Under the pieces are notes generated by a model. It was not told the origin of the DNA. It was given only the letters and a program-made list of their open reading frames with translations, and ran no database searches. Shown piece after piece: positions 1 to 64,000 of a stretch of DNA of 64,000 nt. Both the position numbers and the translations under genes were made by a program. The DNA comes from Helicobacter pylori (GTDB taxonomy: Bacteria; Campylobacterota; Campylobacteria; Campylobacterales; Helicobacteraceae): assembly GCA_008032935.1 (NCBI GenBank), contig CP032039.1:1116001-1180000 (forward strand), given 5' to 3'. Positions within the stretch are counted from its first letter, which is position 1. The number at the start of each line of letters is the position of its first letter.

Positions 1-340
1 CGCATGATCGCAACCCCAAATCATCATCCATGTCTTTCATGTTGCTTTTTTTAAGCGCTTCTTTAACGGCTTTTTGGTGCGCTTCAAAATCCGCCACGGT
101 CATGTTGTCTGTGTTTTTAACTGCATATTCATGCAATTGTTTATGAAACGCCTTTCTCTTGTCTTCAGGCATTTTTTTCATGCGCATTCTCAATTCTTTT
201 TTATAATCCACAATATCCTGCGGAGCGACAATACCAGCCATTTTAGCTAAATCTTCATCGCTTGTTTTGCTGAAATCTTTGGCGTTCAAAGCCACAAATA
301 GCAATGTGCTAACAGAAAGTATTTTCAACGCTTTTTTCAT
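1..340 (-). CDS. DUF1104 family exported protein (3' end outside window)
   Basis: The reading frame opens at ATG 338-340 and stays open to the window edge, giving at least 113 residues. It starts with a signal peptide (MKKALKILSVSTLLFVALNA) followed by a charged, Lys/Glu/Met-rich helical segment (KDFSKTSDEDLAKMAG). The pattern 'DFS...DEDL.KMAG' is shared with the neighbour at 369-791, so the two are tandem paralogues of the Helicobacter-specific DUF1104 family. An AAAGGA Shine-Dalgarno lies just before the ATG. The product is probably periplasmic. Function is unknown; one protein from this locus in H. pylori has been reported to bind sialic acid, but I cannot tell which paralogue that is. Confidence 0.8.
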   Translation of the reverse strand, partial: MKKALKILSVSTLLFVALNAKDFSKTSDEDLAKMAGIVAPQDIVDYKKELRMRMKKMPEDKRKAFHKQLHEYAVKNTDNMTVADFEAHQKAVKEALKKSNMKDMDDDLGLRSC

Positions 341-368
341 TTTTTATCCTTTTAAATTAAATTTTATC

Positions 369-791
369 TCACTTAGGAGAGCAATGTTCGTCTTTTTTTT
401 TAACAGCCCTACACCAAACTTTTCTCGTATCGCCGCTGCAAACGCTCACATTAAGTCCTTTTGCCTTGATTTCTTCAGCGCTCAAACCTTTGGTTTTTTC
501 TTCTAATTCTTTACGCACTTCTTCACGCATTTTTTTGAAATCCTCTTCACTCATTTTGGAAAGATTCTTTTTAGCGATCCGGCTGAAATTCGCACGGAAT
601 TTCTTAGCGTCTTCAGCTTTTAAAGCTTTAAGGCGTTTAGACACTTCCATGCGATAATCAATCGCTTCATTAGAAGGCAGAGTGCCTGCTAATTTTAAAA
701 GTTCCTCGTTTTTGAGTTGCGAAAAATCCCTAGCGCCTAAAACCTGTAATCCAAGCAAAGCTGATAGGCAAAAAGCCAAACTCCTTCTCAT
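369..791 (-). CDS. DUF1104 family exported protein
   Basis: A 140-residue protein starting MRRSLAFCLSALLGLQVLG, a clear signal peptide, then RDFSQLKNEELLKLAGTLPS and a helical Lys/Glu-rich body. The start at 791 is chosen over an in-frame codon 21 residues upstream because AAGGAA precedes it and the signal peptide begins there. The C-terminus has two cysteines (CSGDTRKVWC) that could form a disulfide in the periplasm. It lies 28 bp upstream of its paralogue at 1-340, so the two are probably co-transcribed. Function unknown; paralogy and export are what the sequence supports. Confidence 0.8.
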   Translation of the reverse strand: MRRSLAFCLSALLGLQVLGARDFSQLKNEELLKLAGTLPSNEAIDYRMEVSKRLKALKAEDAKKFRANFSRIAKKNLSKMSEEDFKKMREEVRKELEEKTKGLSAEEIKAKGLNVSVCSGDTRKVWCRAVKKKDEHCSPK

Positions 792-1060
792 TCCCAATTC
801 CTTGTTGTCTAAATTTTTGCCGCATGACGACAGCAAATTTTGGCATTTTACCATGTTAATTTTAACTTATTCTCAAACGCCACTAAGAGCGGTAAAAAAT
901 GGGGTTTTTAAATTTCGTGCAACCATTGTGTATCATCATTTAATTTTTATTTATAAAGGTCGTTTTAAACCCTAAAATTTTAAAATACCCTTTTGAATGA
1001 TTGGTTTGTATGGTGTTGGTAGTTTTTAGTTTATTTTGAGTGAAAGGATTTTGAATAAAA

Positions 1061-1693
1061 ATGTTTGTGATTTTTGCAAAAGGCTATAGCTTAGCGATTT
1101 CTTTGTGCGCGGCTGTGGGGGCGCAATCCTTGTTTATTATAGAGCGAGGCATGGCTAGGAATTATGTGTTTTTGATTTGCACTCTGTGTTTTATGTGCGA
1201 TATAGTGTTAATGAGCATGGGCGTGTTTGGCGTGGGGGCTTATTTTGCTAAAAACCTTTATTTGAGTTTGTTTTTGAATTTATTTGGAGCGGCTTTTACC
1301 GGATTTTACGCTTTTTTAGCGTTTAGAACCCTTTTTCAAACCTTTAAAAAGAAGCAAGTCCAAACCCCCAAAAAACTATCCTTAAAAAAGACCTTATTAT
1401 TCACTTTAGGCGTTACCTTACTCAACCCTCAAGTGTATTTGGAAATGGTGTTTTTAATTGGCGCGAGCGCTTTGTCTTTCAATTTAGCTCAAAAATTTGT
1501 CTTTCTAGCCGGCACTTTATCGGCTGCCTTTTCTTGGCTTTTATTGTTATGCACCCTATCTCTACGCTATGGCTCTAAACTTTTAAACAACCAAAAAATC
1601 TTTATGGGGGTGAATCTCTTTGTAACCGCCATCATGGGAACGCTTAGCGTTACTTTATTTAGGGATTTTTTAGCGCTATTGAGTAAAACCTAA
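1061..1693 (+). CDS. LysE/RhtB-type amino-acid exporter, integral membrane
   Basis: A 210-residue very hydrophobic protein with about six predicted membrane segments. The N-terminal 'F.KGYSLAISLCAAVGAQSLFIIERGMARNY' pattern matches the LysE/ArgO exporter family (G.Q..F...G), as does the later 'TLLNPQVYLEMVFL' segment (NP in the mid-protein helix). Family members export lysine or arginine through the inner membrane; the substrate here is not determined. AAAGGA lies 12 bases before the ATG. It stands alone on the plus strand, separated from dnaX by 68 bp that carry a separate dnaX leader. Confidence 0.8.
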   Translation: MFVIFAKGYSLAISLCAAVGAQSLFIIERGMARNYVFLICTLCFMCDIVLMSMGVFGVGAYFAKNLYLSLFLNLFGAAFTGFYAFLAFRTLFQTFKKKQVQTPKKLSLKKTLLFTLGVTLLNPQVYLEMVFLIGASALSFNLAQKFVFLAGTLSAAFSWLLLLCTLSLRYGSKLLNNQKIFMGVNLFVTAIMGTLSVTLFRDFLALLSKT

Positions 1694-1761
1694 AAAGGGG
1701 CTAGTTTTAAGTCATTTTGCATTACAATACTCCTAAATGAGTTTTAAGGATTACAATCAAT

Positions 1762-3537
1762 ATGCAAGTTTTAGCGTTAAAATACCGCCCCAAACATTTT
1801 AGCGAGCTAGTCGGTCAAGAGAGCGTGGCTAAAACGCTTTCTTTAGCCCTAGACAACCAGCGTTTGGCTAACGCTTATTTGTTCAGCGGGTTAAGAGGTT
1901 CAGGCAAAACCAGCTCTTCTAGGATTTTTGCTAGGGCTTTAATGTGTGAAGAAGGGCCAAAAGCCGTGCCTTGCGATACTTGCACCCAATGCCAGAGTGC
2001 TTTAAACAACCACCATATAGATATTATAGAAATGGATGGGGCGTCTAATAGGGGGATTGATGATGTCCGTAATCTCATAGAGCAAACGCGCTACAAACCA
2101 AGCTTTGGGCGCTATAAAATCTTTATCATTGATGAAGTGCATATGTTCACCACCGAAGCGTTTAATGCGCTCTTAAAGACTTTAGAAGAGCCTCCTAGCC
2201 ATGTGAAATTCCTTTTAGCGACAACGGACGCCTTGAAATTGCCCGCTACCATACTCAGCCGCACCCAGCATTTCAGGTTTAAAAAAATCCCTGAAAATTC
2301 CGTTATTTCTCATTTAAAAACCATTTTAGAAAAAGAACAAGTGAGCTATGAAACAAGCGCGTTAGAAAAACTGGCTCACAGCGGGCAGGGGAGCTTGAGG
2401 GATACGATCACTCTTTTAGAGCAAGCCATCAATTATTGCGATAACGCTATCACAGAAAGCAAAGTGGCTGAAATGTTAGGAGCGATTGACAGGAGTGTTT
2501 TAGAAGATTTTTTCCAAAGCCTAATCAACCAAGATGAAGCGCGATTGCAAGAGCGTTATGTCATTTTAGAAAATTATGAAACCGAGGGCGTTTTAGAAGA
2601 AATGATGCTTTTTTTGAAAGCGAAATTATTAAACCCTGATTCTTATTCCATTCTTTTGATAGAGCGCTTTTTTAAAATCATTATGAGCAGTCTCAGCCTT
2701 TTAAAAGAAGGGGCAAATGCCAGTTTTGTGCTGTTGTTATTGAAAATGAAATTCAAAGAAGCTTTGAAACTCAAAGCCCTAGACGATGCGATTGTAGAAT
2801 TAGAGCAAGCCCCTTTCAATCAAAGCCCTAGCATGAGCTATAACGCCCCTAAACAAGAATTTAAAAATATAGAAAAAAGAGAACAAAGAGAACAAAGAGA
2901 ACAAATAGAGAGCATAGAAAAAAGAGAGAACGCAGAAACTCCGCAAACTCCCATGCTTTCAGCTAAAGATCGCATTTTTCACAACCTTTTCAAACAAGTT
3001 CAAACATTGGTTTATGAACGCAACTATGAGTTAGGGACGGTGTTTGAAAAAAATATCCGTTTCATTGATTTTGACAGCCAAACTAAAACCTTGACTTGGG
3101 AGTCTTTAGCCGCTGATAAGGATAAAGAGCTTTTAAGAGAGCGATTTAAAATCGTGAAAAGCATCGTTGATGGGGTTTTTGGCAAGGGCGAAAATATCAA
3201 AATCGCTTTAAAAAATCATTTGGAAAATAAAAGCACTCTAGAAACTCAAGAGGTTAAAGAGTTTAAATTCCCTTTTTTAAAGCCCCAACCAACCACCGAA
3301 ACGACGGCTGAAACGAAAGAAAATGAAAAAGAAGCGGTTGGAAAAGCGCTTCAAACGAAAGAAAACGACACTAAAGAGGTTCAAGAAAAAGAGATTAAAG
3401 AAAACGAAACTAAAGAGACTAAAGAAACCCAACCCAAAGAAGCCCCAACAGCGTTGCAAGAATTTATGGCTAACCACTCTGAGCTGATTGAAGAGATTAA
3501 GAGCGAGTTTGAAATCAAAAGCGTGGAATTGTTATGA
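1762..3537 (+). CDS. dnaX: DNA polymerase III subunit gamma/tau
   Basis: A 591-residue clamp-loader ATPase. Walker A is at about 43-51 (GLRGSGKTS), a zinc-binding cysteine set at C62, C71, C74 and C77, and Walker B DEVH at 124-127, followed by the sensor SRT segment. It loads the sliding clamp in the replisome. The C-terminal third is low complexity: an in-frame 9-bp repeat gives tandem EQR units near codon 371, and residues around 500-570 are a Lys/Glu/Thr-rich linker. AAGGA lies about 11 bases upstream of the ATG. The stop overlaps the tsaE start by four bases (ATGA), so the two are translationally coupled. Confidence 0.97.
   Translation: MQVLALKYRPKHFSELVGQESVAKTLSLALDNQRLANAYLFSGLRGSGKTSSSRIFARALMCEEGPKAVPCDTCTQCQSALNNHHIDIIEMDGASNRGIDDVRNLIEQTRYKPSFGRYKIFIIDEVHMFTTEAFNALLKTLEEPPSHVKFLLATTDALKLPATILSRTQHFRFKKIPENSVISHLKTILEKEQVSYETSALEKLAHSGQGSLRDTITLLEQAINYCDNAITESKVAEMLGAIDRSVLEDFFQSLINQDEARLQERYVILENYETEGVLEEMMLFLKAKLLNPDSYSILLIERFFKIIMSSLSLLKEGANASFVLLLLKMKFKEALKLKALDDAIVELEQAPFNQSPSMSYNAPKQEFKNIEKREQREQREQIESIEKRENAETPQTPMLSAKDRIFHNLFKQVQTLVYERNYELGTVFEKNIRFIDFDSQTKTLTWESLAADKDKELLRERFKIVKSIVDGVFGKGENIKIALKNHLENKSTLETQEVKEFKFPFLKPQPTTETTAETKENEKEAVGKALQTKENDTKEVQEKEIKENETKETKETQPKEAPTALQEFMANHSELIEEIKSEFEIKSVELL
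2869..2913 (+). repeat. in-frame 9-bp tandem repeat within dnaX
   Basis: The unit AGAGAACAA occurs three times in a row with partial flanking copies and encodes repeating Glu-Gln-Arg residues in the gamma/tau linker. Because the unit is 9 bp, copy-number change would keep the frame and alter only linker length. Confidence 0.7.
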
Positions 3538-3935
3538 GGGCGCGTTTAGACGAATTAGACAAAGTGGCGGCTGCAATTTTAAAAGATGATTTTAAGGGGG
3601 TGGTGCTTTTAAAGGGCGTTGTGGGGAGCGGTAAAACGACCTTAGTTCAAGCGTGCTTGAAACACTTGGGGTTAGACATTCAAGCGACTTCACCCACCTT
3701 TAGCTTGATGCATGCTTATAGCGAGAGCGTGTTCCACTATGATTTTTACATGCGCGATTTAGAGGCTTGCTTGGAGCTTGGCATGTTGGAGTGCTTGTTA
3801 GAAAAGGGGATCCATTTTGTGGAATGGGGCGATGAAAAATTAGAAAAAATTTTAAAAAAATACGATTTAGCTATTAAGGTTGTGGAAATCAAAACCGAAC
3901 CAACCAGCCGTTTTTATACGATAAAGATCGCTTAA
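3534..3935 (+). CDS. tsaE: tRNA threonylcarbamoyladenosine biosynthesis ATPase TsaE
   Basis: A 133-residue P-loop protein, the usual size for TsaE. Walker A GVVGSGKTT is at 28-36, 'SPTFSLMHAY' follows, then 'HYDFYMRD' and 'FVEWGDE', all characteristic of the family. TsaE works with TsaB and TsaD to make the t6A modification at position 37 of ANN-decoding tRNAs. The ATG overlaps the dnaX stop and lptB begins 12 bp downstream, so it sits in a compact four-gene run ending in rpoN. Confidence 0.93.
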   Translation: MRARLDELDKVAAAILKDDFKGVVLLKGVVGSGKTTLVQACLKHLGLDIQATSPTFSLMHAYSESVFHYDFYMRDLEACLELGMLECLLEKGIHFVEWGDEKLEKILKKYDLAIKVVEIKTEPTSRFYTIKIA

Positions 3936-3947
3936 AGGGTCGCTTGA

Positions 3948-4670
3948 ATGGATGTTTTAAAAGCAGAGCATTTAAACAAACAGATTAAAAAAACCAAAAT
4001 CGTTTCAGACGTTTCTTTAGAAGTGAAGAGCGGCGAAGTAGTGGGGCTTTTAGGGCCTAATGGGGCGGGTAAAACCACCACCTTTTACATGATATGCGGG
4101 CTTTTAGAGCCTAGTGGGGGGAGCGTTTATTTAAATGATGTCAATTTAGCTAAATACCCTTTACACAAGCGTTCTAACTTAGGCATAGGCTACTTGCCCC
4201 AAGAATCCAGCATTTTTAAAGAATTGAGCGTGGAAGAGAATCTAGCCCTAGCAGGGGAGAGCACTTTTAAAAACTCTAAAGAGAGCGAAGAAAAAATGGA
4301 AAGCTTGTTGGACGCTTTTAATATCCAAGCCATAAGAGAGCGCAAGGGCATGAGCTTGAGTGGGGGAGAAAGAAGGCGCGTAGAAATCGCTAGAGCTTTA
4401 ATGAAAAACCCTAAATTCGTGCTATTAGATGAGCCTTTTGCGGGCGTGGATCCGATTGCGGTGATTGACATTCAAAAAATCATTGAAAGCCTGATTGGAT
4501 TAAACATCGGCGTGTTGATCACTGATCACAATGTGCGAGAGACTTTGAGCGTGTGCCACAGGGCGTATGTGATTAAAAGCGGCACGCTTTTAGCGAGCGG
4601 GAACGCTAATGAAATTTATGAAAACGCTTTGGTGCGTAAGTATTATTTAGGGGAAAATTTTAAGGTATAG
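3948..4670 (+). CDS. lptB: LPS export ABC transporter ATP-binding protein LptB
   Basis: A 240-residue ABC ATPase. Walker [10 protein letters not shown] is at 36-44, the Q-loop near residue 85, the signature [15 protein letters not shown] at about 137-151, Walker [13 protein letters not shown] at about 158-169 and the switch histidine H194. The order and the '[11 protein letters not shown]' segment are typical of LptB (YhbG), which powers lipopolysaccharide extraction from the inner membrane with LptF/LptG. It lies two bases upstream of rpoN, the lptB-rpoN order found in many proteobacteria, which supports the call. Confidence 0.93.
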
Positions 4671-4672
4671 AC

Positions 4673-5917
4673 ATGGCGGTTTTACGCGCAAACCTTAGCC
4701 CTAAAAACAAATTAAACGCTACCTTAAAAGGGTGGCTCCCCATTTTACAAAGCGAGCTTGAAGACTTAGAAGAAGTGTTGAAACAAAACGCCCTAGATAA
4801 CCCCTTAATCAAAATTGAAAACAAACGCATCAAAAATTTTAGCGATCGTTTTAGCGCTAAAAATAGCAGCGATCATTTAGAAAATTTCGCAATCGCTTCT
4901 AAAAGCCTTTTTGAAACCTTAGAAGCTCAAATCATTCCCCCCCTCTTTCCCACTGAAACCTCTCAAAAAATCGCTATGGATATTATCAGCGGGTTGAATA
5001 ATGAGGGGTATTTTGAAGAAAACATTGAAGAAAGGGCTAAAATTTTAGGGGTAGAGAGCGAAGTTTATGAAAAAGTGCGCCAGCGTTTTAGTTACCTTAA
5101 TCCCTCTGGCATTGGCGCTAGAGATGTGAAAGAGAGCTTTTTATTCCAGCTAGAGGGTAGGGAATTAGACAATAATGAGCTTTATGAAGAAGCGCGAAAA
5201 ATCATTTTAAATTTAGAAAAACACCATGAATTTTCTAAAGATTTTTATTATGAAAAGGCTTTAAAGATTTTAAAATCCTTTAAAAACCCCCCGGCCATTG
5301 AGTTTTTAGAAAAAGAAATAGAAGTCATTCCGGAGCTTTTTATTCTAGAAGTGGATAATGAAATCATCGTGCGTTTGAATGATGAGAGCTACCCAACGAT
5401 CAGTTTAGAAGAAAATCGCTTTAAAGATAGCGCTTATTTAAAAGAAAAATTAAAAGAGGCTAAGGATTTGATTGATGCGTTGAATTTGAGAAAAGCCACG
5501 ATTTATAAAATCGGCCTCATGCTTTTAGAGTATCAATACGATTTTTTTAAGGGTAAGGAATTGCGCCCTTTAAAATTATTGGATTTAGCCAATGAGTTTA
5601 ACCACTCTGTAAGCACGATTTCAAGGGCCATTTCTAATAAATATTTGGCATGCCAAAGGGGGGTTTTCCCTATTAAACATTTCTTTAGCACCGCCTTAGA
5701 CAATAGCGAGACTTCAAACGCTGTGATTAAAAACTATCTTTTAGAATTGATCAAAAATGAAGACAAAAAAGAGCCTTTGAGCGACGCTAAGATTTTAGAA
5801 CTCATTGAAGAAAAATTCCATTTGAAAATGGTAAGAAGAACGATCACCAAATACCGCCAACTGCTCAACATCGCTTCTTCAAGCGAAAGGAAAAAGCTCT
5901 ATTTGATGCGTGCTTGA
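4673..5917 (+). CDS. rpoN: RNA polymerase sigma-54 factor RpoN
   Basis: A 414-residue sigma-54. The N-terminal activator-interacting region has leucine-rich '[28 protein letters not shown]'-type helices; the central part has the core-binding and HTH segments ('[27 protein letters not shown]'); the RpoN box is VRRTITKYR at about 390-398, near the usual ARRTVTKYR. In H. pylori it directs transcription of the middle flagellar genes together with FlgR, whose gene is in this window at 17634-18779. The short spacing to lptB suggests co-transcription. Confidence 0.96.
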
Positions 5918-5931
5918 AAATAACCAATCAA

Positions 5932-5963
5932 ATGATTTCGCTCTCATTGAGCGTAAATGATCA
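5932..5963. terminator. hairpin between convergent rpoN and HD-domain gene
   Basis: CGCTC and GAGCG flank a five-base loop (5939-5953), and the flanking AATGATTT / TAAATGAT extend the stem imperfectly. There is no strong T run directly after it, so a bidirectional terminator is an inference from its place between two convergent genes. Confidence 0.4.
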
Positions 5964-6028
5964 AATTAAAATACTTTTGAGCATTTTTTAGATTTTATAA
6001 CTAATACTCTATTAAGTAGATCTATAAA

Positions 6029-7273
6029 TCACTTAAAATCCCTAAACAATTTCCCTAAATCCAAATCAAGCAGTTCCGTTTGGGATCGCAATTCTAAAAG
6101 GTTTTGAGCCCCTTTAATCAAATCGTTACTGGAAATGCCATGAGAGAGAGAGATTTGGGCTTCTAAAAACGCGCTCAAATGATCGCACACCTTCAAAAGC
6201 TCCCCACAAACCCCAAAATATTCATCACTATTATAAAGCGTGAATAATTCTTCAGCGTCTTTAGTGAAAATGATTTTGTTAGACTTGTCTTTATAGCGGT
6301 TTTTAAACTCGTTTTCGGTGAAATATTTCAAATCTTCTTGAACGCCCAAAGAAACAAAGGAATAGACTTTGTTTTGCATTTCCTTTTTTTCAATTTCTTT
6401 AATGCAGTTATCAAGCCCCGCAACGCTTTGTTTGATGGGCGTGATAATGTCTCGGGTCAAAATCTCGGGTAAATCATGGAAAAGCCCGCCCAAAAAATGA
6501 TTGATCCGCATGCTTTTACAAGCTTTTAAATCAAAGCTCAATAAATACCCCATAATCGCCACGCATAAGGTATGCCCTAAGACACTGGTTTGCGGCACTC
6601 TTGGGGTTTGGCTCCAACGCTTTTGGAAACGCAACTGCCCAAACATGCTCACCAATTTTTTCAGATCTTCTTTTTCCCCAAAAAGCCCTTCAAACAAATG
6701 ATCGTTATTGTGGAGTTGCTTGTCAATTTTTTCTTTAATTTCTTTCACACCATACATGTTGGGGTTAAAATGATAAATAATATCAAACTCCCACTTAGAC
6801 GCATAAAAATGCGCGCTCTCTAAAATCTGAGTTTCTAAAATTTGGGGTCTGTGGCTTAAATACTCTTTGAGTTCCTCTAAAGAAAAATACGCGCTGATTT
6901 CATCTTGCAAACTTTGCGCGACATAGGAGGCTAATTCTTGGCTGTGCGTTTGTTGGAGGGCGTAAAAAATAGGGGGTTTAATATCGGTTAAAACCAAGCG
7001 CTCCAAAAATTCAAAGCAAAAGAACTTGATTAAAAGATCTAAATCTAAATCTTTACCCCTGTCTTTTGAATCTTTAGCGAGCAAATACGCAATCATCGCC
7101 TTATGGGCTTGCTTGTCTAATTCCACAAATTCCAAAGGGCATGCTTGGTCATTCCAGCGCCTAATGGATGCACCCACAAACACACGCCTTAAAAATTGAG
7201 TTTTGAGTTTGGGGGCTTTTAGGGGTTTGAAAGAGCTAAAAGAATTAGCTCTCATTGGATGGGCACCATACAT
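6029..7273 (-). CDS. HD-domain phosphohydrolase (YfbR-like)
   Basis: A 414-residue cytosolic protein. The central 'LGHTLCVAIMGYLL...RINHFLGGLFHDLPEILTRDIITPIK' holds the metal-binding histidines and HD pair; 'HD..E.LTRD..TP.K' resembles the YfbR/YGK1 HD nucleotidase group. N- and C-terminal parts are Helicobacter-specific and helical. GAAGGA lies six bases before the ATG, supporting this start over the methionine at codon 7. Substrate unknown; a nucleotide phosphate is the family-based expectation. Confidence 0.75.
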   Translation of the reverse strand: MYGAHPMRANSFSSFKPLKAPKLKTQFLRRVFVGASIRRWNDQACPLEFVELDKQAHKAMIAYLLAKDSKDRGKDLDLDLLIKFFCFEFLERLVLTDIKPPIFYALQQTHSQELASYVAQSLQDEISAYFSLEELKEYLSHRPQILETQILESAHFYASKWEFDIIYHFNPNMYGVKEIKEKIDKQLHNNDHLFEGLFGEKEDLKKLVSMFGQLRFQKRWSQTPRVPQTSVLGHTLCVAIMGYLLSFDLKACKSMRINHFLGGLFHDLPEILTRDIITPIKQSVAGLDNCIKEIEKKEMQNKVYSFVSLGVQEDLKYFTENEFKNRYKDKSNKIIFTKDAEELFTLYNSDEYFGVCGELLKVCDHLSAFLEAQISLSHGISSNDLIKGAQNLLELRSQTELLDLDLGKLFRDFK

Positions 7274-7329
7274 TATTGTCCTTCTACGCTAACGCTTGCC
7301 TTACGCAAGCTTTTCAATATTTTAGCGTT

Positions 7330-9314
7330 TTAGAATATCCACCCATAATTGAAAAACACCTTAAAATGGCTAGCCCCTTCATTGAAAACAAAAGAGTTCG
7401 TGTAATCGCCACCGCTAGAAACGACGCTAGCTTTTCTTTGGATTAAAGGGATGCTAATCCCTACAGAATATTTAGAATGCTTATAGCGGTAATTCAACCC
7501 AGTAGCCACATCTAAATTGCCACTTCCTTTGACTTTATTGAGCACATAATAGCTGTTATACAAGCCCCTTAACCCCCCAAAGATGCCAAAAGATGAAGAA
7601 AAGTTCTTTCTCGTTTGAACGCCTATAGGGCTATTTTTATTGGAGTAAGTGGTGATGAAATCCAGTAATAAATCTATCCCCCACCATAGCTCAATTGCTG
7701 GAATTTTTGATTAAGGGCTTTAGAATAGTTGTATTTCACGATGCCATAATAAGCTAACCCTATGAAATCATTAAAGTAGTTTTGATAGCCTATTTTAGCG
7801 TTAACCCCTAAAATAGGGCTTCTAAAACTCTGTGAAGCGCTTGAAAAATAGTGGTTGGTAACGCTAGAAGTGACAAAGGTTTTTTGAATGGTGCTAAGCA
7901 TGGAATTGGCTAAATCTTGCGTGTTCAAACTAGCGTTTAGATTGTAGTTTGTTTGACTCCCCAAGTTAGCGTAGTTAATCGGTAAAGCGTTTTGATTAAT
8001 AAGCTGCTGCCAGACCGCTGCTGTTACCCCTAAAAAGCCAGCTGGGACATCCGCGCAATTGTGATAGATGGAATTAGGGTAGTTGCTAGGGAAAGCGGGC
8101 TGATTGGATTTTCCATAAAGCGAACACACATTATAGGGGAGGCCATCAGAATCTTTTGGTTTGCCATTTTCGTTTTGACCGGTTGGCACTCTTTGATAGG
8201 TCATATTCCCGTTATGCCCATAGCCTTTAGTGTGGCTGAATTCATGCAAGATGGTTCTTAAATCAGCCAAATTGATAGTCTTAAGGTTGTCGCTAAAGAG
8301 TTTTTGGGGTTCTAATGCATAAGCTTCTACCCCTAATGTGCCATATTCACCATCATTACCATATCCATTGGCTAACCCTACAACCCCTGAATTTTTTAAA
8401 ACAACCGCATCAATTTCTATTTTTTTTCTAAAATTATTAATAATACCTTGTTTGTTGAGTATATATTGTTGATCGACTTTAGAATCAACACGCCCATTTA
8501 CTCCGGGATTTACGCATTTTGAAGAATCATTATCGCAATCTGTTGAGCTGTTAGTGAATTCAAAAGGAGCGTTTAAGATCGCATCGCCCCAAGATTGGGA
8601 GTCTAAGACAGCGATCATGTTCAACATTAAATTAGTGAATTCTTCTGCGGTTTGTGGGGTGAAATTTTGCCAACAATCATTTTTCGTATTACCATTATTA
8701 TTGTAAGGACAAGTGTTGAAATTGCTTGGATTTTCATTACTATATTTCATTATAAGATTTGTTTTAATGTTATTGAGCGTTTCAAACACCCTTTGCGTGT
8801 TAGCGTCAGAAATAGAAGTGCTAGTGGCTTCAAATTTTGGAAGAAAGAAAGTATAGGGGCCAATTTTATCAAACGCCTCTTTTAGGCTATCAAATGCCTC
8901 CCCAGGTAAAACAATCTTAGAGTGTTTGGGGATGGTCTCTATCACGCCTAGATCAATCGTGTTGCCTTGAGCGTCTTTAAAACTCAGTTTAACATTGCTT
9001 AAATTATAAGGTAAGAAATTTTCTATAGTTAATTTACCACCAATATACAACACTTTAACAGGAGATAAAGATGAAAAGTTTAATTGTGATATGGATTTAG
9101 CGTCTGTGAATAAATTAGCCGCTCTTTTTAAAATCGTGTCTGTGGGTAAATAACTATAAGTTGCGTAAGTGTTTTTTGTGGTGGTGTGTCTTTTTTCTTG
9201 CGTTTGCGTGCCTTCTAATAGCCCAGTTTCAAAGCCGGCTTCTATGAAAAAGCCATTTTTCTCGTTCGCTTCTAAAGCGCTGAATAATAAAAGTGGGATG
9301 AATAGTTTTTTCAT
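7330..9314 (-). pseudogene. homA: hom family outer membrane protein, frameshifted near the 3' end
   Basis: The first frame runs from ATG 9314 for 546 residues to a stop at 7674; the second carries the C-terminus to 7330. One extra G in the G5 tract at 7678-7682 (minus strand) joins them into a 661-residue protein, the expected HomA/HomB size. It has a signal peptide (MKKLFIPLLLFSALEANEKN), Asn-rich extracellular loops with cysteine pairs, and a beta-barrel C-terminus ending in Phe (NYGWIF). Residues 357-367 read HEFSHTKGYGH, a metzincin-like HExxHxxGxxH. The locus next to the HD-domain gene is the usual homA position, but homA and homB are hard to separate by eye. As read, the truncated protein lacks its last beta strands and would not insert normally. 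Confidence 0.85.
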
Positions 9315-9437
9315 GGTTATCCTTTGTTAGCTTATAGTGTTTTCATTATACAATTTAAGGGAATGGTTTGTTTATTTTATTGGAATTTAAAGCTTTTACA
9401 AGGGATTAGTGTTTCGTATTGAAACAAAATTCTAAAA
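9280..9437. repeat. hom 5' end and leader, copy 1
   Basis: About 158 bp covering the first codons of hom, its Shine-Dalgarno and its promoter region closely match 10456-10613 in the same orientation, with scattered substitutions. The gene at 9542-10443 lies between the copies. Confidence 0.8.
9345..9350 (-). promoter_or_regulatory. -10 element of the hom gene
   Basis: Read on the minus strand this is TATAAT, 31 bases before the hom ATG, followed by a TAACAAAGGATAACC leader with the Shine-Dalgarno AAAGGA. A near copy sits upstream of the hom remnant at 10488-10490. Confidence 0.6.
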
Positions 9438-9541
9438 ACAAGCGTTTGTTTTAGGGTTTATTTATCATTAATTAGGCTGTGTTGATAAAAGTTTGATAAC
9501 TAAAACCTTTAACCCCCCCCTTAATTTTTCTAAACAGCGCT

Positions 9542-10443
9542 TTACTTAGCACACTTCTTTATATCAATATTCCAATCAGCGCCAGATTTGATTTGATATT
9601 TTTGTGCGAAATTATCCCTATTCAGCGCCACGGAAACATTCAACAAGCTGTTTAAATAAACCAACGGCTGGCCTTCTGGCACATCGCCAAAGCTCGCAAC
9701 ATACGGCATTTTCCCTTCGTATTGTTTCTTGGAACCTTTAGAAATCGTTACACACAATATATCGTTGCGTTTGATTTTTGCTTGATTGAGCAACTTATCG
9801 CTGATATTGCTCCAAACATTGCCATATTGAATATCCAAAATCGGGATATTGCCTTTCACTTCCCCTTTTGTGGCTTTCGCTTTTTGGTAAGGAATTTCAA
9901 CGACTTTTGGGGGAAGCTCTGGCCCGACCTGCTCGAATGTGATCGCTCCAGAAGCCAAGCGCGCACCAGTGTAAGCATACACATCACGACCATGGAAAGT
10001 GTAGGATTTTTCAGAACCTTTCAAGCGGTTAGCTTTTTCATCAATTTCACGCACGCTATCAATCCCCAAAGTTTGCGCTACCAAAGTCAGCGTGCCGTTA
10101 TCCGGCGAGACGAAATACTGGCCGTTTTTAGTTTTTAGCACCACCGATTTACGCTTAGTGCCTACGCCCGGATCAACTACGCTCACAAATACCGAACCTT
10201 TTGGCCAATAACTAGCGGTCTGATACAAGCGGTAAGCACCCTCCCAGATGTTATACGGGGGATTTCGTGCGTTAAATCAAAGATTTTAAGATTGGAATCA
10301 ACGCTGAAAGCGACGCCTTTCATCGCCGAGACGGCCCCATCTTTTAGGCTAAAGTCGGTTTGTAAAATCAAAGCGTTATCTGCATAAACAGACGATAACC
10401 CCATGCACGCTGATAAAAACAACGCTGAAATCGTTTTTTTCAT
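9542..10443 (-). pseudogene. SAM hydrolase (DUF62, SAM hydroxide adenosyltransferase), frameshifted
   Basis: Two overlapping frames encode one protein: 10443 to 10183 gives a signal peptide and the N-terminus (QTDFS, DLTHEIP), and 9542-10228 gives the rest. One extra C in the C5 tract at 10257-10261 (minus strand) restores 'DLTHEIPPYNIWEGAYRLYQ' and a 300-residue protein. Family motifs are VDPGVGT, SPDNG and FHGRDVYAYTGA. Relatives hydrolyse S-adenosylmethionine to adenosine and methionine; the signal peptide predicts a periplasmic form. It is flanked by two copies of the hom 5' region, and its codon use looks less AT-rich than its neighbours, both consistent with acquisition by transfer. Confidence 0.82.
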
Positions 10444-10455
10444 CTGTATTATTTC

Positions 10456-10613
10456 CTGAATAACAAAAGTGGAGTGAAGAGTTTTCTCATGGTTATCCTT
10501 TGTTGGATTAAAGTGTTTTTATTATACAATTTAAGGGGGTTGTTTGTTTGTTTTTTAAAATTTAAAGTTTTTACAAGGGATTAGTGTTTCATATTGAAAC
10601 AAAATTTTAAAAT
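10456..10613. repeat. remnant of a second hom gene 5' end (copy 2)
   Basis: On the minus strand ATG 10488-10490 opens MRKLFTPLLLFRK and then stops, matching the hom signal peptide MKKLFIPLLLFSA. The promoter-like TATAAT and the further upstream leader also match 9280-9437. This is a relic of a duplicated or disrupted hom gene upstream of the SAM hydrolase gene; the remaining 70 bp up to 10684 show nothing further. Confidence 0.78.
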
Positions 10614-10684
10614 AAGTCTTTATGTTAAAATAATTTAAAATGATTTACCGCTAATTAGGCTCTCTTAAGATAGGGGGTTTTCAC

Positions 10685-11029
10685 TTAAAACGCAATATCG
10701 CCAATATTTTCACTATTCTCTATATAGTATTTAAAACGCTCTTTTTCTAATTCGTTTTTTAGGATTTGTTGTTCTTCTAAAAGCAGGCGTTTTTGATCTT
10801 CTAGGGTGTTGATTTTACGGCTAATATAATAGATATTATTGCTTAAATAGATTTTAGGCGCTAATAAGGCTAAAAACGCGCCCCCAAAAACCAATACCCC
10901 TATTAAATTCATTAAAGAAAGGCCGTGCGAATTTTCATTTGCAGTTCCAGCGAATAATTCCTTTTTTTCGTCCTCTTCTATGCACACAAAGCGTTCTTTT
11001 TCGTTTGAAGAATGGGTTTTGATATTCAT
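10685..11029 (-). CDS. FtsL-like cell division protein (predicted)
   Basis: A 114-residue bitopic membrane protein: cytoplasmic N-terminus of about 40 residues, one membrane segment (LMNLIGVLVFGGAFLALLAP), then a Leu/Glu-rich coiled coil (INTLEDQKRLLLEEQQILKNELEKE). This topology and its place 20 bp after rsmH (mraW) match ftsL in the mra/dcw cluster of other bacteria. FtsL forms the FtsQLB complex that activates septal peptidoglycan synthesis. Primary sequence conservation of FtsL is low, so the call rests on topology and synteny. Confidence 0.6.
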   Translation of the reverse strand: MNIKTHSSNEKERFVCIEEDEKKELFAGTANENSHGLSLMNLIGVLVFGGAFLALLAPKIYLSNNIYYISRKINTLEDQKRLLLEEQQILKNELEKERFKYYIENSENIGDIAF

Positions 11030-11048
11030 GGCTTACTCATAAACTTAC

Positions 11049-11975
11049 TCATGGTTTGAATTGAAAAACCCTCATTTTAGCGCTTCGTGAACGCCTGTTG
11101 TTTTTAATTTCTTCTGGGCTTGGAGTGATGGGCTTTTTGGTTAAAATTGTGCCTAAAGCGTGATTGTTAGAGCAAGCGCATTTGAAACTTGAAGGATCGC
11201 AAATGCAATTTTTAGCGTAATCTTTGAAAGCGTTTTTCACTAATGCGTCTTCTAAGGAATGAAAAGAAATCACGCACAAAATCGCCCCTTTAAGGTTTTT
11301 AGCGCATTGTAAAAACTCTTTTAATTCTTCTAATTCGCTATTGACTTCTATGCGAACGGCTTGAAACACTAATGTCGCTGGGTGGATTTTTTTATTTTTA
11401 GAAAAAGAGCTTAAAAACTCGCTCAAATCCTTAGCGTCTTTGAAGGGTTTTTTAGCGCGCCTTTCTGCAATTTTGTGGGCGATTTTTTTGTATTCTTTGA
11501 TTTCGCCATAGTCTCTAAAGATTTTTTCTAACGCTATTACAGGATAAGAGTTGATGACTTTTTGAGCGTTCAAATCGCTCTCTAAATCCATGCGCATGTC
11601 CAGAGTGTGCGAGTGGAAATTAAACCCTCTGTTATCATCATCAAGCTGTAAGGAGCTCACCCCTAAATCCACTAAAACCCCCTTGATTCGATCGCCATGA
11701 ATTTCTAGGGCTTCTTTAAAGCGTTTGGCAAAACCCCCGCTTAAGAGGTTGTAACGCCCTTCAAAGGCTTTCAATCGTTCTTTAGCGATTTCTTGAGCGA
11801 ACTTATCTTTATCAATGCCAATGAGTTTTAGGTGCGGTTTTTGGGATAGAATCGCTTTAGAATGCCCCCCTAACCCTAAAGTGCAATCAATCAAAATCCC
11901 TTCTTCTAAAGGTGCGAACGCTTGCAAAACTTCTTGCAACAAAACGCTTTGGTGCAGATTTTCTATTTCTTGCAA
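11049..11975 (-). CDS. rsmH: 16S rRNA (cytosine-N4) methyltransferase RsmH
   Basis: A 308-residue SAM-dependent methyltransferase. The SAM-binding '[15 protein letters not shown]' is near residues 28-42, followed by '[18 protein letters not shown]', the C-rich '[12 protein letters not shown]' and the C-terminal '[24 protein letters not shown]', all RsmH signatures. It methylates N4 of C1402 in 16S rRNA in the P site. It is followed by the FtsL-like gene as in the mra cluster. Confidence 0.96.
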
Positions 11976-12121
11976 AAAATCCCCTTAAAACCCCTAGATG
12001 AATTTTCCAAATGCCCACTCAATGGTATTGGTTTTGTTGGTTACGCTCAAAAGTTTCTTTATAATCAATTTTAGCTTTTTAAGATACAAAAACCCAAACT
12101 AAAATCCCTTTTATAAAGATT

Positions 12122-12147
12122 AAAAAGGGTTTAAAGACACCCTTTTA
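12122..12147 (-). terminator. terminator downstream of hopE
   Basis: Minus strand: AAAAGGGT, an eight-base loop and ACCCTTTT followed by further T residues, just after the hopE stop. This is a standard rho-independent shape. Confidence 0.65.
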
Positions 12148-12153
12148 AAGGGT

Positions 12154-12966
12154 TTAAAAAGTGTAGTTATACCCCAAATAAAGCGAATAATCCCGTTTCA
12201 AATGGTAATAAAGATTAGTAGCGTTAGGACCCGCACTCAAAAACTTGTTGATGAGTAGCGGCACTCTCACGCCAAACTCTACGCCATTATGCTTGTAGAT
12301 ATTGGCTCTCACGCCAAAATTCAACCATACTTGAAAGGCGACGGTTGAAGTTTTGGTGCTATAAGGAGCGTTAGGGTTACAATAAGTGGGGGTACAAACA
12401 TCAGGACCTTTAGCTTCAATGATTTGCTCTTTCCAATAGTTTGCCGCTGAGCTTTTCCAAGTGTTACCACCGATAGCGACCCCACCAAAAATACCAAAAG
12501 AAGCGTTATCGTTATCAATAATATCAGCTAACAAATCGCTCCCCACACCCCAAGAAACCATATCCAACTGGATTTTATTAGGTGCATAAACTTGCTTACC
12601 TAAAGTGGCATGCCCATAATCAAAAAGCCCATACACTCTAAAACCAAACCACCTGCTTGTCATATCAAAAGACTTGAACTGGAAGAACTTCTTATAACCC
12701 ACATTCAACCCAAAACCATTCAAAGCCCCATTAGCGTATTTAGCATGCCAATTGATATTGGTGTGTCCTGGATTATACTTATTAGCGCTAAGACCTGGGG
12801 GGCAACCTACAACACTCTCCGTGCAATCCCCTGTGTTATAAATATTACTATTCAAACGGGCTTGTCCAAGCTGATAATTAGTCCCTATATAAACACCATC
12901 ACCTTCGGCTAACAACGAAGAGCTTAAAACCGCGGATAGAAGCCCTAAAGCTACAAACTTTTTCAT
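12154..12966 (-). CDS. hopE: outer membrane porin HopE
   Basis: A 270-residue protein from this ATG (273 from the ATG three codons upstream). Signal peptide MKKFVALGLLSAVLSSSLLA, mature N-terminus EGDGVYIGTNYQLGQAR, a beta-rich body with cysteine pairs in loops, and the C-terminal DYSLYLGYNYTF ending in Phe, the outer membrane sorting signature. Sequence and size match HopE, a monomeric nonspecific porin. AAAGGA is nine bases before the chosen ATG and directly abuts the upstream one, hence the choice. It is divergent from uvrA; the spacer has AATGATAATAA-type sequence that weakly resembles a Fur box. Confidence 0.92.
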   Translation of the reverse strand: MKKFVALGLLSAVLSSSLLAEGDGVYIGTNYQLGQARLNSNIYNTGDCTESVVGCPPGLSANKYNPGHTNINWHAKYANGALNGFGLNVGYKKFFQFKSFDMTSRWFGFRVYGLFDYGHATLGKQVYAPNKIQLDMVSWGVGSDLLADIIDNDNASFGIFGGVAIGGNTWKSSAANYWKEQIIEAKGPDVCTPTYCNPNAPYSTKTSTVAFQVWLNFGVRANIYKHNGVEFGVRVPLLINKFLSAGPNATNLYYHLKRDYSLYLGYNYTF

Positions 12967-13095
12967 AAATTCCATTCCTTTACATTCCTATCTTTAAAAT
13001 TGTCTCATAAAATAATAGCATGTTTATCCTTAATCAAGCAAATATTTTTAACTCTTATGAATAAGAAATGATAATAAAACCATTCTTTTTTGAAG

Positions 13096-13101
13096 TATAA
13101 T
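13096..13101 (+). promoter_or_regulatory. -10 element upstream of uvrA
   Basis: A perfect TATAAT 38 bases before the uvrA TTG start, in the divergent hopE/uvrA spacer. No clear -35 is seen, as usual for H. pylori sigma-80 promoters. Confidence 0.5.
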
Positions 13102-13139
13102 AGCTCCTTTTAATCCATTTTCTTATTTTAAGGAAACTC

Positions 13140-15965
13140 TTGCAACATAAAACCATTATGGATAAGATCATTATTCAAGGGGCTAGGGAAAACAATCTCA
13201 AAAATATTTTTTTAGAAATCCCTAAAAACCAGTTTGTTGTTTTTACCGGATTAAGCGGTTCGGGTAAATCCACTCTGGCATTTGACACTTTATACGCTGA
13301 AGGCCAAAGGCGCTATTTAGAGAGTTTGTCCAGCTATGCGAGGCAATTTTTAGACAAAGTGGGTAAGCCTAATGTGGATAAAATTGAAGGCCTAACCCCT
13401 GCGATTGCCATTGATCAAAAAACCACTTCTAAAAACCCTAGATCCACTGTGGGGACGATCACTGAGATTTATGATTATTTAAGGTTGTTGTTTGCAAGGA
13501 TTGGGGAGCAATTTTGCCCCACATGTTTAGAGCCCATTAGTTCTATGAGCGCGAGCGATATTATTTCTCAAATCTGTCATTTAGAAGAAAATTCTAAAAT
13601 CATTATTCTAGCCCCCATTATTAAAGATAAAAAAGGTTCGTTTAACGATAAATTAGAGAGCTTGCGTTTAAAGGGGTATGTGAGGGCTTTTGTTGATGGG
13701 GTGATGGTGCGTTTAGATGAAGAAATCCATTTGCACAAAACCAAAAAACACACCATTGAAGCGGTGGTGGATAGGGTGGTTATCAATAGCGAAAATTCTT
13801 CACGGATCGCTAGTGCAATAGAAAAAGCCCTTAAAGAAAGCTATGGGGAATTAGAAGTGGAAATCTTGCAAGACAACATGCCAAGCATCAGGAAGCATTA
13901 CAGCGAGCATAAGGCATGCTTTAAATGCAAGATGAGTTTTGAAGAATTAGAGCCTTTGAGTTTTTCCTTCAATTCGCCTAAAGGGGCGTGCGAGAGTTGT
14001 TTGGGTTTGGGAACAAAATTCAGCTTAGATATTAGTAAGATTTTAGATCCTAACACGCCTTTAAATCAAGGAGCGATTAAAGTGATTTTTGGGTATAACC
14101 GCAGTTATTACGCTCAAATGTTTGAAGGCTTTTGTAAATACAATGGCATTGACAGCGCGCTTTGTTTTAACGAATTGAATAAAGAGCAACAGGACGCTCT
14201 TTTGTATGGGAATGGCACTGAAATCAGCTTTCATTTTAAAAACAGCCCTTTAAAACGCCCTTGGAAAGGCATTATCCAAATCGCTTATGACATGTTTAAA
14301 GAGCAAAAGGATTTGAGCGATTACATGAGCGAAAAAACCTGTTCTTCGTGCGAGGGGCATCGTTTGAAAGCCTCAAGTTTGAGCGTTCAAGTCGCTGGCT
14401 TGAAAATGGCGGATTTTTTAACTAAGCCCATTGAAGAGGTCTATCACTTTTTTAATGATCCCACGCATTTTAGCTATCTTAACGAGCAAGAAAAAAAGAT
14501 CGCTGAACCTATTTTAAAAGAGATTTTAGAAAGGGTGTTTTTTTTATACGATGTGGGGCTAGGGTATTTGACTTTAGGGAGGGATGCACGAACGATTAGC
14601 GGAGGGGAGAGCCAAAGGATACGAATCGCTAGTCAAATCGGGAGCGGTCTGACAGGGGTTTTGTATGTTTTAGACGAGCCTAGTATTGGTTTGCATGAAA
14701 AAGACACGCTCAAACTCATCAACACCCTTAGGAATTTGCAAAAAAAGGGGAACACGCTCATTGTCGTAGAGCATGACAAAGAGACGATTAAGCATGCGGA
14801 TTTTGTTGTAGATATTGGGCCAAAGGCTGGAAGGCATGGGGGTGAAGTGGTTTTTAGTGGGAGCGTAAAAGATTTATTGCAAAACAACCATTCTACCGCC
14901 TTGTATCTCAACGGCACTAAAAAGATTGAGCGCCCTAAATTGGAACTCCCTAAAGAAAAGCATTTTTTAGAAATTAAAAATGTCAATATCAATAACATTA
15001 AGAATTTGAGCGTTCAAATCCCTTTAAAACAATTGGTGTGCATTACTGGGGTGAGCGGGAGCGGTAAAAGCTCGCTGATTTTACAAACCCTTTTACCCAC
15101 CGCTCAAACCCTTTTAAACCATGCTAAAAAAATTCAAAGCTTGAATGGGGTGGAGATTGTAGGGTTGGAGCATTTGGATAAAGTGATTTATTTAGACCAA
15201 GCCCCCATAGGCAAAACCCCACGAAGCAACCCTGCCACTTATACAGGAGTGATGGATGAAATCAGGATTTTATTTGCCGAGCAAAAAGAAGCTAAAATTT
15301 TAGGCTATAGTGCGAGCCGTTTTAGCTTTAATGTTAAAGGGGGGCGGTGCGAGAAATGCCAAGGCGATGGGGATATTAAAATAGAAATGCACTTTTTGCC
15401 TGATGTGTTAGTCCAATGCGATAGCTGTAAGGGCGCTAAATACAACCCCCAGACTTTAGAAATCAAGGTGAAAGGCAAATCCATTGCCGATGTGTTGAAC
15501 ATGAGCGTAGAAGAGGCTTATGAATTTTTTGCTAAATTCCCTAAAATCGCTGTGAAGTTAAAAACCCTTATAGATGTGGGCTTAGGCTATATCACTTTAG
15601 GGCAAAACGCTACGACTTTAAGCGGGGGGGAGGCTCAAAGGATCAAATTAGCTAAAGAATTGAGCAAAAAAGACACGGGCAAAACCCTTTATATTTTAGA
15701 TGAGCCTACCACCGGTTTGCATTTTGAAGATGTGAATCACCTTTTACAAGTTTTGCATTCTTTGGTAGCGTTAGGCAATTCCATGATAGTGATTGAGCAT
15801 AATTTAGACATCATCAAAAACGCTGACTACATTATAGACATGGGGCCTGATGGGGGGGATAAGGGTGGGAAAATCATTGCGAGCGGCACGCCTTTAGAAG
15901 TGGCGCAAAATTGCGAAAAAACCCAAAGCTATACGGGAAAATTTTTAGCTTTGGAATTGAAATAG
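13140..15965 (+). CDS. uvrA: excinuclease ABC subunit A
   Basis: A 941-residue damage-recognition ATPase with two ABC modules: Walker A GLSGSGKST near residue 35 and GVSGSGKSS near 639, signatures ISGGESQRIRIA and LSGGEAQRIKLA, and zinc modules (CFKC...CESC and CEKC...CDSC). It starts nucleotide excision repair with UvrB and UvrC. The TTG at 13140 is chosen because AAGGA lies seven bases upstream; the ATG at 13158 (935 residues) has no good Shine-Dalgarno but is the form often annotated. G7 tracts inside the gene at about 15624 and 15855 are in frame. Confidence 0.97.
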   Translation: MQHKTIMDKIIIQGARENNLKNIFLEIPKNQFVVFTGLSGSGKSTLAFDTLYAEGQRRYLESLSSYARQFLDKVGKPNVDKIEGLTPAIAIDQKTTSKNPRSTVGTITEIYDYLRLLFARIGEQFCPTCLEPISSMSASDIISQICHLEENSKIIILAPIIKDKKGSFNDKLESLRLKGYVRAFVDGVMVRLDEEIHLHKTKKHTIEAVVDRVVINSENSSRIASAIEKALKESYGELEVEILQDNMPSIRKHYSEHKACFKCKMSFEELEPLSFSFNSPKGACESCLGLGTKFSLDISKILDPNTPLNQGAIKVIFGYNRSYYAQMFEGFCKYNGIDSALCFNELNKEQQDALLYGNGTEISFHFKNSPLKRPWKGIIQIAYDMFKEQKDLSDYMSEKTCSSCEGHRLKASSLSVQVAGLKMADFLTKPIEEVYHFFNDPTHFSYLNEQEKKIAEPILKEILERVFFLYDVGLGYLTLGRDARTISGGESQRIRIASQIGSGLTGVLYVLDEPSIGLHEKDTLKLINTLRNLQKKGNTLIVVEHDKETIKHADFVVDIGPKAGRHGGEVVFSGSVKDLLQNNHSTALYLNGTKKIERPKLELPKEKHFLEIKNVNINNIKNLSVQIPLKQLVCITGVSGSGKSSLILQTLLPTAQTLLNHAKKIQSLNGVEIVGLEHLDKVIYLDQAPIGKTPRSNPATYTGVMDEIRILFAEQKEAKILGYSASRFSFNVKGGRCEKCQGDGDIKIEMHFLPDVLVQCDSCKGAKYNPQTLEIKVKGKSIADVLNMSVEEAYEFFAKFPKIAVKLKTLIDVGLGYITLGQNATTLSGGEAQRIKLAKELSKKDTGKTLYILDEPTTGLHFEDVNHLLQVLHSLVALGNSMIVIEHNLDIIKNADYIIDMGPDGGDKGGKIIASGTPLEVAQNCEKTQSYTGKFLALELK

Positions 15966-15983
15966 CTTGCATGGGGTTTGTTT

Positions 15984-16420
15984 GTTAAAGTAGGGCTGAA
16001 TAAAATAACAGACAGCCAAATATTAGAGAGCAGAGGCGCTATTGCGTCATGGTTTCAAAATTATAAGGCTAGCGGCAACAATAACCATTGATTATATAAA
16101 AGTTAGCAAAGAAGCCATACCTTAAAATCTATCGCATGAGAGTTTGAGAAAAAATTAAGGGAGTTAGAGACCAAGCCGACACTCTCTAACCATTACAGAA
16201 ACGGCAATAGCGTTTCAAACCTTAATGGGAATAATCCTACCACAAACGAGTTTAAAACACAAGAGCCATAACAAACCAAGTAAGAAAAATACGCCATACT
16301 AAAAATGTAAAAAACTTGAAAATAAGCAGGTTATCAGCCATTAAAAATCGTGAGAGCGGGCGCTATTATTTTCGCCATGTAGCCCAAATTACAAGGGGTA
16401 GGGTTAAAAACCCCCTAAAC
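15984..16420 (+). pseudogene. decayed coding remnant, unknown
   Basis: No intact gene lies between uvrA and 16638. One plus-strand frame gives protein-like stretches broken by stops: 'ITDSQILESRGAIASWFQNY' ending at TGA 16089, then 'FEKKLRELETKPTLSNHYRN' (16143-16271) ending 'NNPTTNEFKTQEP', then 'YQPLKIVRAGAIIFAM'. The Asn/Thr-rich composition and the repeated stops in one frame suggest a degraded gene. I do not recognise the parent protein. From 16420 to 16637 the DNA is AT-rich with nothing recognisable. Confidence 0.35.
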
Positions 16421-16637
16421 CCACTATTTTTAGTCCCACACAAAAACTACTAATAAGGCTTTATTACCATTAAGTGTTAATCATAAATTATAAAAAATGC
16501 TAAAAAACATTTTTTATAGTCAATAGTAAAGAGTTTGATTTTAATTTTAATTGCATGATAATTTGTGTAGCGCGGTCTTAGGGGTTAAAAAATAACTTCT
16601 AATTTAAAAAATAAGAAGATTAAGATTCAACAAGATT

Positions 16638-16736
16638 TTATTTATTATTGTCTTCCTTCCGCATGATAATCGCCTGAATGGGATCTTTGCCGAGGAGGTT
16701 GCCAAACAAAGGCCCCCTCAGCAACTCGTAAAACAC
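16638..16736 (-). CDS. possible small ORF, or detached C-terminus of the upstream gene
   Basis: A 32-codon frame from GTG 16736: VFYELLRGPLFGNLLGKDP then IQAIIMRKEDNNK. It begins one base after the stop of the gene at 16738-17046. Removing one T near that stop would fuse it in frame to the upstream protein, making about 135 residues. It looks more protein-like than chance, but whether it is a coupled small gene or a frameshifted tail cannot be decided here. Confidence 0.35.
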   Translation of the reverse strand: MFYELLRGPLFGNLLGKDPIQAIIMRKEDNNK

Positions 16737-16737
16737 C

Positions 16738-17046
16738 TTAGCTTGTTATTTTAACGGCTGTCTTCTTTGAGTCTTTAAGATATTTGGGGAATTGCATTTT
16801 AACTTCTCTATCAATCATAGACCCCCACTTTTTATAGTAGAATTTGATCGCAAATTCCGTTCCTTGTATCCGCTCTATTTTGTAACTCCTAAACCCAACC
16901 CCCAAATACTTTCTCACCAACCACTCAATGTTGTAAGGCCCTTTGTCCAAAAAACGCCTGATATTTGCAGAATTAGCTTCATAATATATTGCAGGCTCGC
17001 CATTTTCAAGCAAATCAGCAAGAGTGGTGTTGTTATTATCAATCAT
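16738..17046 (-). CDS. hypothetical protein, Helicobacter-specific
   Basis: A 102-residue soluble protein, Lys/Tyr-rich (WLVRKYLGVGFRSYKIERI, FAIKFYYKKWGSMIDREVKM). No signal peptide, membrane segment or known motif seen. It follows the gene at 17064-17462 by 17 bp and probably shares its transcript. There is no good Shine-Dalgarno (GTTCCCCCT precedes the ATG), so expression may depend on coupling. The frame at 16638-16736 may be its original C-terminus. I do not recognise the family. Confidence 0.55.
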   Translation of the reverse strand: MIDNNNTTLADLLENGEPAIYYEANSANIRRFLDKGPYNIEWLVRKYLGVGFRSYKIERIQGTEFAIKFYYKKWGSMIDREVKMQFPKYLKDSKKTAVKITS

Positions 17047-17063
17047 AGGGGGAACATAAAACC

Positions 17064-17462
17064 CTAAACACTCATTTCAACCCCTAATTCCTTAACGATA
17101 AACAATCTGCAATTGATAAAATCACCATCCTTATCGTTAAGAACATCAATGATTTTATAAGAGCTGCCATACCCATAATAGATCGAGTGAGGTTTCTGTG
17201 GTTCTTTATTAGCCTTTAATTCATTAAATTCATCAAAAATACCCGCCATGAAATCATCATCATTTGCTAAAGCGGTCTTGCTACTCAATCTAACAATTTT
17301 TTCCTCACTCAATTGAACAATAACTTCGTTAGTCTCTTTATCCGCTCCAACACCAATCGCTCTATAGCCAAATCTATCCACTCTTTTACTCAATTTGTTA
17401 CACAACAAACCATGCAACTCCTTGTTTTTTAATTTCTTAACCATAAAATCATCCGCTAACAT
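17064..17462 (-). CDS. hypothetical protein
   Basis: A 132-residue acidic soluble protein with no signal peptide or recognised motif ('RFGYRAIGVGADKETNEVIVQLSEE', 'DDDFMAGIFDEFNELKANKE'). GGGGAG precedes the ATG by a few bases, supporting this start. It lies in the accessory-looking gap between uvrA and flgR together with the small gene at 16738. No functional assignment is justified. Confidence 0.6.
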   Translation of the reverse strand: MLADDFMVKKLKNKELHGLLCNKLSKRVDRFGYRAIGVGADKETNEVIVQLSEEKIVRLSSKTALANDDDFMAGIFDEFNELKANKEPQKPHSIYYGYGSSYKIIDVLNDKDGDFINCRLFIVKELGVEMSV

Positions 17463-17633
17463 AAAAACTCCCCATTAATTGAACCCCAATCTTTAAACCC
17501 CTTTAAGCAAAAATCCCAAATTAAGCGTTTCTAATAAATGCTTTTTTTTAATAACTCCATGAAATTATAGCGTGATCACTAAAACTTATTAAACTTATCT
17601 GGTTGCAGATGATTTATAAAGAAGCCCTACAAA

Positions 17634-18779
17634 CTACCTTTCCAAAAACAAATCTTTTTCTTGGATTTCTGTTTCTTCGCTTAAAATCGCCGCTCTTTCC
17701 ACGACGCCTAAAAGCTCTCGCACATTCCCATGCCAAGAGTATTCTAAAAGGCGTTTCGCAGCGTTTTTTGAAAAGGATTTTGGCCCCAAATGATACGCAT
17801 CGCACACTTCTTTAAGCTTGATTTCAGCAATGGGCAAGATCTCTTCTACCCTCTCTCTTAAAGGCGCGATAGTTATAGGCACGATTTGCAAGCGGAAAAA
17901 TAAATCTTCTCTAAATTCTTTTGAAGCGATTTTTTCTTTCATGTTAGCGTTGGTAGCGGAAATGAAACGAACATCAATTTTAACGCTCTTATTATCCCCA
18001 AGGCGCGTGATTTCTTTTTCTTGAACCACTCTTAAAAGTTTGCTTTGCAATTGAAAGGGCATTTCAGCGATTTCATCTAAAAAGATCGTGCCTTTATTGG
18101 CGCTCTCAAAAAGCCCCATTTTAGGTGCTGTGGCGTCCGTGAACGCCCCTTTTTGATACCCAAAAAGCTCGCTTTCTAATAAATGCTCTGGGATTGCGGA
18201 CATGTTGATCGCTATAAAAGGGTGTTTAGAGCGTTGCGAATGCTGGTGGATAAAATGAGCAAAAACTTCCTTACCCACCCCGCTTTCGCCTAATAGCATG
18301 ACATTAGCGTCCGTGCTTGCGACTTTTAAGGCCTGCCGTTTGCTCTCTTCTAACGCTTTTGAAGTGGCTAAAAAGCTGTGTTTGTGTGGTTTTTTTAAAG
18401 GTTTTTCTAAAGGGTGTTTTTTTTGAAATTCTAAAACTTTTTTAGTGCGATAGATAGATTCTAAAAGCAATTCTGGTTTAAAAGGTTTTTGGAAAAAGTC
18501 TTTCACGCCTAAACGAATGGAATCAATGGCTTTATTCAAGGTCGCATTGCCGGTAATCACAATGGATTCGTATTTGCCTTCTAAAAGGCGTAAAAATTCC
18601 AAGCCGTCCATATGTGGCATGTTAATATCCGTGATGACTAAATCAAAGCTTTCATCTAACTTGGCTAAAGCGTCTTTAGGGTTTTTAAAACTCACAATCT
18701 CTAAATCGTCTTGAAGCTCAAAAAAAAGCTCCAGACTTTTACGCATGTTAATATCATCTTCTACAATGGCGATTTTCAT
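17634..18779 (-). CDS. flgR: sigma-54-dependent response regulator FlgR
   Basis: A 381-residue NtrC-type activator. Receiver domain with phosphoacceptor D51 (VITDINMPH), then an AAA+ domain: Walker A GESGVGKE, a GAFTDA version of the GAFTGA sigma-54 contact loop, Walker B and an R-finger region. The protein ends soon after 'LLEYSWHGNVRELLGVVERAAILSEE' with no C-terminal HTH, as known for H. pylori FlgR, which activates RpoN-dependent flagellar genes from solution with kinase FlgS. The ATG overlaps the stop of the upstream gene by four bases (ATGA), placing it in the gyrA operon. Confidence 0.95.
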   Translation of the reverse strand: MKIAIVEDDINMRKSLELFFELQDDLEIVSFKNPKDALAKLDESFDLVITDINMPHMDGLEFLRLLEGKYESIVITGNATLNKAIDSIRLGVKDFFQKPFKPELLLESIYRTKKVLEFQKKHPLEKPLKKPHKHSFLATSKALEESKRQALKVASTDANVMLLGESGVGKEVFAHFIHQHSQRSKHPFIAINMSAIPEHLLESELFGYQKGAFTDATAPKMGLFESANKGTIFLDEIAEMPFQLQSKLLRVVQEKEITRLGDNKSVKIDVRFISATNANMKEKIASKEFREDLFFRLQIVPITIAPLRERVEEILPIAEIKLKEVCDAYHLGPKSFSKNAAKRLLEYSWHGNVRELLGVVERAAILSEETEIQEKDLFLER

Positions 18780-19249
18780 TCTTCTTCCTTTCTAAAAATA
18801 TCTAAAAACAGCGCATCTCCCACTAAACTCGCTCTAACGCTTAAGGCTTTGAGGTTAAGAATGCTCGTGGTAGTGGTGCCGTTTTTATAGCTGTGATCAT
18901 AATGCGTGATAGCGACTTGGCTTTTTAAAATGCAATCAATGACTCGCTCTTTTTCTTTTTTTAACGCTATTTCTAAAAGGAAGCGTTCTAGTTTGGTTTG
19001 GAGCAAGGGGTTTTTCAAATCGGGTAAGTTGCTAGTAATAATAGAGCAATGATAATCTAAAACATAGGGGGCTGTTTTGATGCGGCTAACGATAGGTTTA
19101 GAGATGGAATACTCTTCGCCCATCACTCTAGAATCAACGATTTTCAAGCGGTACGAAATTAAAAATTCTTGATCTTCTAGGGGGTTTAGAGCATGCAAAG
19201 AAACCCCTAAAAAATACAATAAAAAATAAAAGAATGAAAAGAAACGCAT
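18776..19249 (-). CDS. hypothetical exported protein
   Basis: A 157-residue protein starting [20 protein letters not shown], a signal peptide or N-terminal anchor, followed by 'LNPLEDQEFLISYRLKIVDSRVMGEEYSISKPIV' and two cysteines. The ATG overlaps the gyrA stop as TGATG and its own stop overlaps the flgR ATG, so it is coupled on both sides. A GTG one codon upstream is also possible. Probably periplasmic; function unknown. Its position before flgR may be fortuitous. Confidence 0.75.
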   Translation of the reverse strand: MRFFSFFYFLLYFLGVSLHALNPLEDQEFLISYRLKIVDSRVMGEEYSISKPIVSRIKTAPYVLDYHCSIITSNLPDLKNPLLQTKLERFLLEIALKKEKERVIDCILKSQVAITHYDHSYKNGTTTTSILNLKALSVRASLVGDALFLDIFRKEEE

Positions 19250-21729
19250 CACTCAAATAATTGTGCAGGAGAGTTTTCTAGATTTTCTGGCTCTTCTTCT
19301 TTAGGGCAAGAATTGACATACACGACTTTATCAGCGGTGTTTATGAGCTTTACCCCACTAGCGTTTCTTCCGGTTTCTCTAATATCTTTAATAGAAACTC
19401 TAATCATTTTTGCGCTCGCAGTAAGAATCATCAAATCCAGATTTTCATCATCCACGCTGATAACGCCCACTAGATTGCCGGTTTTTTGAGTGAGCTTCAT
19501 GCCAATGACCCCCTTACCTCCACGAGATTGCTCCCTATATGCTTCGGCTAGAGTTTGCTTGCCAAGCCCGTTCTCGCTCACGCTCAAAAGCTTGTTGCCA
19601 TCATCGCTAATAACGACCGCGCCGACAACAAAATCGTTTTCATTCAGCCTAATCCCTATAACCCCACGAGTAGTTCTTCCGATCTCGCGCACATCTTCTA
19701 AAGGGAATTTAATGAAAATGCCCAAATGCGATGCGATGAGCAAATGCTTAGCGTTTTTATCCACAACTTTTGCACTCACTAATTCATCGCCTTCATCTAA
19801 AACAATCGCTCTGATACCACAACTCCTGTTGCTTTCAAATTCGCTCAAATTGGTGCGCTTCACCACGCCATTTTTTGTGAAGAAAGCTAAAGAGCACTCA
19901 TCGCTAAAGTCTTTAGTGCTTAGAGTCGCCATGATCTTTTCATCAGGAGCGAGCGAAATTAAATTCACAACGGCTTTACCCATAGCGATCCGGCTCGCTT
20001 CTGGGATTTTATAGACTTTCAAATGATACAATTGCCCCTTATTGGTGATAAAGAGCAAAATATCATGCGTGTTAGCCACAAAAAAGTTTTCAATGAAATC
20101 GTCTTCATAAGTGCTGCCTGAAAGCTTGCCCTTACCGCCACGATTTTGCTTTTCATAAGCTTTTAAATCCACTCTTTTCACATAGCCTTTATAGCTCATG
20201 CTCACCACCATAGGCTCATTAGCGATCAAATCTTCTATGTCAATATTTTCATAAGATTCTTGAATTTCAGTGCACCTTGGAGAAGAAAACTGCTCTTTGA
20301 CTTCTAAAAGCTCTGTTTTGACGACCTCATTCAAGCGATCTTCGCTCTTTAAAATGCCATTGAGATCATCAATAAGCTCTAATAAGTTTTGGTATTCTTC
20401 TTTGATCTTATCCCTTTCAAGGCCTGTTAAGCGTTGCAAACGCATTTCTAAAATGGCTTTGCTTTGGATTTCACTCAAAGTGAAACGCTCCATTAAGGCG
20501 TTTTTAGCCGCTTCTGGGCTTGAGCTTGTTTTAATGAGTCGCACGATTTCATCAATATTATCCAAGGCGATCAAATAGCCCTCTAAAATATGCGCTCTGG
20601 TCTTAGCTTTTTCTAATTCAAAAATAGTGCGTCTTATAATAATGGTTTTTCTGTGGTTTAAAAAAAGGCACAACAACTCTAAAAGCGTGAAAATCTTAGG
20701 CTCTTTATTGTAAATAGCGAGTAAAATGATGCTAAAAGTGGTCTCCATGGTGGTGAGTTTGTAAAGGTGGTTTAAGACAATTTCACTCATTGCGTCTCTT
20801 TTTAATTCAATCACCACTCTAATGCCCTCTCTATCGCTCTCATCGCGCACTTCGCTAATGCCTTCAATTTGTTTTTCTCGCGCTAAATCGCTGATTTGTT
20901 CCACCAATTTGGCTTTATTGGTTTGAAAAGGCATTTCATCTAAAACGATGATTTCTTTATTTTTCGTCTTTTCCACATGCACTTTGGCCCGCACTTTCAC
21001 GCGCCCTCGCCCCGTTTTATAGGCTTCAACAATACCCGCCTTGCCATAAATGATCCCGCCGGTGGGAAAATCAGGCCCTTTGACAAATTCTAAAATTTCA
21101 TCTAATTCAGCGTCAGGGTTTTCTAAGACATGCGCTAAAGCGTCTATGATTTCATCAATCCTATGAGGGGGGATAGAAGTCGCCATCCCTACAGCGATCC
21201 CATTAGCCCCATTGACTAAAAGGTTAGGCAGACGGCTTGGTAGAATATCTGGCTCTTTTAAGGTGTCATCATAATTAGGCACAAAATCAATGGTGTCCTT
21301 ATCAATATCCCTTAAAATTTCTTCACTCGCCTTAGTCATTCTGGCTTCAGTGTAACGCATCGCTGCAGCGTTATCGCCATCAATAGAGCCAAAGTTGCCC
21401 TGCCCATCCACTAATTCCAAACGCATGGAAAAATCTTGCGCCATTCTCACTAACGCATCATAAACCGCGTTATCGCCATGGGGGTGGTATTTACCAATCA
21501 CATCACCCACGATCCTAGCGCTTTTTTTGTAAGCGACTTTGGAAGTAAGACCTAATTCATGCATCGCATACAAAATACGCCTATGCACAGGCTTTAAGCC
21601 ATCTCTAGCGTCCGGTAAAGCACGCCCTATGATCACGCTCATGGAATAGGCTAAATAGCTCTCTTCAATAGAAGAATCAATCCCCACTTCTACAATATTT
21701 TTTGTTTCATTGACTAAATGATCTTGCAT
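19249..21729 (-). CDS. gyrA: DNA gyrase subunit A
   Basis: An 826-residue type IIA topoisomerase subunit. The breakage-reunion domain holds '[16 protein letters not shown]', '[20 protein letters not shown]' and the catalytic tyrosine Y126 in [10 protein letters not shown]; the C-terminal beta-pinwheel has repeated 'G.Y.KR', 'NRGGKGK' and 'SRGGKGVIG' blade motifs, including a gyrase box. With GyrB it introduces negative supercoils. Quinolone-determining positions read N87 and D91, the susceptible-type residues in H. pylori. It heads a run with the exported protein and flgR. Confidence 0.98.
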
Positions 21730-21748
21730 GTGTCTCCCTAAAATTTAA

Positions 21749-22135
21749 TTACTTCAAATAAAGCGTTAAAAGATAACGCCCCCAAACAAAAGCCCAAAAA
21801 ATAAGCCCTATCAGTTGGGCTGAACTGGCCATGTCTTTAGCCTTTTTGGCTAATGGGTGGAACTCGGTGCCAGTAAAATCCACAGCCTTTTCAATAGAGC
21901 TATTGATGAGTTCAACCACCACCGATAAAAAACAAGGCAAAATCAATAGCCCCCATTCTAAAAAATCTTTAGCTAGATAGCTCGCTAGAGCGATACAAAA
22001 AAGAGCCAAGATGGCAATTTGCCTGAACGCACTCTCTTCAGCCCACGCGCATTTAAGCCCGTCTTTAGAATAAAAAAGGGCTTTAAAAAGGCGTTTAAAC
22101 CCTTTAGCTTTGGGGGGGACTTTGAAATCACTCAT
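21749..22135 (-). CDS. dgkA: diacylglycerol kinase
   Basis: A 128-residue inner membrane protein with three hydrophobic segments. The conserved active-site region 'VVVELINSSIEKAVDFTG...HPLAKKAKDMASSAQLI' (E..N.AIE...D, KD.gSAA in the family) is present. DgkA phosphorylates diacylglycerol to phosphatidic acid, recycling lipid from membrane-derived synthesis. It overlaps the upstream gene by eight bases and lies 19 bp before gyrA. Confidence 0.93.
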   Translation of the reverse strand: MSDFKVPPKAKGFKRLFKALFYSKDGLKCAWAEESAFRQIAILALFCIALASYLAKDFLEWGLLILPCFLSVVVELINSSIEKAVDFTGTEFHPLAKKAKDMASSAQLIGLIFWAFVWGRYLLTLYLK

Positions 22136-23156
22136 GGCTTATTTTGTAAGATTGAAAGAAATTCACGCTAAGGCTATCTAACAAGGCGTTAAAAGTCAGC
22201 TTGGTGTTGTCTTTAGCTTGGGCGTTAAGAGTGATCTGGGATCGTTTGTCTTTAGCTATAGAAACAAAGGCTTGCAACAATCCTTTAAAATTTTGTTGGA
22301 GCTCTGTATTGTCTTTAAAATGGGATTGGAACAAGGCTATAAAATAGTTTTCTAAAGAAGCCAACGCGCTTTCATAAGAGACGCTAGGGGTTTGAGATCG
22401 CAAACTAAAATAAGGGGAAAAAAAGCCCAAACTCTCTTTATTTTGGTGGTAAAAGGACTCTAAAACATTTTTAAGATGGCGCGCTTGGATAGAAACGCTC
22501 AACTTTGGCGCTGAAAAACGCAGTTTGTCTTGCAACTCTTCTGTGGCTTTAGCGTCTTTAGAACTCAAGGTTTTAAAAATATTTTTAAGGGAGAGATTTT
22601 CTTGAGTCTCCATTAAACCCTCTTGAAAAAAAGTGTAAGCAAGGATATTCTCCGCATTAGTCAAATCGCATTTTAAATTGTCGTTTAAGGTTTTTTCATC
22701 TAGAGCGTTGAATTTTAAAGAGCAATTCAAGCGCGTGGGTTTCATTTTTTCTAATAAGGCATTCAAGTCTTTTAGGGGGATTTGGCTGATTTTTTGCTGA
22801 ATATCTTGTTCTAAAATAGGGGATTTGATTTGAGAGCTGATAGAAAGGATAAGAGAGCTTTTGTCTAAAGAATGGAGCTTGATATTTAAATTTTTAAAAT
22901 CCACAATAGGGGAGTTTTGAGAGTCTAAAAAACTGATCTCTTTAGAAACGCATGCGATTTTAAAAAACCCTTCGCATTCAAAAGGAGTGCCTACAATCCC
23001 CATGCCCTTAATATGGGGGCGTTGATCTAAATAAGCGTTAAGATAAGCGGTTAAAGATTTTTTAACCGACATGCTGGTAAAGAAGATAAACACCCCTAAA
23101 AGCACGCAAATTAAAGCCCCAATAACCACCATCCAAGACATAAATTTTTTAGTCAA
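22128..23156 (-). CDS. hypothetical membrane-anchored protein
   Basis: About 342 residues: an N-terminal membrane anchor (MSWMVVIGALICVLLGVFIF) and a long, probably periplasmic, Ser/Leu/Lys-rich domain ('FECEGFFKIACVSKEISFLD', 'KFNALDEKTLNDNLKCDL'). The TTG at 23156 is chosen because AAAGGG lies five bases upstream; GTG 23162 is too close and ATG 23141 is possible. It overlaps dgkA by eight bases and is likely co-transcribed. I recognise no defined family; a lipid or envelope role would be guesswork. Confidence 0.7.
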   Translation of the reverse strand: MTKKFMSWMVVIGALICVLLGVFIFFTSMSVKKSLTAYLNAYLDQRPHIKGMGIVGTPFECEGFFKIACVSKEISFLDSQNSPIVDFKNLNIKLHSLDKSSLILSISSQIKSPILEQDIQQKISQIPLKDLNALLEKMKPTRLNCSLKFNALDEKTLNDNLKCDLTNAENILAYTFFQEGLMETQENLSLKNIFKTLSSKDAKATEELQDKLRFSAPKLSVSIQARHLKNVLESFYHQNKESLGFFSPYFSLRSQTPSVSYESALASLENYFIALFQSHFKDNTELQQNFKGLLQAFVSIAKDKRSQITLNAQAKDNTKLTFNALLDSLSVNFFQSYKISHE

Positions 23157-23162
23157 AAACAC

Positions 23163-23487
23163 CCTTTATTTTATTGAAAGTATAGTGATAGAACTCATAA
23201 AATGCGTTTTCTTATTTTTAGGACAGAAAATATCGTGTTTGTTAGGACAAAAAAGTCGTTAGCAACGCCTTGTGTTACTTTCATAGCTTTTCCTTGTTAG
23301 ATGGAATTAAAATTATACCTAGTATTAAATCAAAAAAAAAGAAAAAGAGCTTAAAATTTTGAAAAAGTCCTAATTTGTGGCTGAATTTGTTGGGATTGAA
23401 GAAAAATTCGCTTGAGTTGAATTAACCCAAGTTTTTTAATGCGTCAAAGAGGCATAAAGCCTCTTCATAAAAAAGGATTGAGCGATT
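23163..23487. other. intergenic spacer between acxC and the membrane-anchored gene
   Basis: 325 bp, AT-rich, without a credible gene. It holds the acxC terminator at 23447-23465 and, near 23163-23320, the probable promoter region of the downstream minus-strand gene. Nothing else is recognised. Confidence 0.6.
23447..23465 (-). terminator. terminator downstream of acxABC
   Basis: AAGAGGC and GCCTCTT form a perfect seven-base stem with a five-base loop, 23 bases after the acxC stop. No long T tract follows, so strength is uncertain. Confidence 0.6.
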
Positions 23488-23988
23488 TTAGCGTCTTTCT
23501 GGGGGCTGTATGCCTAGCCAATCTTTATAAAACACCTCTATATCAGGCTCAAAATCATGGATCACAGGATACCAAGGAGTTGGGGCTTCAACATCTAAAA
23601 GGATGCCGCAATCCGGGCAAATATACTCCCGATACACTTGCCAGTGAGTATCACTGGCTAAGAGTTTAGGATACACCTCTTCCATTTTTTCTGCTGTATC
23701 GCGCACATAGATGTTTGCATGCAATTTCCAATTCTCCTCTGGAGTGCAAAACGCATGGCCGCATGAACACTTAATCACCCACTTCTTTTGAGGATCTTGC
23801 ACCACAAACAAATGCGGCCCCAAGGGTAAGACGATTTTGTCATCAAAATCTACCTTATCTTGCAACACCTTCAAATACATTTGGAACCTTTCATGATCTT
23901 TAGGCATGCTAAGCATTTTTAAGACAGTGTTCCAATCCAAGTTCCCCTCTACCAAATTTTTAATTTGTTCTTGTGTGTATTTTGACAT
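23488..23988 (-). CDS. acxC: acetone carboxylase gamma subunit
   Basis: A 166-residue protein starting MSKYTQEQIKNLVEGNLDW. It contains the family pattern of cysteines (KCSCGHAFC and ICPDCGILL) that could bind metal, and 'TPWYPVIHDFEPDIEVFYKDWLG'. ATG 23986-23988 is chosen because AAGGAG lies seven bases upstream; two earlier in-frame starts lack this. With AcxA and AcxB it forms the complex that carboxylates acetone to acetoacetate using ATP and bicarbonate. It follows acxB by 16 bp. Confidence 0.92.
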   Translation of the reverse strand: MSKYTQEQIKNLVEGNLDWNTVLKMLSMPKDHERFQMYLKVLQDKVDFDDKIVLPLGPHLFVVQDPQKKWVIKCSCGHAFCTPEENWKLHANIYVRDTAEKMEEVYPKLLASDTHWQVYREYICPDCGILLDVEAPTPWYPVIHDFEPDIEVFYKDWLGIQPPERR

Positions 23989-24004
23989 GACCATTCTCCT
24001 TTCT

Positions 24005-26302
24005 TTATTTCTCATCAACCAACAGAACTGTGCGCACATCAGGCAATTTGCTCAAATCCATCCTGTATTTAGATCCATAGGTGAATACGCCAAGCTCATC
24101 TTCTTTCATGCTCCAGCTCTTTGGCAAGTTCCAGAATGTTTTAAAATCGCTTAAAAACTTGGGTGAGAGATCAAAGCTAGTCGCATACATGTGCTTAACC
24201 TGTTTGGAAGCCTCTTTTTCAAGGATAGCGTTTCTTTCTTGCTCCATCCATTCTTTTACAGGGATGGATCTAGCCTTTCTGTTTTCAAGAATTTCTTTTC
24301 TTCTGGCTTTCGTTTTGGCTTCATCGCCGACCCAAATGCCGTCTTTATTTTGACTCACCACCGCACCATAAACCTTGTAAGCGTATTCTGGCAATAGCTG
24401 TTTGCTGTTGAGATCTTCTAAAATCGCATTCAAATCCCTTTCAATCGGATCGCCAAATCCAGGACCGCCTTTGATGTAATTCAAATACAAATCATAATTG
24501 TCAAAGCAGTTCTCGGTGGTGATGCATTGCTTATCCCTTTTAACTTGAGATGCATGAGAAATGTGCTTTTCATAATCTCTATCAGTTGGGTTAAAATCGC
24601 CTCCCAAAGGCAAGCTGGCGTTATTTTTAATCCTGTTTTCTAAATCGGTGTTGTGCGCTTCAAACCTATAACCACTGGCCGCTGGATAGCCCCCCATCAT
24701 ACCCCAATCGCTATTCATATAGCCATTACCCATAAAGAACATGGTCCAATCATGCGCACCCCACACCATTCTTAAGGTTTCAAACCCGTTACCGCCTCGA
24801 TATTTTCCATACCCACCGGTATTGGCTTTGACATTCCTGCCTAGATAAAGAAGAGGCTCTGCCATTTCCCAAATTTCAACATCGCCCATATCGCCTTCTG
24901 GATTCCAAATAGCCGCTGCGTGATTCAAGCCGTCTTTTATCGCGCAAGCTCCAGTCCCACAAGAACTCGTCTCAAAGCTATTCACTGCATGGATTTCTCC
25001 ATCCTGGTTGATACCACCGCCTTGCAACCAATTGGAAGTGTTAGCGTTTCCGGAATTGACCTCTTCTAAATACCCTCGGCTGTAATACGCTTGAGATAAG
25101 CCTCTCCACAAAGCGCTCCAGCCTGATACCAAGAAATGCCACGCATAAGCATGCCCGGTGCGCCTGTCATCTGGATTCATCCAAGTCCCTTTTTTGAGTC
25201 TGAACTGCGTAGCGAAATAAGCGCCATCATTGATGCGAGAAGTGGGTATCAGCGTTTGAGTCATCATCACCCAAATACCGCTAGTGAAAGACACTTGGTT
25301 GCAATTAAAAGAGTGCCATCCCCACCTGGACGCACCTTCAAAATCTAATTTCCATGTAGCGTCTTTATTGATAGTGATTTCCACAGGAGAGTGCATGATT
25401 GTGTCTAGCTTAGCAAATTCAGAGCACACGCCAATATCTTTATGTGCATAAGGCACATCCACAAACGCTACCTTTCTATACTTGCCTGGTATGGTCATGG
25501 ATTTGATCCTAGAAATAAGGCCTCTTCTGCCCTCTTCAATCACCTCATCAATGAATCGCATGTAAGAATCAATGCCGTCTTCTTTAATGACTTCCATCAC
25601 TAAATCCCTAATCATATGGCATCCTGCAATCCTAGTCCTTTCATCTAGAATCCAATATTTAGGCGTGCGAACCGATCTTTGAGATTCATGCAGCCAATCT
25701 TTAAAGCTTTCATCGTTCGCTCCTGTCTTGCGGCAAGTGATCATGTATCCATCCCCAAATCTTTGAACCTGTCCAGTGCTCATTGATCCTGGAGTAACCG
25801 AACCGGTATCAATCACATGCGTAACGCCGCCTACCCACCCAATCAATTTTTCATCGTGGAAAATAGGCACAAGAGTCATAATATCGCATGGGTGCACATT
25901 CCCAATCGCGCAGTCGTTATTGGTGAAAATATCCTTGTCATTGATGCCTGGGTTGTCTTCCCAATTATTCTCTACCATGTATTTGATAGCTGATCCCATA
26001 GTGCCTACATGGATAATGATACCCGTAGAAGTCAGCACGCTATCGCCCACAGCGTTATAAAGCGTGAAGCACAATTCCCCCTCTTGCTCAACAATAGGGC
26101 TTGCCGCAATCCTTTTAGCTGTTTCTCTGGCATGCACGATACCGCCTCTTAATTTAGAGAACATCTTCTCATAACCGATCGGATCTCTTTCTTTAAACTC
26201 TAGTTTTTTAAGGCCATTATAATGCCCTGTCTTTTCTGTCCTGGCTAGGATTTCATCTCTAGCTTGTTTTAAAGTTTTGCCGTTTTTCAATAAATTTGCC
26301 AT
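24005..26302 (-). CDS. acxB: acetone carboxylase alpha-type (HyuB-like) subunit
   Basis: A 765-residue cytosolic protein of the hydantoinase B/oxoprolinase family. Features include 'RIAASPIVEQEGELCFTLYNAVGDSV', 'TNNDCAIGNVHPCDIMTLVPIFHDEKLIGWVGGVTHVIDTG'-type segments and the C-terminal 'GGPGFGDPIERDL' typical of HyuB. AAAGGAG precedes the ATG. It lies between acxA and acxC. In H. pylori the acx genes are linked to acetone use and colonisation. Substrate assignment follows the complete acxABC set rather than this subunit alone. Confidence 0.93.
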   Translation of the reverse strand: MANLLKNGKTLKQARDEILARTEKTGHYNGLKKLEFKERDPIGYEKMFSKLRGGIVHARETAKRIAASPIVEQEGELCFTLYNAVGDSVLTSTGIIIHVGTMGSAIKYMVENNWEDNPGINDKDIFTNNDCAIGNVHPCDIMTLVPIFHDEKLIGWVGGVTHVIDTGSVTPGSMSTGQVQRFGDGYMITCRKTGANDESFKDWLHESQRSVRTPKYWILDERTRIAGCHMIRDLVMEVIKEDGIDSYMRFIDEVIEEGRRGLISRIKSMTIPGKYRKVAFVDVPYAHKDIGVCSEFAKLDTIMHSPVEITINKDATWKLDFEGASRWGWHSFNCNQVSFTSGIWVMMTQTLIPTSRINDGAYFATQFRLKKGTWMNPDDRRTGHAYAWHFLVSGWSALWRGLSQAYYSRGYLEEVNSGNANTSNWLQGGGINQDGEIHAVNSFETSSCGTGACAIKDGLNHAAAIWNPEGDMGDVEIWEMAEPLLYLGRNVKANTGGYGKYRGGNGFETLRMVWGAHDWTMFFMGNGYMNSDWGMMGGYPAASGYRFEAHNTDLENRIKNNASLPLGGDFNPTDRDYEKHISHASQVKRDKQCITTENCFDNYDLYLNYIKGGPGFGDPIERDLNAILEDLNSKQLLPEYAYKVYGAVVSQNKDGIWVGDEAKTKARRKEILENRKARSIPVKEWMEQERNAILEKEASKQVKHMYATSFDLSPKFLSDFKTFWNLPKSWSMKEDELGVFTYGSKYRMDLSKLPDVRTVLLVDEK

Positions 26303-26313
26303 TTTGAACTCCT

Positions 26314-28455
26314 TTATTTAATTTCTTTCAAGTGGAACAATCGGTGTTTGTCTAGTTTTGTCGCAAAGCCTTTGGGTATCACGAAAGTGGTCGCATCTGA
26401 TTCCACGATCGCAGGCCCTACGACTTCATTTCCAGGCAGTAATTTTTCCATTTGCCACACATCTGCATCCACCCATTTTTTATGCCGATAGAATTTTCTA
26501 ACGCCTATTTTGGCTTCTTTTGGGGGCGTAGCGCCATGCTCTTTTTCAACCGGAATCACAGGTTTTTGCGTAGCCACAACACCACGCATGATCACGCCGG
26601 TCACGCTAAAACCAAGCTCTGGAGAACACGCTGATTCAGAATAAACACGAGCGTAGGTTTTTTCATATTCTTTGACAATCTCTTCCCAATCAGCCACGCT
26701 TGCAGCTTTTGACACAGGAGAAGTGATCTCTAAATCATTCAATTGCCCCATATACTGCATCCTGTATCCAGGTCTTAAGATCACATCTTTTTGAGAAAAT
26801 CCATTGATTTTGAACTCTTCAATCACTTTGAGGGTCAATTCATCCCATGCGTCTTGAATGATTTTGCATGCTTCTACTTTTGACTTGTCTGAAGAATACT
26901 GCGGTATGGCAATATCCACGCTCTTGTCGTATCTGTATTCAAAATCAGCACAAGCGCAACCAAAAGCGCTAAATCCAGCCGCCCACGCAGGCACTACCAC
27001 ATCCTTAAACCCTAAGCCTTCTGTATAGCCATAGGTATGCACAGGCCCCGCACCACCATATGAAAAGCACACAAAATCAGACGGGCTATACCCTTTAGCG
27101 CTAATATTGGATCGCAAGTATTCTTTAAGCTCCAAATCAAGCAACTCAATCACACCCGCAGCCGCATCTTCTACGCTAATGCCTAGCGGATCAGCGATTT
27201 GTTCTTTAATGTGTTTTTTAGCCCTATCCACATCTAATTTGATCAAACCGCCTAAGAAATTATCCGGATTCAAATAGCCTAAAACAATATGGCAATCGGT
27301 TACTGAAACCGTGTCTAATCCGCTGTCTTTCCAACAAGTGCCAACCCTATACCCCGCGCTGTCAGGCCCTAGTTTGACAGATCGGCTGTGTGGATCAATG
27401 CGCACAAAACTCCCCGCACCTGCACCAACAGAATCCATAGCCACAAGCGGTAGAGATAAAACAAGGCGCGCCATATCAGGGTCAGAAGCGATGTTGAAAT
27501 TGCTCTTAACGATAAGCGCCATATCAAAGCTCGTGCCACCAATATCGCTGCATGCAATATTGTCATAACCAAGCGTTTCGCCTAGCAATTTAGATCCAAT
27601 CACGCCTCCAATAGGACCGCTCACGATCGTTCTGGCAAGCTCTTTAGCTTTCCAACTAATGGTGCCTCCATGCGTTGCCATCACACGAAGATCAAATTTA
27701 GCGCCATGCTCTTTGAAGCGGTTGCTGACTTTAGAGAGAGTTTGTCTGCTTGGCTCAGCCGCATAAGCTTCTAAGATAGTGGTGTTCATTCTGTGGCTTT
27801 CTTTTCTTTGAGGGTAGTAATCCACCGAAGCGAATACGGGAATATTTTTACCCAATTTTTCAATCTCTTTTAACGCTATATCTCTAACGATCCGCTCGCT
27901 TTCAGCGTTTTTATGAGATTGCAACAAGCAAATCACAATGGCCTTTGCACCTGCGTCTAAAAGCTCCTTAACAGCAACTTTAACCTCTTCTTCGCGCACT
28001 GGGATAACCACTTGCCCCTTGACATCGGTTCTTTCTGTAACGCCTCTAATCCTTTTTAAAGGAATCAGCGGATCATCATACTTGTGCGTGTTGATATGCA
28101 ACCTTTCTTCTAGAGCATACCCCAAGTAGGATTGCAACGCTCTGCCCATAGAATGCATTTGCTCAAAACCCTTATTGCAAATTAGGCCCACTTCCATCCC
28201 ACGCCTTTGGACGACCCGATTGAGCATCGCCGTGCCTGAATACACGCAAGTGATCAACTCTGGATAAACCTTATCCACATCCGATTTCCAGTGCGATAAA
28301 GCGTCTTGCGAGCTATTATAAATAGCTAAGCTCTCATCTTCTGGGTTGCTTTGGGCTTTACCAACTACGAAACTGCCATTTTCTTTCACAAAAAACGTGT
28401 CCGTCATGGTGCCACCGGCATCAATACCCATCACCTGAACTTTTGCGTCTTTCAT
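26314..28455 (-). CDS. acxA: acetone carboxylase beta-type (HyuA-like) subunit
   Basis: A 713-residue protein of the hydantoinase A family with an actin-like ATPase fold: phosphate loop 'MGIDAGGTMTDTFFV' at about 9-23, 'SDIGGTSFDMALI' as the second phosphate-binding motif and 'FSYGGAGPVHTYGY' as the adenosine motif. It supplies ATP-dependent activation for acetone carboxylation. AAGGAG lies eight bases before the ATG. It is the first gene of the acxABC unit; a repeated operator-like motif lies about 35-55 bp upstream. Confidence 0.93.
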   Translation of the reverse strand: MKDAKVQVMGIDAGGTMTDTFFVKENGSFVVGKAQSNPEDESLAIYNSSQDALSHWKSDVDKVYPELITCVYSGTAMLNRVVQRRGMEVGLICNKGFEQMHSMGRALQSYLGYALEERLHINTHKYDDPLIPLKRIRGVTERTDVKGQVVIPVREEEVKVAVKELLDAGAKAIVICLLQSHKNAESERIVRDIALKEIEKLGKNIPVFASVDYYPQRKESHRMNTTILEAYAAEPSRQTLSKVSNRFKEHGAKFDLRVMATHGGTISWKAKELARTIVSGPIGGVIGSKLLGETLGYDNIACSDIGGTSFDMALIVKSNFNIASDPDMARLVLSLPLVAMDSVGAGAGSFVRIDPHSRSVKLGPDSAGYRVGTCWKDSGLDTVSVTDCHIVLGYLNPDNFLGGLIKLDVDRAKKHIKEQIADPLGISVEDAAAGVIELLDLELKEYLRSNISAKGYSPSDFVCFSYGGAGPVHTYGYTEGLGFKDVVVPAWAAGFSAFGCACADFEYRYDKSVDIAIPQYSSDKSKVEACKIIQDAWDELTLKVIEEFKINGFSQKDVILRPGYRMQYMGQLNDLEITSPVSKAASVADWEEIVKEYEKTYARVYSESACSPELGFSVTGVIMRGVVATQKPVIPVEKEHGATPPKEAKIGVRKFYRHKKWVDADVWQMEKLLPGNEVVGPAIVESDATTFVIPKGFATKLDKHRLFHLKEIK

Positions 28456-28487
28456 TTTTTAGACTCCTTAGTATTAAAGTGTTGCTC

Positions 28488-28510
28488 GAGGTAACCTATC
28501 AAGGTAACCT
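28488..28510. promoter_or_regulatory. tandem operator-like repeats upstream of acxA
   Basis: AGGTAACCT occurs at 28489-28497 and again at 28502-28510, 13 bases apart. Each copy is an AGGT/ACCT inverted repeat around one central base. Two phased palindromes in the acxABC leader suggest a regulator-binding site; the regulator is unknown. Confidence 0.45.
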
Positions 28511-28702
28511 GTTCAAATTGTAGGGCTGATTTTTAAATGGAAATCGTTTATTTCAAAGTTGTTTGCAATAAGGGAAAATTTGGTGTAATAAAGTGAAAAG
28601 TAGTAACAAATTCATTCAAAATGCTACTGATATTCATCTTAAATTACCCAAAAATATCATATAAATATCATATAGGCAGAAAAACATTAAACTGATATTA
28701 AA

Positions 28703-29703
28703 TCAAAAGGCGAAATTCAATTCTAAAGTGCCGATTTGATGGTGCTTAGGTTGGGATTGGAAAGTTTTACTAATATCAGTGATCGTAAAAGCCACCCTAA
28801 AGCTACGCCACATCATAGCCGCTCCTATTTCACTGGCATAAACAAAGTATTCCAAATTAGCAATCCCTCTAGTCTCAGGGCTGTTGCCTTGAATGAAGAT
28901 GTTAAGGGGTTGGAAGCGCCCAAAAGCCCCTACAAAAAAATAGATGGAAAACTTATCGCTATAAGGCATGCCCCCATCAAAAGCGGTATTGACCTTATTG
29001 ACCCCATAATCAGCGTCCAAGTTATACCCAGCCCTAAAGAGAGAGCCGAGTTGGAAATAATCCCTCGCATTACCCAATTCCACATTAAACCCAGGCATCA
29101 ACTCCATAGAAAAAAAACGAGTCTTTAAAAGGGGGACTTTTTTGAGCAATTGGTAGTGCAATTCAAAAATAAATTCGTTTTTGAGCTGCGTGTTCCAGCC
29201 ATAAAATTGGGGGTCATGACCCCATTTATGAATGAGACGCTGTGTTTGAGCGGCCAAAGAATCTTGCCCTGTCGTGCCTAAAGAAATCGTGAATAATTCC
29301 ATGAAAGTTTGATGGCGGTTATACACGTTCAAATTCACCCTCAAATACCCCCATAAGGGTGGTTGTCATGCAAATGCACCAGTTTTCTGTTTTTAAGCGA
29401 AGGGGTATACATGTCTTGGGCGAGAGAAATGCCAAAACGAGTAACCCTGGGGCTTTTATTGAAAAACCCCAAATACGAAGACCATTTCATCGCTTTATTT
29501 TTAGAAAAGTCAAATTCTTTAGTAGAAAAGCCTATTTGATTGCCTGCCGTGTAATACTCATCAATGTAAGGGTTGATATAACCATCATTTTCAGTCATCA
29601 AATTGATAGAATAGCGTTTAGAGGGCGTTAATGGGGTAGGAATATCCTCTTTTGCCCATGCAAACGTTCCTAATGATAAACATAAAATAAATTTGAAAAA
29701 CAA
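28703..29703 (-). pseudogene. lpxR: lipid A 3'-O-deacylase LpxR-type gene, frameshifted
   Basis: Frame one runs from ATG 29703 for 120 residues (signal peptide, 'YSINLMTENDGYINPYIDEYYTAG', ending HDNHPYGGI); frame two encodes the remaining beta-barrel to 28703, ending in Phe (LELNFAF). One extra G in the G5 tract at 29348-29352 restores 'HPYGGYLRVNLNVYN' and a 333-residue protein. The 'NDG...D..YT.G' and 'HDNHPYGGYL' patterns match the LpxR family, outer membrane enzymes that remove 3'-linked acyl chains from lipid A. If real, the frameshift would leave more heavily acylated lipid A. Confidence 0.8.
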
Positions 29704-29827
29704 AACACTTCCTTAGGTTATTATGGGGGTTATTGTAACGAAATAAGGCTTAATTACAAGAGCGTTTAAAGGGTAAAAAGAGAAAACTTTACCCATTGAA
29801 AAGAGCGTGGTTTTAGGCATAAAAAAC

Positions 29828-31198
29828 TCACACTAAAAAATAAAACACCCCACACACGACTAAGCCTACAAAAATTAAAGTCAAAACGCAATAACCCATA
29901 ATATCTTTAGCACCCAAACCTGCAATGGCTAAAGCGGGCAAAGCCCAAAAAGGCTGTATCATGTTCGTCCAAGCGTCTCCCCAAGCGATAGCCATAGAAA
30001 CCACGCCCGGATCCACCCCCAAGCTTTGGCCAGCTGGGAGCATGATAGGAGCTTGAATCGCCCATTGCCCTCCGCCTGATGGAATAAAAATATTGACAAC
30101 CCCTGCGCTCAAAAAAGTCATGAGCGCGAAAGTTTTTTCATTAGCGATGTGCGTGAAGGCTAAAGAAAGCATTTGCGCTAAAGAATGACCCCCCACGCTA
30201 TGGCTTGCCATCATCCCCATAATCCCAGCATAAAAAGGGAATTGCAATAAAATCCCAGCCACGCTCCTAGCGGAACGATCGATCGCTTTCACATAAGCTA
30301 AAGGGGTTTTATGCAGCAAAATCCCTAAAAAAAGGAAAATCGTATTGACAATGTTTAAACTAATCCCTCCCCCTTTAAAAAAATAAACACCCAGATACCC
30401 AAAACCCAAAAAAACCAAAAGATAAGAAAGCAAAGCGCTGTTTTCCAAAAAATGCGCGATCGTTTTGTCTTGTTGGTGGTCAATGAGTTCAATCTCTTTG
30501 TATTCGTCTTTTAAAAGCTTTGAATCAATCTCAACAATTTCTTCTTTTTTAGGATGGATTACTGCCATTAAAAAGGGTAACCCTACAAGAATGATCCCTA
30601 TAATGATTAAATTATAGGCAGAAAAAATCGTCTGACTGATAGGAATAGCTTTTTCAATCACCCCAGCGCTTATTTTGGATAGATTTTCATTTTGGGTGGC
30701 AACGCTTAAAGGGATAGAGCCTGATAAACCCCCATGCCAGATGACAAAACCCGAATAAGCGCTAGCAATAAGCAGCCTGTAATCCACCCCTTTAACCTTT
30801 TTGGCGATCTCTTTTGCAAAAATCGCACTAATCACCAAGCCAAACCCCCAGTTGATCCAATTAGCGATTAACGATAAAAAAGTAACCAACCATAAAGCCG
30901 TATAATACCCTTTAGGTAAAAACGCTAGATATTTTAAAAGTTTTTGGACTAATTTAGCGCTAGCCAAAGCCTGACCCAACACCAAGATAAGAGCCATTTG
31001 CATAGAAAAACCTAAAAGCGTCCAAGCGCCATTCCCCCAACTAGAAATGACAGACGAAGCATCTTGCCCTGTCAAGCAATAAACAAGAACAAACACGACA
31101 AACGATAAAAGAGCGACCAAGACAAAGGAGTCCGGCAAACATTTAGACGCCAAAAACACGCACGCTGAAGTCAAATGCCTTAATAAAAACATAAACAC
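29828..31198 (-). CDS. atoE: short-chain fatty acid transporter AtoE
   Basis: A 456-residue integral membrane protein with about a dozen hydrophobic segments. Conserved family segments include 'SWGNGAWTLLGFSMQMALILVLG', 'WINWGFGLVISAIFAKEIAKK' and 'FIPSGGGQWAIQAPIMLPA'. AtoE carriers move short-chain fatty acids or acetoacetate. It follows scoB by 13 bp in the thl-scoA-scoB-atoE run, so acetoacetate uptake is the likely role. Confidence 0.92.
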   Translation of the reverse strand: MFMFLLRHLTSACVFLASKCLPDSFVLVALLSFVVFVLVYCLTGQDASSVISSWGNGAWTLLGFSMQMALILVLGQALASAKLVQKLLKYLAFLPKGYYTALWLVTFLSLIANWINWGFGLVISAIFAKEIAKKVKGVDYRLLIASAYSGFVIWHGGLSGSIPLSVATQNENLSKISAGVIEKAIPISQTIFSAYNLIIIGIILVGLPFLMAVIHPKKEEIVEIDSKLLKDEYKEIELIDHQQDKTIAHFLENSALLSYLLVFLGFGYLGVYFFKGGGISLNIVNTIFLFLGILLHKTPLAYVKAIDRSARSVAGILLQFPFYAGIMGMMASHSVGGHSLAQMLSLAFTHIANEKTFALMTFLSAGVVNIFIPSGGGQWAIQAPIMLPAGQSLGVDPGVVSMAIAWGDAWTNMIQPFWALPALAIAGLGAKDIMGYCVLTLIFVGLVVCGVFYFLV

Positions 31199-31211
31199 CC
31201 CCTTTTATAAG

Positions 31212-31835
31212 CTATAAGTGCACTTCAAATTCAGCTTCTGTTTTTTCTCTCACTTGATCAAGGCTGACCCCCTCTTGCAATTCCACTAATTTCATGGCGT
31301 TATTGGAAAACTCAAACACCGCTAAATCCGTTATCAATTGATGCACCACGCCTTTTCCCGTTAAAGGCAATAAGCATTCTTTTTTCACTTTAGACTCCCC
31401 GTATTTGTTGCAATGCTCCATGATCACAATCACTTTTTTAGCGCCATGCACCAAATCCATGGCCCCTCCCATGCCCTTTATGAGCTTTTTAGGGATCATC
31501 CAATTAGCCAAATCCCCATTTTGTGAGACTTCCATCCCTCCTAAAATCGCTAAATCAATATGCCCCCCACGAATCATCGCAAACGAATCCGCGCTATTGA
31601 AAAACGAAGCGCCCGGCACCACGGTTATGGTTTCCTTTCCTGCATTGATGAGATCCGCATCAACGCCCCCTTCTAAAGGGTAAGCGCCAATCCCTAATAG
31701 CCCGTTCTCGCTCTGGAAAACGATATTCATCCCGCTCACTTCATTAGCCACCAGCGTGGGCAAGCCTATCCCTAAATTCACATACATGCCCTCTTTTAAT
31801 TCCTTTGCCGCTCTTTTAATGATAGCCTCTCTCAT
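31212..31835 (-). CDS. scoB: succinyl-CoA:acetoacetate CoA-transferase subunit B
   Basis: A 207-residue CoA-transferase beta subunit. '[18 protein letters not shown]' and '[14 protein letters not shown]' include the catalytic glutamate in the SENG motif. With ScoA it transfers CoA from succinyl-CoA to acetoacetate. AAGGAG lies upstream of the ATG; the start overlaps the scoA stop by four bases. Confidence 0.95.
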
Positions 31836-32530
31836 TTCGCGCTCCTTGTGGTGGTTTTTTCTATCCGTTTTTCAAATTTCTCGCCCTTATAGATGTGCTG
31901 CACATAGATTCCTGGCAAGTGTATTTCATCTGGGTCTAATTCCCCGGCCGGGACAATTTCTTCCACTTCAGCGACGCATATTTTTGACGCCATCGCGCAC
32001 AAGGGGTTGAAATTTCTAGCCGTTTTTCTAAACACCAAATTCCCTAAAGTATCGCTTTTATAGGCTTTAATAAGCCCATAATCGCCTGTTATCGCTCTTT
32101 CTAAAATATACTCCTTGCCGTTAAATTCCCGTGATTCCTTGCCTTGAGCGATCAAAGTCCCAACTCCGGTTGGGGTGTAGTAAGCGGGTATCCCAGCCCC
32201 TCCAGCGCGCAAGTTTTCAGCGAGCGTGCCTTGCGGTGTCAAAACGACTTCAATCTCTCCGTTCAGCATTTGCGATTCAAAAATCTTATTTTCTCCCACA
32301 TACGAAGCGATAATCTTTTTGATCTGCTTTTTTTCTAAAAGAATGCCAAGCCCAAAGTCATCAACGCCGCAATTATTGCTCACGACAACCAAATCCTTGA
32401 TGCCTTTCTTATAAATGTAATCAATGGCGTATTCGGGTATCCCGCACAGCCCAAAACCGCCCACTAAAATAGTGTCCCCATCTTTTAACCCGCTCAATGC
32501 TTTATCTAAATTAGTTATAACCTTATTCAT
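31832..32530 (-). CDS. scoA: succinyl-CoA:acetoacetate CoA-transferase subunit A
   Basis: A 232-residue CoA-transferase alpha subunit. '[22 protein letters not shown]' holds the GGFG.CG.P CoA-binding motif. ATG 32528-32530 is used because AAGGAG is six bases upstream; an earlier in-frame ATG lies inside the 3' end of thl without such a site. It forms the heteromer with ScoB and links acetoacetate to the CoA pool. Confidence 0.95.
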
Positions 32531-32540
32531 CTCATTCTCC

Positions 32541-33716
32541 TTATTTTTGTTCAACTACCACAGAAAGACCTTGTCCGCCGCCCACACACAATGACGCGCA
32601 ACCCACGCCATGACCGCTACGCTTCATCTCGTGTAAGAGAGTAACCAATATCCTAGCGCCGCTCGCGCCAATAGGGTGGCCAATGGCTATCGCGCCTCCA
32701 TTCACATTCACGATATTGGGGTTTAATTCAAGCTCTTTTAACACGGCGATACTTTGCGCGGCGAAGGCTTCATTGAGTTCAAAAAGATTGATGTCGTTGA
32801 GATTCATTTTGACATTTTTAAGGTTGTTTTTAATAGCGATGCTAGGGCATATACCCATTATATCCGGACTGCAACCACCCAAACCAAACCCCTTGATAGT
32901 GGCCATGGCTTTTAACCCCAATGTTTGTGCTTTTTTAGCGCTGCATAAAATGATAACACTCGCGCCATCATTGATCCCTGATGAATTTCCTGCCGTTACC
33001 GATCCGTCTTTTTTAAAAGCGGGTTTGAGCTTTGCAAGGGATTCTAGTGTCGTGTCTCTAGGGTATTCGTCTTCTTTAAAAACCACCACGCCTTTTTTAT
33101 TCGCTATTTCAATGGGCGTGATTTCTTCTTGGAATTTCTTTGCATTAATGGCGGCTCTTGCTTTGAGTTGCGATTGGAGTGCGAAATTATCTTGTTCTTC
33201 TCGGCTGATGTGGTATGCTTGAGCGACATTATCAGCGGTGATCCCCATGTGGTAATCATTGAACGCATCCCACAATCCGTCATGGATCATGGAGTCTATC
33301 ATGTTCGCATTCCCCATTCTTTTCCCCTCTCGCATGTCAAACGACAAATAGGGTGCTTTGCTCATGTTTTCCACGCCACCGCACACCACCACCTCATCGC
33401 GACCAAGCATGATGCTGTCATGCGCTAACTGGATAGCTTTCATAGACGATCCGCAAACCATATTGACGCTAAAAGCGTTTTTGTCATTAGGGATGCCAGC
33501 GTCTAGTTGGATCTGCCTGGCGATATTTTGACCTAAACCAGCGCCTAAAACATTGCCTAAAATGACGGAATCCACATCGCTAGGCTTAAGAGAACTCGCA
33601 TTCAAAGCGTCTTTAAGCACGCAAACACCCATTTCTCTAGCGCCCACGCTCTTTAGAGAGCCTAAAAAACTCCCCACAGCGCTTCGTTTTGCCGCCACTA
33701 CAACCACTTCATTCAT
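32541..33716 (-). CDS. thl: acetyl-CoA acetyltransferase (thiolase)
   Basis: A 391-residue biosynthetic/degradative thiolase. The acyl-accepting cysteine is in '[15 protein letters not shown]', with '[18 protein letters not shown]' and the catalytic '[11 protein letters not shown]' near the C-terminus. The start at 33716 gives the standard family length; a methionine 12 codons upstream (33752) is less likely. It cleaves acetoacetyl-CoA to two acetyl-CoA and heads the run thl-scoA-scoB-atoE. Confidence 0.95.
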
Positions 33717-33994
33717 GTCTTCTTTGCCTTTAAGTTGATTTATCCGAATCATAGTATCACTTTTAGATAATGGGCGTCCTAATAGGTTTGATTTTGTTTT
33801 AGATTTTGTTTTGGATTGAGGGCGATCCGTTTATTTTTTTCACAAAAATATTATTCTTATCGTTCAATGGTTATTGCATAATATAGCTTCAAGTGGGGAT
33901 CTAAAATCAAGCAGATACGCGCTTTAGGCTCATGTTTCTCTAACGCTTTAAAAAATTTCTTTCTAATCAGTCTTTACCTAGTTTCAGGGTTTTA

Positions 33995-34401
33995 ATAGAA
34001 TTTTAAATAAACTCCCTAATCTCTTTCTCTAAAGCGTTAATAAAAACGCTTGAATAGGATTTTTCCTTAGGGAATTTGGCTAAAAAATCATTCAATAGCC
34101 CAAGGTATTGCTCCTTATTTAAAGCCCCTTTCAGCACTTCGTATTTTAAAAAAAGCCAGTAAGTGTTAAGCACATCGCTTTGGCAATAGCTATCAATAAT
34201 CTCTTTTTTCTCCTTTTGGCTTAAATTAGGGTTGTAATAAATCGCATGCACTAAATCCCCGCTCACATCAAATTTACCAGGAATATTTGTCATAGAGCAA
34301 ATGCCATTCAAATTCAACCCCCTAACGGATCCATAATGGCTCAAGCTATCCATTAAATCCAAATGAAACTGCTCGCTATAACGCGCGCGGTAATTTTCCC
34401 A
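33995..34401. repeat. 407-bp direct repeat, left copy
   Basis: Matches 36596-37002 base for base apart from two adjacent substitutions at 34227-34228. The copies are 2601 bp apart, in the same orientation, and bracket the restriction-modification pair. The homology starts at ATAGAATTTTAAA and ends at TAATTTTCCCA. The upstream spacer 33717-33994 holds the thl leader and otherwise nothing recognised. Confidence 0.97.
34003..34401 (-). pseudogene. C-terminal fragment of the DEDD exonuclease gene
   Basis: Encodes the last 132 residues (WENYRARYSEQFHLDLMD to the stop) of the protein at 36604-37416, differing by one residue (Asn for His in the 'NPNLSQKEKK' segment). It lacks the first two exonuclease motifs, an initiation codon and a Shine-Dalgarno, so it is a duplication product and not a gene. 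It was created by insertion of the restriction-modification pair with target duplication. Confidence 0.92.
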
Positions 34402-34494
34402 CAATCATAAAAAATATTTTTAAGGCTTTAAAAAACAATAGATAGTTTTTCTAAAACTCACATGAAAAAATCCAGTTAAGTTACCTTGATCTTT

Positions 34495-35157
34495 TTAACC
34501 AAAGAATATAGTGTTACATTTTTCTAGTAAAGTTTTATGCCACTTTAAAGCTTTTTCTTCCCCTTTATAAAGTTTTAAAGTGTCATGAATAGCTTGTATA
34601 AATTCATGTGTATTTTGAAAAGCAAAAGCCTTATTGGTTTTAAAAGCACTATTAGGGCGTATATTATAAATCATTCCTCTTTTTACTTGCACTTTTAAAG
34701 GATAATAAGATGAACGCCCTGCAATTTCATAAATTTTATGCAAATAAATTTCTTTAATTAGAATATCCCCATTTTCTTGCATCTTATAGGCAAAAATCAA
34801 GTAAAAAGTGTTTAAAATTTGTGGATTTTCTAACAATCTATCACAATAAGACTCAAAATTTGCAATATCAAATGCAGGGTTTTTTTCGTATTGAAAAGCC
34901 TTGATTTCTAAAAACTCCCAAATTTGTAATTCTTGATTAAACAATAAAAAATCAGGAAAACTTTGTGAATTTTTTGGTTCTTCAAATTGATAGCCAACCT
35001 GCAACATAAAATCTTTAAGCCATTCTTGCAAAACAAACCCTACTGTATCTTTGGCTTTTAGAGTAGTAGAAATATTAGCCAAACAAAAAGTAATTTTTCC
35101 TTGTGTTTTATCCCATTCGATCTTTTTTAAATCTCTATAAAGTCGTGTTGTACTTAT
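34495..35157 (-). CDS. type II restriction endonuclease, apparent ATG-to-ATA start
   Basis: From a TTG at 35082 the frame gives 195 residues, but it is open further upstream for 25 protein-like codons ('STTRLYRDLKKIEWDKTQGK') to ATA 35155-35157, preceded six bases earlier by a fine AAAGGA. The 220-residue form is probably the native protein with its ATG changed to ATA. The core has a PD-(D/E)xK pattern: SFPDFLLF followed by FLEIKAF. The pairing with a cytosine methyltransferase supports nuclease identity. Recognition site unknown; expression is probably reduced or lost. Confidence 0.75.
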   Translation of the reverse strand: MSTTRLYRDLKKIEWDKTQGKITFCLANISTTLKAKDTVGFVLQEWLKDFMLQVGYQFEEPKNSQSFPDFLLFNQELQIWEFLEIKAFQYEKNPAFDIANFESYCDRLLENPQILNTFYLIFAYKMQENGDILIKEIYLHKIYEIAGRSSYYPLKVQVKRGMIYNIRPNSAFKTNKAFAFQNTHEFIQAIHDTLKLYKGEEKALKWHKTLLEKCNTIFFG

Positions 35158-35219
35158 AGTTTATCCTTTTATTATTGCTAATAAGCCAAATTATAGCCAA
35201 AAACAATTATAATAACTCC

Positions 35220-36524
35220 ATGATAGTAGAACAAGACCTTTTTGCACCATTGTTGAAACCCAATAATTTTAAGCCCTATTTCACAGATTATAAAAATCAA
35301 ATTGTGCGTTTTGTAGATTTATTTTCAGGTCTTGGTGGATTGCGTTTGGGACTTGAACAAGCTCTATCTAGCATAGGGTTAAAATCACAATGTGTTTTAA
35401 GCTCTGAAATTAAAAAAAGTGCCTTACAAGCTTATATAAATCATTTTAAAGAAACGCCACAAGGTGATGTTACACAAATTGATACAAATGCTATTCCTAA
35501 TTTTGATATTTTATTAGCGGGTTTTCCTTGTCAACCTTTTTCTAGTGCTGGGAAACGACGAGGACTAGACGATACTAGAGGAACTTTATTTTTTGAAATC
35601 ATGCGGTTTTTATTAGCTAAAAAACCTAAAGGATTTTTGCTAGAGAATGTTCCTGGACTTCTTACGCATGACAAAGGAAAAACTTTTTCCATTATGTTAA
35701 GCCATTTAAAAGAATGTGGTTATTTTGTCAATTATAAACTTTTGAATGCCAAAGATTTTGGGGTTGCACAAAATAGAGAACGCCTTTATATTGTAGGTAG
35801 TTTATCTTGTCCTATTGATTTGAATAATTTTCCTACTACAAAATGTGTTTTTAAAGATGTTCAAGAACACCACTTGGAACTTTTAAATACCCCTTTCACA
35901 AAAAAAATTTTGTCTCAATTTACTCCAGATGAACTTTATGGTAAGGCTATTAAAGATAAAAGAGGGGCTAGCAACAATATCCATTCATGGGATTTAGAGC
36001 TGAGAGGAGCGGTTAATCAAACTCAAAAAGACTTTCTTAATCTCTTTTTAAAAGAAAGACGCAAATCTAAATATGCCATACTTTGGGGAACACCCAAGAA
36101 AGATGGTGTACCTCTTAATTTGAAAAGTATTCAGGATTTTTTTAACCATGTAGATTTAATCAATTTGTTAGATGATTTAGTCGTTAAAGGCTATTTAAAA
36201 AAATTTAAAAATCCTAAAAATAACGAATTTGGTTTTGCTCTTAGTGGTGGAAAACTTTCTTTTGAATTTTCTAAAATCTTGCACCCTAATGAGCCTACTC
36301 CAACCTTAGTAGCGAGCGATATGCATAAAATGGGAGTAATAGATTTTAAAAACAAAAAGGTAGGATTACGGCGTTTGAGCATTCAAGAAGGATTAAGATT
36401 GTTTGGTTTTCCTAAAAATTATAACCTAAATACATCCTACAAAGAAAGCATGGATTTATTAGGCAATAGCGTGTGTGTACCTGTTATTCAAGCCATTAGC
36501 AAGAGACTAATAAAAATTATATAA
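35220..36524 (+). CDS. DNA (cytosine-5-)-methyltransferase, type II
   Basis: A 434-residue m5C methyltransferase. Motif I FVDLFSGLGGLRLGLEQA at 31-48, motif IV GFPCQPFSS with catalytic C104, motif VI ENVPGL, motif VIII QNRERLYIVG, a target recognition region at about 210-340, then GNSVCVPVI as motif X. ATG 35220 is preferred to an in-frame TTG 45 bases upstream. It is divergent from the nuclease gene across 62 bp that must hold both promoters. It should protect the nuclease target and may now be acting alone. Specificity cannot be read by eye. Confidence 0.93.
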   Translation: MIVEQDLFAPLLKPNNFKPYFTDYKNQIVRFVDLFSGLGGLRLGLEQALSSIGLKSQCVLSSEIKKSALQAYINHFKETPQGDVTQIDTNAIPNFDILLAGFPCQPFSSAGKRRGLDDTRGTLFFEIMRFLLAKKPKGFLLENVPGLLTHDKGKTFSIMLSHLKECGYFVNYKLLNAKDFGVAQNRERLYIVGSLSCPIDLNNFPTTKCVFKDVQEHHLELLNTPFTKKILSQFTPDELYGKAIKDKRGASNNIHSWDLELRGAVNQTQKDFLNLFLKERRKSKYAILWGTPKKDGVPLNLKSIQDFFNHVDLINLLDDLVVKGYLKKFKNPKNNEFGFALSGGKLSFEFSKILHPNEPTPTLVASDMHKMGVIDFKNKKVGLRRLSIQEGLRLFGFPKNYNLNTSYKESMDLLGNSVCVPVIQAISKRLIKII

Positions 36525-36595
36525 AAAGGGATTGAAACATCTCAAATAAAGTATATAGCTAATCTTAAAAACACATTTTTTATTTTATTAAATTT

Positions 36596-37002
36596 ATAGA
36601 ATTTTAAATAAACTCCCTAATCTCTTTCTCTAAAGCGTTAATAAAAACGCTTGAATAGGATTTTTCCTTAGGGAATTTGGCTAAAAAATCATTCAATAGC
36701 CCAAGGTATTGCTCCTTATTTAAAGCCCCTTTCAGCACTTCGTATTTTAAAAAAAGCCAGTAAGTGTTAAGCACATCGCTTTGGCAATAGCTATCAATAA
36801 TCTCTTTTTTCTCCTTTTGGCTTAAATGTGGGTTGTAATAAATCGCATGCACTAAATCCCCGCTCACATCAAATTTACCAGGAATATTTGTCATAGAGCA
36901 AATGCCATTCAAATTCAACCCCCTAACGGATCCATAATGGCTCAAGCTATCCATTAAATCCAAATGAAACTGCTCGCTATAACGCGCGCGGTAATTTTCC
37001 CA
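36596..37002. repeat. 407-bp direct repeat, right copy
   Basis: The intact-gene copy of the duplication: it covers the 3' half of the exonuclease gene plus eight bases beyond its stop. Confidence 0.97.
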
Positions 37003-37416
37003 TTTGTTTTCTTGGCTGTAAAAAGCGTCTAAGGTTAAATTGTATTTAAGGGCTTTGAGCGTGAGTAGGGGCATATCAAAACCTCTGCCATTGAAGCTTA
37101 TTAGGCGCGGTTGCTTTTCGTTAAAGTATCTAAAAAAATCTTCTAAAAGCTCTTTTTCGCTTGTAAAACCCTCTTTATTTTCGTGTTTTTGACCAAAATT
37201 CCCCACTTTGATAAATTGCCCGTAATCATCGCCAATGACTGCTGCAATAGAGATAATTTCATGCAAATAAAGGGGCAAAAATTCGCTCCCGCTTTTTTCT
37301 TTTTGCTTTTCAAAACTCCATTCACAGATTTTTAGCGCATCATTTTCTTCTAATTGAAAATGCTCTTTACACAAGCTCACGCTAGGAATGGTTTCTATAT
37401 CAAACACGCACAACAT
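36604..37416 (-). CDS. DEDD-family 3'-5' exonuclease (PolB-exonuclease-like)
   Basis: A 270-residue ribonuclease H-like exonuclease. Exo I is FDIETIP near residue 5, Exo II SFNGRGFDMPLL near 105 and Exo III YCQSDVLNTYWLF near 215, giving the four acidic residues of the DEDD class. AAGGAG lies six bases before ATG 37414-37416. Relatives are standalone versions of the DNA polymerase B proofreading domain. Its 3' part is duplicated at 33995-34401 by the island insertion, but the gene itself remains complete. Confidence 0.85.
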   Translation of the reverse strand: MLCVFDIETIPSVSLCKEHFQLEENDALKICEWSFEKQKEKSGSEFLPLYLHEIISIAAVIGDDYGQFIKVGNFGQKHENKEGFTSEKELLEDFFRYFNEKQPRLISFNGRGFDMPLLTLKALKYNLTLDAFYSQENKWENYRARYSEQFHLDLMDSLSHYGSVRGLNLNGICSMTNIPGKFDVSGDLVHAIYYNPHLSQKEKKEIIDSYCQSDVLNTYWLFLKYEVLKGALNKEQYLGLLNDFLAKFPKEKSYSSVFINALEKEIREFI

Positions 37417-37553
37417 CACACGCTCCTTTCACATTTTGACATTCTTGTCTCGCTTTTATTATATAACAATTAGTCTTATAGCGCTATAGTGCTAACTTTT
37501 AAAAACGATATAACCAAAAATTAAAAAACTTTAATGCGGAGCATTCAAACCCA

Positions 37554-39482
37554 ATGAAAGAAATCACTATCGCCCTTGTGGGCCAGCCTAATGTGGGGAA
37601 ATCCTCCCTCATCAACGCTTTGAGCAACGCCCATTTGAAAGTGGGGAATTTTGCCGGGGTTACCGTGGATAAAATGGAAGTGGGCTTGATCCATAAAGAG
37701 CATCAAATCACTATCATTGATTTACCGGGCACTTACGCGCTCAATGATTTCACCACTGAAGAAAAGGTTACTAAAGATTTTTTAGAAAAAGGGCAATACG
37801 ATCTCATTCTCAATGTGGTGGATTCCACCAATTTAGAGCGTAATTTAGCCTTAAGCATGCAGCTATTAGACACGAATAAAAAAATGCTTCTTGCGCTCAA
37901 CATGTGGGATGAGGCGCAAAAAGAAGGCATTAAAATCAATACAGGAAAGCTTTCTAAAGAATTAGGGGTTGTGTGCGTGCCAACAAGCGCAAGATCCAAA
38001 GAAGATCGCTTGAATACCGAGCTTTTATTAGATGAAATTGTCAGGCTTTATTCTCAAAACACTACAAATAATGAAAGCATAAAAGTCCCGTCTCAAAGCT
38101 TTAAGGAGTCTCTAAAATACAGCCAGAGCGCTCAAAGAATCGCTCAATTAGTGATCAGTGAAAACCAACAAAACGCGAGTTTTGAACACACTTATAAGAT
38201 TGATAAGATTTTAATGCACCCTCGTTATGGGATTTTCATTTTTTTAGGGTTTATGTTTATCATTTTTTCCTTGAGCTTTTTAATAGGAGGGGGAGTGCAA
38301 AAAGCGCTTGAAGCAGGGTTTAAATTTTTGAGCGATAGCGTTAAAGAAAATGTGGCTAATGAAGATTTAGCGTCTTTGGTGGGCGATGGCATTATTGGGG
38401 GAGTGGGAGCGACGGTTTCATTCTTGCCTTTAATTGTGGTGTTGTATTTTGGGATTTCCTTACTAGAAACGACAGGCTATATGAGTAGGGTAGCGTTTTT
38501 ACTAGATGGGATCTTGCATAAATTTGGCTTGCATGGGAAGAGTTTTATCCCTTTAATCACCGGTTTTGGCTGCTCTGTGCCCGCTTACATGGCGACAAGA
38601 ACCTTACAAAACTATAACGAACGATTGATCACGCTTTTTGTAATCGGGTTTATGAGTTGCTCGGCAAGACTCCCTATTTATGTGCTGTTTGTAGGCTCGT
38701 TTTTCCCTTCTTCAAGCGCGGGGTTTGTGCTGTTTTGTATTTATATTTTGGGGGCGGTTGTGGCGTTAGTGATGGCCAAATTACTCAAATTAAGCGTGTT
38801 TAAAGGGCAGACTGAATCCTTTATCATGGAAATGCCCAAATACCGCTTTCCCAGTTGGAGAATGGTCTATTTCAGTATCTATACCAAATCGCTTTCTTAC
38901 CTTAAAAAGGCTGGGACTTATATTTTAGTGGGAGCGATTTTAATCTGGTTTATGTCTCAATACCCTAAAAGCGATGCGGCTATGAAAACTTATAAACAAG
39001 AAAGCTTGTTAGTGGGTAAAGACACCACCCTTTCAAGCGAAGCTAAAGAAGAAAAATTAAAAGAATTAAAAACCAAATTGGATCAAAAGAATTTAAAAAA
39101 TAGCGTTGTAGGAAGAGGCGGGGCGTATTTGGAAAAAGTCTTTAGCCCTATGGATTTTGATTGGCGTTTGAGCGTTTCGCTTGTAACCGGATTTATGGCT
39201 AAAGAGGTGGTGGTTTCTACTTTGGTGGTGTTGTTTTCTTTAGGGGATCAAGATGAAAAATCTGACGCTTTTAGAAAGATTTTAAGAAAAGAAGTGAGCG
39301 TGCCTAGCGGGATCGCTTTTATCGTGTTTGTGATGTTTTATATCCCTTGTTTTGCAGCGACCATTACTTTTGGTAGGGAAGCTGGGGGGATAAAGTTTGT
39401 GGCGTATTTGTTCATCTTCACAACCGTTGTAGCGTATGCGTTTTCCTTGGTAGCTTTTTATGCGACTCAAATTTTGGTTTAA
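37554..39482 (+). CDS. feoB: ferrous iron transporter FeoB
   Basis: A 642-residue inner membrane Fe(II) transporter. The N-terminal G domain has G1 GQPNVGKSS, G3 DLPGTYAL and G4 NMWDE; the membrane part has two Gate segments ('FGCSVPAYMATRTL' and 'YIPCFAATITFGREAG') with conserved cysteines. In H. pylori FeoB is the main ferrous uptake system and no feoA is needed beside it. It is followed by a terminator and then fecA, forming an iron-uptake locus. Confidence 0.97.
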   Translation: MKEITIALVGQPNVGKSSLINALSNAHLKVGNFAGVTVDKMEVGLIHKEHQITIIDLPGTYALNDFTTEEKVTKDFLEKGQYDLILNVVDSTNLERNLALSMQLLDTNKKMLLALNMWDEAQKEGIKINTGKLSKELGVVCVPTSARSKEDRLNTELLLDEIVRLYSQNTTNNESIKVPSQSFKESLKYSQSAQRIAQLVISENQQNASFEHTYKIDKILMHPRYGIFIFLGFMFIIFSLSFLIGGGVQKALEAGFKFLSDSVKENVANEDLASLVGDGIIGGVGATVSFLPLIVVLYFGISLLETTGYMSRVAFLLDGILHKFGLHGKSFIPLITGFGCSVPAYMATRTLQNYNERLITLFVIGFMSCSARLPIYVLFVGSFFPSSSAGFVLFCIYILGAVVALVMAKLLKLSVFKGQTESFIMEMPKYRFPSWRMVYFSIYTKSLSYLKKAGTYILVGAILIWFMSQYPKSDAAMKTYKQESLLVGKDTTLSSEAKEEKLKELKTKLDQKNLKNSVVGRGGAYLEKVFSPMDFDWRLSVSLVTGFMAKEVVVSTLVVLFSLGDQDEKSDAFRKILRKEVSVPSGIAFIVFVMFYIPCFAATITFGREAGGIKFVAYLFIFTTVVAYAFSLVAFYATQILV

Positions 39483-39493
39483 AGGCTAACCAT

Positions 39494-39521
39494 AAAGGGT
39501 TTAAAAACCCTTTATTTGTTT
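39494..39521 (+). terminator. terminator downstream of feoB
   Basis: AAAGGGTTT and AAACCCTTT form a perfect stem with a minimal loop 11 bp after the feoB stop, followed by ATTTGTTT. Confidence 0.7.
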
Positions 39522-39629
39522 AAAATTCACCCCATTATAAATATTAAAAAATTTTTATTTTTCTTTATATCCTAATCTTTTCTATAAACATTCGCATTAA
39601 TCGGTATTTTTGATAAAAAAGTCATTAAT

Positions 39630-39649
39630 ATTATTATCTAAATAATAAT
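39630..39649. promoter_or_regulatory. candidate Fur box 1 upstream of fecA
   Basis: ATTATTAT and ATAATAAT form a perfect inverted repeat around CTAA. This resembles the TAATAAT-n-ATTATTA consensus reported for H. pylori Fur. It lies about 90 bp before the fecA ATG. Confidence 0.6.
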
Positions 39650-39672
39650 TTTTTAAAAATTTAAGCTAAAAC

Positions 39673-39689
39673 TAATAATGGTTATTATA
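39673..39689. promoter_or_regulatory. candidate Fur box 2 upstream of fecA
   Basis: TAATAATGGTTATTATA is a near match to the H. pylori Fur consensus, 48 bp before the fecA ATG, where binding would block the promoter. Iron-dependent repression of fecA is expected. Confidence 0.65.
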
Positions 39690-39736
39690 AATTTCACCTT
39701 GTTGTAAAAAAGAACATTTTTCATAAAAGGTGGTAA

Positions 39737-42040
39737 ATGAAAAGAATTTTAGTCTCTTTGGCTGTTTTGAGTCATAGCGCGCATGCTGTCAAAACTCATA
39801 ATTTGGAAAGGGTGGAAGCTTCAGGGGTGGCTAACGATAAAGAAGCGCCTTTAAGCTGGAGGAGTAAGGAAGTTAGAAACTATATGGGTTCTCGCACGGT
39901 GATTTCTAACAAACAACTCACTAAAAGCGCGAATCAAAGCATTGAAGAAGCTTTGCAAAATGTGCCGGGCGTGCATATTAGAAACTCTACCGGTATTGGA
40001 GCTGTGCCTAGTATTTCCATTAGGGGGTTTGGTGCGGGAGGCCCAGGGCACTCTAATACGGGAATGATTCTAGTCAATGGGATCCCTATTTATGTCGCGC
40101 CCTATGTTGAAATTGGCACGGTTATTTTTCCTGTAACCTTTCAATCTGTGGATAGAATCAGTGTAACTAAAGGTGGGGAGAGCGTGCGTTATGGCCCTAA
40201 CGCTTTTGGCGGTGTGATCAACATTATCACCAAAGGCATTCCTACCAAGTGGGAAAGTCAGGTGAGCGAGAGGACCACTTTTTGGGGCAAATCTGAAAAT
40301 GGGGGGTTTTTCAATCAAAATTCTAAAAACATTGATAAAAGCTTAGTTAATAACATGCTTTTTAACACCTATTTAAGAACGGGGGGTATGATGAATAAGC
40401 ATTTTGGAATCCAAGCTCAAGTCAATTGGCTCAAAGGGCAAGGGTTTAGATACAACAGCCCTACCAACATTCAAAACTACTTGCTAGATTCGTTGTATCA
40501 AATCAATGATAGCAACAAGATCACCGCTTTTTTTCAATATTACAGCTATTTTTTAACAGACCCTGGGTCTCTAGGTATAGCTGCCTATAATGAAAATCGT
40601 TTTCAAAATAACCGCCCTAATAACGATAAAAGCGGGAGAGCGAAGCGATGGGGAGCTGTGTATCAAAACTTTTTTGGGGACACGGATAGGGTAGGTGGGG
40701 ATTTCACTTTCAGTTACTATGGGCATGACATGTCAAGAGATTTTAAATTTGATTCTAACTATTTAAATGTCAATACCAATCCTAAATTAGGCCCTGTTTA
40801 TACCGATCAAAATTATCCAGGATTTTTTATTTTTGATCATTTAAGGCGTTATGTGATGAACGCTTTTGAGCCTAATTTGAACTTAGTCGTCAATACCAAT
40901 AAAGTTAAGCAAACTTTTAATGTGGGCATGCGTTTTATGACGATGGACATGTTCATTAGATCCGATCAAAGCACGTGCGAAAAATCAGATATTATTGATG
41001 GGGTGTGCCATATGCCCCCATATGTTCTTTCTAAAAAGCCTAGTAACAATCAAGAAATGTTTAACAACTATACAGCGGTATGGTTGAGCGATAAAATAGA
41101 GCTTTTTGATTCTAAATTGGTGATAACTCCAGGGCTTAGATACACCTTTTTAAACTACAACAACAAAGAGCCAGAAAAGAACGATTTTTCCGTATGGACC
41201 AGTAAAAAACAGCGTCAAAACGAATGGAGTCCCGCCCTTAACATTGGCTATAAACCTATGGAAAATTGGATATGGTATGCGAACTACCGCCGCAGTTTTA
41301 TCCCCCCACAACACACAATGGTAGGCATTACTAGGACTAATTACAACCAAATTTTTAATGAAATTGAAGTGGGGCAACGCTATAGTTATAAAAATCTATT
41401 GAGCTTTAATACCAATTATTTTGTGATTTTTGCCAATCGTTACTATGCGGGAGGCTATAGTCCACAGCCTGTGAATGCTAGGAGCCAAGGGGTGGAATTG
41501 GAATTGTATTACGCGCCGATTAGGGGTTTGCAATTCCATGTGGCTTACACTTACATTGATGCACGCATCACTTCTAACGCTGATGATATTGCTTATTATT
41601 TTACAGGCATTGTCAATAAACCCTTTGACATTAAAGGGAAGCGTTTGCCCTATGTGAGTCCTAACCAATTCATATTTGACATGATGTATACTTACAAGCA
41701 CACGACTTTTGGAATCAGCAGTTATTTTTATAGCCGCGCTTATAGTTCTATGCTCAATCAGGCCAAAGATCAAACCGTGTGCTTGCCCCTAAACCCAGAA
41801 TACACAGGGGGGCTAGAGTATGGTTGTAATTCAGTGGGGTTATTGCCCTTGTATTTTGTGTTGAACGTTCAAGTAAGCTCAGTCTTATGGCAAAGCGGTA
41901 GGCATAAAATCACTGGGAGTTTGCAAATCAATAACCTTTTTAACATGAAATATTATTTTAGGGGAATTGGCACAAGCCCTACAGGAAGAGAGCCCGCGCC
42001 AGGGAGATCCATTACAGCGTATTTGAATTATGAGTTTTAA
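39737..42040 (+). CDS. fecA: TonB-dependent iron(III) dicitrate-type receptor FecA
   Basis: A 767-residue outer membrane receptor: short signal peptide (MKRILVSLAVLSHSAHA), plug domain with 'SIEEALQNVPGVHIRNSTG', 'SISIRGFGAGG' and 'VTKGGESVRYGPNAFGGVINIITKG', and a beta-barrel ending 'RSITAYLNYEF'. H. pylori has several FecA paralogues; this one adjoins feoB, the position of fecA1. AAAGGTGG precedes the ATG. The two Fur-like boxes upstream predict iron repression. Confidence 0.93.
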   Translation: MKRILVSLAVLSHSAHAVKTHNLERVEASGVANDKEAPLSWRSKEVRNYMGSRTVISNKQLTKSANQSIEEALQNVPGVHIRNSTGIGAVPSISIRGFGAGGPGHSNTGMILVNGIPIYVAPYVEIGTVIFPVTFQSVDRISVTKGGESVRYGPNAFGGVINIITKGIPTKWESQVSERTTFWGKSENGGFFNQNSKNIDKSLVNNMLFNTYLRTGGMMNKHFGIQAQVNWLKGQGFRYNSPTNIQNYLLDSLYQINDSNKITAFFQYYSYFLTDPGSLGIAAYNENRFQNNRPNNDKSGRAKRWGAVYQNFFGDTDRVGGDFTFSYYGHDMSRDFKFDSNYLNVNTNPKLGPVYTDQNYPGFFIFDHLRRYVMNAFEPNLNLVVNTNKVKQTFNVGMRFMTMDMFIRSDQSTCEKSDIIDGVCHMPPYVLSKKPSNNQEMFNNYTAVWLSDKIELFDSKLVITPGLRYTFLNYNNKEPEKNDFSVWTSKKQRQNEWSPALNIGYKPMENWIWYANYRRSFIPPQHTMVGITRTNYNQIFNEIEVGQRYSYKNLLSFNTNYFVIFANRYYAGGYSPQPVNARSQGVELELYYAPIRGLQFHVAYTYIDARITSNADDIAYYFTGIVNKPFDIKGKRLPYVSPNQFIFDMMYTYKHTTFGISSYFYSRAYSSMLNQAKDQTVCLPLNPEYTGGLEYGCNSVGLLPLYFVLNVQVSSVLWQSGRHKITGSLQINNLFNMKYYFRGIGTSPTGREPAPGRSITAYLNYEF

Positions 42041-42076
42041 ATTAATTTCAAGCTTTTATAGCTTGAATGTTTGATA

Positions 42077-42823
42077 TTAAACCATTTTAAAACTCGCCAC
42101 TAAATTTTCGGTCAATAAATTAAACCCATCTACTAAAATAAACACTAAAATTTTAAAAGGTAAAGAAATCATTACAGGCGGGAGCATCATCATGCCCATC
42201 GCCATTAAAATAGAGCTAATAACCATATCAATCACCAAAAAAGGCAAGTAGAGTAAAAAGCCGATTTGAAACGCTGTTTTCAACTCGCTTATCATAAATG
42301 CCGGGATTAAAACGCTCAAGCTCACCTCATCAGGGGTTTTAGGGTTAGGCAAATTCCTAATCCTAAAAAAAAGCGCTAGATCCTTTTCTCGTGTGTTTTT
42401 AAGCATGAATTCCTTGAAAGGCAGAGCGCTTTTTTCAAACGCTTCGGTGTAAGAAATCTTTTTATCCATATAAGGCTTAATCCCTGTATCATAAGCCTTT
42501 TTCAAGCTAGGTTCCATGATAAAAAAAGTCAATATCAAAGAGAGCGAAACTAAAATTTGAGTGGGTGGGGTTTGTTGCGTGCCTAAAGCAGTCCTTAAAA
42601 AAGAAAACACCACGATCAAACGGGTGAAACTCGTCATCACTAAAATCAATGATGGGGCTAAAACTAAAAGCGTGAGCAGGGCGATGACATTAAGGGTGGT
42701 TACGAGTTGTTTAGGATCATTAGGAGCGTTTAAAGAGAGATTGACGCTAGGCAAAGCGCTATCAGCGCTCATTAAAGGGCATATTAAAGGGCAAATGAGG
42801 ATTAAAAAAATGAAAAAACGCAA
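42077..42823 (-). CDS. fliP: flagellar export apparatus protein FliP
   Basis: A 248-residue inner membrane protein from TTG 42821-42823, which has AAGG eight bases upstream and gives the standard length; the frame is open 12 codons further to another TTG. Signal peptide 'FFIFLILICPLICPLMSADS', then membrane segments and 'VVFSFLRTALGTQQTPPTQILVSL', the FliP signature. FliP is a core subunit of the flagellar type III export gate. The gene is intact here. Confidence 0.94.
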   Translation of the reverse strand: MRFFIFLILICPLICPLMSADSALPSVNLSLNAPNDPKQLVTTLNVIALLTLLVLAPSLILVMTSFTRLIVVFSFLRTALGTQQTPPTQILVSLSLILTFFIMEPSLKKAYDTGIKPYMDKKISYTEAFEKSALPFKEFMLKNTREKDLALFFRIRNLPNPKTPDEVSLSVLIPAFMISELKTAFQIGFLLYLPFLVIDMVISSILMAMGMMMLPPVMISLPFKILVFILVDGFNLLTENLVASFKMV

Positions 42824-42904
42824 AATTCTAGCCTTAAATCTTTGATGAAACGAAGTCAAATTATAAGATAAGGCATGTTAAAATTCCCTAAAAAAAGGAT
42901 TTTA

Positions 42905-44206
42905 ATGCTTTCTGTAATCATATTAGCCGCTGGCAAAGGCACTCGCATGCATTCTAGCCTGCCTAAAACTTTGCACACCCTTTGCGGAGAGCCTATGCTG
43001 TTTTACATTTTAGAAGTGGCTTTTTCAATCAGTAATGATGTGCATCTTATCTTACACCACCAACAAGAACGCATTAAAGAAGCGGTATTGAAGCGTTTTA
43101 AGGGCGTCATCTTTCACACTCAAATCGTGGAAAAATATTCAGGGACAGGTGGGGCTATCATGCAAGAAGATAAAACGCCTATTTTTACTCAACATGAGCG
43201 GGTTTTGATTTTGAATGCGGACATGCCCTTAATCACTAAAGGCACCCTCACCCCCTTATTAGAAAGCCAGAATAACGCTATAGGTTTACTCCATTTAGCT
43301 GACCCTAAAGGTTATGGGCGCGTTGTTTTAGAAAACCATCAGGTTAAAAAGATTGTAGAAGAAAAGGACGCTAATGATGAAGAAAAAACCATTAAAAGCG
43401 TGAACGCTGGCGTGTATTTTTTTGAAAGAAAGTTTTTAGAAAGATACTTGCCCAAGCTTAATGACCAAAACGCCCAAAAAGAATACTACCTCACGGATTT
43501 AATTGCTCTAGGAATCAATGAAAACGAAACAATTGACGCTATTTTCTTAGAAGAAGAGTGTTTTTTAGGGGTGAATAGCCAAACAGAAAGGGCGAAAGCT
43601 GAAGAAATCATGCTAGAAAGACTGCGAAAAAACGCCATGGACTTGGGGGTAGTGATGCAATTGCCTGGTAGTATTTATTTAGAAAAAGGCGTGAGTTTTA
43701 AGGGGGAGTGCGTTTTAGAGCAAGGGGTGCGTTTGATTGGGAATTGCTTGATAGAAAACGCGCGCATTAAAGCTTATAGCGTGATAGAAGAGAGCCAAAT
43801 CATTAATAGCAGCGTGGGGCCGTTTGCCCATGCACGCCCTAAAAGCGTGATTTGTAACAGCCATGTGGGGAATTTTGTAGAGACTAAAAACGCCAAACTT
43901 CAAGGCACTAAAGCGGGGCATTTGAGCTATTTAGGGGATTGTGAAATAGGGAAAAACACAAATGTAGGGGCTGGCGTGATCACTTGCAATTACGATGGTA
44001 AAAAGAAACACCAAACGATCATCGGTGAAAATGTCTTTATAGGGAGCGATAGCCAGCTAGTCGCCCCCATAAATATCGGCTCTAATGTCTTAATCGGCAG
44101 CGGCACCACCATCACTAAAGACATTCCTAGCGGTTCGTTGAGCCTTTCACGCACCCCTCAAACCAACATTGAAAACGGGTATTTTAAGTTTTTTAAGAAA
44201 CCTTAA
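42905..44206 (+). CDS. glmU: bifunctional UDP-GlcNAc pyrophosphorylase / GlcN-1-P acetyltransferase
   Basis: A 433-residue protein starting [22 protein letters not shown] at ATG 42905, with AAGGA seven bases upstream; a longer frame from 42875 is rejected. The N-terminal uridyltransferase domain has LAAGKGTRM, and the C-terminal left-handed beta-helix has hexapeptide repeats ([26 protein letters not shown]). It makes UDP-GlcNAc for peptidoglycan and LPS. It is divergent from fliP. Confidence 0.97.
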
Positions 44207-44420
44207 TTTGTTTAAATAATGAAAAATCCTAAAATATTATAATCATTTACCTTAATTCTGTAATTTGTGTAGAAACAAAACACTTATTAATCTTTTTGTG
44301 ATATTTTACTAATCTGTAACAATACTTTGAATGCGATTGTGGTATAAATATTCTCATCAAGGTGTGCCAAACATGCCTTGAGTCTCAATTTTTGAATCTC
44401 AATTTATGAAAGGATTTGTT

Positions 44421-44801
44421 ATGAGTGGATTAAAAGCATTTAGTTGTGTAGTGGTTTTATGCGGTGCAATGGCTAATGCGGCTATAGCTAGTCCTAAAAT
44501 AGAGGCAAGGGGTGAATTAGGCAAACTTATAGGGGGTGGTGTTGGGGGTTTTGTTGGTGATAAAATTGGAGGAGCAATTGGGGTTCCTGGAGGTCCAGTG
44601 GGTATTGGATTAGGGAAATTTGTTGGTGGCACAGCAGGAGGATATATTGGGTCTGAAATAGGCGATAGAGTAGAAGATTACATCCGTGGCGTTGATAGAG
44701 AGCCACAAACTAGAGAGCCACAAAACAAAGAGCCACAAACCCCAAGAGAACCTATCCGTGATTTTTATGATTACGGCTATAGTTTTGGGCATGCTTGGTG
44801 A
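44421..44801 (+). CDS. glycine-zipper exported protein
   Basis: A 126-residue protein. Signal peptide MSGLKAFSCVVVLCGAMANA, then a Gly-rich zipper (GELGKLIGGGVGGFVGDKIG, GGTAGGYIGSEIGDRVEDYI) able to insert in membranes, then a tail with a degenerate REPQT/NKEPQT repeat and an aromatic end (DFYDYGYSFGHAW). ATG 44421 is chosen because AAGGA lies six bases upstream. It precedes a small membrane protein by 39 bp, suggesting a functional pair. Function unknown; glycine-zipper proteins include outer membrane lipoprotein-like and pore-forming proteins. Confidence 0.7.
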   Translation: MSGLKAFSCVVVLCGAMANAAIASPKIEARGELGKLIGGGVGGFVGDKIGGAIGVPGGPVGIGLGKFVGGTAGGYIGSEIGDRVEDYIRGVDREPQTREPQNKEPQTPREPIRDFYDYGYSFGHAW

Positions 44802-44840
44802 TCTTAAATGAGCCAAGGTGATGGGGGGGAAGGAAATAAC

Positions 44841-45344
44841 ATGGATACTACAAAAGAGAACTTGAATGGCTCAAAAGAGCGTTTGAGTTATACTGAATAC
44901 AATGTGGCAATGGGTTTAGTTGCTATAATTTGTTACTCCATAGTTTTTAGAACAGCTCTTTATCGCTCAGATGTTGGTGATCCGATTTTCAACCCTAAAG
45001 ATAGTTACTATGTGTGGCTAACGATTCTAATAGCGGCTTTGTTGTCTAACCTCTTGTTCAACCCAAAAGGCAGGTCGTCAGGTTATTTCATTATTGAAAC
45101 TTGGCAAGGATTCCCCAAGTTTTTTAAAGCCATTTTTAAGGCTAGGTTTTTTGGCGCGTTTTATGACGCTGTGTTAGGAGCAAGACTAAGGGATTTCTAT
45201 ATGGTGCTTTTAACGATACCTTTTGGTATCGCTATGCATGAAATTTCGGCGTATTGCGGGCATACTAGCAACTTCTTTGTAGAGGGTTTGGTCATTTTGG
45301 TGTTTCAATATTTTCTTAAGCTTTGCGCTAAATTAGGGTGGTGA
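44841..45344 (+). CDS. hypothetical integral membrane protein
   Basis: A 167-residue protein with about four hydrophobic segments ('YNVAMGLVAIICYSIVF', 'VWLTILIAALLSNLLF', 'FYMVLLTIPFGIAMH', 'FFVEGLVILVFQYFLKL'). ATG 44841 has GAAGGA six bases upstream; the ATG at 44808 does not. It follows the glycine-zipper gene and probably shares its transcript. No family recognised. Pairing of a membrane-active Gly-zipper protein with a polytopic partner is suggestive but unproven. Confidence 0.68.
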   Translation: MDTTKENLNGSKERLSYTEYNVAMGLVAIICYSIVFRTALYRSDVGDPIFNPKDSYYVWLTILIAALLSNLLFNPKGRSSGYFIIETWQGFPKFFKAIFKARFFGAFYDAVLGARLRDFYMVLLTIPFGIAMHEISAYCGHTSNFFVEGLVILVFQYFLKLCAKLGW

Positions 45345-45515
45345 TTTAACCCAAATGTCATTAAATGGAGGGGGTATAAAAAAATTAAAAAACTTTAAAA
45401 CTCATTCTCATTAATAGAACAAATCCAACTTGAACTTTTCTTTTTCTTAAGTTTTTTATTGATACAATGACAAATTTAAAAAACAAACGATTTAATTCAA
45501 ATTTAAGGAAAAATT

Positions 45516-47882
45516 TTGATTACGGTGGTTAAACGAAACGGGCGCATTGAGCCTTTGGACATTACCAAAATCCAAAAATACACTAAGGACGCTACGGACA
45601 ATTTAGAGGGCGTGAGCCAAAGTGAGCTGGAAGTGGATGCGAGGTTGCAATTCAGGGACAAGATCACTACTGAAGAAATCCAACAAACTTTGATTAAAAC
45701 CGCTGTGGATAAAATAGATATTGACACGCCTAATTGGAGCTTTGTTGCCTCAAGGCTTTTTTTGTATGATCTATACCATAAAGTAAGCGGTTTTACAGGG
45801 TATAGGCATTTGAAAGAGTATTTTGAAAACGCTGAAGAAAAGGGCCGCATCCTTAAGGGCTTTAAGGAAAAATTTGATTTAGAGTTTTTAAATAACCAGA
45901 TCAAGCCTGAAAGGGATTTCCAATTCAATTATTTAGGGATTAAAACCTTGTATGATCGCTATTTATTAAAAGACGCTAACAATCACCCTATTGAATTGCC
46001 CCAACACATGTTTATGAGCATTGCGATGTTTTTAGCGCAAAACGAACAAGAACCCAACAAAATCGCTTTAGAATTTTATGAAGTTTTAAGCAAGTTTGAA
46101 GCGATGTGCGCGACCCCCACTCTAGCGAACGCGCGCACCACCAAGCACCAATTAAGCTCATGCTATATTGGCAGCACGCCGGATAATATTGAGGGGATTT
46201 TTGACAGCTACAAGGAAATGGCGCTGTTGTCCAAATACGGCGGGGGGATTGGCTGGGATTTTTCTTTGGTGCGCTCTATCGGGAGTTATATTGATGGGCA
46301 TAAAAATGCGAGCGCTGGCACGATCCCGTTTTTAAAAATCGCTAACGATGTGGCGATTGCGGTTGATCAATTAGGCACACGAAAGGGCGCGATTGCGGTG
46401 TATTTGGAAATTTGGCACATTGATGTGATGGAGTTCATTGATTTAAGGAAAAATAGCGGCGATGAAAGGCGAAGAGCGCATGATTTATTCCCGGCCCTTT
46501 GGGTGTGCGATTTGTTTTTGAAAAGGGTTTTAGAAGACGCGATGTGGACTTTGTTTGACCCTTATGAGTGTAAGGATTTGACTGAGCTTTATGGGCAGGA
46601 TTTTGAAAAACGCTATTTAGAGTATGAAAAAGATCCTAAAATCATTAAAGAATACATTAACGCTAAAGATTTATGGAAAAAAATCTTAATGAATTATTTT
46701 GAAGCCGGCTTGCCTTTCTTGGCCTTTAAAGATAACGCCAATCGGTGCAATCCAAACGCCCATGCAGGAATCATTCGATCCAGCAATTTATGCACAGAGA
46801 TTTTTCAAAATACCGCGCCTAACCACTACTACATGCAAATAGAATACACCGACGGTGCGATAGAGTTTTTTGAAGAAAAAGAGTTGGTAACGACAGATAG
46901 TAATATCACTAAATGCGCTAACAAGCTCACTAGCACCGATATTCTTAAAGGCAAAAAAATCTATATCGCTACTAAAGTCGCTAAAGACGGGCAAACGGCG
47001 GTGTGTAATCTAGCGAGCATCAATTTAAGCAAAATCAACACTGAAGAAGACATTAAAAGGGTCGTGCCGATCATGGTCAGGCTTTTAGACAATGTGATTG
47101 ATTTGAATTTCTACCCTAACCGCAAAGTCAAAGCCACCAATTTGCAAAATAGGGCCATAGGGTTAGGGGTTATGGGTGAAGCGCAAATGCTCGCAGAACA
47201 CCAAATCGCTTGGGGGTCTAAAGAGCATTTAGAAAAAATTGACGCTTTAATGGAGCAAATCAGCTACCATGCGATTGACACGAGCGCGAATCTAGCGAAA
47301 GAAAAAGGGGTTTATAAGGATTTTGAAAATTCAGAATGGAGTAAGGGGATTTTCCCTATTGATAAAGCTAACAATGAAGCCTTGAAGCTCACCGAAAAAG
47401 GGCTTTTTAATCATGCTTGCGATTGGCAAGGTTTGAGGGAAAAAGTCAAAGTCAATGGCATGCGTAATGGCTATTTAATGGCGATCGCTCCCACAAGCTC
47501 CATTTCTATTTTAGTAGGCACAACCCAAACGATTGAACCCATTTATAAGAAAAAATGGTTTGAAGAAAATTTGAGCGGACTAATTCCTGTCGTAGTGCCT
47601 AATTTGAATGTAGAAACCTGGAATTTTTACACATCAGCCTATGATATTGACGCTAAAGATTTGATTAAAGCAGCGGCCGTGCGCCAAAAATGGATCGATC
47701 AAGGCCAAAGCATCAACGTGTTTTTACGCATAGAAAACGCTAGCGGTAAAACCTTGCATGACATCTACACGCTCGCTTGGAAATTGGGACTCAAATCCAC
47801 TTATTATTTGCGCAGCGAAAGCCCTAGCATAGATGAAAAAAGCGTGTTGGATCGCTCGGTGGAGTGTTTTAATTGCCAATAA
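45516..47882 (+). CDS. nrdA: ribonucleoside-diphosphate reductase alpha subunit, class Ia
   Basis: A 788-residue large subunit. N-terminal ATP-cone ('VVKRNGRIEPLDITKIQKY'), catalytic cysteines in 'HQLSSCYIGS', 'SSNLCTEIF' and 'AVCNLASINLS', the 'PTSSISILVGTTQTIEPI' phosphate-binding loop, and the C-terminal redox pair ECFNCQ. It makes deoxyribonucleotides with NrdB, which is not in the window. It starts at TTG 45516, with AAGGA nine bases upstream. Confidence 0.97.
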   Translation: MITVVKRNGRIEPLDITKIQKYTKDATDNLEGVSQSELEVDARLQFRDKITTEEIQQTLIKTAVDKIDIDTPNWSFVASRLFLYDLYHKVSGFTGYRHLKEYFENAEEKGRILKGFKEKFDLEFLNNQIKPERDFQFNYLGIKTLYDRYLLKDANNHPIELPQHMFMSIAMFLAQNEQEPNKIALEFYEVLSKFEAMCATPTLANARTTKHQLSSCYIGSTPDNIEGIFDSYKEMALLSKYGGGIGWDFSLVRSIGSYIDGHKNASAGTIPFLKIANDVAIAVDQLGTRKGAIAVYLEIWHIDVMEFIDLRKNSGDERRRAHDLFPALWVCDLFLKRVLEDAMWTLFDPYECKDLTELYGQDFEKRYLEYEKDPKIIKEYINAKDLWKKILMNYFEAGLPFLAFKDNANRCNPNAHAGIIRSSNLCTEIFQNTAPNHYYMQIEYTDGAIEFFEEKELVTTDSNITKCANKLTSTDILKGKKIYIATKVAKDGQTAVCNLASINLSKINTEEDIKRVVPIMVRLLDNVIDLNFYPNRKVKATNLQNRAIGLGVMGEAQMLAEHQIAWGSKEHLEKIDALMEQISYHAIDTSANLAKEKGVYKDFENSEWSKGIFPIDKANNEALKLTEKGLFNHACDWQGLREKVKVNGMRNGYLMAIAPTSSISILVGTTQTIEPIYKKKWFEENLSGLIPVVVPNLNVETWNFYTSAYDIDAKDLIKAAAVRQKWIDQGQSINVFLRIENASGKTLHDIYTLAWKLGLKSTYYLRSESPSIDEKSVLDRSVECFNCQ

Positions 47883-47910
47883 TATAAGCTTAAATAAGCT
47901 AATCTTTGCT

Positions 47911-47944
47911 AAAATGAGATTTAAAATGAGATTTAAAATGATTT
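47911..47944 (+). repeat. 12-bp tandem repeat in the leader of the WbpB-like gene
   Basis: AAAATGAGATTT occurs twice (47911-47922, 47923-47934) followed by a partial third copy, directly before the Shine-Dalgarno AAGGA. Copy-number change would alter leader length and not the protein. Confidence 0.65.
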
Positions 47945-47955
47945 AAGGAAGATGA

Positions 47956-48903
47956 ATGCTTTTTGCGATGATTGGTTCAGGGGGGGTTATCGCTCCCAAG
48001 CACTTGCAAGCGATTAGAGATACAGGGCATTTTTTGGATTGCTCTTTTGATGTTCATGATAGCGTGGGGGTTTTAGATGAGTATTTCCCGCAATCAGAGT
48101 TTTTTACCAATATTGAAGATTTTGAAAAGCATTTAGAGCAGTCTAAGGCTATGGGTAAAGAAATCAACTATTTGAGTGTTTGCACGCCCACGCACACGCA
48201 TTTTGATCACATCCGTTTCGGGTTAAGAAACGGCATGCATGTGATTTGTGAAAAACCCTTAGTTTTAGACCCTAGCGAAATACAAGAATTGAAAGATTTA
48301 GAGGTGAAACACCAAAAAAGGGTGTTCAGTCTTTTGCCCTTGCGCTTGCATTGCGACACGCTGGCTTTGAAAGAAAAAATTAAGAGCGAATTAGACAAAA
48401 ACCCTGAAAAGGTGTTTGACATCACGCTCACTTATATCAGCGTTCAAGGGAAATGGTATTTTTCTTCATGGCGAGCGGATGTGAATAGGAGTGGGGGGCT
48501 AGCCACTCAAATGGGAGTGAATATCTTTGACACTTTATTGTATTTGTTTGGAGGCGTTAAAGACAAGGTTATCAATAGAGAAGAGCCTGATTGCGTGTGC
48601 GGGATACTCTTTTTAGAGCATGCTAAGATCAGATGGTTTTTTTCCATCAATCCAGAACACATGGGAGTGGCTAAAGAAAAGGTTTATTATAAAATGATCC
48701 TAGAGGGTGAAGAAGTCAATCTCACGCAGAGCTTTGACAATCTGTATATAGAAAGCTACAAACAGATTTTAGCTCAAGGGGGGTTTGGCTTGGATGACGC
48801 TATGGCGTCTATCAAATTGGCTTATGAATTAAGAAATCTCTCTCTTAGCGAACCCAATGAAGATTCGCATGCTTTGTGTTGCAAAAACAAAACAGACCAG
48901 TAA
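47956..48903 (+). CDS. Gfo/Idh/MocA-type sugar dehydrogenase, WbpB-like
   Basis: A 315-residue NAD-dependent oxidoreductase. The N-terminal Rossmann segment 'MLFAMIGSGGVIAPKHLQAIRDTGH' and 'GLRNGMHVICEKPLVLDPSE' with the family EKP motif are clear. Annotated homologues are called wbpB, a UDP-GlcNAc(A) 3-dehydrogenase in O-antigen sugar synthesis, so a nucleotide-sugar substrate is likely. AAGGA lies six bases before the ATG. Its neighbours are not LPS genes. Confidence 0.8.
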   Translation: MLFAMIGSGGVIAPKHLQAIRDTGHFLDCSFDVHDSVGVLDEYFPQSEFFTNIEDFEKHLEQSKAMGKEINYLSVCTPTHTHFDHIRFGLRNGMHVICEKPLVLDPSEIQELKDLEVKHQKRVFSLLPLRLHCDTLALKEKIKSELDKNPEKVFDITLTYISVQGKWYFSSWRADVNRSGGLATQMGVNIFDTLLYLFGGVKDKVINREEPDCVCGILFLEHAKIRWFFSINPEHMGVAKEKVYYKMILEGEEVNLTQSFDNLYIESYKQILAQGGFGLDDAMASIKLAYELRNLSLSEPNEDSHALCCKNKTDQ

Positions 48904-49019
48904 AGGCACCACTTTTAAAAGCGTTGTTTAGGAGGGTTTGGTTATTGGTGTTTGATTAAAATAGGGTTGTTTTTAATTTTCTTTTAAGAGTGGGTTTTTA
49001 CTTTTTTTAAGGGTTTTTT

Positions 49020-49786
49020 ATGGATATTTATGCGTTATACATAGCGATAGGGCTTTTTACTGGCATTCTATCAGGGATTTTTGGCATTGGTGGGGGGTTG
49101 ATCATTGTCCCTATCATGCTCGCAACTGGGCATTCTTTTGAAGAATCCATTGGGATTTCCATTTTGCAAATGGCGCTTTCATCGTTCGTGGGATCTGTTT
49201 TGAATTTCAAAAAAAAATCGCTTGATTTTTCTTTAGGCTTGTTGATAGGGGCAGGGGGGCTGATAGGAGCGAGTTTTAGCGGATTTGTTTTAAAAATCGT
49301 TTCCAGTAAAATTTTAATGGTTATTTTCGCGCTTTTAGTCGTGTATTCTATGATCCAATTTGTTTTGAAACCCAAAAAAAAGATTTTATAGCGGATACTA
49401 GACGCTATCATTTGCAAGGTTTAAAATTATTTTTAATTGGCGCGCTCACAGGGTTTTTTGCTATCACTTTAGGGATTGGTGGGGGGATGCTCATGGTGCC
49501 TTTGATGCATTATTTTTTAGGGTATGATTCTAAAAAATGCGTGGCGTTGGGGTTATTTTTCATCTTGTTTTCTTCTATTTCAGGAGCTTTTTCTTTAATG
49601 TATCACCACATCATCAATAAAGAAGTGCTCTTAGCGGGGGCGATTGTGGGCTTAGGCTCTGTTATGGGCGTGAGCATTGGGATTAAATGGATCATGGGGC
49701 TTTTGAATGAAAAAATGCATAAAGCTTTGATTTTGGGGGTGTATGGTTTGTCGCTATTGATTGTTTTATACAAACTCTTTTTTTAA
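49020..49786 (+). pseudogene. TauE/SafE family sulfite/organic-acid permease, frameshifted
   Basis: Two adjacent frames (49020-49391 and the continuation to 49786) each carry one half of an eight-helix permease, each beginning with the family repeat ('GILSGIFGIGGGLIIVP' and 'GFFAITLGIGGGMLMVP'). One extra A in the A8 tract at 49374-49381 joins them through 'KPKKKDFIADTRRYHLQGLK' into a 255-residue protein. TauE/SafE proteins export or import sulfonates and small organic anions. As read, each half could still assemble as a split transporter, since the halves are repeats. Confidence 0.82.
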
Positions 49787-49789
49787 TTG

Positions 49790-50278
49790 ATGGTTTTATA
49801 CCACTACTATTTTAAGACCCCTAAGAGTTTCCCTTTAGAGTATTTGCATTTGTGTGCTAATGAGAGCCATTTATTAAGATTGGATTTTGATGCGGCCAAT
49901 TTTTCTCATAACACCCCTATGAATACCCCATTAAAACTCAGCGTTCAAGCCTTGGAGCGTTATTTCTTGGGACAACTTTTTGAATTTAATACGCCTTTGG
50001 ATTTGATAGGGACTTCTTTTCAAAAACAAGTTTGGTCTGCGTTAATGACTATCCCTTATGGCAAGACAAAAAGTTATGATGAAATCGCAAAGCTTATTAA
50101 TAACCCTAAATCTTGCAGAGCGATTGGCAACGCTAATCATAATAACCCTATTTCTTTGATCGTGCCTTGTCATAGAGTGGTGCGTAAAAATGGCGCTTTA
50201 GGAGGGTATAATGGGGGCATAGAAGTCAAAAAGTGGCTGTTAGAATTTGAAAAGCAAAATTTTAAACCAGCAAGCTAA
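49790..50278 (+). CDS. ogt: methylated-DNA--protein-cysteine methyltransferase
   Basis: A 162-residue suicide DNA repair protein. The active cysteine C127 is in IVPCHRVVRKNG; 'FQKQVWSALMTIPYGKTKSYDEIA' and 'RAIGNANHNNP' form the HTH and Asn-hinge. It transfers alkyl groups from O6-methylguanine. ATG 49790 starts three bases after a less likely TTG, right after the permease stop, so the genes are co-transcribed. Confidence 0.95.
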   Translation: MVLYHYYFKTPKSFPLEYLHLCANESHLLRLDFDAANFSHNTPMNTPLKLSVQALERYFLGQLFEFNTPLDLIGTSFQKQVWSALMTIPYGKTKSYDEIAKLINNPKSCRAIGNANHNNPISLIVPCHRVVRKNGALGGYNGGIEVKKWLLEFEKQNFKPAS

Positions 50279-50310
50279 AAACCCTTTAATTTCTTAAAAA
50301 ATGGGGTTTT
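50277..50310. terminator. terminator between convergent ogt and xerH
   Basis: AAAAACCC and GGGGTTTT flank an AT-rich loop in the 81-bp spacer between two convergent genes; the hairpin could serve both strands. Confidence 0.45.
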
Positions 50311-50359
50311 AGTCGTTTTATGGTAAAAATCATTTTTTTAAGGGAGTAGGGGGTGTTTT

Positions 50360-51430
50360 TTAATTTTCTTCCCAAATGCTCGCCGCTTCTTCTAAACGCT
50401 CTTTGTCAAAATGCGTGTAAATCCTACTCGTATTCAAGCTCGCATGCCCTAGAGCTTCTTGAACTAAAATCAAATCATGGCGTTTTTGATAGAGCAAGGT
50501 CGCAAAAGAATGCCTTAACATGTGCGCCCCATTTTTCTCCCGCCTGAGTCCTGCAAAATTGATGATACGCTCCACTTGCTTATACAAATACGCTTGCGTT
50601 AAAGCCATGCCTTTTTGGTTGCAAAACAATAAATCATTTTTAACAGGATATAATTCCCTTTCTATGAGCCATTCTTTCAAAAGGCTCTCAATGTGGAAAG
50701 CTTTGAGCATCACCGCCCTGTATTTATCGCCCTTACCTTTAATCAAAATCGTATAACAGCCATTTTCTAAAGTAAAATCCTTTATTTTAAGCTGCAAGGC
50801 TTCATTAGAACGCATGCCTGTAAAAACGATGATTTTAATGAGCAAGCGGTTTCTGGCGCGCACTTTAGCGGACATTTCTATTCTATCAATGCTCTCTAAA
50901 AATTTTTCTAATTCTTCATTGTTTAAATGAGTAGGGAGCTTGTTGCCTGCGCTTTGATTGACTCCACTGATGTTTTTAAGCGTGATATTATAGATATAAG
51001 ATTTTTCATTTTCATCTTGATTTTGCTTGTCTATATAGCTAAAAAGCCCTAACAGGGCGATTCTGTAATTTTTCTTAGTGGCTAAACTCAAACCTCCGGT
51101 ATAGATGTTTAAAAATTCAGCCAACATGACTTCGTCTATATTTTTGAGCGATCTTAAAGAAATCTTTTGAGCGTATTCGTAGAATTTGAGTAGGGGCAGT
51201 GCGTAGGTATTGATACCTAGTAATCCAACATTACGGGCTTTTTTACAAACTTTTTCCAATTGGCTTGAGCTGATGAACGCATGATTGAATTCGTTCAAAC
51301 ATTCAAAAACCTTGTTTTGATCTTTCACTTGGGAATTAGACAGGCTTGTGCATTTGTAACGCAAAAAGCGCCCAATCCATAGCAAAAGATTTTCTATAGG
51401 GTCTTTTAATTCTTCTAGGGGGTGTTTCAT
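50360..51430 (-). CDS. xerH: tyrosine recombinase XerH
   Basis: A 356-residue integrase-family recombinase. Catalytic residues are R207 (FTGMRSNEAL), K near 231-236, H303 and R306 (HMLRHSFATLL), H329 (ALGHASLN) and nucleophile Y338 (SRIYTHF). Epsilonproteobacteria use this single Xer protein at difH to resolve chromosome dimers and aid segregation. A dif-like site lies about 1.5 kb upstream at 52966-52993. No clear Shine-Dalgarno precedes the ATG. Confidence 0.93.
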   Translation of the reverse strand: MKHPLEELKDPIENLLLWIGRFLRYKCTSLSNSQVKDQNKVFECLNEFNHAFISSSQLEKVCKKARNVGLLGINTYALPLLKFYEYAQKISLRSLKNIDEVMLAEFLNIYTGGLSLATKKNYRIALLGLFSYIDKQNQDENEKSYIYNITLKNISGVNQSAGNKLPTHLNNEELEKFLESIDRIEMSAKVRARNRLLIKIIVFTGMRSNEALQLKIKDFTLENGCYTILIKGKGDKYRAVMLKAFHIESLLKEWLIERELYPVKNDLLFCNQKGMALTQAYLYKQVERIINFAGLRREKNGAHMLRHSFATLLYQKRHDLILVQEALGHASLNTSRIYTHFDKERLEEAASIWEEN

Positions 51431-51496
51431 TTAGGGTTGAACTTTATTCTTTCAAGTGTGTGTCAAGAATAAAATAGCCTTCTCTAACATGACGCG

Positions 51497-52933
51497 CTAA
51501 AGAACCGTGGCTATGATTTTTTTCAGCGGTTGATGTGGTTGAAACGATAATTGATAGTTTAAAACCTCAATAATATGATTCGATAGATCTGCTTTATTTT
51601 GTGATAATTTTTGTAACAATTGCATCTCTAGACTCTTGGGAGTTAAAATATTAACAATGGTTTTATTTTGTATAATATAAAAACCTTTGCGGACACAAGA
51701 TTTCAGTATGGATTGAATTTTCAAATATGAGTGTGATTCTCTTGTTCTCATCTTAGGTAGTCTCATATCTCTCAACTTTTTTCTAGGCACATTGACAATT
51801 AATTGATGAGAATTGTCAATATCGAAGATAAAATAGAATGCATCATCAAGCAAATTATATTCAATTTTAATTTGATTTATTTCAATGATAATATCGTTTA
51901 ATAGATCTTGTTTATATTGCACTAATTGTGTCTCTAAATCCTTAGGATCTATGAAACAATAGCTAGAACCTGTATATTCCTTGCTTGCATAAGATAAAGC
52001 ATTGCTGATAATTCTTTCACCGACTATCTTACCACTTTTTAAATTCTCAGCGATTTCATTGATCTTAAAGTTTTGTGCAGAGCTTTGCTTATATGTCTCA
52101 TTCTTTTCTTTTTGCTGATCTCTTTCTTCAATCACTCGTGCCTTTAGTTTATTTATTGTTTCACTTGGTAGGGTTTCAGAATAGTCAAGCAAAAATGTCT
52201 CACGAAACCGCTTATAGTGCGACTTAATATCTTCCATGTGTTTTTCAAAAGTTGAGTTTATGCGAAAATCACTACTTGAATATTTATTGTCTACAAAACA
52301 ATCATTATGGGGATACAATGTTATGGAGATACGATCATTTATTATTTTTTTATTTTTTATTAAAAAATCTTTATAATCTTCAATTGGATTCTCATCTAAT
52401 ACAAAAGAATAAAACTCATTCCTCAACTCCAAAAGAGAATCCCAAAAAGTCTTGGGGTTTGAAATTCCAATTTTAACTTTTGTAGATCCGAATTCTTTCC
52501 CAAAAAAATGCGTTCTTGTTCTTAGGAATTTTATCTCTTTTGTGTCGGTGTTTTGCGAGTCTTGCTTGTTTTCGCAATAACAAATCGCTGTTGGATTACA
52601 ATGCATTTTGGCTAACACCAACAAGTAGTTTTTTAAATTGAATGTCTTGAATGTCGTGCTTGGCTCGTTTTCATATACAAAAAACAAGCTTTCGCTAGGT
52701 CCAATAATAATCTCAACAAACCCTATAAAATGACGCTTATTTATTAAGAAAGATCTTATCTGATCTTGCTTTGTTGGTTCAGAAGAAAGGTAGCCACTTC
52801 TCATCGCGTTTTTAAAATGCGATAGAATTGGTCCAATGAAAGTGATAACCCCAAAAGGCGAGCGATTATTGATTTTGTTAAAAAGCATTTGCCATTCTCC
52901 AGAATTATTGTTGTGATCAAATCTTATTGTCAT
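51497..52933 (-). CDS. hypothetical protein, Helicobacter-specific
   Basis: A 478-residue soluble protein, AT-rich and Asn/Ile/Lys-rich, with no signal peptide. The middle (about 235-310) is a helical coiled-coil-like segment ('FRETFLLDYSETLPSETINK', 'KARVIEERDQQKEKNETYKQ'). Two similar segments occur around 335-365 ('DLETQLVQYKQDLLNDIIIE') and at the C-terminus ('SLEMQLLQKLSQNKADLSNH'), suggesting an internal domain duplication. AAAGGA precedes the ATG by nine bases. No catalytic motif recognised. It lies between xerH and the candidate difH. Confidence 0.7.
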   Translation of the reverse strand: MTIRFDHNNNSGEWQMLFNKINNRSPFGVITFIGPILSHFKNAMRSGYLSSEPTKQDQIRSFLINKRHFIGFVEIIIGPSESLFFVYENEPSTTFKTFNLKNYLLVLAKMHCNPTAICYCENKQDSQNTDTKEIKFLRTRTHFFGKEFGSTKVKIGISNPKTFWDSLLELRNEFYSFVLDENPIEDYKDFLIKNKKIINDRISITLYPHNDCFVDNKYSSSDFRINSTFEKHMEDIKSHYKRFRETFLLDYSETLPSETINKLKARVIEERDQQKEKNETYKQSSAQNFKINEIAENLKSGKIVGERIISNALSYASKEYTGSSYCFIDPKDLETQLVQYKQDLLNDIIIEINQIKIEYNLLDDAFYFIFDIDNSHQLIVNVPRKKLRDMRLPKMRTRESHSYLKIQSILKSCVRKGFYIIQNKTIVNILTPKSLEMQLLQKLSQNKADLSNHIIEVLNYQLSFQPHQPLKKIIATVL

Positions 52934-52965
52934 ATTATTTATTCCTTTCTCAAAAATCTCTTTTA

Positions 52966-52993
52966 GTTATGAAAACTGCACTTTTCAAACTTT
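52966..52993. promoter_or_regulatory. difH: candidate difH recombination site
   Basis: An 11-6-11 dif layout: left arm AGTTATGAAAA, six-base spacer CTGCAC, right arm TTTTCAAACTT. The inner TGAAAA/TTTTCA parts are perfectly inverted and the arms match at 8 of 11 positions. It lies in the spacer upstream of the 478-residue gene, near xerH, where XerH systems often keep their site. Confidence 0.6.
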
Positions 52994-53089
52994 TAAATCA
53001 AGCCATTATACCACGCTACGCCACTAACTACAATATAATATAAAATTCCAAACAAGATTAAGTCCCCCCTTTTTTAAATACCAATTTTT

Positions 53090-54262
53090 TTATCCCTTTG
53101 ATTTGACAAAGCGAGCGATGCGTTCAATCCCCTTTTCAATCTGCTCTTCTGAGCATGCAAAAGACAAACGGACATAACCTTCCAATCCAAAAGCCTTTCC
53201 AGGCACTAACGCTACGCCTTCTTTTTCTAACAACTCATGGCAAAATCGCATCGAATCCCCCCCACAAAGACTACCAATATTAATAAACAAATAAAACGCC
53301 CCATCAGGTTTTAAAGCACTCAGCCCTTCAATCGCATTGATTTTTGCGTGGGCTAAATCACAGCGCTTCTCAAAAGCCTGACGCATCGTTTCAATTTCTT
53401 TATCCACCAACCCCTCAAGCGCCACAATAGAAGCCATTTGCGTGATAGAATTGATATTGGAAGTGCATTGGCTTTGCAAGTTGTTCATCAATTTGACTAA
53501 TTTTTTATCCTTGCTCGCTGCATAGCCCATACGCCAGCCTGTCATCGCCACTGACTTGCTCAAGCCATTAATGGTAATGGTGCGTTTTTTCATCTCTTCG
53601 CTCACCGCCGCGCAAGAAACAAACTCCCCTTTATAGACAAGCTTTTCATAAATTTCATCGCTAAGCACCCAAACTTTTGTCTCTTTCAAAACTTCGCCCA
53701 AAGCCTCTAATTCCGCCTTACTATAAAGCATGCCGGTAGGGTTTGATGGGGTGGTGAGAATGAGCATTTTTGTTTTGGGGCTTAAGGCGTCTTTAAGCTG
53801 CTTGGGGGTGATTTTAAAATGGCTTTTTTCATCGGTTTGAATGAATTGACTCACCCCTCCGCTGTATTTCACAAGCTCAGGGTAAGTTACCCAAAAAGGC
53901 ACAGGGATAATCACCTCATCGCCCTCCCCTATTAAAGCTTGAATCGCATTGAACAAGCTTTGCTTAGCGCCATTACTCACTAGAATTTCACTCAGCTCAT
54001 AATCCAAGTTGTTTTCTTTTTTCAATTTAAAAGCGATCGCTTTTAATAGTTCTGGAATCCCAGCCACCGGCGTGTATTTGGTGAAGCCGTCATTTAGGGC
54101 TTTTATAGCCGCATCTTTAATCGCTTGTGGGGTGTCAAAATCAGGCTCGCCCGCTGAAAAACTTAAAATATCTTTTCCTTGCGATTTCAATTCTTTAGCG
54201 AGCGTGCTGATAGCGATCGTTGTGGATTCTGAAAGGGATTGGATTTTAGAGGAATATAACAT
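53090..54262 (-). CDS. aspB: aspartate aminotransferase (class I, PLP-dependent)
   Basis: A 390-residue fold-type I aminotransferase. 'SAGEPDFDTP' near 36, 'TTPSNPTGMLYS' near 170, D202 for the pyridine nitrogen, Schiff-base lysine K236 in GLSKSVAMTGWRMGY, and the substrate-binding arginine in 'YVRLSFACS' near the C-terminus. It exchanges amino groups between aspartate and glutamate. AAGGA lies six bases before the ATG. Confidence 0.95.
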   Translation of the reverse strand: MLYSSKIQSLSESTTIAISTLAKELKSQGKDILSFSAGEPDFDTPQAIKDAAIKALNDGFTKYTPVAGIPELLKAIAFKLKKENNLDYELSEILVSNGAKQSLFNAIQALIGEGDEVIIPVPFWVTYPELVKYSGGVSQFIQTDEKSHFKITPKQLKDALSPKTKMLILTTPSNPTGMLYSKAELEALGEVLKETKVWVLSDEIYEKLVYKGEFVSCAAVSEEMKKRTITINGLSKSVAMTGWRMGYAASKDKKLVKLMNNLQSQCTSNINSITQMASIVALEGLVDKEIETMRQAFEKRCDLAHAKINAIEGLSALKPDGAFYLFINIGSLCGGDSMRFCHELLEKEGVALVPGKAFGLEGYVRLSFACSEEQIEKGIERIARFVKSKG

Positions 54263-54420
54263 GCTTAATCCTTGTTAATTTTTTGAACTATCATAACATG
54301 ATCAAAAAGATTTTAATTCTAATTTTCAAAAAACTTTCAAAAATGTTTCAAAAGAAAGCGGTGGTCTATGTAAGAAAACTCTAATTGAAAATCCAATTAG
54401 AGAAAAACAAGCGTTTTAAA

Positions 54421-55233
54421 TCAGAAATTGTAACGATACCCCACATAAAGGCTGTATTGACGGCGGTAAGTGAAGCTCAAATTCCCATGGTTAAAATAAT
54501 AAACATTGATAGTAGGAATCTTCACGCCAAAGTCAAATTCTTGATGCCGGCCAATATGGGTGCGGATCCCTAAATTAAAAAGGAACTGGAAAATCGCCGG
54601 ATCAAGGCTATAAGAGGTGTGCTTATAAGGGCTTTTAGTTTCCAAAAAGGCCCCTGTCGTATTACCCCAAGAGTTGCCCGCGATTTGAGCCCCAAAAAAG
54701 AAACCAAAACTCGCATCTTCTTTATTGATGACATTATACAAAGTGTCAATACCCACACCATAAGTGAACATGTCAGACAGATTGCCCATTGTCCCTACTT
54801 TGGTCGCACATGGTTGGTGAAGCTCACACCCCCCACCATTATCTGATGTTAAAGCGTTCGCTCCAAACACGGCATGCCCATAATCCATGAAGCCGTAATA
54901 GCGCGCACCAAACCATCTCTTTTCCCCGAAAAACTGCTTATAACCCACAGTAAGCCCTAAGCCTTGCATAACGGCTAGATAGTCGGTTTTACCCACAGGG
55001 AACTTAGGATAGTTAAATTCACTGCTTTTAGGGGGGTTTTTAACGCTTTGCGAAGCCTGACCGACTTGATAGCTAATCCCCAAATACCAAGCGTTTTTCT
55101 CGCCTTTCACTGCTTTATACTCTTTTGGCTTTTCCAATTGTTTTTGCACTTCTGTGCTGCCTTCTGCTGCCAAAAGATTATTACCTAACACTACCGATAA
55201 ACAGAGCGTTTTAAACACTACAAACTTTTTCAT
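54421..55233 (-). CDS. horF: Hor-type outer membrane protein
   Basis: A 270-residue outer membrane protein. Signal peptide (MKKFVVFKTLCLSVVLGNNLLA), 'NAWYLGISYQVGQASQ' as the mature N-terminus, 'GLGLTVGYKQFFGEKRWFGARYYGFMDYGHAVFG' shared with HopE, one loop cysteine pair (CELHQPC), and a C-terminal 'QYSLYVGYRYNF'. These are the Hop/Hor barrel features. The horF name follows the locus next to aspB and is less sure than the family. Confidence 0.85.
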   Translation of the reverse strand: MKKFVVFKTLCLSVVLGNNLLAAEGSTEVQKQLEKPKEYKAVKGEKNAWYLGISYQVGQASQSVKNPPKSSEFNYPKFPVGKTDYLAVMQGLGLTVGYKQFFGEKRWFGARYYGFMDYGHAVFGANALTSDNGGGCELHQPCATKVGTMGNLSDMFTYGVGIDTLYNVINKEDASFGFFFGAQIAGNSWGNTTGAFLETKSPYKHTSYSLDPAIFQFLFNLGIRTHIGRHQEFDFGVKIPTINVYYFNHGNLSFTYRRQYSLYVGYRYNF

Positions 55234-55466
55234 ACAACATTTTTCCTTCTAAAAGTCTACATTTCGTATAATAATAACATAATAATCTATAAAAAACCTA
55301 AATTCTTAAGAAAAACACCCCTAAAACTTAAAATTTTAAATTTTCTGAGGGGTTTTAGCGGTTTTGCTTGGGTGATTTTTCTGTTTTTGGGGGGATTTTA
55401 GGATAGGTGGGGTATAAAAAGCGTTTGTTTTCACGCCCTCTTATACCCCTTTGTATTGTTGGTTTT

Positions 55467-58400
55467 TCACTCAAACCTCTTTTCGCTGATCTTTTCTATC
55501 AAATCCACGCTTTTTTCAGAAAGTTTGATGACCCTACAAAGGAGCTCAAAAACATATTTGCCGCCGGCGTAATCGTTCGGGTTGTTTTCAATCAAGCTGT
55601 CTTTATCCTTAGTCTTTTTATAGCGTTCGATCACCCAGTCAATCGCGCTTTTGCCATTCAGTGCATAGTCAAAGGCTTTTTGTGGGATCTTAGTGATAGC
55701 GATATGGTCGTTATAATGGATGCGATCCCCTTTTTTGGCCATTGTTTCCACATCATAATAACCCTCTTGTTCTGCGTTCATTAGTGTGGTGTATTTAACG
55801 CTTGTGTGCATTTCCCCATTCTCATAGTTCAAATGCAACTCTCCTAATTCTTTGCCAAGCACAGAAAGTTCTTTAAAATCCTCGCTCAAAGCGACGCGCG
55901 GCGCTTCTTTAGCGAGGGAATTTTAGCGAGGGAATTTTTGTATTTTTCCAAGTAGCCTTTATGGTGGAAAATCGCATAAATGTAGTAAAAAATCTCTTCT
56001 TCAGTAATAGCATTATCTTTATAATGCCTCCTAAAGAGATTGAGCGCATAGCCGCTGATAGCGTTATAGCGATTCCCCAGATCGTCGTAATAATACAAGG
56101 GATAAGTTTGATTGGGTGAAATCAAACTAAAATCAGAAATACAATCGCTTACAAGAACGCTAAAATCCTTACCATTTCCCACACCAGTATTAATCACCAC
56201 ATTGCGTGCGCTTTTGTCCGGGAAAATTTTTGGCAATTGGTATTGTCTGTGTATCCAATCCTTATCCCAATAAAGCCATTGTTTGTTAAAAGGGCGATAT
56301 AGGGCTAATCGCATGCGATCTTTATGGCTTTCTTGCAGATTTTTATTTTTAATGAGATTGTTTTTCAAATCATCAGTCCAAGCGATTTTCGTTTTATCGG
56401 TGGTGATTTCTTGGTTGTTGAGTTGCTTATAAAGATCGGCTGATTTGACGCCTTTGGCGCGTTGTTTGAAAGCTTCCCTGAAATGTGCATTAAAGCGCTT
56501 CAAATCAGCGTTATAAGTGTCAATGCATTTTTGCACCGAATGCATTAAAGCGTTTGGAGAAAAACTATACACCCAAGGATCACGCCCGCTTACCACCCCA
56601 TTAGAATTGAGATCAAAAATAGTATCAAATATTTTGAGTTTTGGGTCTCTTTTTAAAGGGATGAGTTTTTCAAATTCTTCATTCCTTTGGTTGATCCAAT
56701 CGCCTTTATTATTCGGGGTGATTTCCTTAAAAGGCACAGATTCCAAATTTTCAAAATTTGCGAGTAAGTTGAGTTTGGCTTCTCTTTTCAAGTAATCTTC
56801 CACTTCATAGTAAAAAATCGTATTATTGGGAACGCTCTTATCTTTCACAAAAAAGATAACCGCTACCGTCGCCCTGGATCCGCTATCAAAGATTTTCCCT
56901 CCCTCTTTTCTTGACACTTCTCCCGAAGTGCGCTGATTCCCCCTCAAATTCAATACATAAAGATGCGCAAATTCTTGTGCCACGCATTTTCTGAATCCGT
57001 CCGCGCTTTTAGAGTCAATAAAACTCCCGTTCACCACAAAGCCTAGCACCCCCCTATCTTTAAGAAGTTCGCTTGCCATATAGATGCTTTGAATGAGCGT
57101 GTCTCGTGTGGTTTTCCCCACTTTGGCGGTGGAATTTTTGCCGTATTTTTCATAAACCCTTTTTTCAAGCTTAGGGTGTGAAAGGTTTTGGTTGTTATCG
57201 TTTTCGCTTTTAGCACCGGCTGAATAAGGCGGGTTGCCTATGATGACTCTAATGTTTTGTTTTTCTATGGTGGATTTGATTTCTTTGTTTTCTTTCAAAT
57301 CCTCAAAGAATTTAAATACCCCCTTAGCGCTTTTTTCTTCCAAATAATCCAAGCTGTCCGTGAGCGCAATATTTTTGAAATTTTTTAACGAGCCATCCCT
57401 ACTTTGCGCGGCTTGGGTGATATTGATTAAAGCGATATAATAAGACAAAAGCACGATGTCAAAAGCGAATAAATGGTTTAAAAACTTCTCTTTTAAGGCT
57501 TCGTCGCTAATGAGCGCGTTTTCTTTAGAAAGCAAACGAGCGATAAAACTCCCGGTTCCGGTGAAGGGATCAAAAATCGTGATGTTTTTATCGTTAAAAT
57601 CCGTATTGAAATGCTTTTTCAAAATGCCGTCAGTGGCTCTTAAAATGAAATCCACCACCTCTATAGGCGTATAAACGATCCCTAGTTTTTCGCTTTGCTT
57701 TCTAAAGGCTTCTTTAAAGAAAGTGTTGTAGAGGTTTTTAATGAGTTCTTGTTGGCTTTTTTGGCTTTTGGCACGCGTGGCTTCGGTTTTCACGCTTTCA
57801 TAGAGGTTTTTAAGACCTTTAGTTTCTCCTTGTAATCCCAAAGTGGAGAGTTTTTCTACCATTTTATCCAGCGCTTTAGAGATAGGGTTTTTGATATTGT
57901 CCCCAAAAATTGCATCAAAAATAGGCTTAGTGATGATGTGAGAGGTGATCATGTCTAAGGCTTCATCTTCTTTGATGCTTTGGTGGATATTGCTTCTTAA
58001 GGAATCCAAAAAGCCGTGGAAAATTTCAGGGTTTTTTTCAAAAATATCTTTCAAGCGATGATTCAAGGTTCTTGCGATATTGCCCGTTTTTTTGGCGAAA
58101 TTTTCCCAATAGTTCCTGTCCCCTAATTTAGTGGGCATGACATTATACACAGCGTTTGCTAGATCTTGCAATAAGATAGCGTCAAAAAGGGTTTTTTGGG
58201 CTTGTTTGGGATCTTGCTTTGTTTTATCTTTTTTTGGCTCTTCATCGCTTTGATTTGTTTCATCATTGTCATTGTCATCGCTTCCAAAGATTTTGATTTT
58301 TTCTCTAAAAGTGGCTTCATCAACCAGGCTTGGGTCATGGCTTCTTAAGGCTTTTATCACTTTCCAAATGTTTTTGAAATTGGTGTTATTGACGGCTTCA

Positions 58401-60316
58401 TCCAGGTTTTCAATTTCACTCTCTTCTAAAGCGATAGGCAAAATGATATAGCCTCTTTTCTTGTGTTTGGCTTTTCGCATCACCCTACCCACCGCTTGGA
58501 TAATATCCACCATAGCGCTTTTGCCATCAAAAAAGACAATGCTATCTAATGCCGGGACATCCACCCCTTCGCTCAAACACCTAGCGTTACTTAAAACCTT
58601 GCAAGTGTTAGGTTTGAATTCATTGAGTTCTTCTAATTTTTCAAGCCTAACCTTACAATTCATGGTGCCATCAATGTGATCGATGCTGATTGTTAGGTTT
58701 TTAAAACTCTTTTTCTTCAATTCTTCATTGTAGCATTCCATAATCGTTTCAAAGGATTCTTTAATACGCTTGCTCGTGTCAATGCTTTTACAAAAGCTTA
58801 TGGCTCTTTGAGAGGGAGTGGTGTCGTTTTTGTTTTGCAAGTCGTAATCTTTTTTGTTTTCATCATCTAAAGCGATTAAATCCTGCTTGGCTAACCCTTT
58901 ATGAGTGCCGATAATCTTACAAACAAATTCGTTATTGATGAGCTTTTTATCCAATTTAGTGCCTTCGGCTTCAAGCTTACTGATCTTTTTATTCACGCTG
59001 TTAGTAACGCCACTTAAATTTTCTTTTCGCACCGCTAAAATCATGACTTTGTAGTCTGTGAGAAGATCTGAAGCGATCGCTCTTTCAAAATTGAGCGTAT
59101 AGATTTCTTCGCCAAAAATCTCTGCATCGTCCATAGAATAGATGGCATTATCGCTCTCTTTGGCTTTAGCTTTAGAGCTTTCGCTATAAACTTTAGGCGT
59201 GGCGGTCATATAAAGGCGTTTTTTCGCTTTGATATGTTCATCGCTATGACAAAGCGTGAAAGCGTTTTTATCATCCCTTTCATTACTAGAATACATAGCC
59301 CCTACCGTTCTGTGGGCTTCATCGCAAATGATGAGATCAATTTTGCCCAAACCCACTTCTTGCGCTTCTTGGATACGCAACGCGCTTTGATAGGTTGAAA
59401 AGATGATGAAGCGCTTGTTTTCTTTTTGAGCTTTTTGATGAACGCTTAAAATGTCTTCAAGGCGAGTGGAGGGCTTTAAGGGGAGCTCAGAAAAATTAAT
59501 ATCATCGGTGTCATCATCGTTTTTATTTTTCTTACCTTTCCCGACTTTATCATCGCTGCACACGATAGAAGCGTAAAAAGGCTCGCTTTTTTCTTGCGCG
59601 TATTCTCTAAAAGTTTGAGAAAGCAAAGCGATGCTTGGCGCTAAAAAAAGCGTGATTTTGGGATTTAAAGCTTCCATGATTTTTAAAGAAGTGTAGGTTT
59701 TGCCTGTCCCGCATGCCATAATGAGCTTGCCTCTAGTGTTTTTAGGGTCAGAAAAATACTCTTTGGTGGCTTTTATCGCTTCTATTTGGTGAGGGCGTGG
59801 CTTTTTCTTATCGCATAAGGGGAGTTCGCCTTGAGTTTGCATAGGATCAAACTTTTCCCAATCAATCTGAGAATGGATAAAATCCTCTTCAGTGATTTCA
59901 ACAATATCAATCCCTTTGCTTCTTCTGATTTGCTCAATTTCGTTAAGAGCGGCTGAGGTTAAATTAGAAGTGGAGATGATGATCCCTTTTTTAAACCCAA
60001 CCTCTTTTACCCCGCTTTGCAATTTGGATAAAAAAGTTGAAAGGTCGTTCAATGAGACGCTGTCTTGATGGAATTTGCATTGCACGGCGATGTATTCTTT
60101 TGAAGTCGTTGTGATCACCATATCAATCCCACGATCGCCTTCATTCCCCCTTAATTCCCAATCGCTCCAAAGCTCAATAGTCTCGTATTCGTTAGCACTG
60201 TCATGCTCTATTAAAAAACGCCTAGAAACTTTTTCAAACCAACTCCCTTTAAGGCGAAGGTTGGGTATGGCTTGCAATTTTTCTTTGATGAGTTTGAAGG
60301 TGTTGATTTCTGACAT
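55467..60316 (-). pseudogene. type ISP restriction-modification enzyme, broken by a 14-bp tandem duplication
   Basis: The main frame (ATG 60316, AAGGA upstream) gives 1476 residues: N-terminal PD-(D/E)xK nuclease (D65, Q79-C80-K81), helicase with Walker A ACGTGKT near 201 and DEAH, then an adenine-N6 methylase with FDPFTGTGSF and NPPY. It stops at 55886. A second frame continues for 140 residues to 55467. TAGCGAGGGAATTT is present twice in tandem at 55910-55937; removing one copy restores '..LAKEAPRVALSEDFKELS' and a 1611-residue enzyme. The lost tail belongs to the target-recognition end of this family ('LPRIP...LAELHLNYE'-like), so the product as read is probably not functional. Recognition site unknown. 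Confidence 0.9.
55910..55937. repeat. 14-bp perfect tandem duplication in the ISP gene
   Basis: Two exact adjacent copies of TAGCGAGGGAATTT. The unit length is not a multiple of three, so copy number sets the frame: one copy on, two copies off, four copies on again. Confidence 0.95.
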
Positions 60317-60393
60317 TTTTCATTCCTTAAATAGTGGCGTTAAAGTTCTGTATTATATAAAAAGATGTTAGAAAGTGGGGTTAAAAAGGCTTT

Positions 60394-61683
60394 TTATTCA
60401 GCGCTTTTTAAAGCTTTAGCGATGAGTTCTAAAGGGTGCGAAAATTGCGGGGTGTTAGGGTCGTCTAAAGACTTTAAGGCGTTGTTTAATTGCATGTGGC
60501 ATGCCCCGCATTCAGCGCTTAAAATTTCAGCTTTAGTGTCCATGATTTCCTTAGCCCTAAGAAGCCCTACTTTTAAAGAAAATCCCGCCTTTTCTGTTTG
60601 CATCGTAATCCCCCCAAAACCGCAACAATTATCCGGCATTTCTTTAATTTCATAATGCAAATTGAGCAAGTTGCGCACTTCTTTATGAGCGTTTAGGGTT
60701 TTTTTGGCATGGCAAGGGTTATGATAGGTGATAGTCTCTTTTTTTCCCTTAGGGATTTTTTCTAAAAGATGTTTTAAAGGGGTGTGTTTCTCTAAAAACA
60801 CGCTCGCCAGATAGATTTTAGGCGTGATTTTTTCCAAGCGCTTCAAATACAAATCCCTATCTTTTTCGCCTAAAAACACCTTGTAATAATCGTTGATGAG
60901 CATGCTAGCGCATGTGGCTTCAGGCACAATGATTGCATCCACTTCATCTAAATAGCTTTCAAACCATTCTATGTTTTTTTTCACTAAAAAAAGCGTGGTG
61001 TCTTTATCGCCGGTAAAATACGCCGGTGCTGAGCAGCATTCTTGCTTAGGGATGATCGCTTGAATGTTGAGTTTTTCTAAAATATACAACAAGCTTTCCC
61101 CCACTTGCTGGTAATGGTAATTGCTCAAGCACCCTATAAAAATGGCCACTTTTTGAATGGGGTTTTCTAAAGGCTTAACCTCTGCATGCTTTTGTAAAAA
61201 ACTTTTTTGATTTAAAGGAGGCAGTGCGCTTTTTTTAAAGCGTTTGAATAAGCCTTTAAACACCGCCCTAGGCTCTAAACTATCCCCCACTTGCTTGAAG
61301 ATACAAGGGGCTAAAAAATGCGCCACCGAAAACACCCTATCCATTTTTTTGCGGTTTTTTAAAAGGGAAAAATAGGATTTTTTATACCAAGCGATGCCAT
61401 GCTTTTGAGCGATTTTTTCTCTGGCTTTTTCTATTAAAGTGTCTATGGGCAAATGAAAAGGGCAAATTTCCACGCAAGCGGTGCATAAAAAACAAGTTTC
61501 TAAAAGGTGCTTTAAATTCGTATCTAATTGGAGCTTGTTTTGAGCGTTTAGGCGCATCAAATCTAAAAAGCCCCTAGGCGAAGTCGCCTCGTCTTTATGA
61601 ATGCGATATATCGTGCAACCTGGCACGCATTTAGCGCATTTAACGCAAGCGTCCCCTACTTCTTCAAAGATATTTTCATTCAT
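60394..61683 (-). CDS. glpC: GlpC/LutA-like iron-sulfur oxidoreductase subunit
   Basis: A 429-residue protein with two 4Fe-4S motifs near the N-terminus (CVKCAKCVPGC and CFLCTACVEICP) and two CCG domains (QECCSAPAYF, NPCHAKK, DNCCGFGG). It resembles the GlpC subunit of anaerobic glycerol-3-phosphate dehydrogenase and (Fe-S) subunits of lactate or glycolate oxidases. No partner flavoprotein is adjacent, so the electron donor is uncertain. Its ATG overlaps the hemN stop by four bases. Confidence 0.85.
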   Translation of the reverse strand: MNENIFEEVGDACVKCAKCVPGCTIYRIHKDEATSPRGFLDLMRLNAQNKLQLDTNLKHLLETCFLCTACVEICPFHLPIDTLIEKAREKIAQKHGIAWYKKSYFSLLKNRKKMDRVFSVAHFLAPCIFKQVGDSLEPRAVFKGLFKRFKKSALPPLNQKSFLQKHAEVKPLENPIQKVAIFIGCLSNYHYQQVGESLLYILEKLNIQAIIPKQECCSAPAYFTGDKDTTLFLVKKNIEWFESYLDEVDAIIVPEATCASMLINDYYKVFLGEKDRDLYLKRLEKITPKIYLASVFLEKHTPLKHLLEKIPKGKKETITYHNPCHAKKTLNAHKEVRNLLNLHYEIKEMPDNCCGFGGITMQTEKAGFSLKVGLLRAKEIMDTKAEILSAECGACHMQLNNALKSLDDPNTPQFSHPLELIAKALKSAE

Positions 61684-63053
61684 AGCGTTTTACTGAAATG
61701 TTTTTCGCCCCCACGCAAATACGCGTCAAACTCCATGGCCATGTTTCTTACGAGCATGCCCCCTGTTCTTGTCATCTCAAAGCCTTTAGAATTGAATGAA
61801 AGCAGGCCCGCTTCTTCATAAGGCTTTAATTTTTCTAATTCTTTTTTAAAATGCGCTTTAAAATCAATAGAAAATTTTTCCTCAATCTTAGAGTAATCCA
61901 ATTTTAAATTGCTCATCATTTGCATGATCACTTCTTTTCTTAACACATCTTCTTGGCTGAGCGCTACACCCCTTTCTACCGGTAAATGCCCCAAATCAAG
62001 GGCTTTTTCATAGTGGTGCAAGTCTTTATAATTTTGCGTGTAATAATCGCCCCCTTCGCCAATACTCGTAACGCCAATGCCAATGGTTTGAGTGAATTTC
62101 TTAGTGGTATAGCCTTGAAAATTACGGCGTAATTCCGCTTTTTGAAGGGCCAGATACAATTCATTATCGCTTTTAGCGAAATGATCCATGCCTATCATTT
62201 GGTAATTGGCTTTTTCTAAAAAACTGATAAGAGATTCTAAAATCTCTAGTTTGTCTCTAGGGCTTGGCAATAGGGTTTCATCAATTTTACGCATCGTTTT
62301 TTTCACCCAAGGCACATGCGCGTAATTGAACACCGCTAATCGGTCCGGATCCAATTTCAAAACCCATTCCAAAGTTTTTAAAAAACCCTCTTTAGTCTGA
62401 TTGGGCAAGCCATAAATCAAATCAAAATTAATGGATTTGATGCCGTAATCTCTAGCGAGTTTTACGGATTCTTGAACCATTTCAAAAGGCTGGATCCTAT
62501 GAATGGCTTTTTGGACTTCAAAATCAAAATCCTGAACCCCAAAACTCAAGCGGTTAAACCCCCTATCAAACAAGGTTTGCATGTGTTCTTTAGTGAAATG
62601 CCTAGGATCAATCTCGCAACTCATTTCAATATCTTGACTGAAATTAGGGAAAACTTCTTGAATGCTTTGCGTGATCTCATCTAATTGAATGGGCGAAAAA
62701 AAGGTCGGCGTGCCGCCTCCATAGTGGAATTGCGCCACTTCTCTGTTAGTGTCCATGGCATTTTTTAAAAGGGCGAGTTCTTTTTTAAGGTAGCTGATAT
62801 AGCGGACTTTTTTCTCTTCTAAACTGGTGTAAATGACTGAACATGCGCAAAAATAACACGCACTCCTGCAAAAGGGCAAATGCGTATAAAGCGATAAGGG
62901 CATGGGGTTTTTGAGGTTGTCATGGTTAAAAAACGCCGTTTTCAAGCTCTCTTCATTAAAATTTTCTTTAAACTCCACCGCTGTGGGGTAGCTGGTGTAT
63001 CGTGGGCCGGGCTTGGAATATTGCGAAAATTTTTCAAAATCAATGGTTTGCAT
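61680..63053 (-). CDS. hemN: oxygen-independent coproporphyrinogen III oxidase
   Basis: A 457-residue radical SAM enzyme. The cluster cysteines are C62, C66, C69 and the conserved extra C71 ([10 protein letters not shown]), with '[10 protein letters not shown]' and '[15 protein letters not shown]' following. It makes protoporphyrinogen IX in low oxygen, fitting a microaerophile. The start overlaps the upstream small gene and the stop overlaps glpC, an operon arrangement. Confidence 0.96.
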
Positions 63054-63567
63054 TAAAAATTTTCCTCATCGCTATTGTCAAAATTTTCAAAATTATTCTC
63101 ATTAAAAGGGGCTGTTTGAATATGTTGTCAAAATTAAAAAATAAATTAGGGTGTTCTTTTTTGATTTGTTTGACAAAGTTTAAGGTGTTGATATTGGGCA
63201 AATTCCCGTCTTTTTGGCGTAAATTTTCCAATAATTGCAAAGAAACTTCGCGCACGTCTTCAAAATCAATCGGCGCTTGGGTGATAATATCCCTTTCTAA
63301 TTCCGCCCTAAGCCTGGCTTCAAAAGCCTTTCTGGCGTTTTCTGCCAAAAGAGAGATCACGTTATCTGGCACCAAAACGTAATTTTTATCTTCTTCATCA
63401 GAAATAAAGTAGGCTTCATTTTTTTTAAACGCCCCTTTTTCTAACTCTAAAAGCATTTCATTAGCACTGATTTTTTTGAGAAAGGCTCTGTTTTTTTGGG
63501 TGGTTAGGCTATGGATAAGTTTTTGTGATTTGGTTTTAGAAACTCGTTTTTTAGGTAATTTTTCCAC
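63040..63567 (-). CDS. hypothetical protein, C-terminus probably frameshifted
   Basis: A 175-residue basic-acidic helical protein from GTG 63567, with AAGGA six bases upstream. No family recognised. The last 20 or so residues read '[22 protein letters not shown]' and overlap hemN by 14 bases. With one more base in the A4G4 tract at 63104-63111 the frame ends instead '[17 protein letters not shown]' with a TAATG junction to hemN, which fits the operon layout better. So the read C-terminus is probably altered by a one-base loss. Confidence 0.7.
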
Positions 63568-63604
63568 TTTATATCCTTTTTAAGCTGATTGTATCCAATT
63601 TCGT

Positions 63605-64000
63605 TTAATTCTCATTATAAATCGTTTTTAAATACTCTATTTTTGAAGTCAAATTGAGTAATACCATATCGGCCAACACCAATGAAAGCAAACTCTCGCA
63701 CACCACGCTCCCTCTAATCGCAATGCAAGGATCATGCCTGCCTTTTAACAAGCATTCGCATTCGTTATTGTTAATGTCTATGGTTTGTTGAGGTTGGAAA
63801 ATGCTTGGCGTGGGTTTGAAATGCACTCTAACAATAATTTCTTCCCCATTGCTCATGCCCCCTAAAACCCCACCACTATGATTGCTCAAAAACCCTTTTT
63901 GACTCATTAAATCGTTATACTCTGAGCCTTTTAGTAAAGAGCTTTCTACCCCCTTGCCTATTTCAACCGCTTTCACCCCGTTAAGCCCCATCATCGCTTC
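63605..64000 (-). CDS. aroC: chorismate synthase, 3' part (5' end outside window)
   Basis: The frame is open to the window edge and encodes about the last 130 residues. '[31 protein letters not shown]', '[26 protein letters not shown]' with the GRHDPC motif are characteristic of AroC, which makes chorismate from EPSP using reduced FMN. The N-terminal part lies beyond the window. Confidence 0.95.

What the first reader, a model, noticed from the sequence alone, without database searches (positions are those of the whole stretch)
55886..55937. Type ISP restriction gene switched by copy number of a 14-bp tandem unit
Two exact adjacent copies of TAGCGAGGGAATTT sit exactly where the 1476-residue frame ends and the 140-residue C-terminal frame begins. 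Removing one copy gives a continuous 1611-residue enzyme. The lost region carries the conserved tail of the recognition end. A 14-bp unit is not a multiple of three, so slippage between copies could turn the enzyme on and off, a longer unit than the mono- and dinucleotide tracts usual in H. pylori phase variation.
Basis: partly seen in the sequence, partly recalled or inferred. Interest (0 to 1): 0.78.

Follow-up and report, generated by a model that had tools for sequence, protein, structure and literature searches.

The report
Private 14-bp duplication breaking restriction gene
A 14-letter stretch copied once by accident breaks the end of a DNA-defence enzyme gene in this Helicobacter strain; almost every related genome has the same gene broken at some other place, so this looks like ordinary gene breakage that could in principle revert, not a purpose-built on/off switch.

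Summary
Two exact adjacent copies of TAGCGAGGGAATTT (55910-55937) shift the frame of a Type ISP restriction-modification gene (minus strand, 55467-60316). The product stops at 1476 residues, about two thirds of the way through its specificity domain.

The "switch" reading is not supported as an evolved mechanism. All 13 genus relatives that carry the site have one copy, where only a commonplace 3-bp AAA microhomology is present. Yet 12 of those 13 are broken too, at other places: mostly 1-nt indels outside long tracts, plus deletions and a replaced 3' end. Flanking genes are almost always intact.

This matches the literature. H. pylori 26695 has two frameshifts in this gene "not due to sequence repeats" and J99 has one (PMC3936762). 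H. pylori pseudogene frameshifts from 2-106 bp tandem repeats, mostly not phase variation, are already described (PMC3046158).

Codon constraint (dN/dS about 0.26, not clearly raised downstream of the duplication) suggests the lesion is young. Loss of one copy is plausible, as for pneumococcal cap3A duplications, but was not shown. A canonical repeat switch would look like the G10 and G12 tracts at the frame breaks of two distant Helicobacteraceae orthologues.

The parts
55910..55923 (-). copy of the 14-bp unit (TAGCGAGGGAATTT on +)
55924..55937 (-). second exact copy of the 14-bp unit; the relatives have only one copy at this place
55886..60316 (-). truncated Type ISP restriction-modification protein, 1476 aa, premature stop TGA at 55886-55888
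   Evidence: Pfam domains; LlaGI and LlaBIII matches
55467..55889 (-). out-of-frame remainder (140 codons) encoding the C-terminal third of the specificity domain; its TTG 'start' is the conserved Leu codon of the one-copy orthologues
59834..60196 (-). Mrr-type nuclease domain (aa 41-161)
   Evidence: PF13156
58472..59806 (-). ResIII and Helicase_C motor (aa 171-615)
57758..58111 (-). ISP coupler domain (aa 736-853)
   Evidence: PF22240
56972..57478 (-). Eco57I-type N6-adenine methylase domain (aa 947-1115)
55922..56620 (-). N-terminal two thirds of the Type ISP specificity domain (aa 1233-1465)
   Evidence: PF18135

Best explanation
A private (seen in this genome only), recent 14-bp tandem duplication. 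It probably arose by slipped-strand mispairing over a 3-bp AAA/AAA microhomology, inside the 3' part of the gastric-Helicobacter Type ISP gene (the HP0667-HP0669 / M.HpyAXVIII locus). It adds 14 nt (-1 mod 3), so translation ends 7 codons after the array's second copy and the C-terminal third of the target-recognition domain is lost. This very likely abolishes methylation and restriction together, because both use that domain in one polypeptide. It is one of many independent lesions in a gene that is recurrently broken across the lineage. It is not a dedicated copy-number switch, although one copy could be lost at low frequency. Shown: duplication, frameshift, one copy in all relatives, recurrent private lesions elsewhere, codon constraint. 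Inferred: microhomology mechanism, loss of activity, reversibility.
For: One copy in 13 of 13 genus relatives with the site. In the one-copy state only AAA matches at 14-bp spacing (array length 31 = 2x14+3), and the intact orthologue has over 1,000 3-bp and over 400 longer microhomology pairs at frame-shifting distances of 8-40 bp, so the site is not special. 12 of 13 relatives are broken by other lesions at other sites, with only G002 open for 1587 aa. Among flanking gene instances (glpC, hemN, OMP) in the same 10-kb stretches only one, glpC of G015, is broken; ISP against glpC, Fisher p = 3e-5. dN/dS downstream of the duplication is 0.265 against 0.235 among the others, so there is no sign of long decay. 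Literature: 26695 has two frameshifts not due to repeats and J99 one (PMC3936762). H. pylori B38 pseudogenes include frameshifts from 2-106 bp tandem repeats, 11 of 59 fragmented genes are R-M genes, and the paper says most such frameshifts are not phase variation (PMC3046158).
Against: Only one genome per species-level cluster is available, so copy-number variation among close strains or within this strain's population could not be seen. A perfect 14-bp tandem pair is reversible in principle, and the absence of further lesions in this gene is also what a recently switched-off gene would show.
Confidence: 0.85

Rival explanations
1. The 14-bp pair is a working phase-variation switch: one copy ON, two copies OFF, flipping by slippage within the population.
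For: Exact adjacent copies, a unit that is not a multiple of three, single-polypeptide R-M so OFF is safe, codon constraint preserved downstream. Spontaneous, reversible in-gene duplications cause high-frequency capsule phase variation in pneumococcus cap3A, cap8E and tts (Waite 2001 and 2003, as cited in PMC4243769).
Against: No copy-number polymorphism in 13 relatives; switching OFF from one copy would rest on 3-bp microhomology that is commonplace in the gene; relatives are OFF through unrelated lesions.
Confidence: 0.08
2. The second copy is an assembly or sequencing artefact and the gene is intact.
For: The contig is an unfinished long-read type assembly: its first 12.8 kb recur at the end with 0 mismatches but 86 gaps, and the last about 4.3 kb are an inverted copy.
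Against: Those errors are small indels at contig ends. The locus lies 1.17 Mb in, the rest of this 4.8-kb gene and its neighbours have no 1-nt frame errors, and a perfect 14-bp insertion is not a typical read error.
Confidence: 0.05
3. The two ORFs are both translated (TTGA start/stop overlap at 55886-55889) and the fragments reassemble into an active split enzyme.
For: The stop TGA and a TTG codon overlap.
Against: The TTG is just the conserved Leu codon in one-copy relatives. No Shine-Dalgarno-like sequence stands at the usual spacing (read by eye). The split lies inside a single domain.
Confidence: 0.02

Closest known systems
H. pylori Type ISP system HP0667-HP0668-HP0669 / M.HpyAXVIII (26695) and JHP0612-JHP0613 (J99)
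   Same: Same kind of system, in the same place judging by gene order (HP numbering of the neighbours from my own knowledge), and also broken by frameshifts (PMC3936762).
   Different: Their frameshifts are described as not due to sequence repeats (26695) or as one authentic frameshift (J99); here it is a 14-bp tandem duplication near the 3' end.
Pseudogenes of H. pylori B38 caused by short tandem repeat indels of 2-106 bp (PMC3046158)
   Same: Frameshift by a short tandem repeat in a pylori-lineage genome; R-M genes are prominent among those pseudogenes, and most of the frameshifts are judged not phase variable.
   Different: A different strain; which genes carry the tandem-repeat frameshifts is in a supplementary table that I did not read.
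Pneumococcal cap3A / cap8E / tts reversible in-ORF tandem duplications (Waite 2001, 2003)
   Same: In-gene tandem duplication that inactivates and can be lost precisely.
   Different: There reversion was observed; here no variation has been observed. A capsule gene, not an R-M gene. The primary papers were not held; known here through PMC4243769.
LlaGI (5FFJ) and LlaBIII (4XQK) Type ISP enzymes
   Same: Full-length homologues (phmmer E below 1e-226), same domain order; the lost tail aligns with LlaBIII 1447-1573.
   Different: Those are the well-characterised active enzymes (own knowledge); the window allele is truncated.

Membership tests
Type ISP restriction-modification enzyme | single polypeptide with nuclease, helicase motor, coupler, N6-adenine MTase and specificity domain | tested here: met
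   Pfam PF13156, PF04851, PF00271, PF22240, PF07669, PF18135 in order; the last domain is truncated by the frameshift
Type ISP restriction-modification enzyme | sequence-specific methylation and restriction activity | not testable with these tools
   needs SMRT methylome or purified enzyme; the 26695 relative methylates GGANNAG when expressed in E. coli (PMC3936762)
Simple-sequence contingency locus (slipped-strand phase variation) | a repeat tract conserved in place across strains with varying copy number | tested here: not met
   one copy in 13 of 13 relatives; only species-level representatives, not sibling strains, could be examined
Simple-sequence contingency locus (slipped-strand phase variation) | frame changes with unit copy number (unit not a multiple of 3) | tested here: met
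   14 mod 3 = 2; frames read
Simple-sequence contingency locus (slipped-strand phase variation) | observed reversible switching within a clonal population | not testable with these tools
   no reads or sibling isolates available
Reversible in-ORF tandem duplication (cap3A type) | private duplication with precise reversion at measurable frequency | tested here: inconclusive
   duplication is private among the genomes held; reversion not observable here

The most novel reading that the evidence does not exclude
The gastric-Helicobacter Type ISP gene is a locus whose OFF state is reached by random lesions anywhere in its 4.8 kb and whose ON state is restored by uptake of intact alleles through natural transformation. 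That would keep it under codon constraint although almost every genome sampled carries a broken copy; the 14-bp duplication would be one of these interchangeable OFF alleles, with the added option of self-reversion.
Probability: 0.15. Interest if true: 0.5.

Novelty: new member of a known kind. Interest (0 to 1): 0.2.

Why it matters
It mainly prevents a false claim: a perfect tandem pair at a frame break invites a phase-variation story, but comparison shows one ordinary lesion among many in a frequently broken gene. The side result is of moderate interest for R-M evolution in naturally transformable bacteria: 13 of 14 species-level genomes (this one included) carry this gene broken, at different sites, yet it keeps codon constraint.

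Tried and rejected
DNA folding of the site gave no hairpin that would promote slippage (z 0.1 and 0.7). By eye, -1 frameshifting before the second copy meets a TAA and no canonical slippery heptamer is present, so translational rescue was not pursued (frames). A hotspot of lesions around aa 1434-1492 (G000, G015, G033, G003, G007) was tested by a scan statistic: p from 0.005 to 0.23 depending on lesion choice and window width, so not claimed. The '-5' indel first reported for G003 was an alignment artefact; a multiple alignment shows +1 T plus an in-frame 6-bp difference. Three other 'frame change' tandem arrays with a period that is not a multiple of three (8319, its end-repeat 1636657, and 1070160) are at gene ends, not frame-breaking duplications. 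Genome contigs gave no named pylori-lineage orthologue. Aras 2003 is not held.

Full report
Observation. The minus-strand gene at 55467-60316 is interrupted by two exact adjacent copies of a 14-bp unit (55910-55937). The 14-mer occurs nowhere else in the genome. The upstream frame is open for 1476 codons and ends at 55886; the remaining 140 codons are open in another frame. The Pfam domains are, in order, Mrr nuclease, ResIII/Helicase_C, ISP coupler, Eco57I methylase and Type ISP specificity domain, with the specificity domain cut at profile position 215 and resumed at 227 in the other frame. PDB homologues are LlaGI and LlaBIII, whose C-terminal residues align with the out-of-frame tail.

Is it chance? 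Exact tandem arrays with period of 13 or more number 43 in the whole genome against 0-1 in Markov simulations. Inside ORFs the long periods are nearly all multiples of three. So the pair is a true duplication event, and frame-shifting ones inside genes are rare in this genome. In the one-copy state the unit is flanked only by AAA/AAA at 14-bp spacing. Microhomologies of 3 bp or more at frame-shifting distances number about 1,500 in the intact orthologue, so nothing marks this site as prepared for duplication.

Relatives. All 34 held genomes of the genus were searched. Thirteen relatives contain the duplicated region, and all have one copy. Only G002 has an intact gene (1587 aa). The others are broken elsewhere: G016 -1 at aa 453; G031 -1 at aa 473; G005 -1 at aa 574; G019 +1 at aa 611; G032 -1 at aa 1057; G024 a 148-bp deletion at aa 304; G022 three 1-nt indels; G015 a nonsense codon at 315 and -1 at aa 1470; G033 -1 at aa 1477; G003 +1 near aa 1490; G007 3' end replaced; G028 a large internal deletion. 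No homopolymer longer than 8 occurs in any of these genes. Flanking genes in the same stretches are intact except glpC in G015, so assembly error does not explain the pattern as a whole.

Selection. Median dN/dS is about 0.26 in the N-terminal part and 0.265 after the duplication for this genome, against 0.235 there among the others. The lesions are therefore young relative to the divergence of these genomes. Recurrent loss, possibly balanced by re-acquisition of intact alleles by transformation, is the simplest reading (inference).

Contrast with real switches. Two distant Helicobacteraceae orthologues carry G10 (L041:5551-5560) and about G12 (L042, near 9240) tracts exactly where the frame breaks. 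That is what a canonical contingency tract looks like in this gene family. The ISP-coupler genes found in other families of the order lie in frames of about 720-1600 codons, mostly about 1000 or more; whether each is full-length was not checked.

Literature. Krebes et al. 2013 (PMC3936762) describe the Type ISP locus HP0667-0669 with two frameshifts not due to repeats in 26695, motif GGANNAG when expressed in E. coli, and one authentic frameshift in J99. PMC3046158 reports H. pylori B38 pseudogenes produced by tandem repeats of 2-106 bp among other indels, with R-M genes prominent, and states that most frameshifts are not phase-variable genes. Reversible in-ORF duplications are known from pneumococcal capsule genes (cited in PMC4243769). 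So the kind of event, the gene and its tendency to be broken are all known; I found no earlier record of this particular duplication.

Limits. No reads, sibling isolates or named strains were available, only one genome per species-level cluster. Reversion and activity are therefore untested. The assembly has messy ends, but the locus is interior and its neighbourhood is clean.

Noticed in passing
L041:5551-5560 (G034) and L042 near 9237-9248 (CANQAN010000006.1): Type ISP orthologues outside the pylori lineage carry G10 and about G12 tracts at their frame breaks, in the specificity and methylase regions: likely genuine phase-variable Type ISP genes.
   Followed up: partly
G000 contig ends: 1-12823 against 1628290-1641130, and about 1641128-1645412: The assembly is not circularised: the start recurs at the end with 0 mismatches but 86 gaps, and the last about 4.3 kb are an inverted copy, so real genome length is about 1.628 Mb and the end sequence is unreliable.
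   Followed up: partly
L028-L040 (orthologues of the ISP gene): Twelve of 13 relatives carry this gene broken by different private lesions while dN/dS stays near 0.26: recurrent young loss of an otherwise constrained gene.
   Followed up: yes
L036 (G024) and L037 (G005), gene region around nt 3900-4100: Strong local divergence in the specificity domain, suggesting allele swaps that would change the recognised motif.
   Followed up: no
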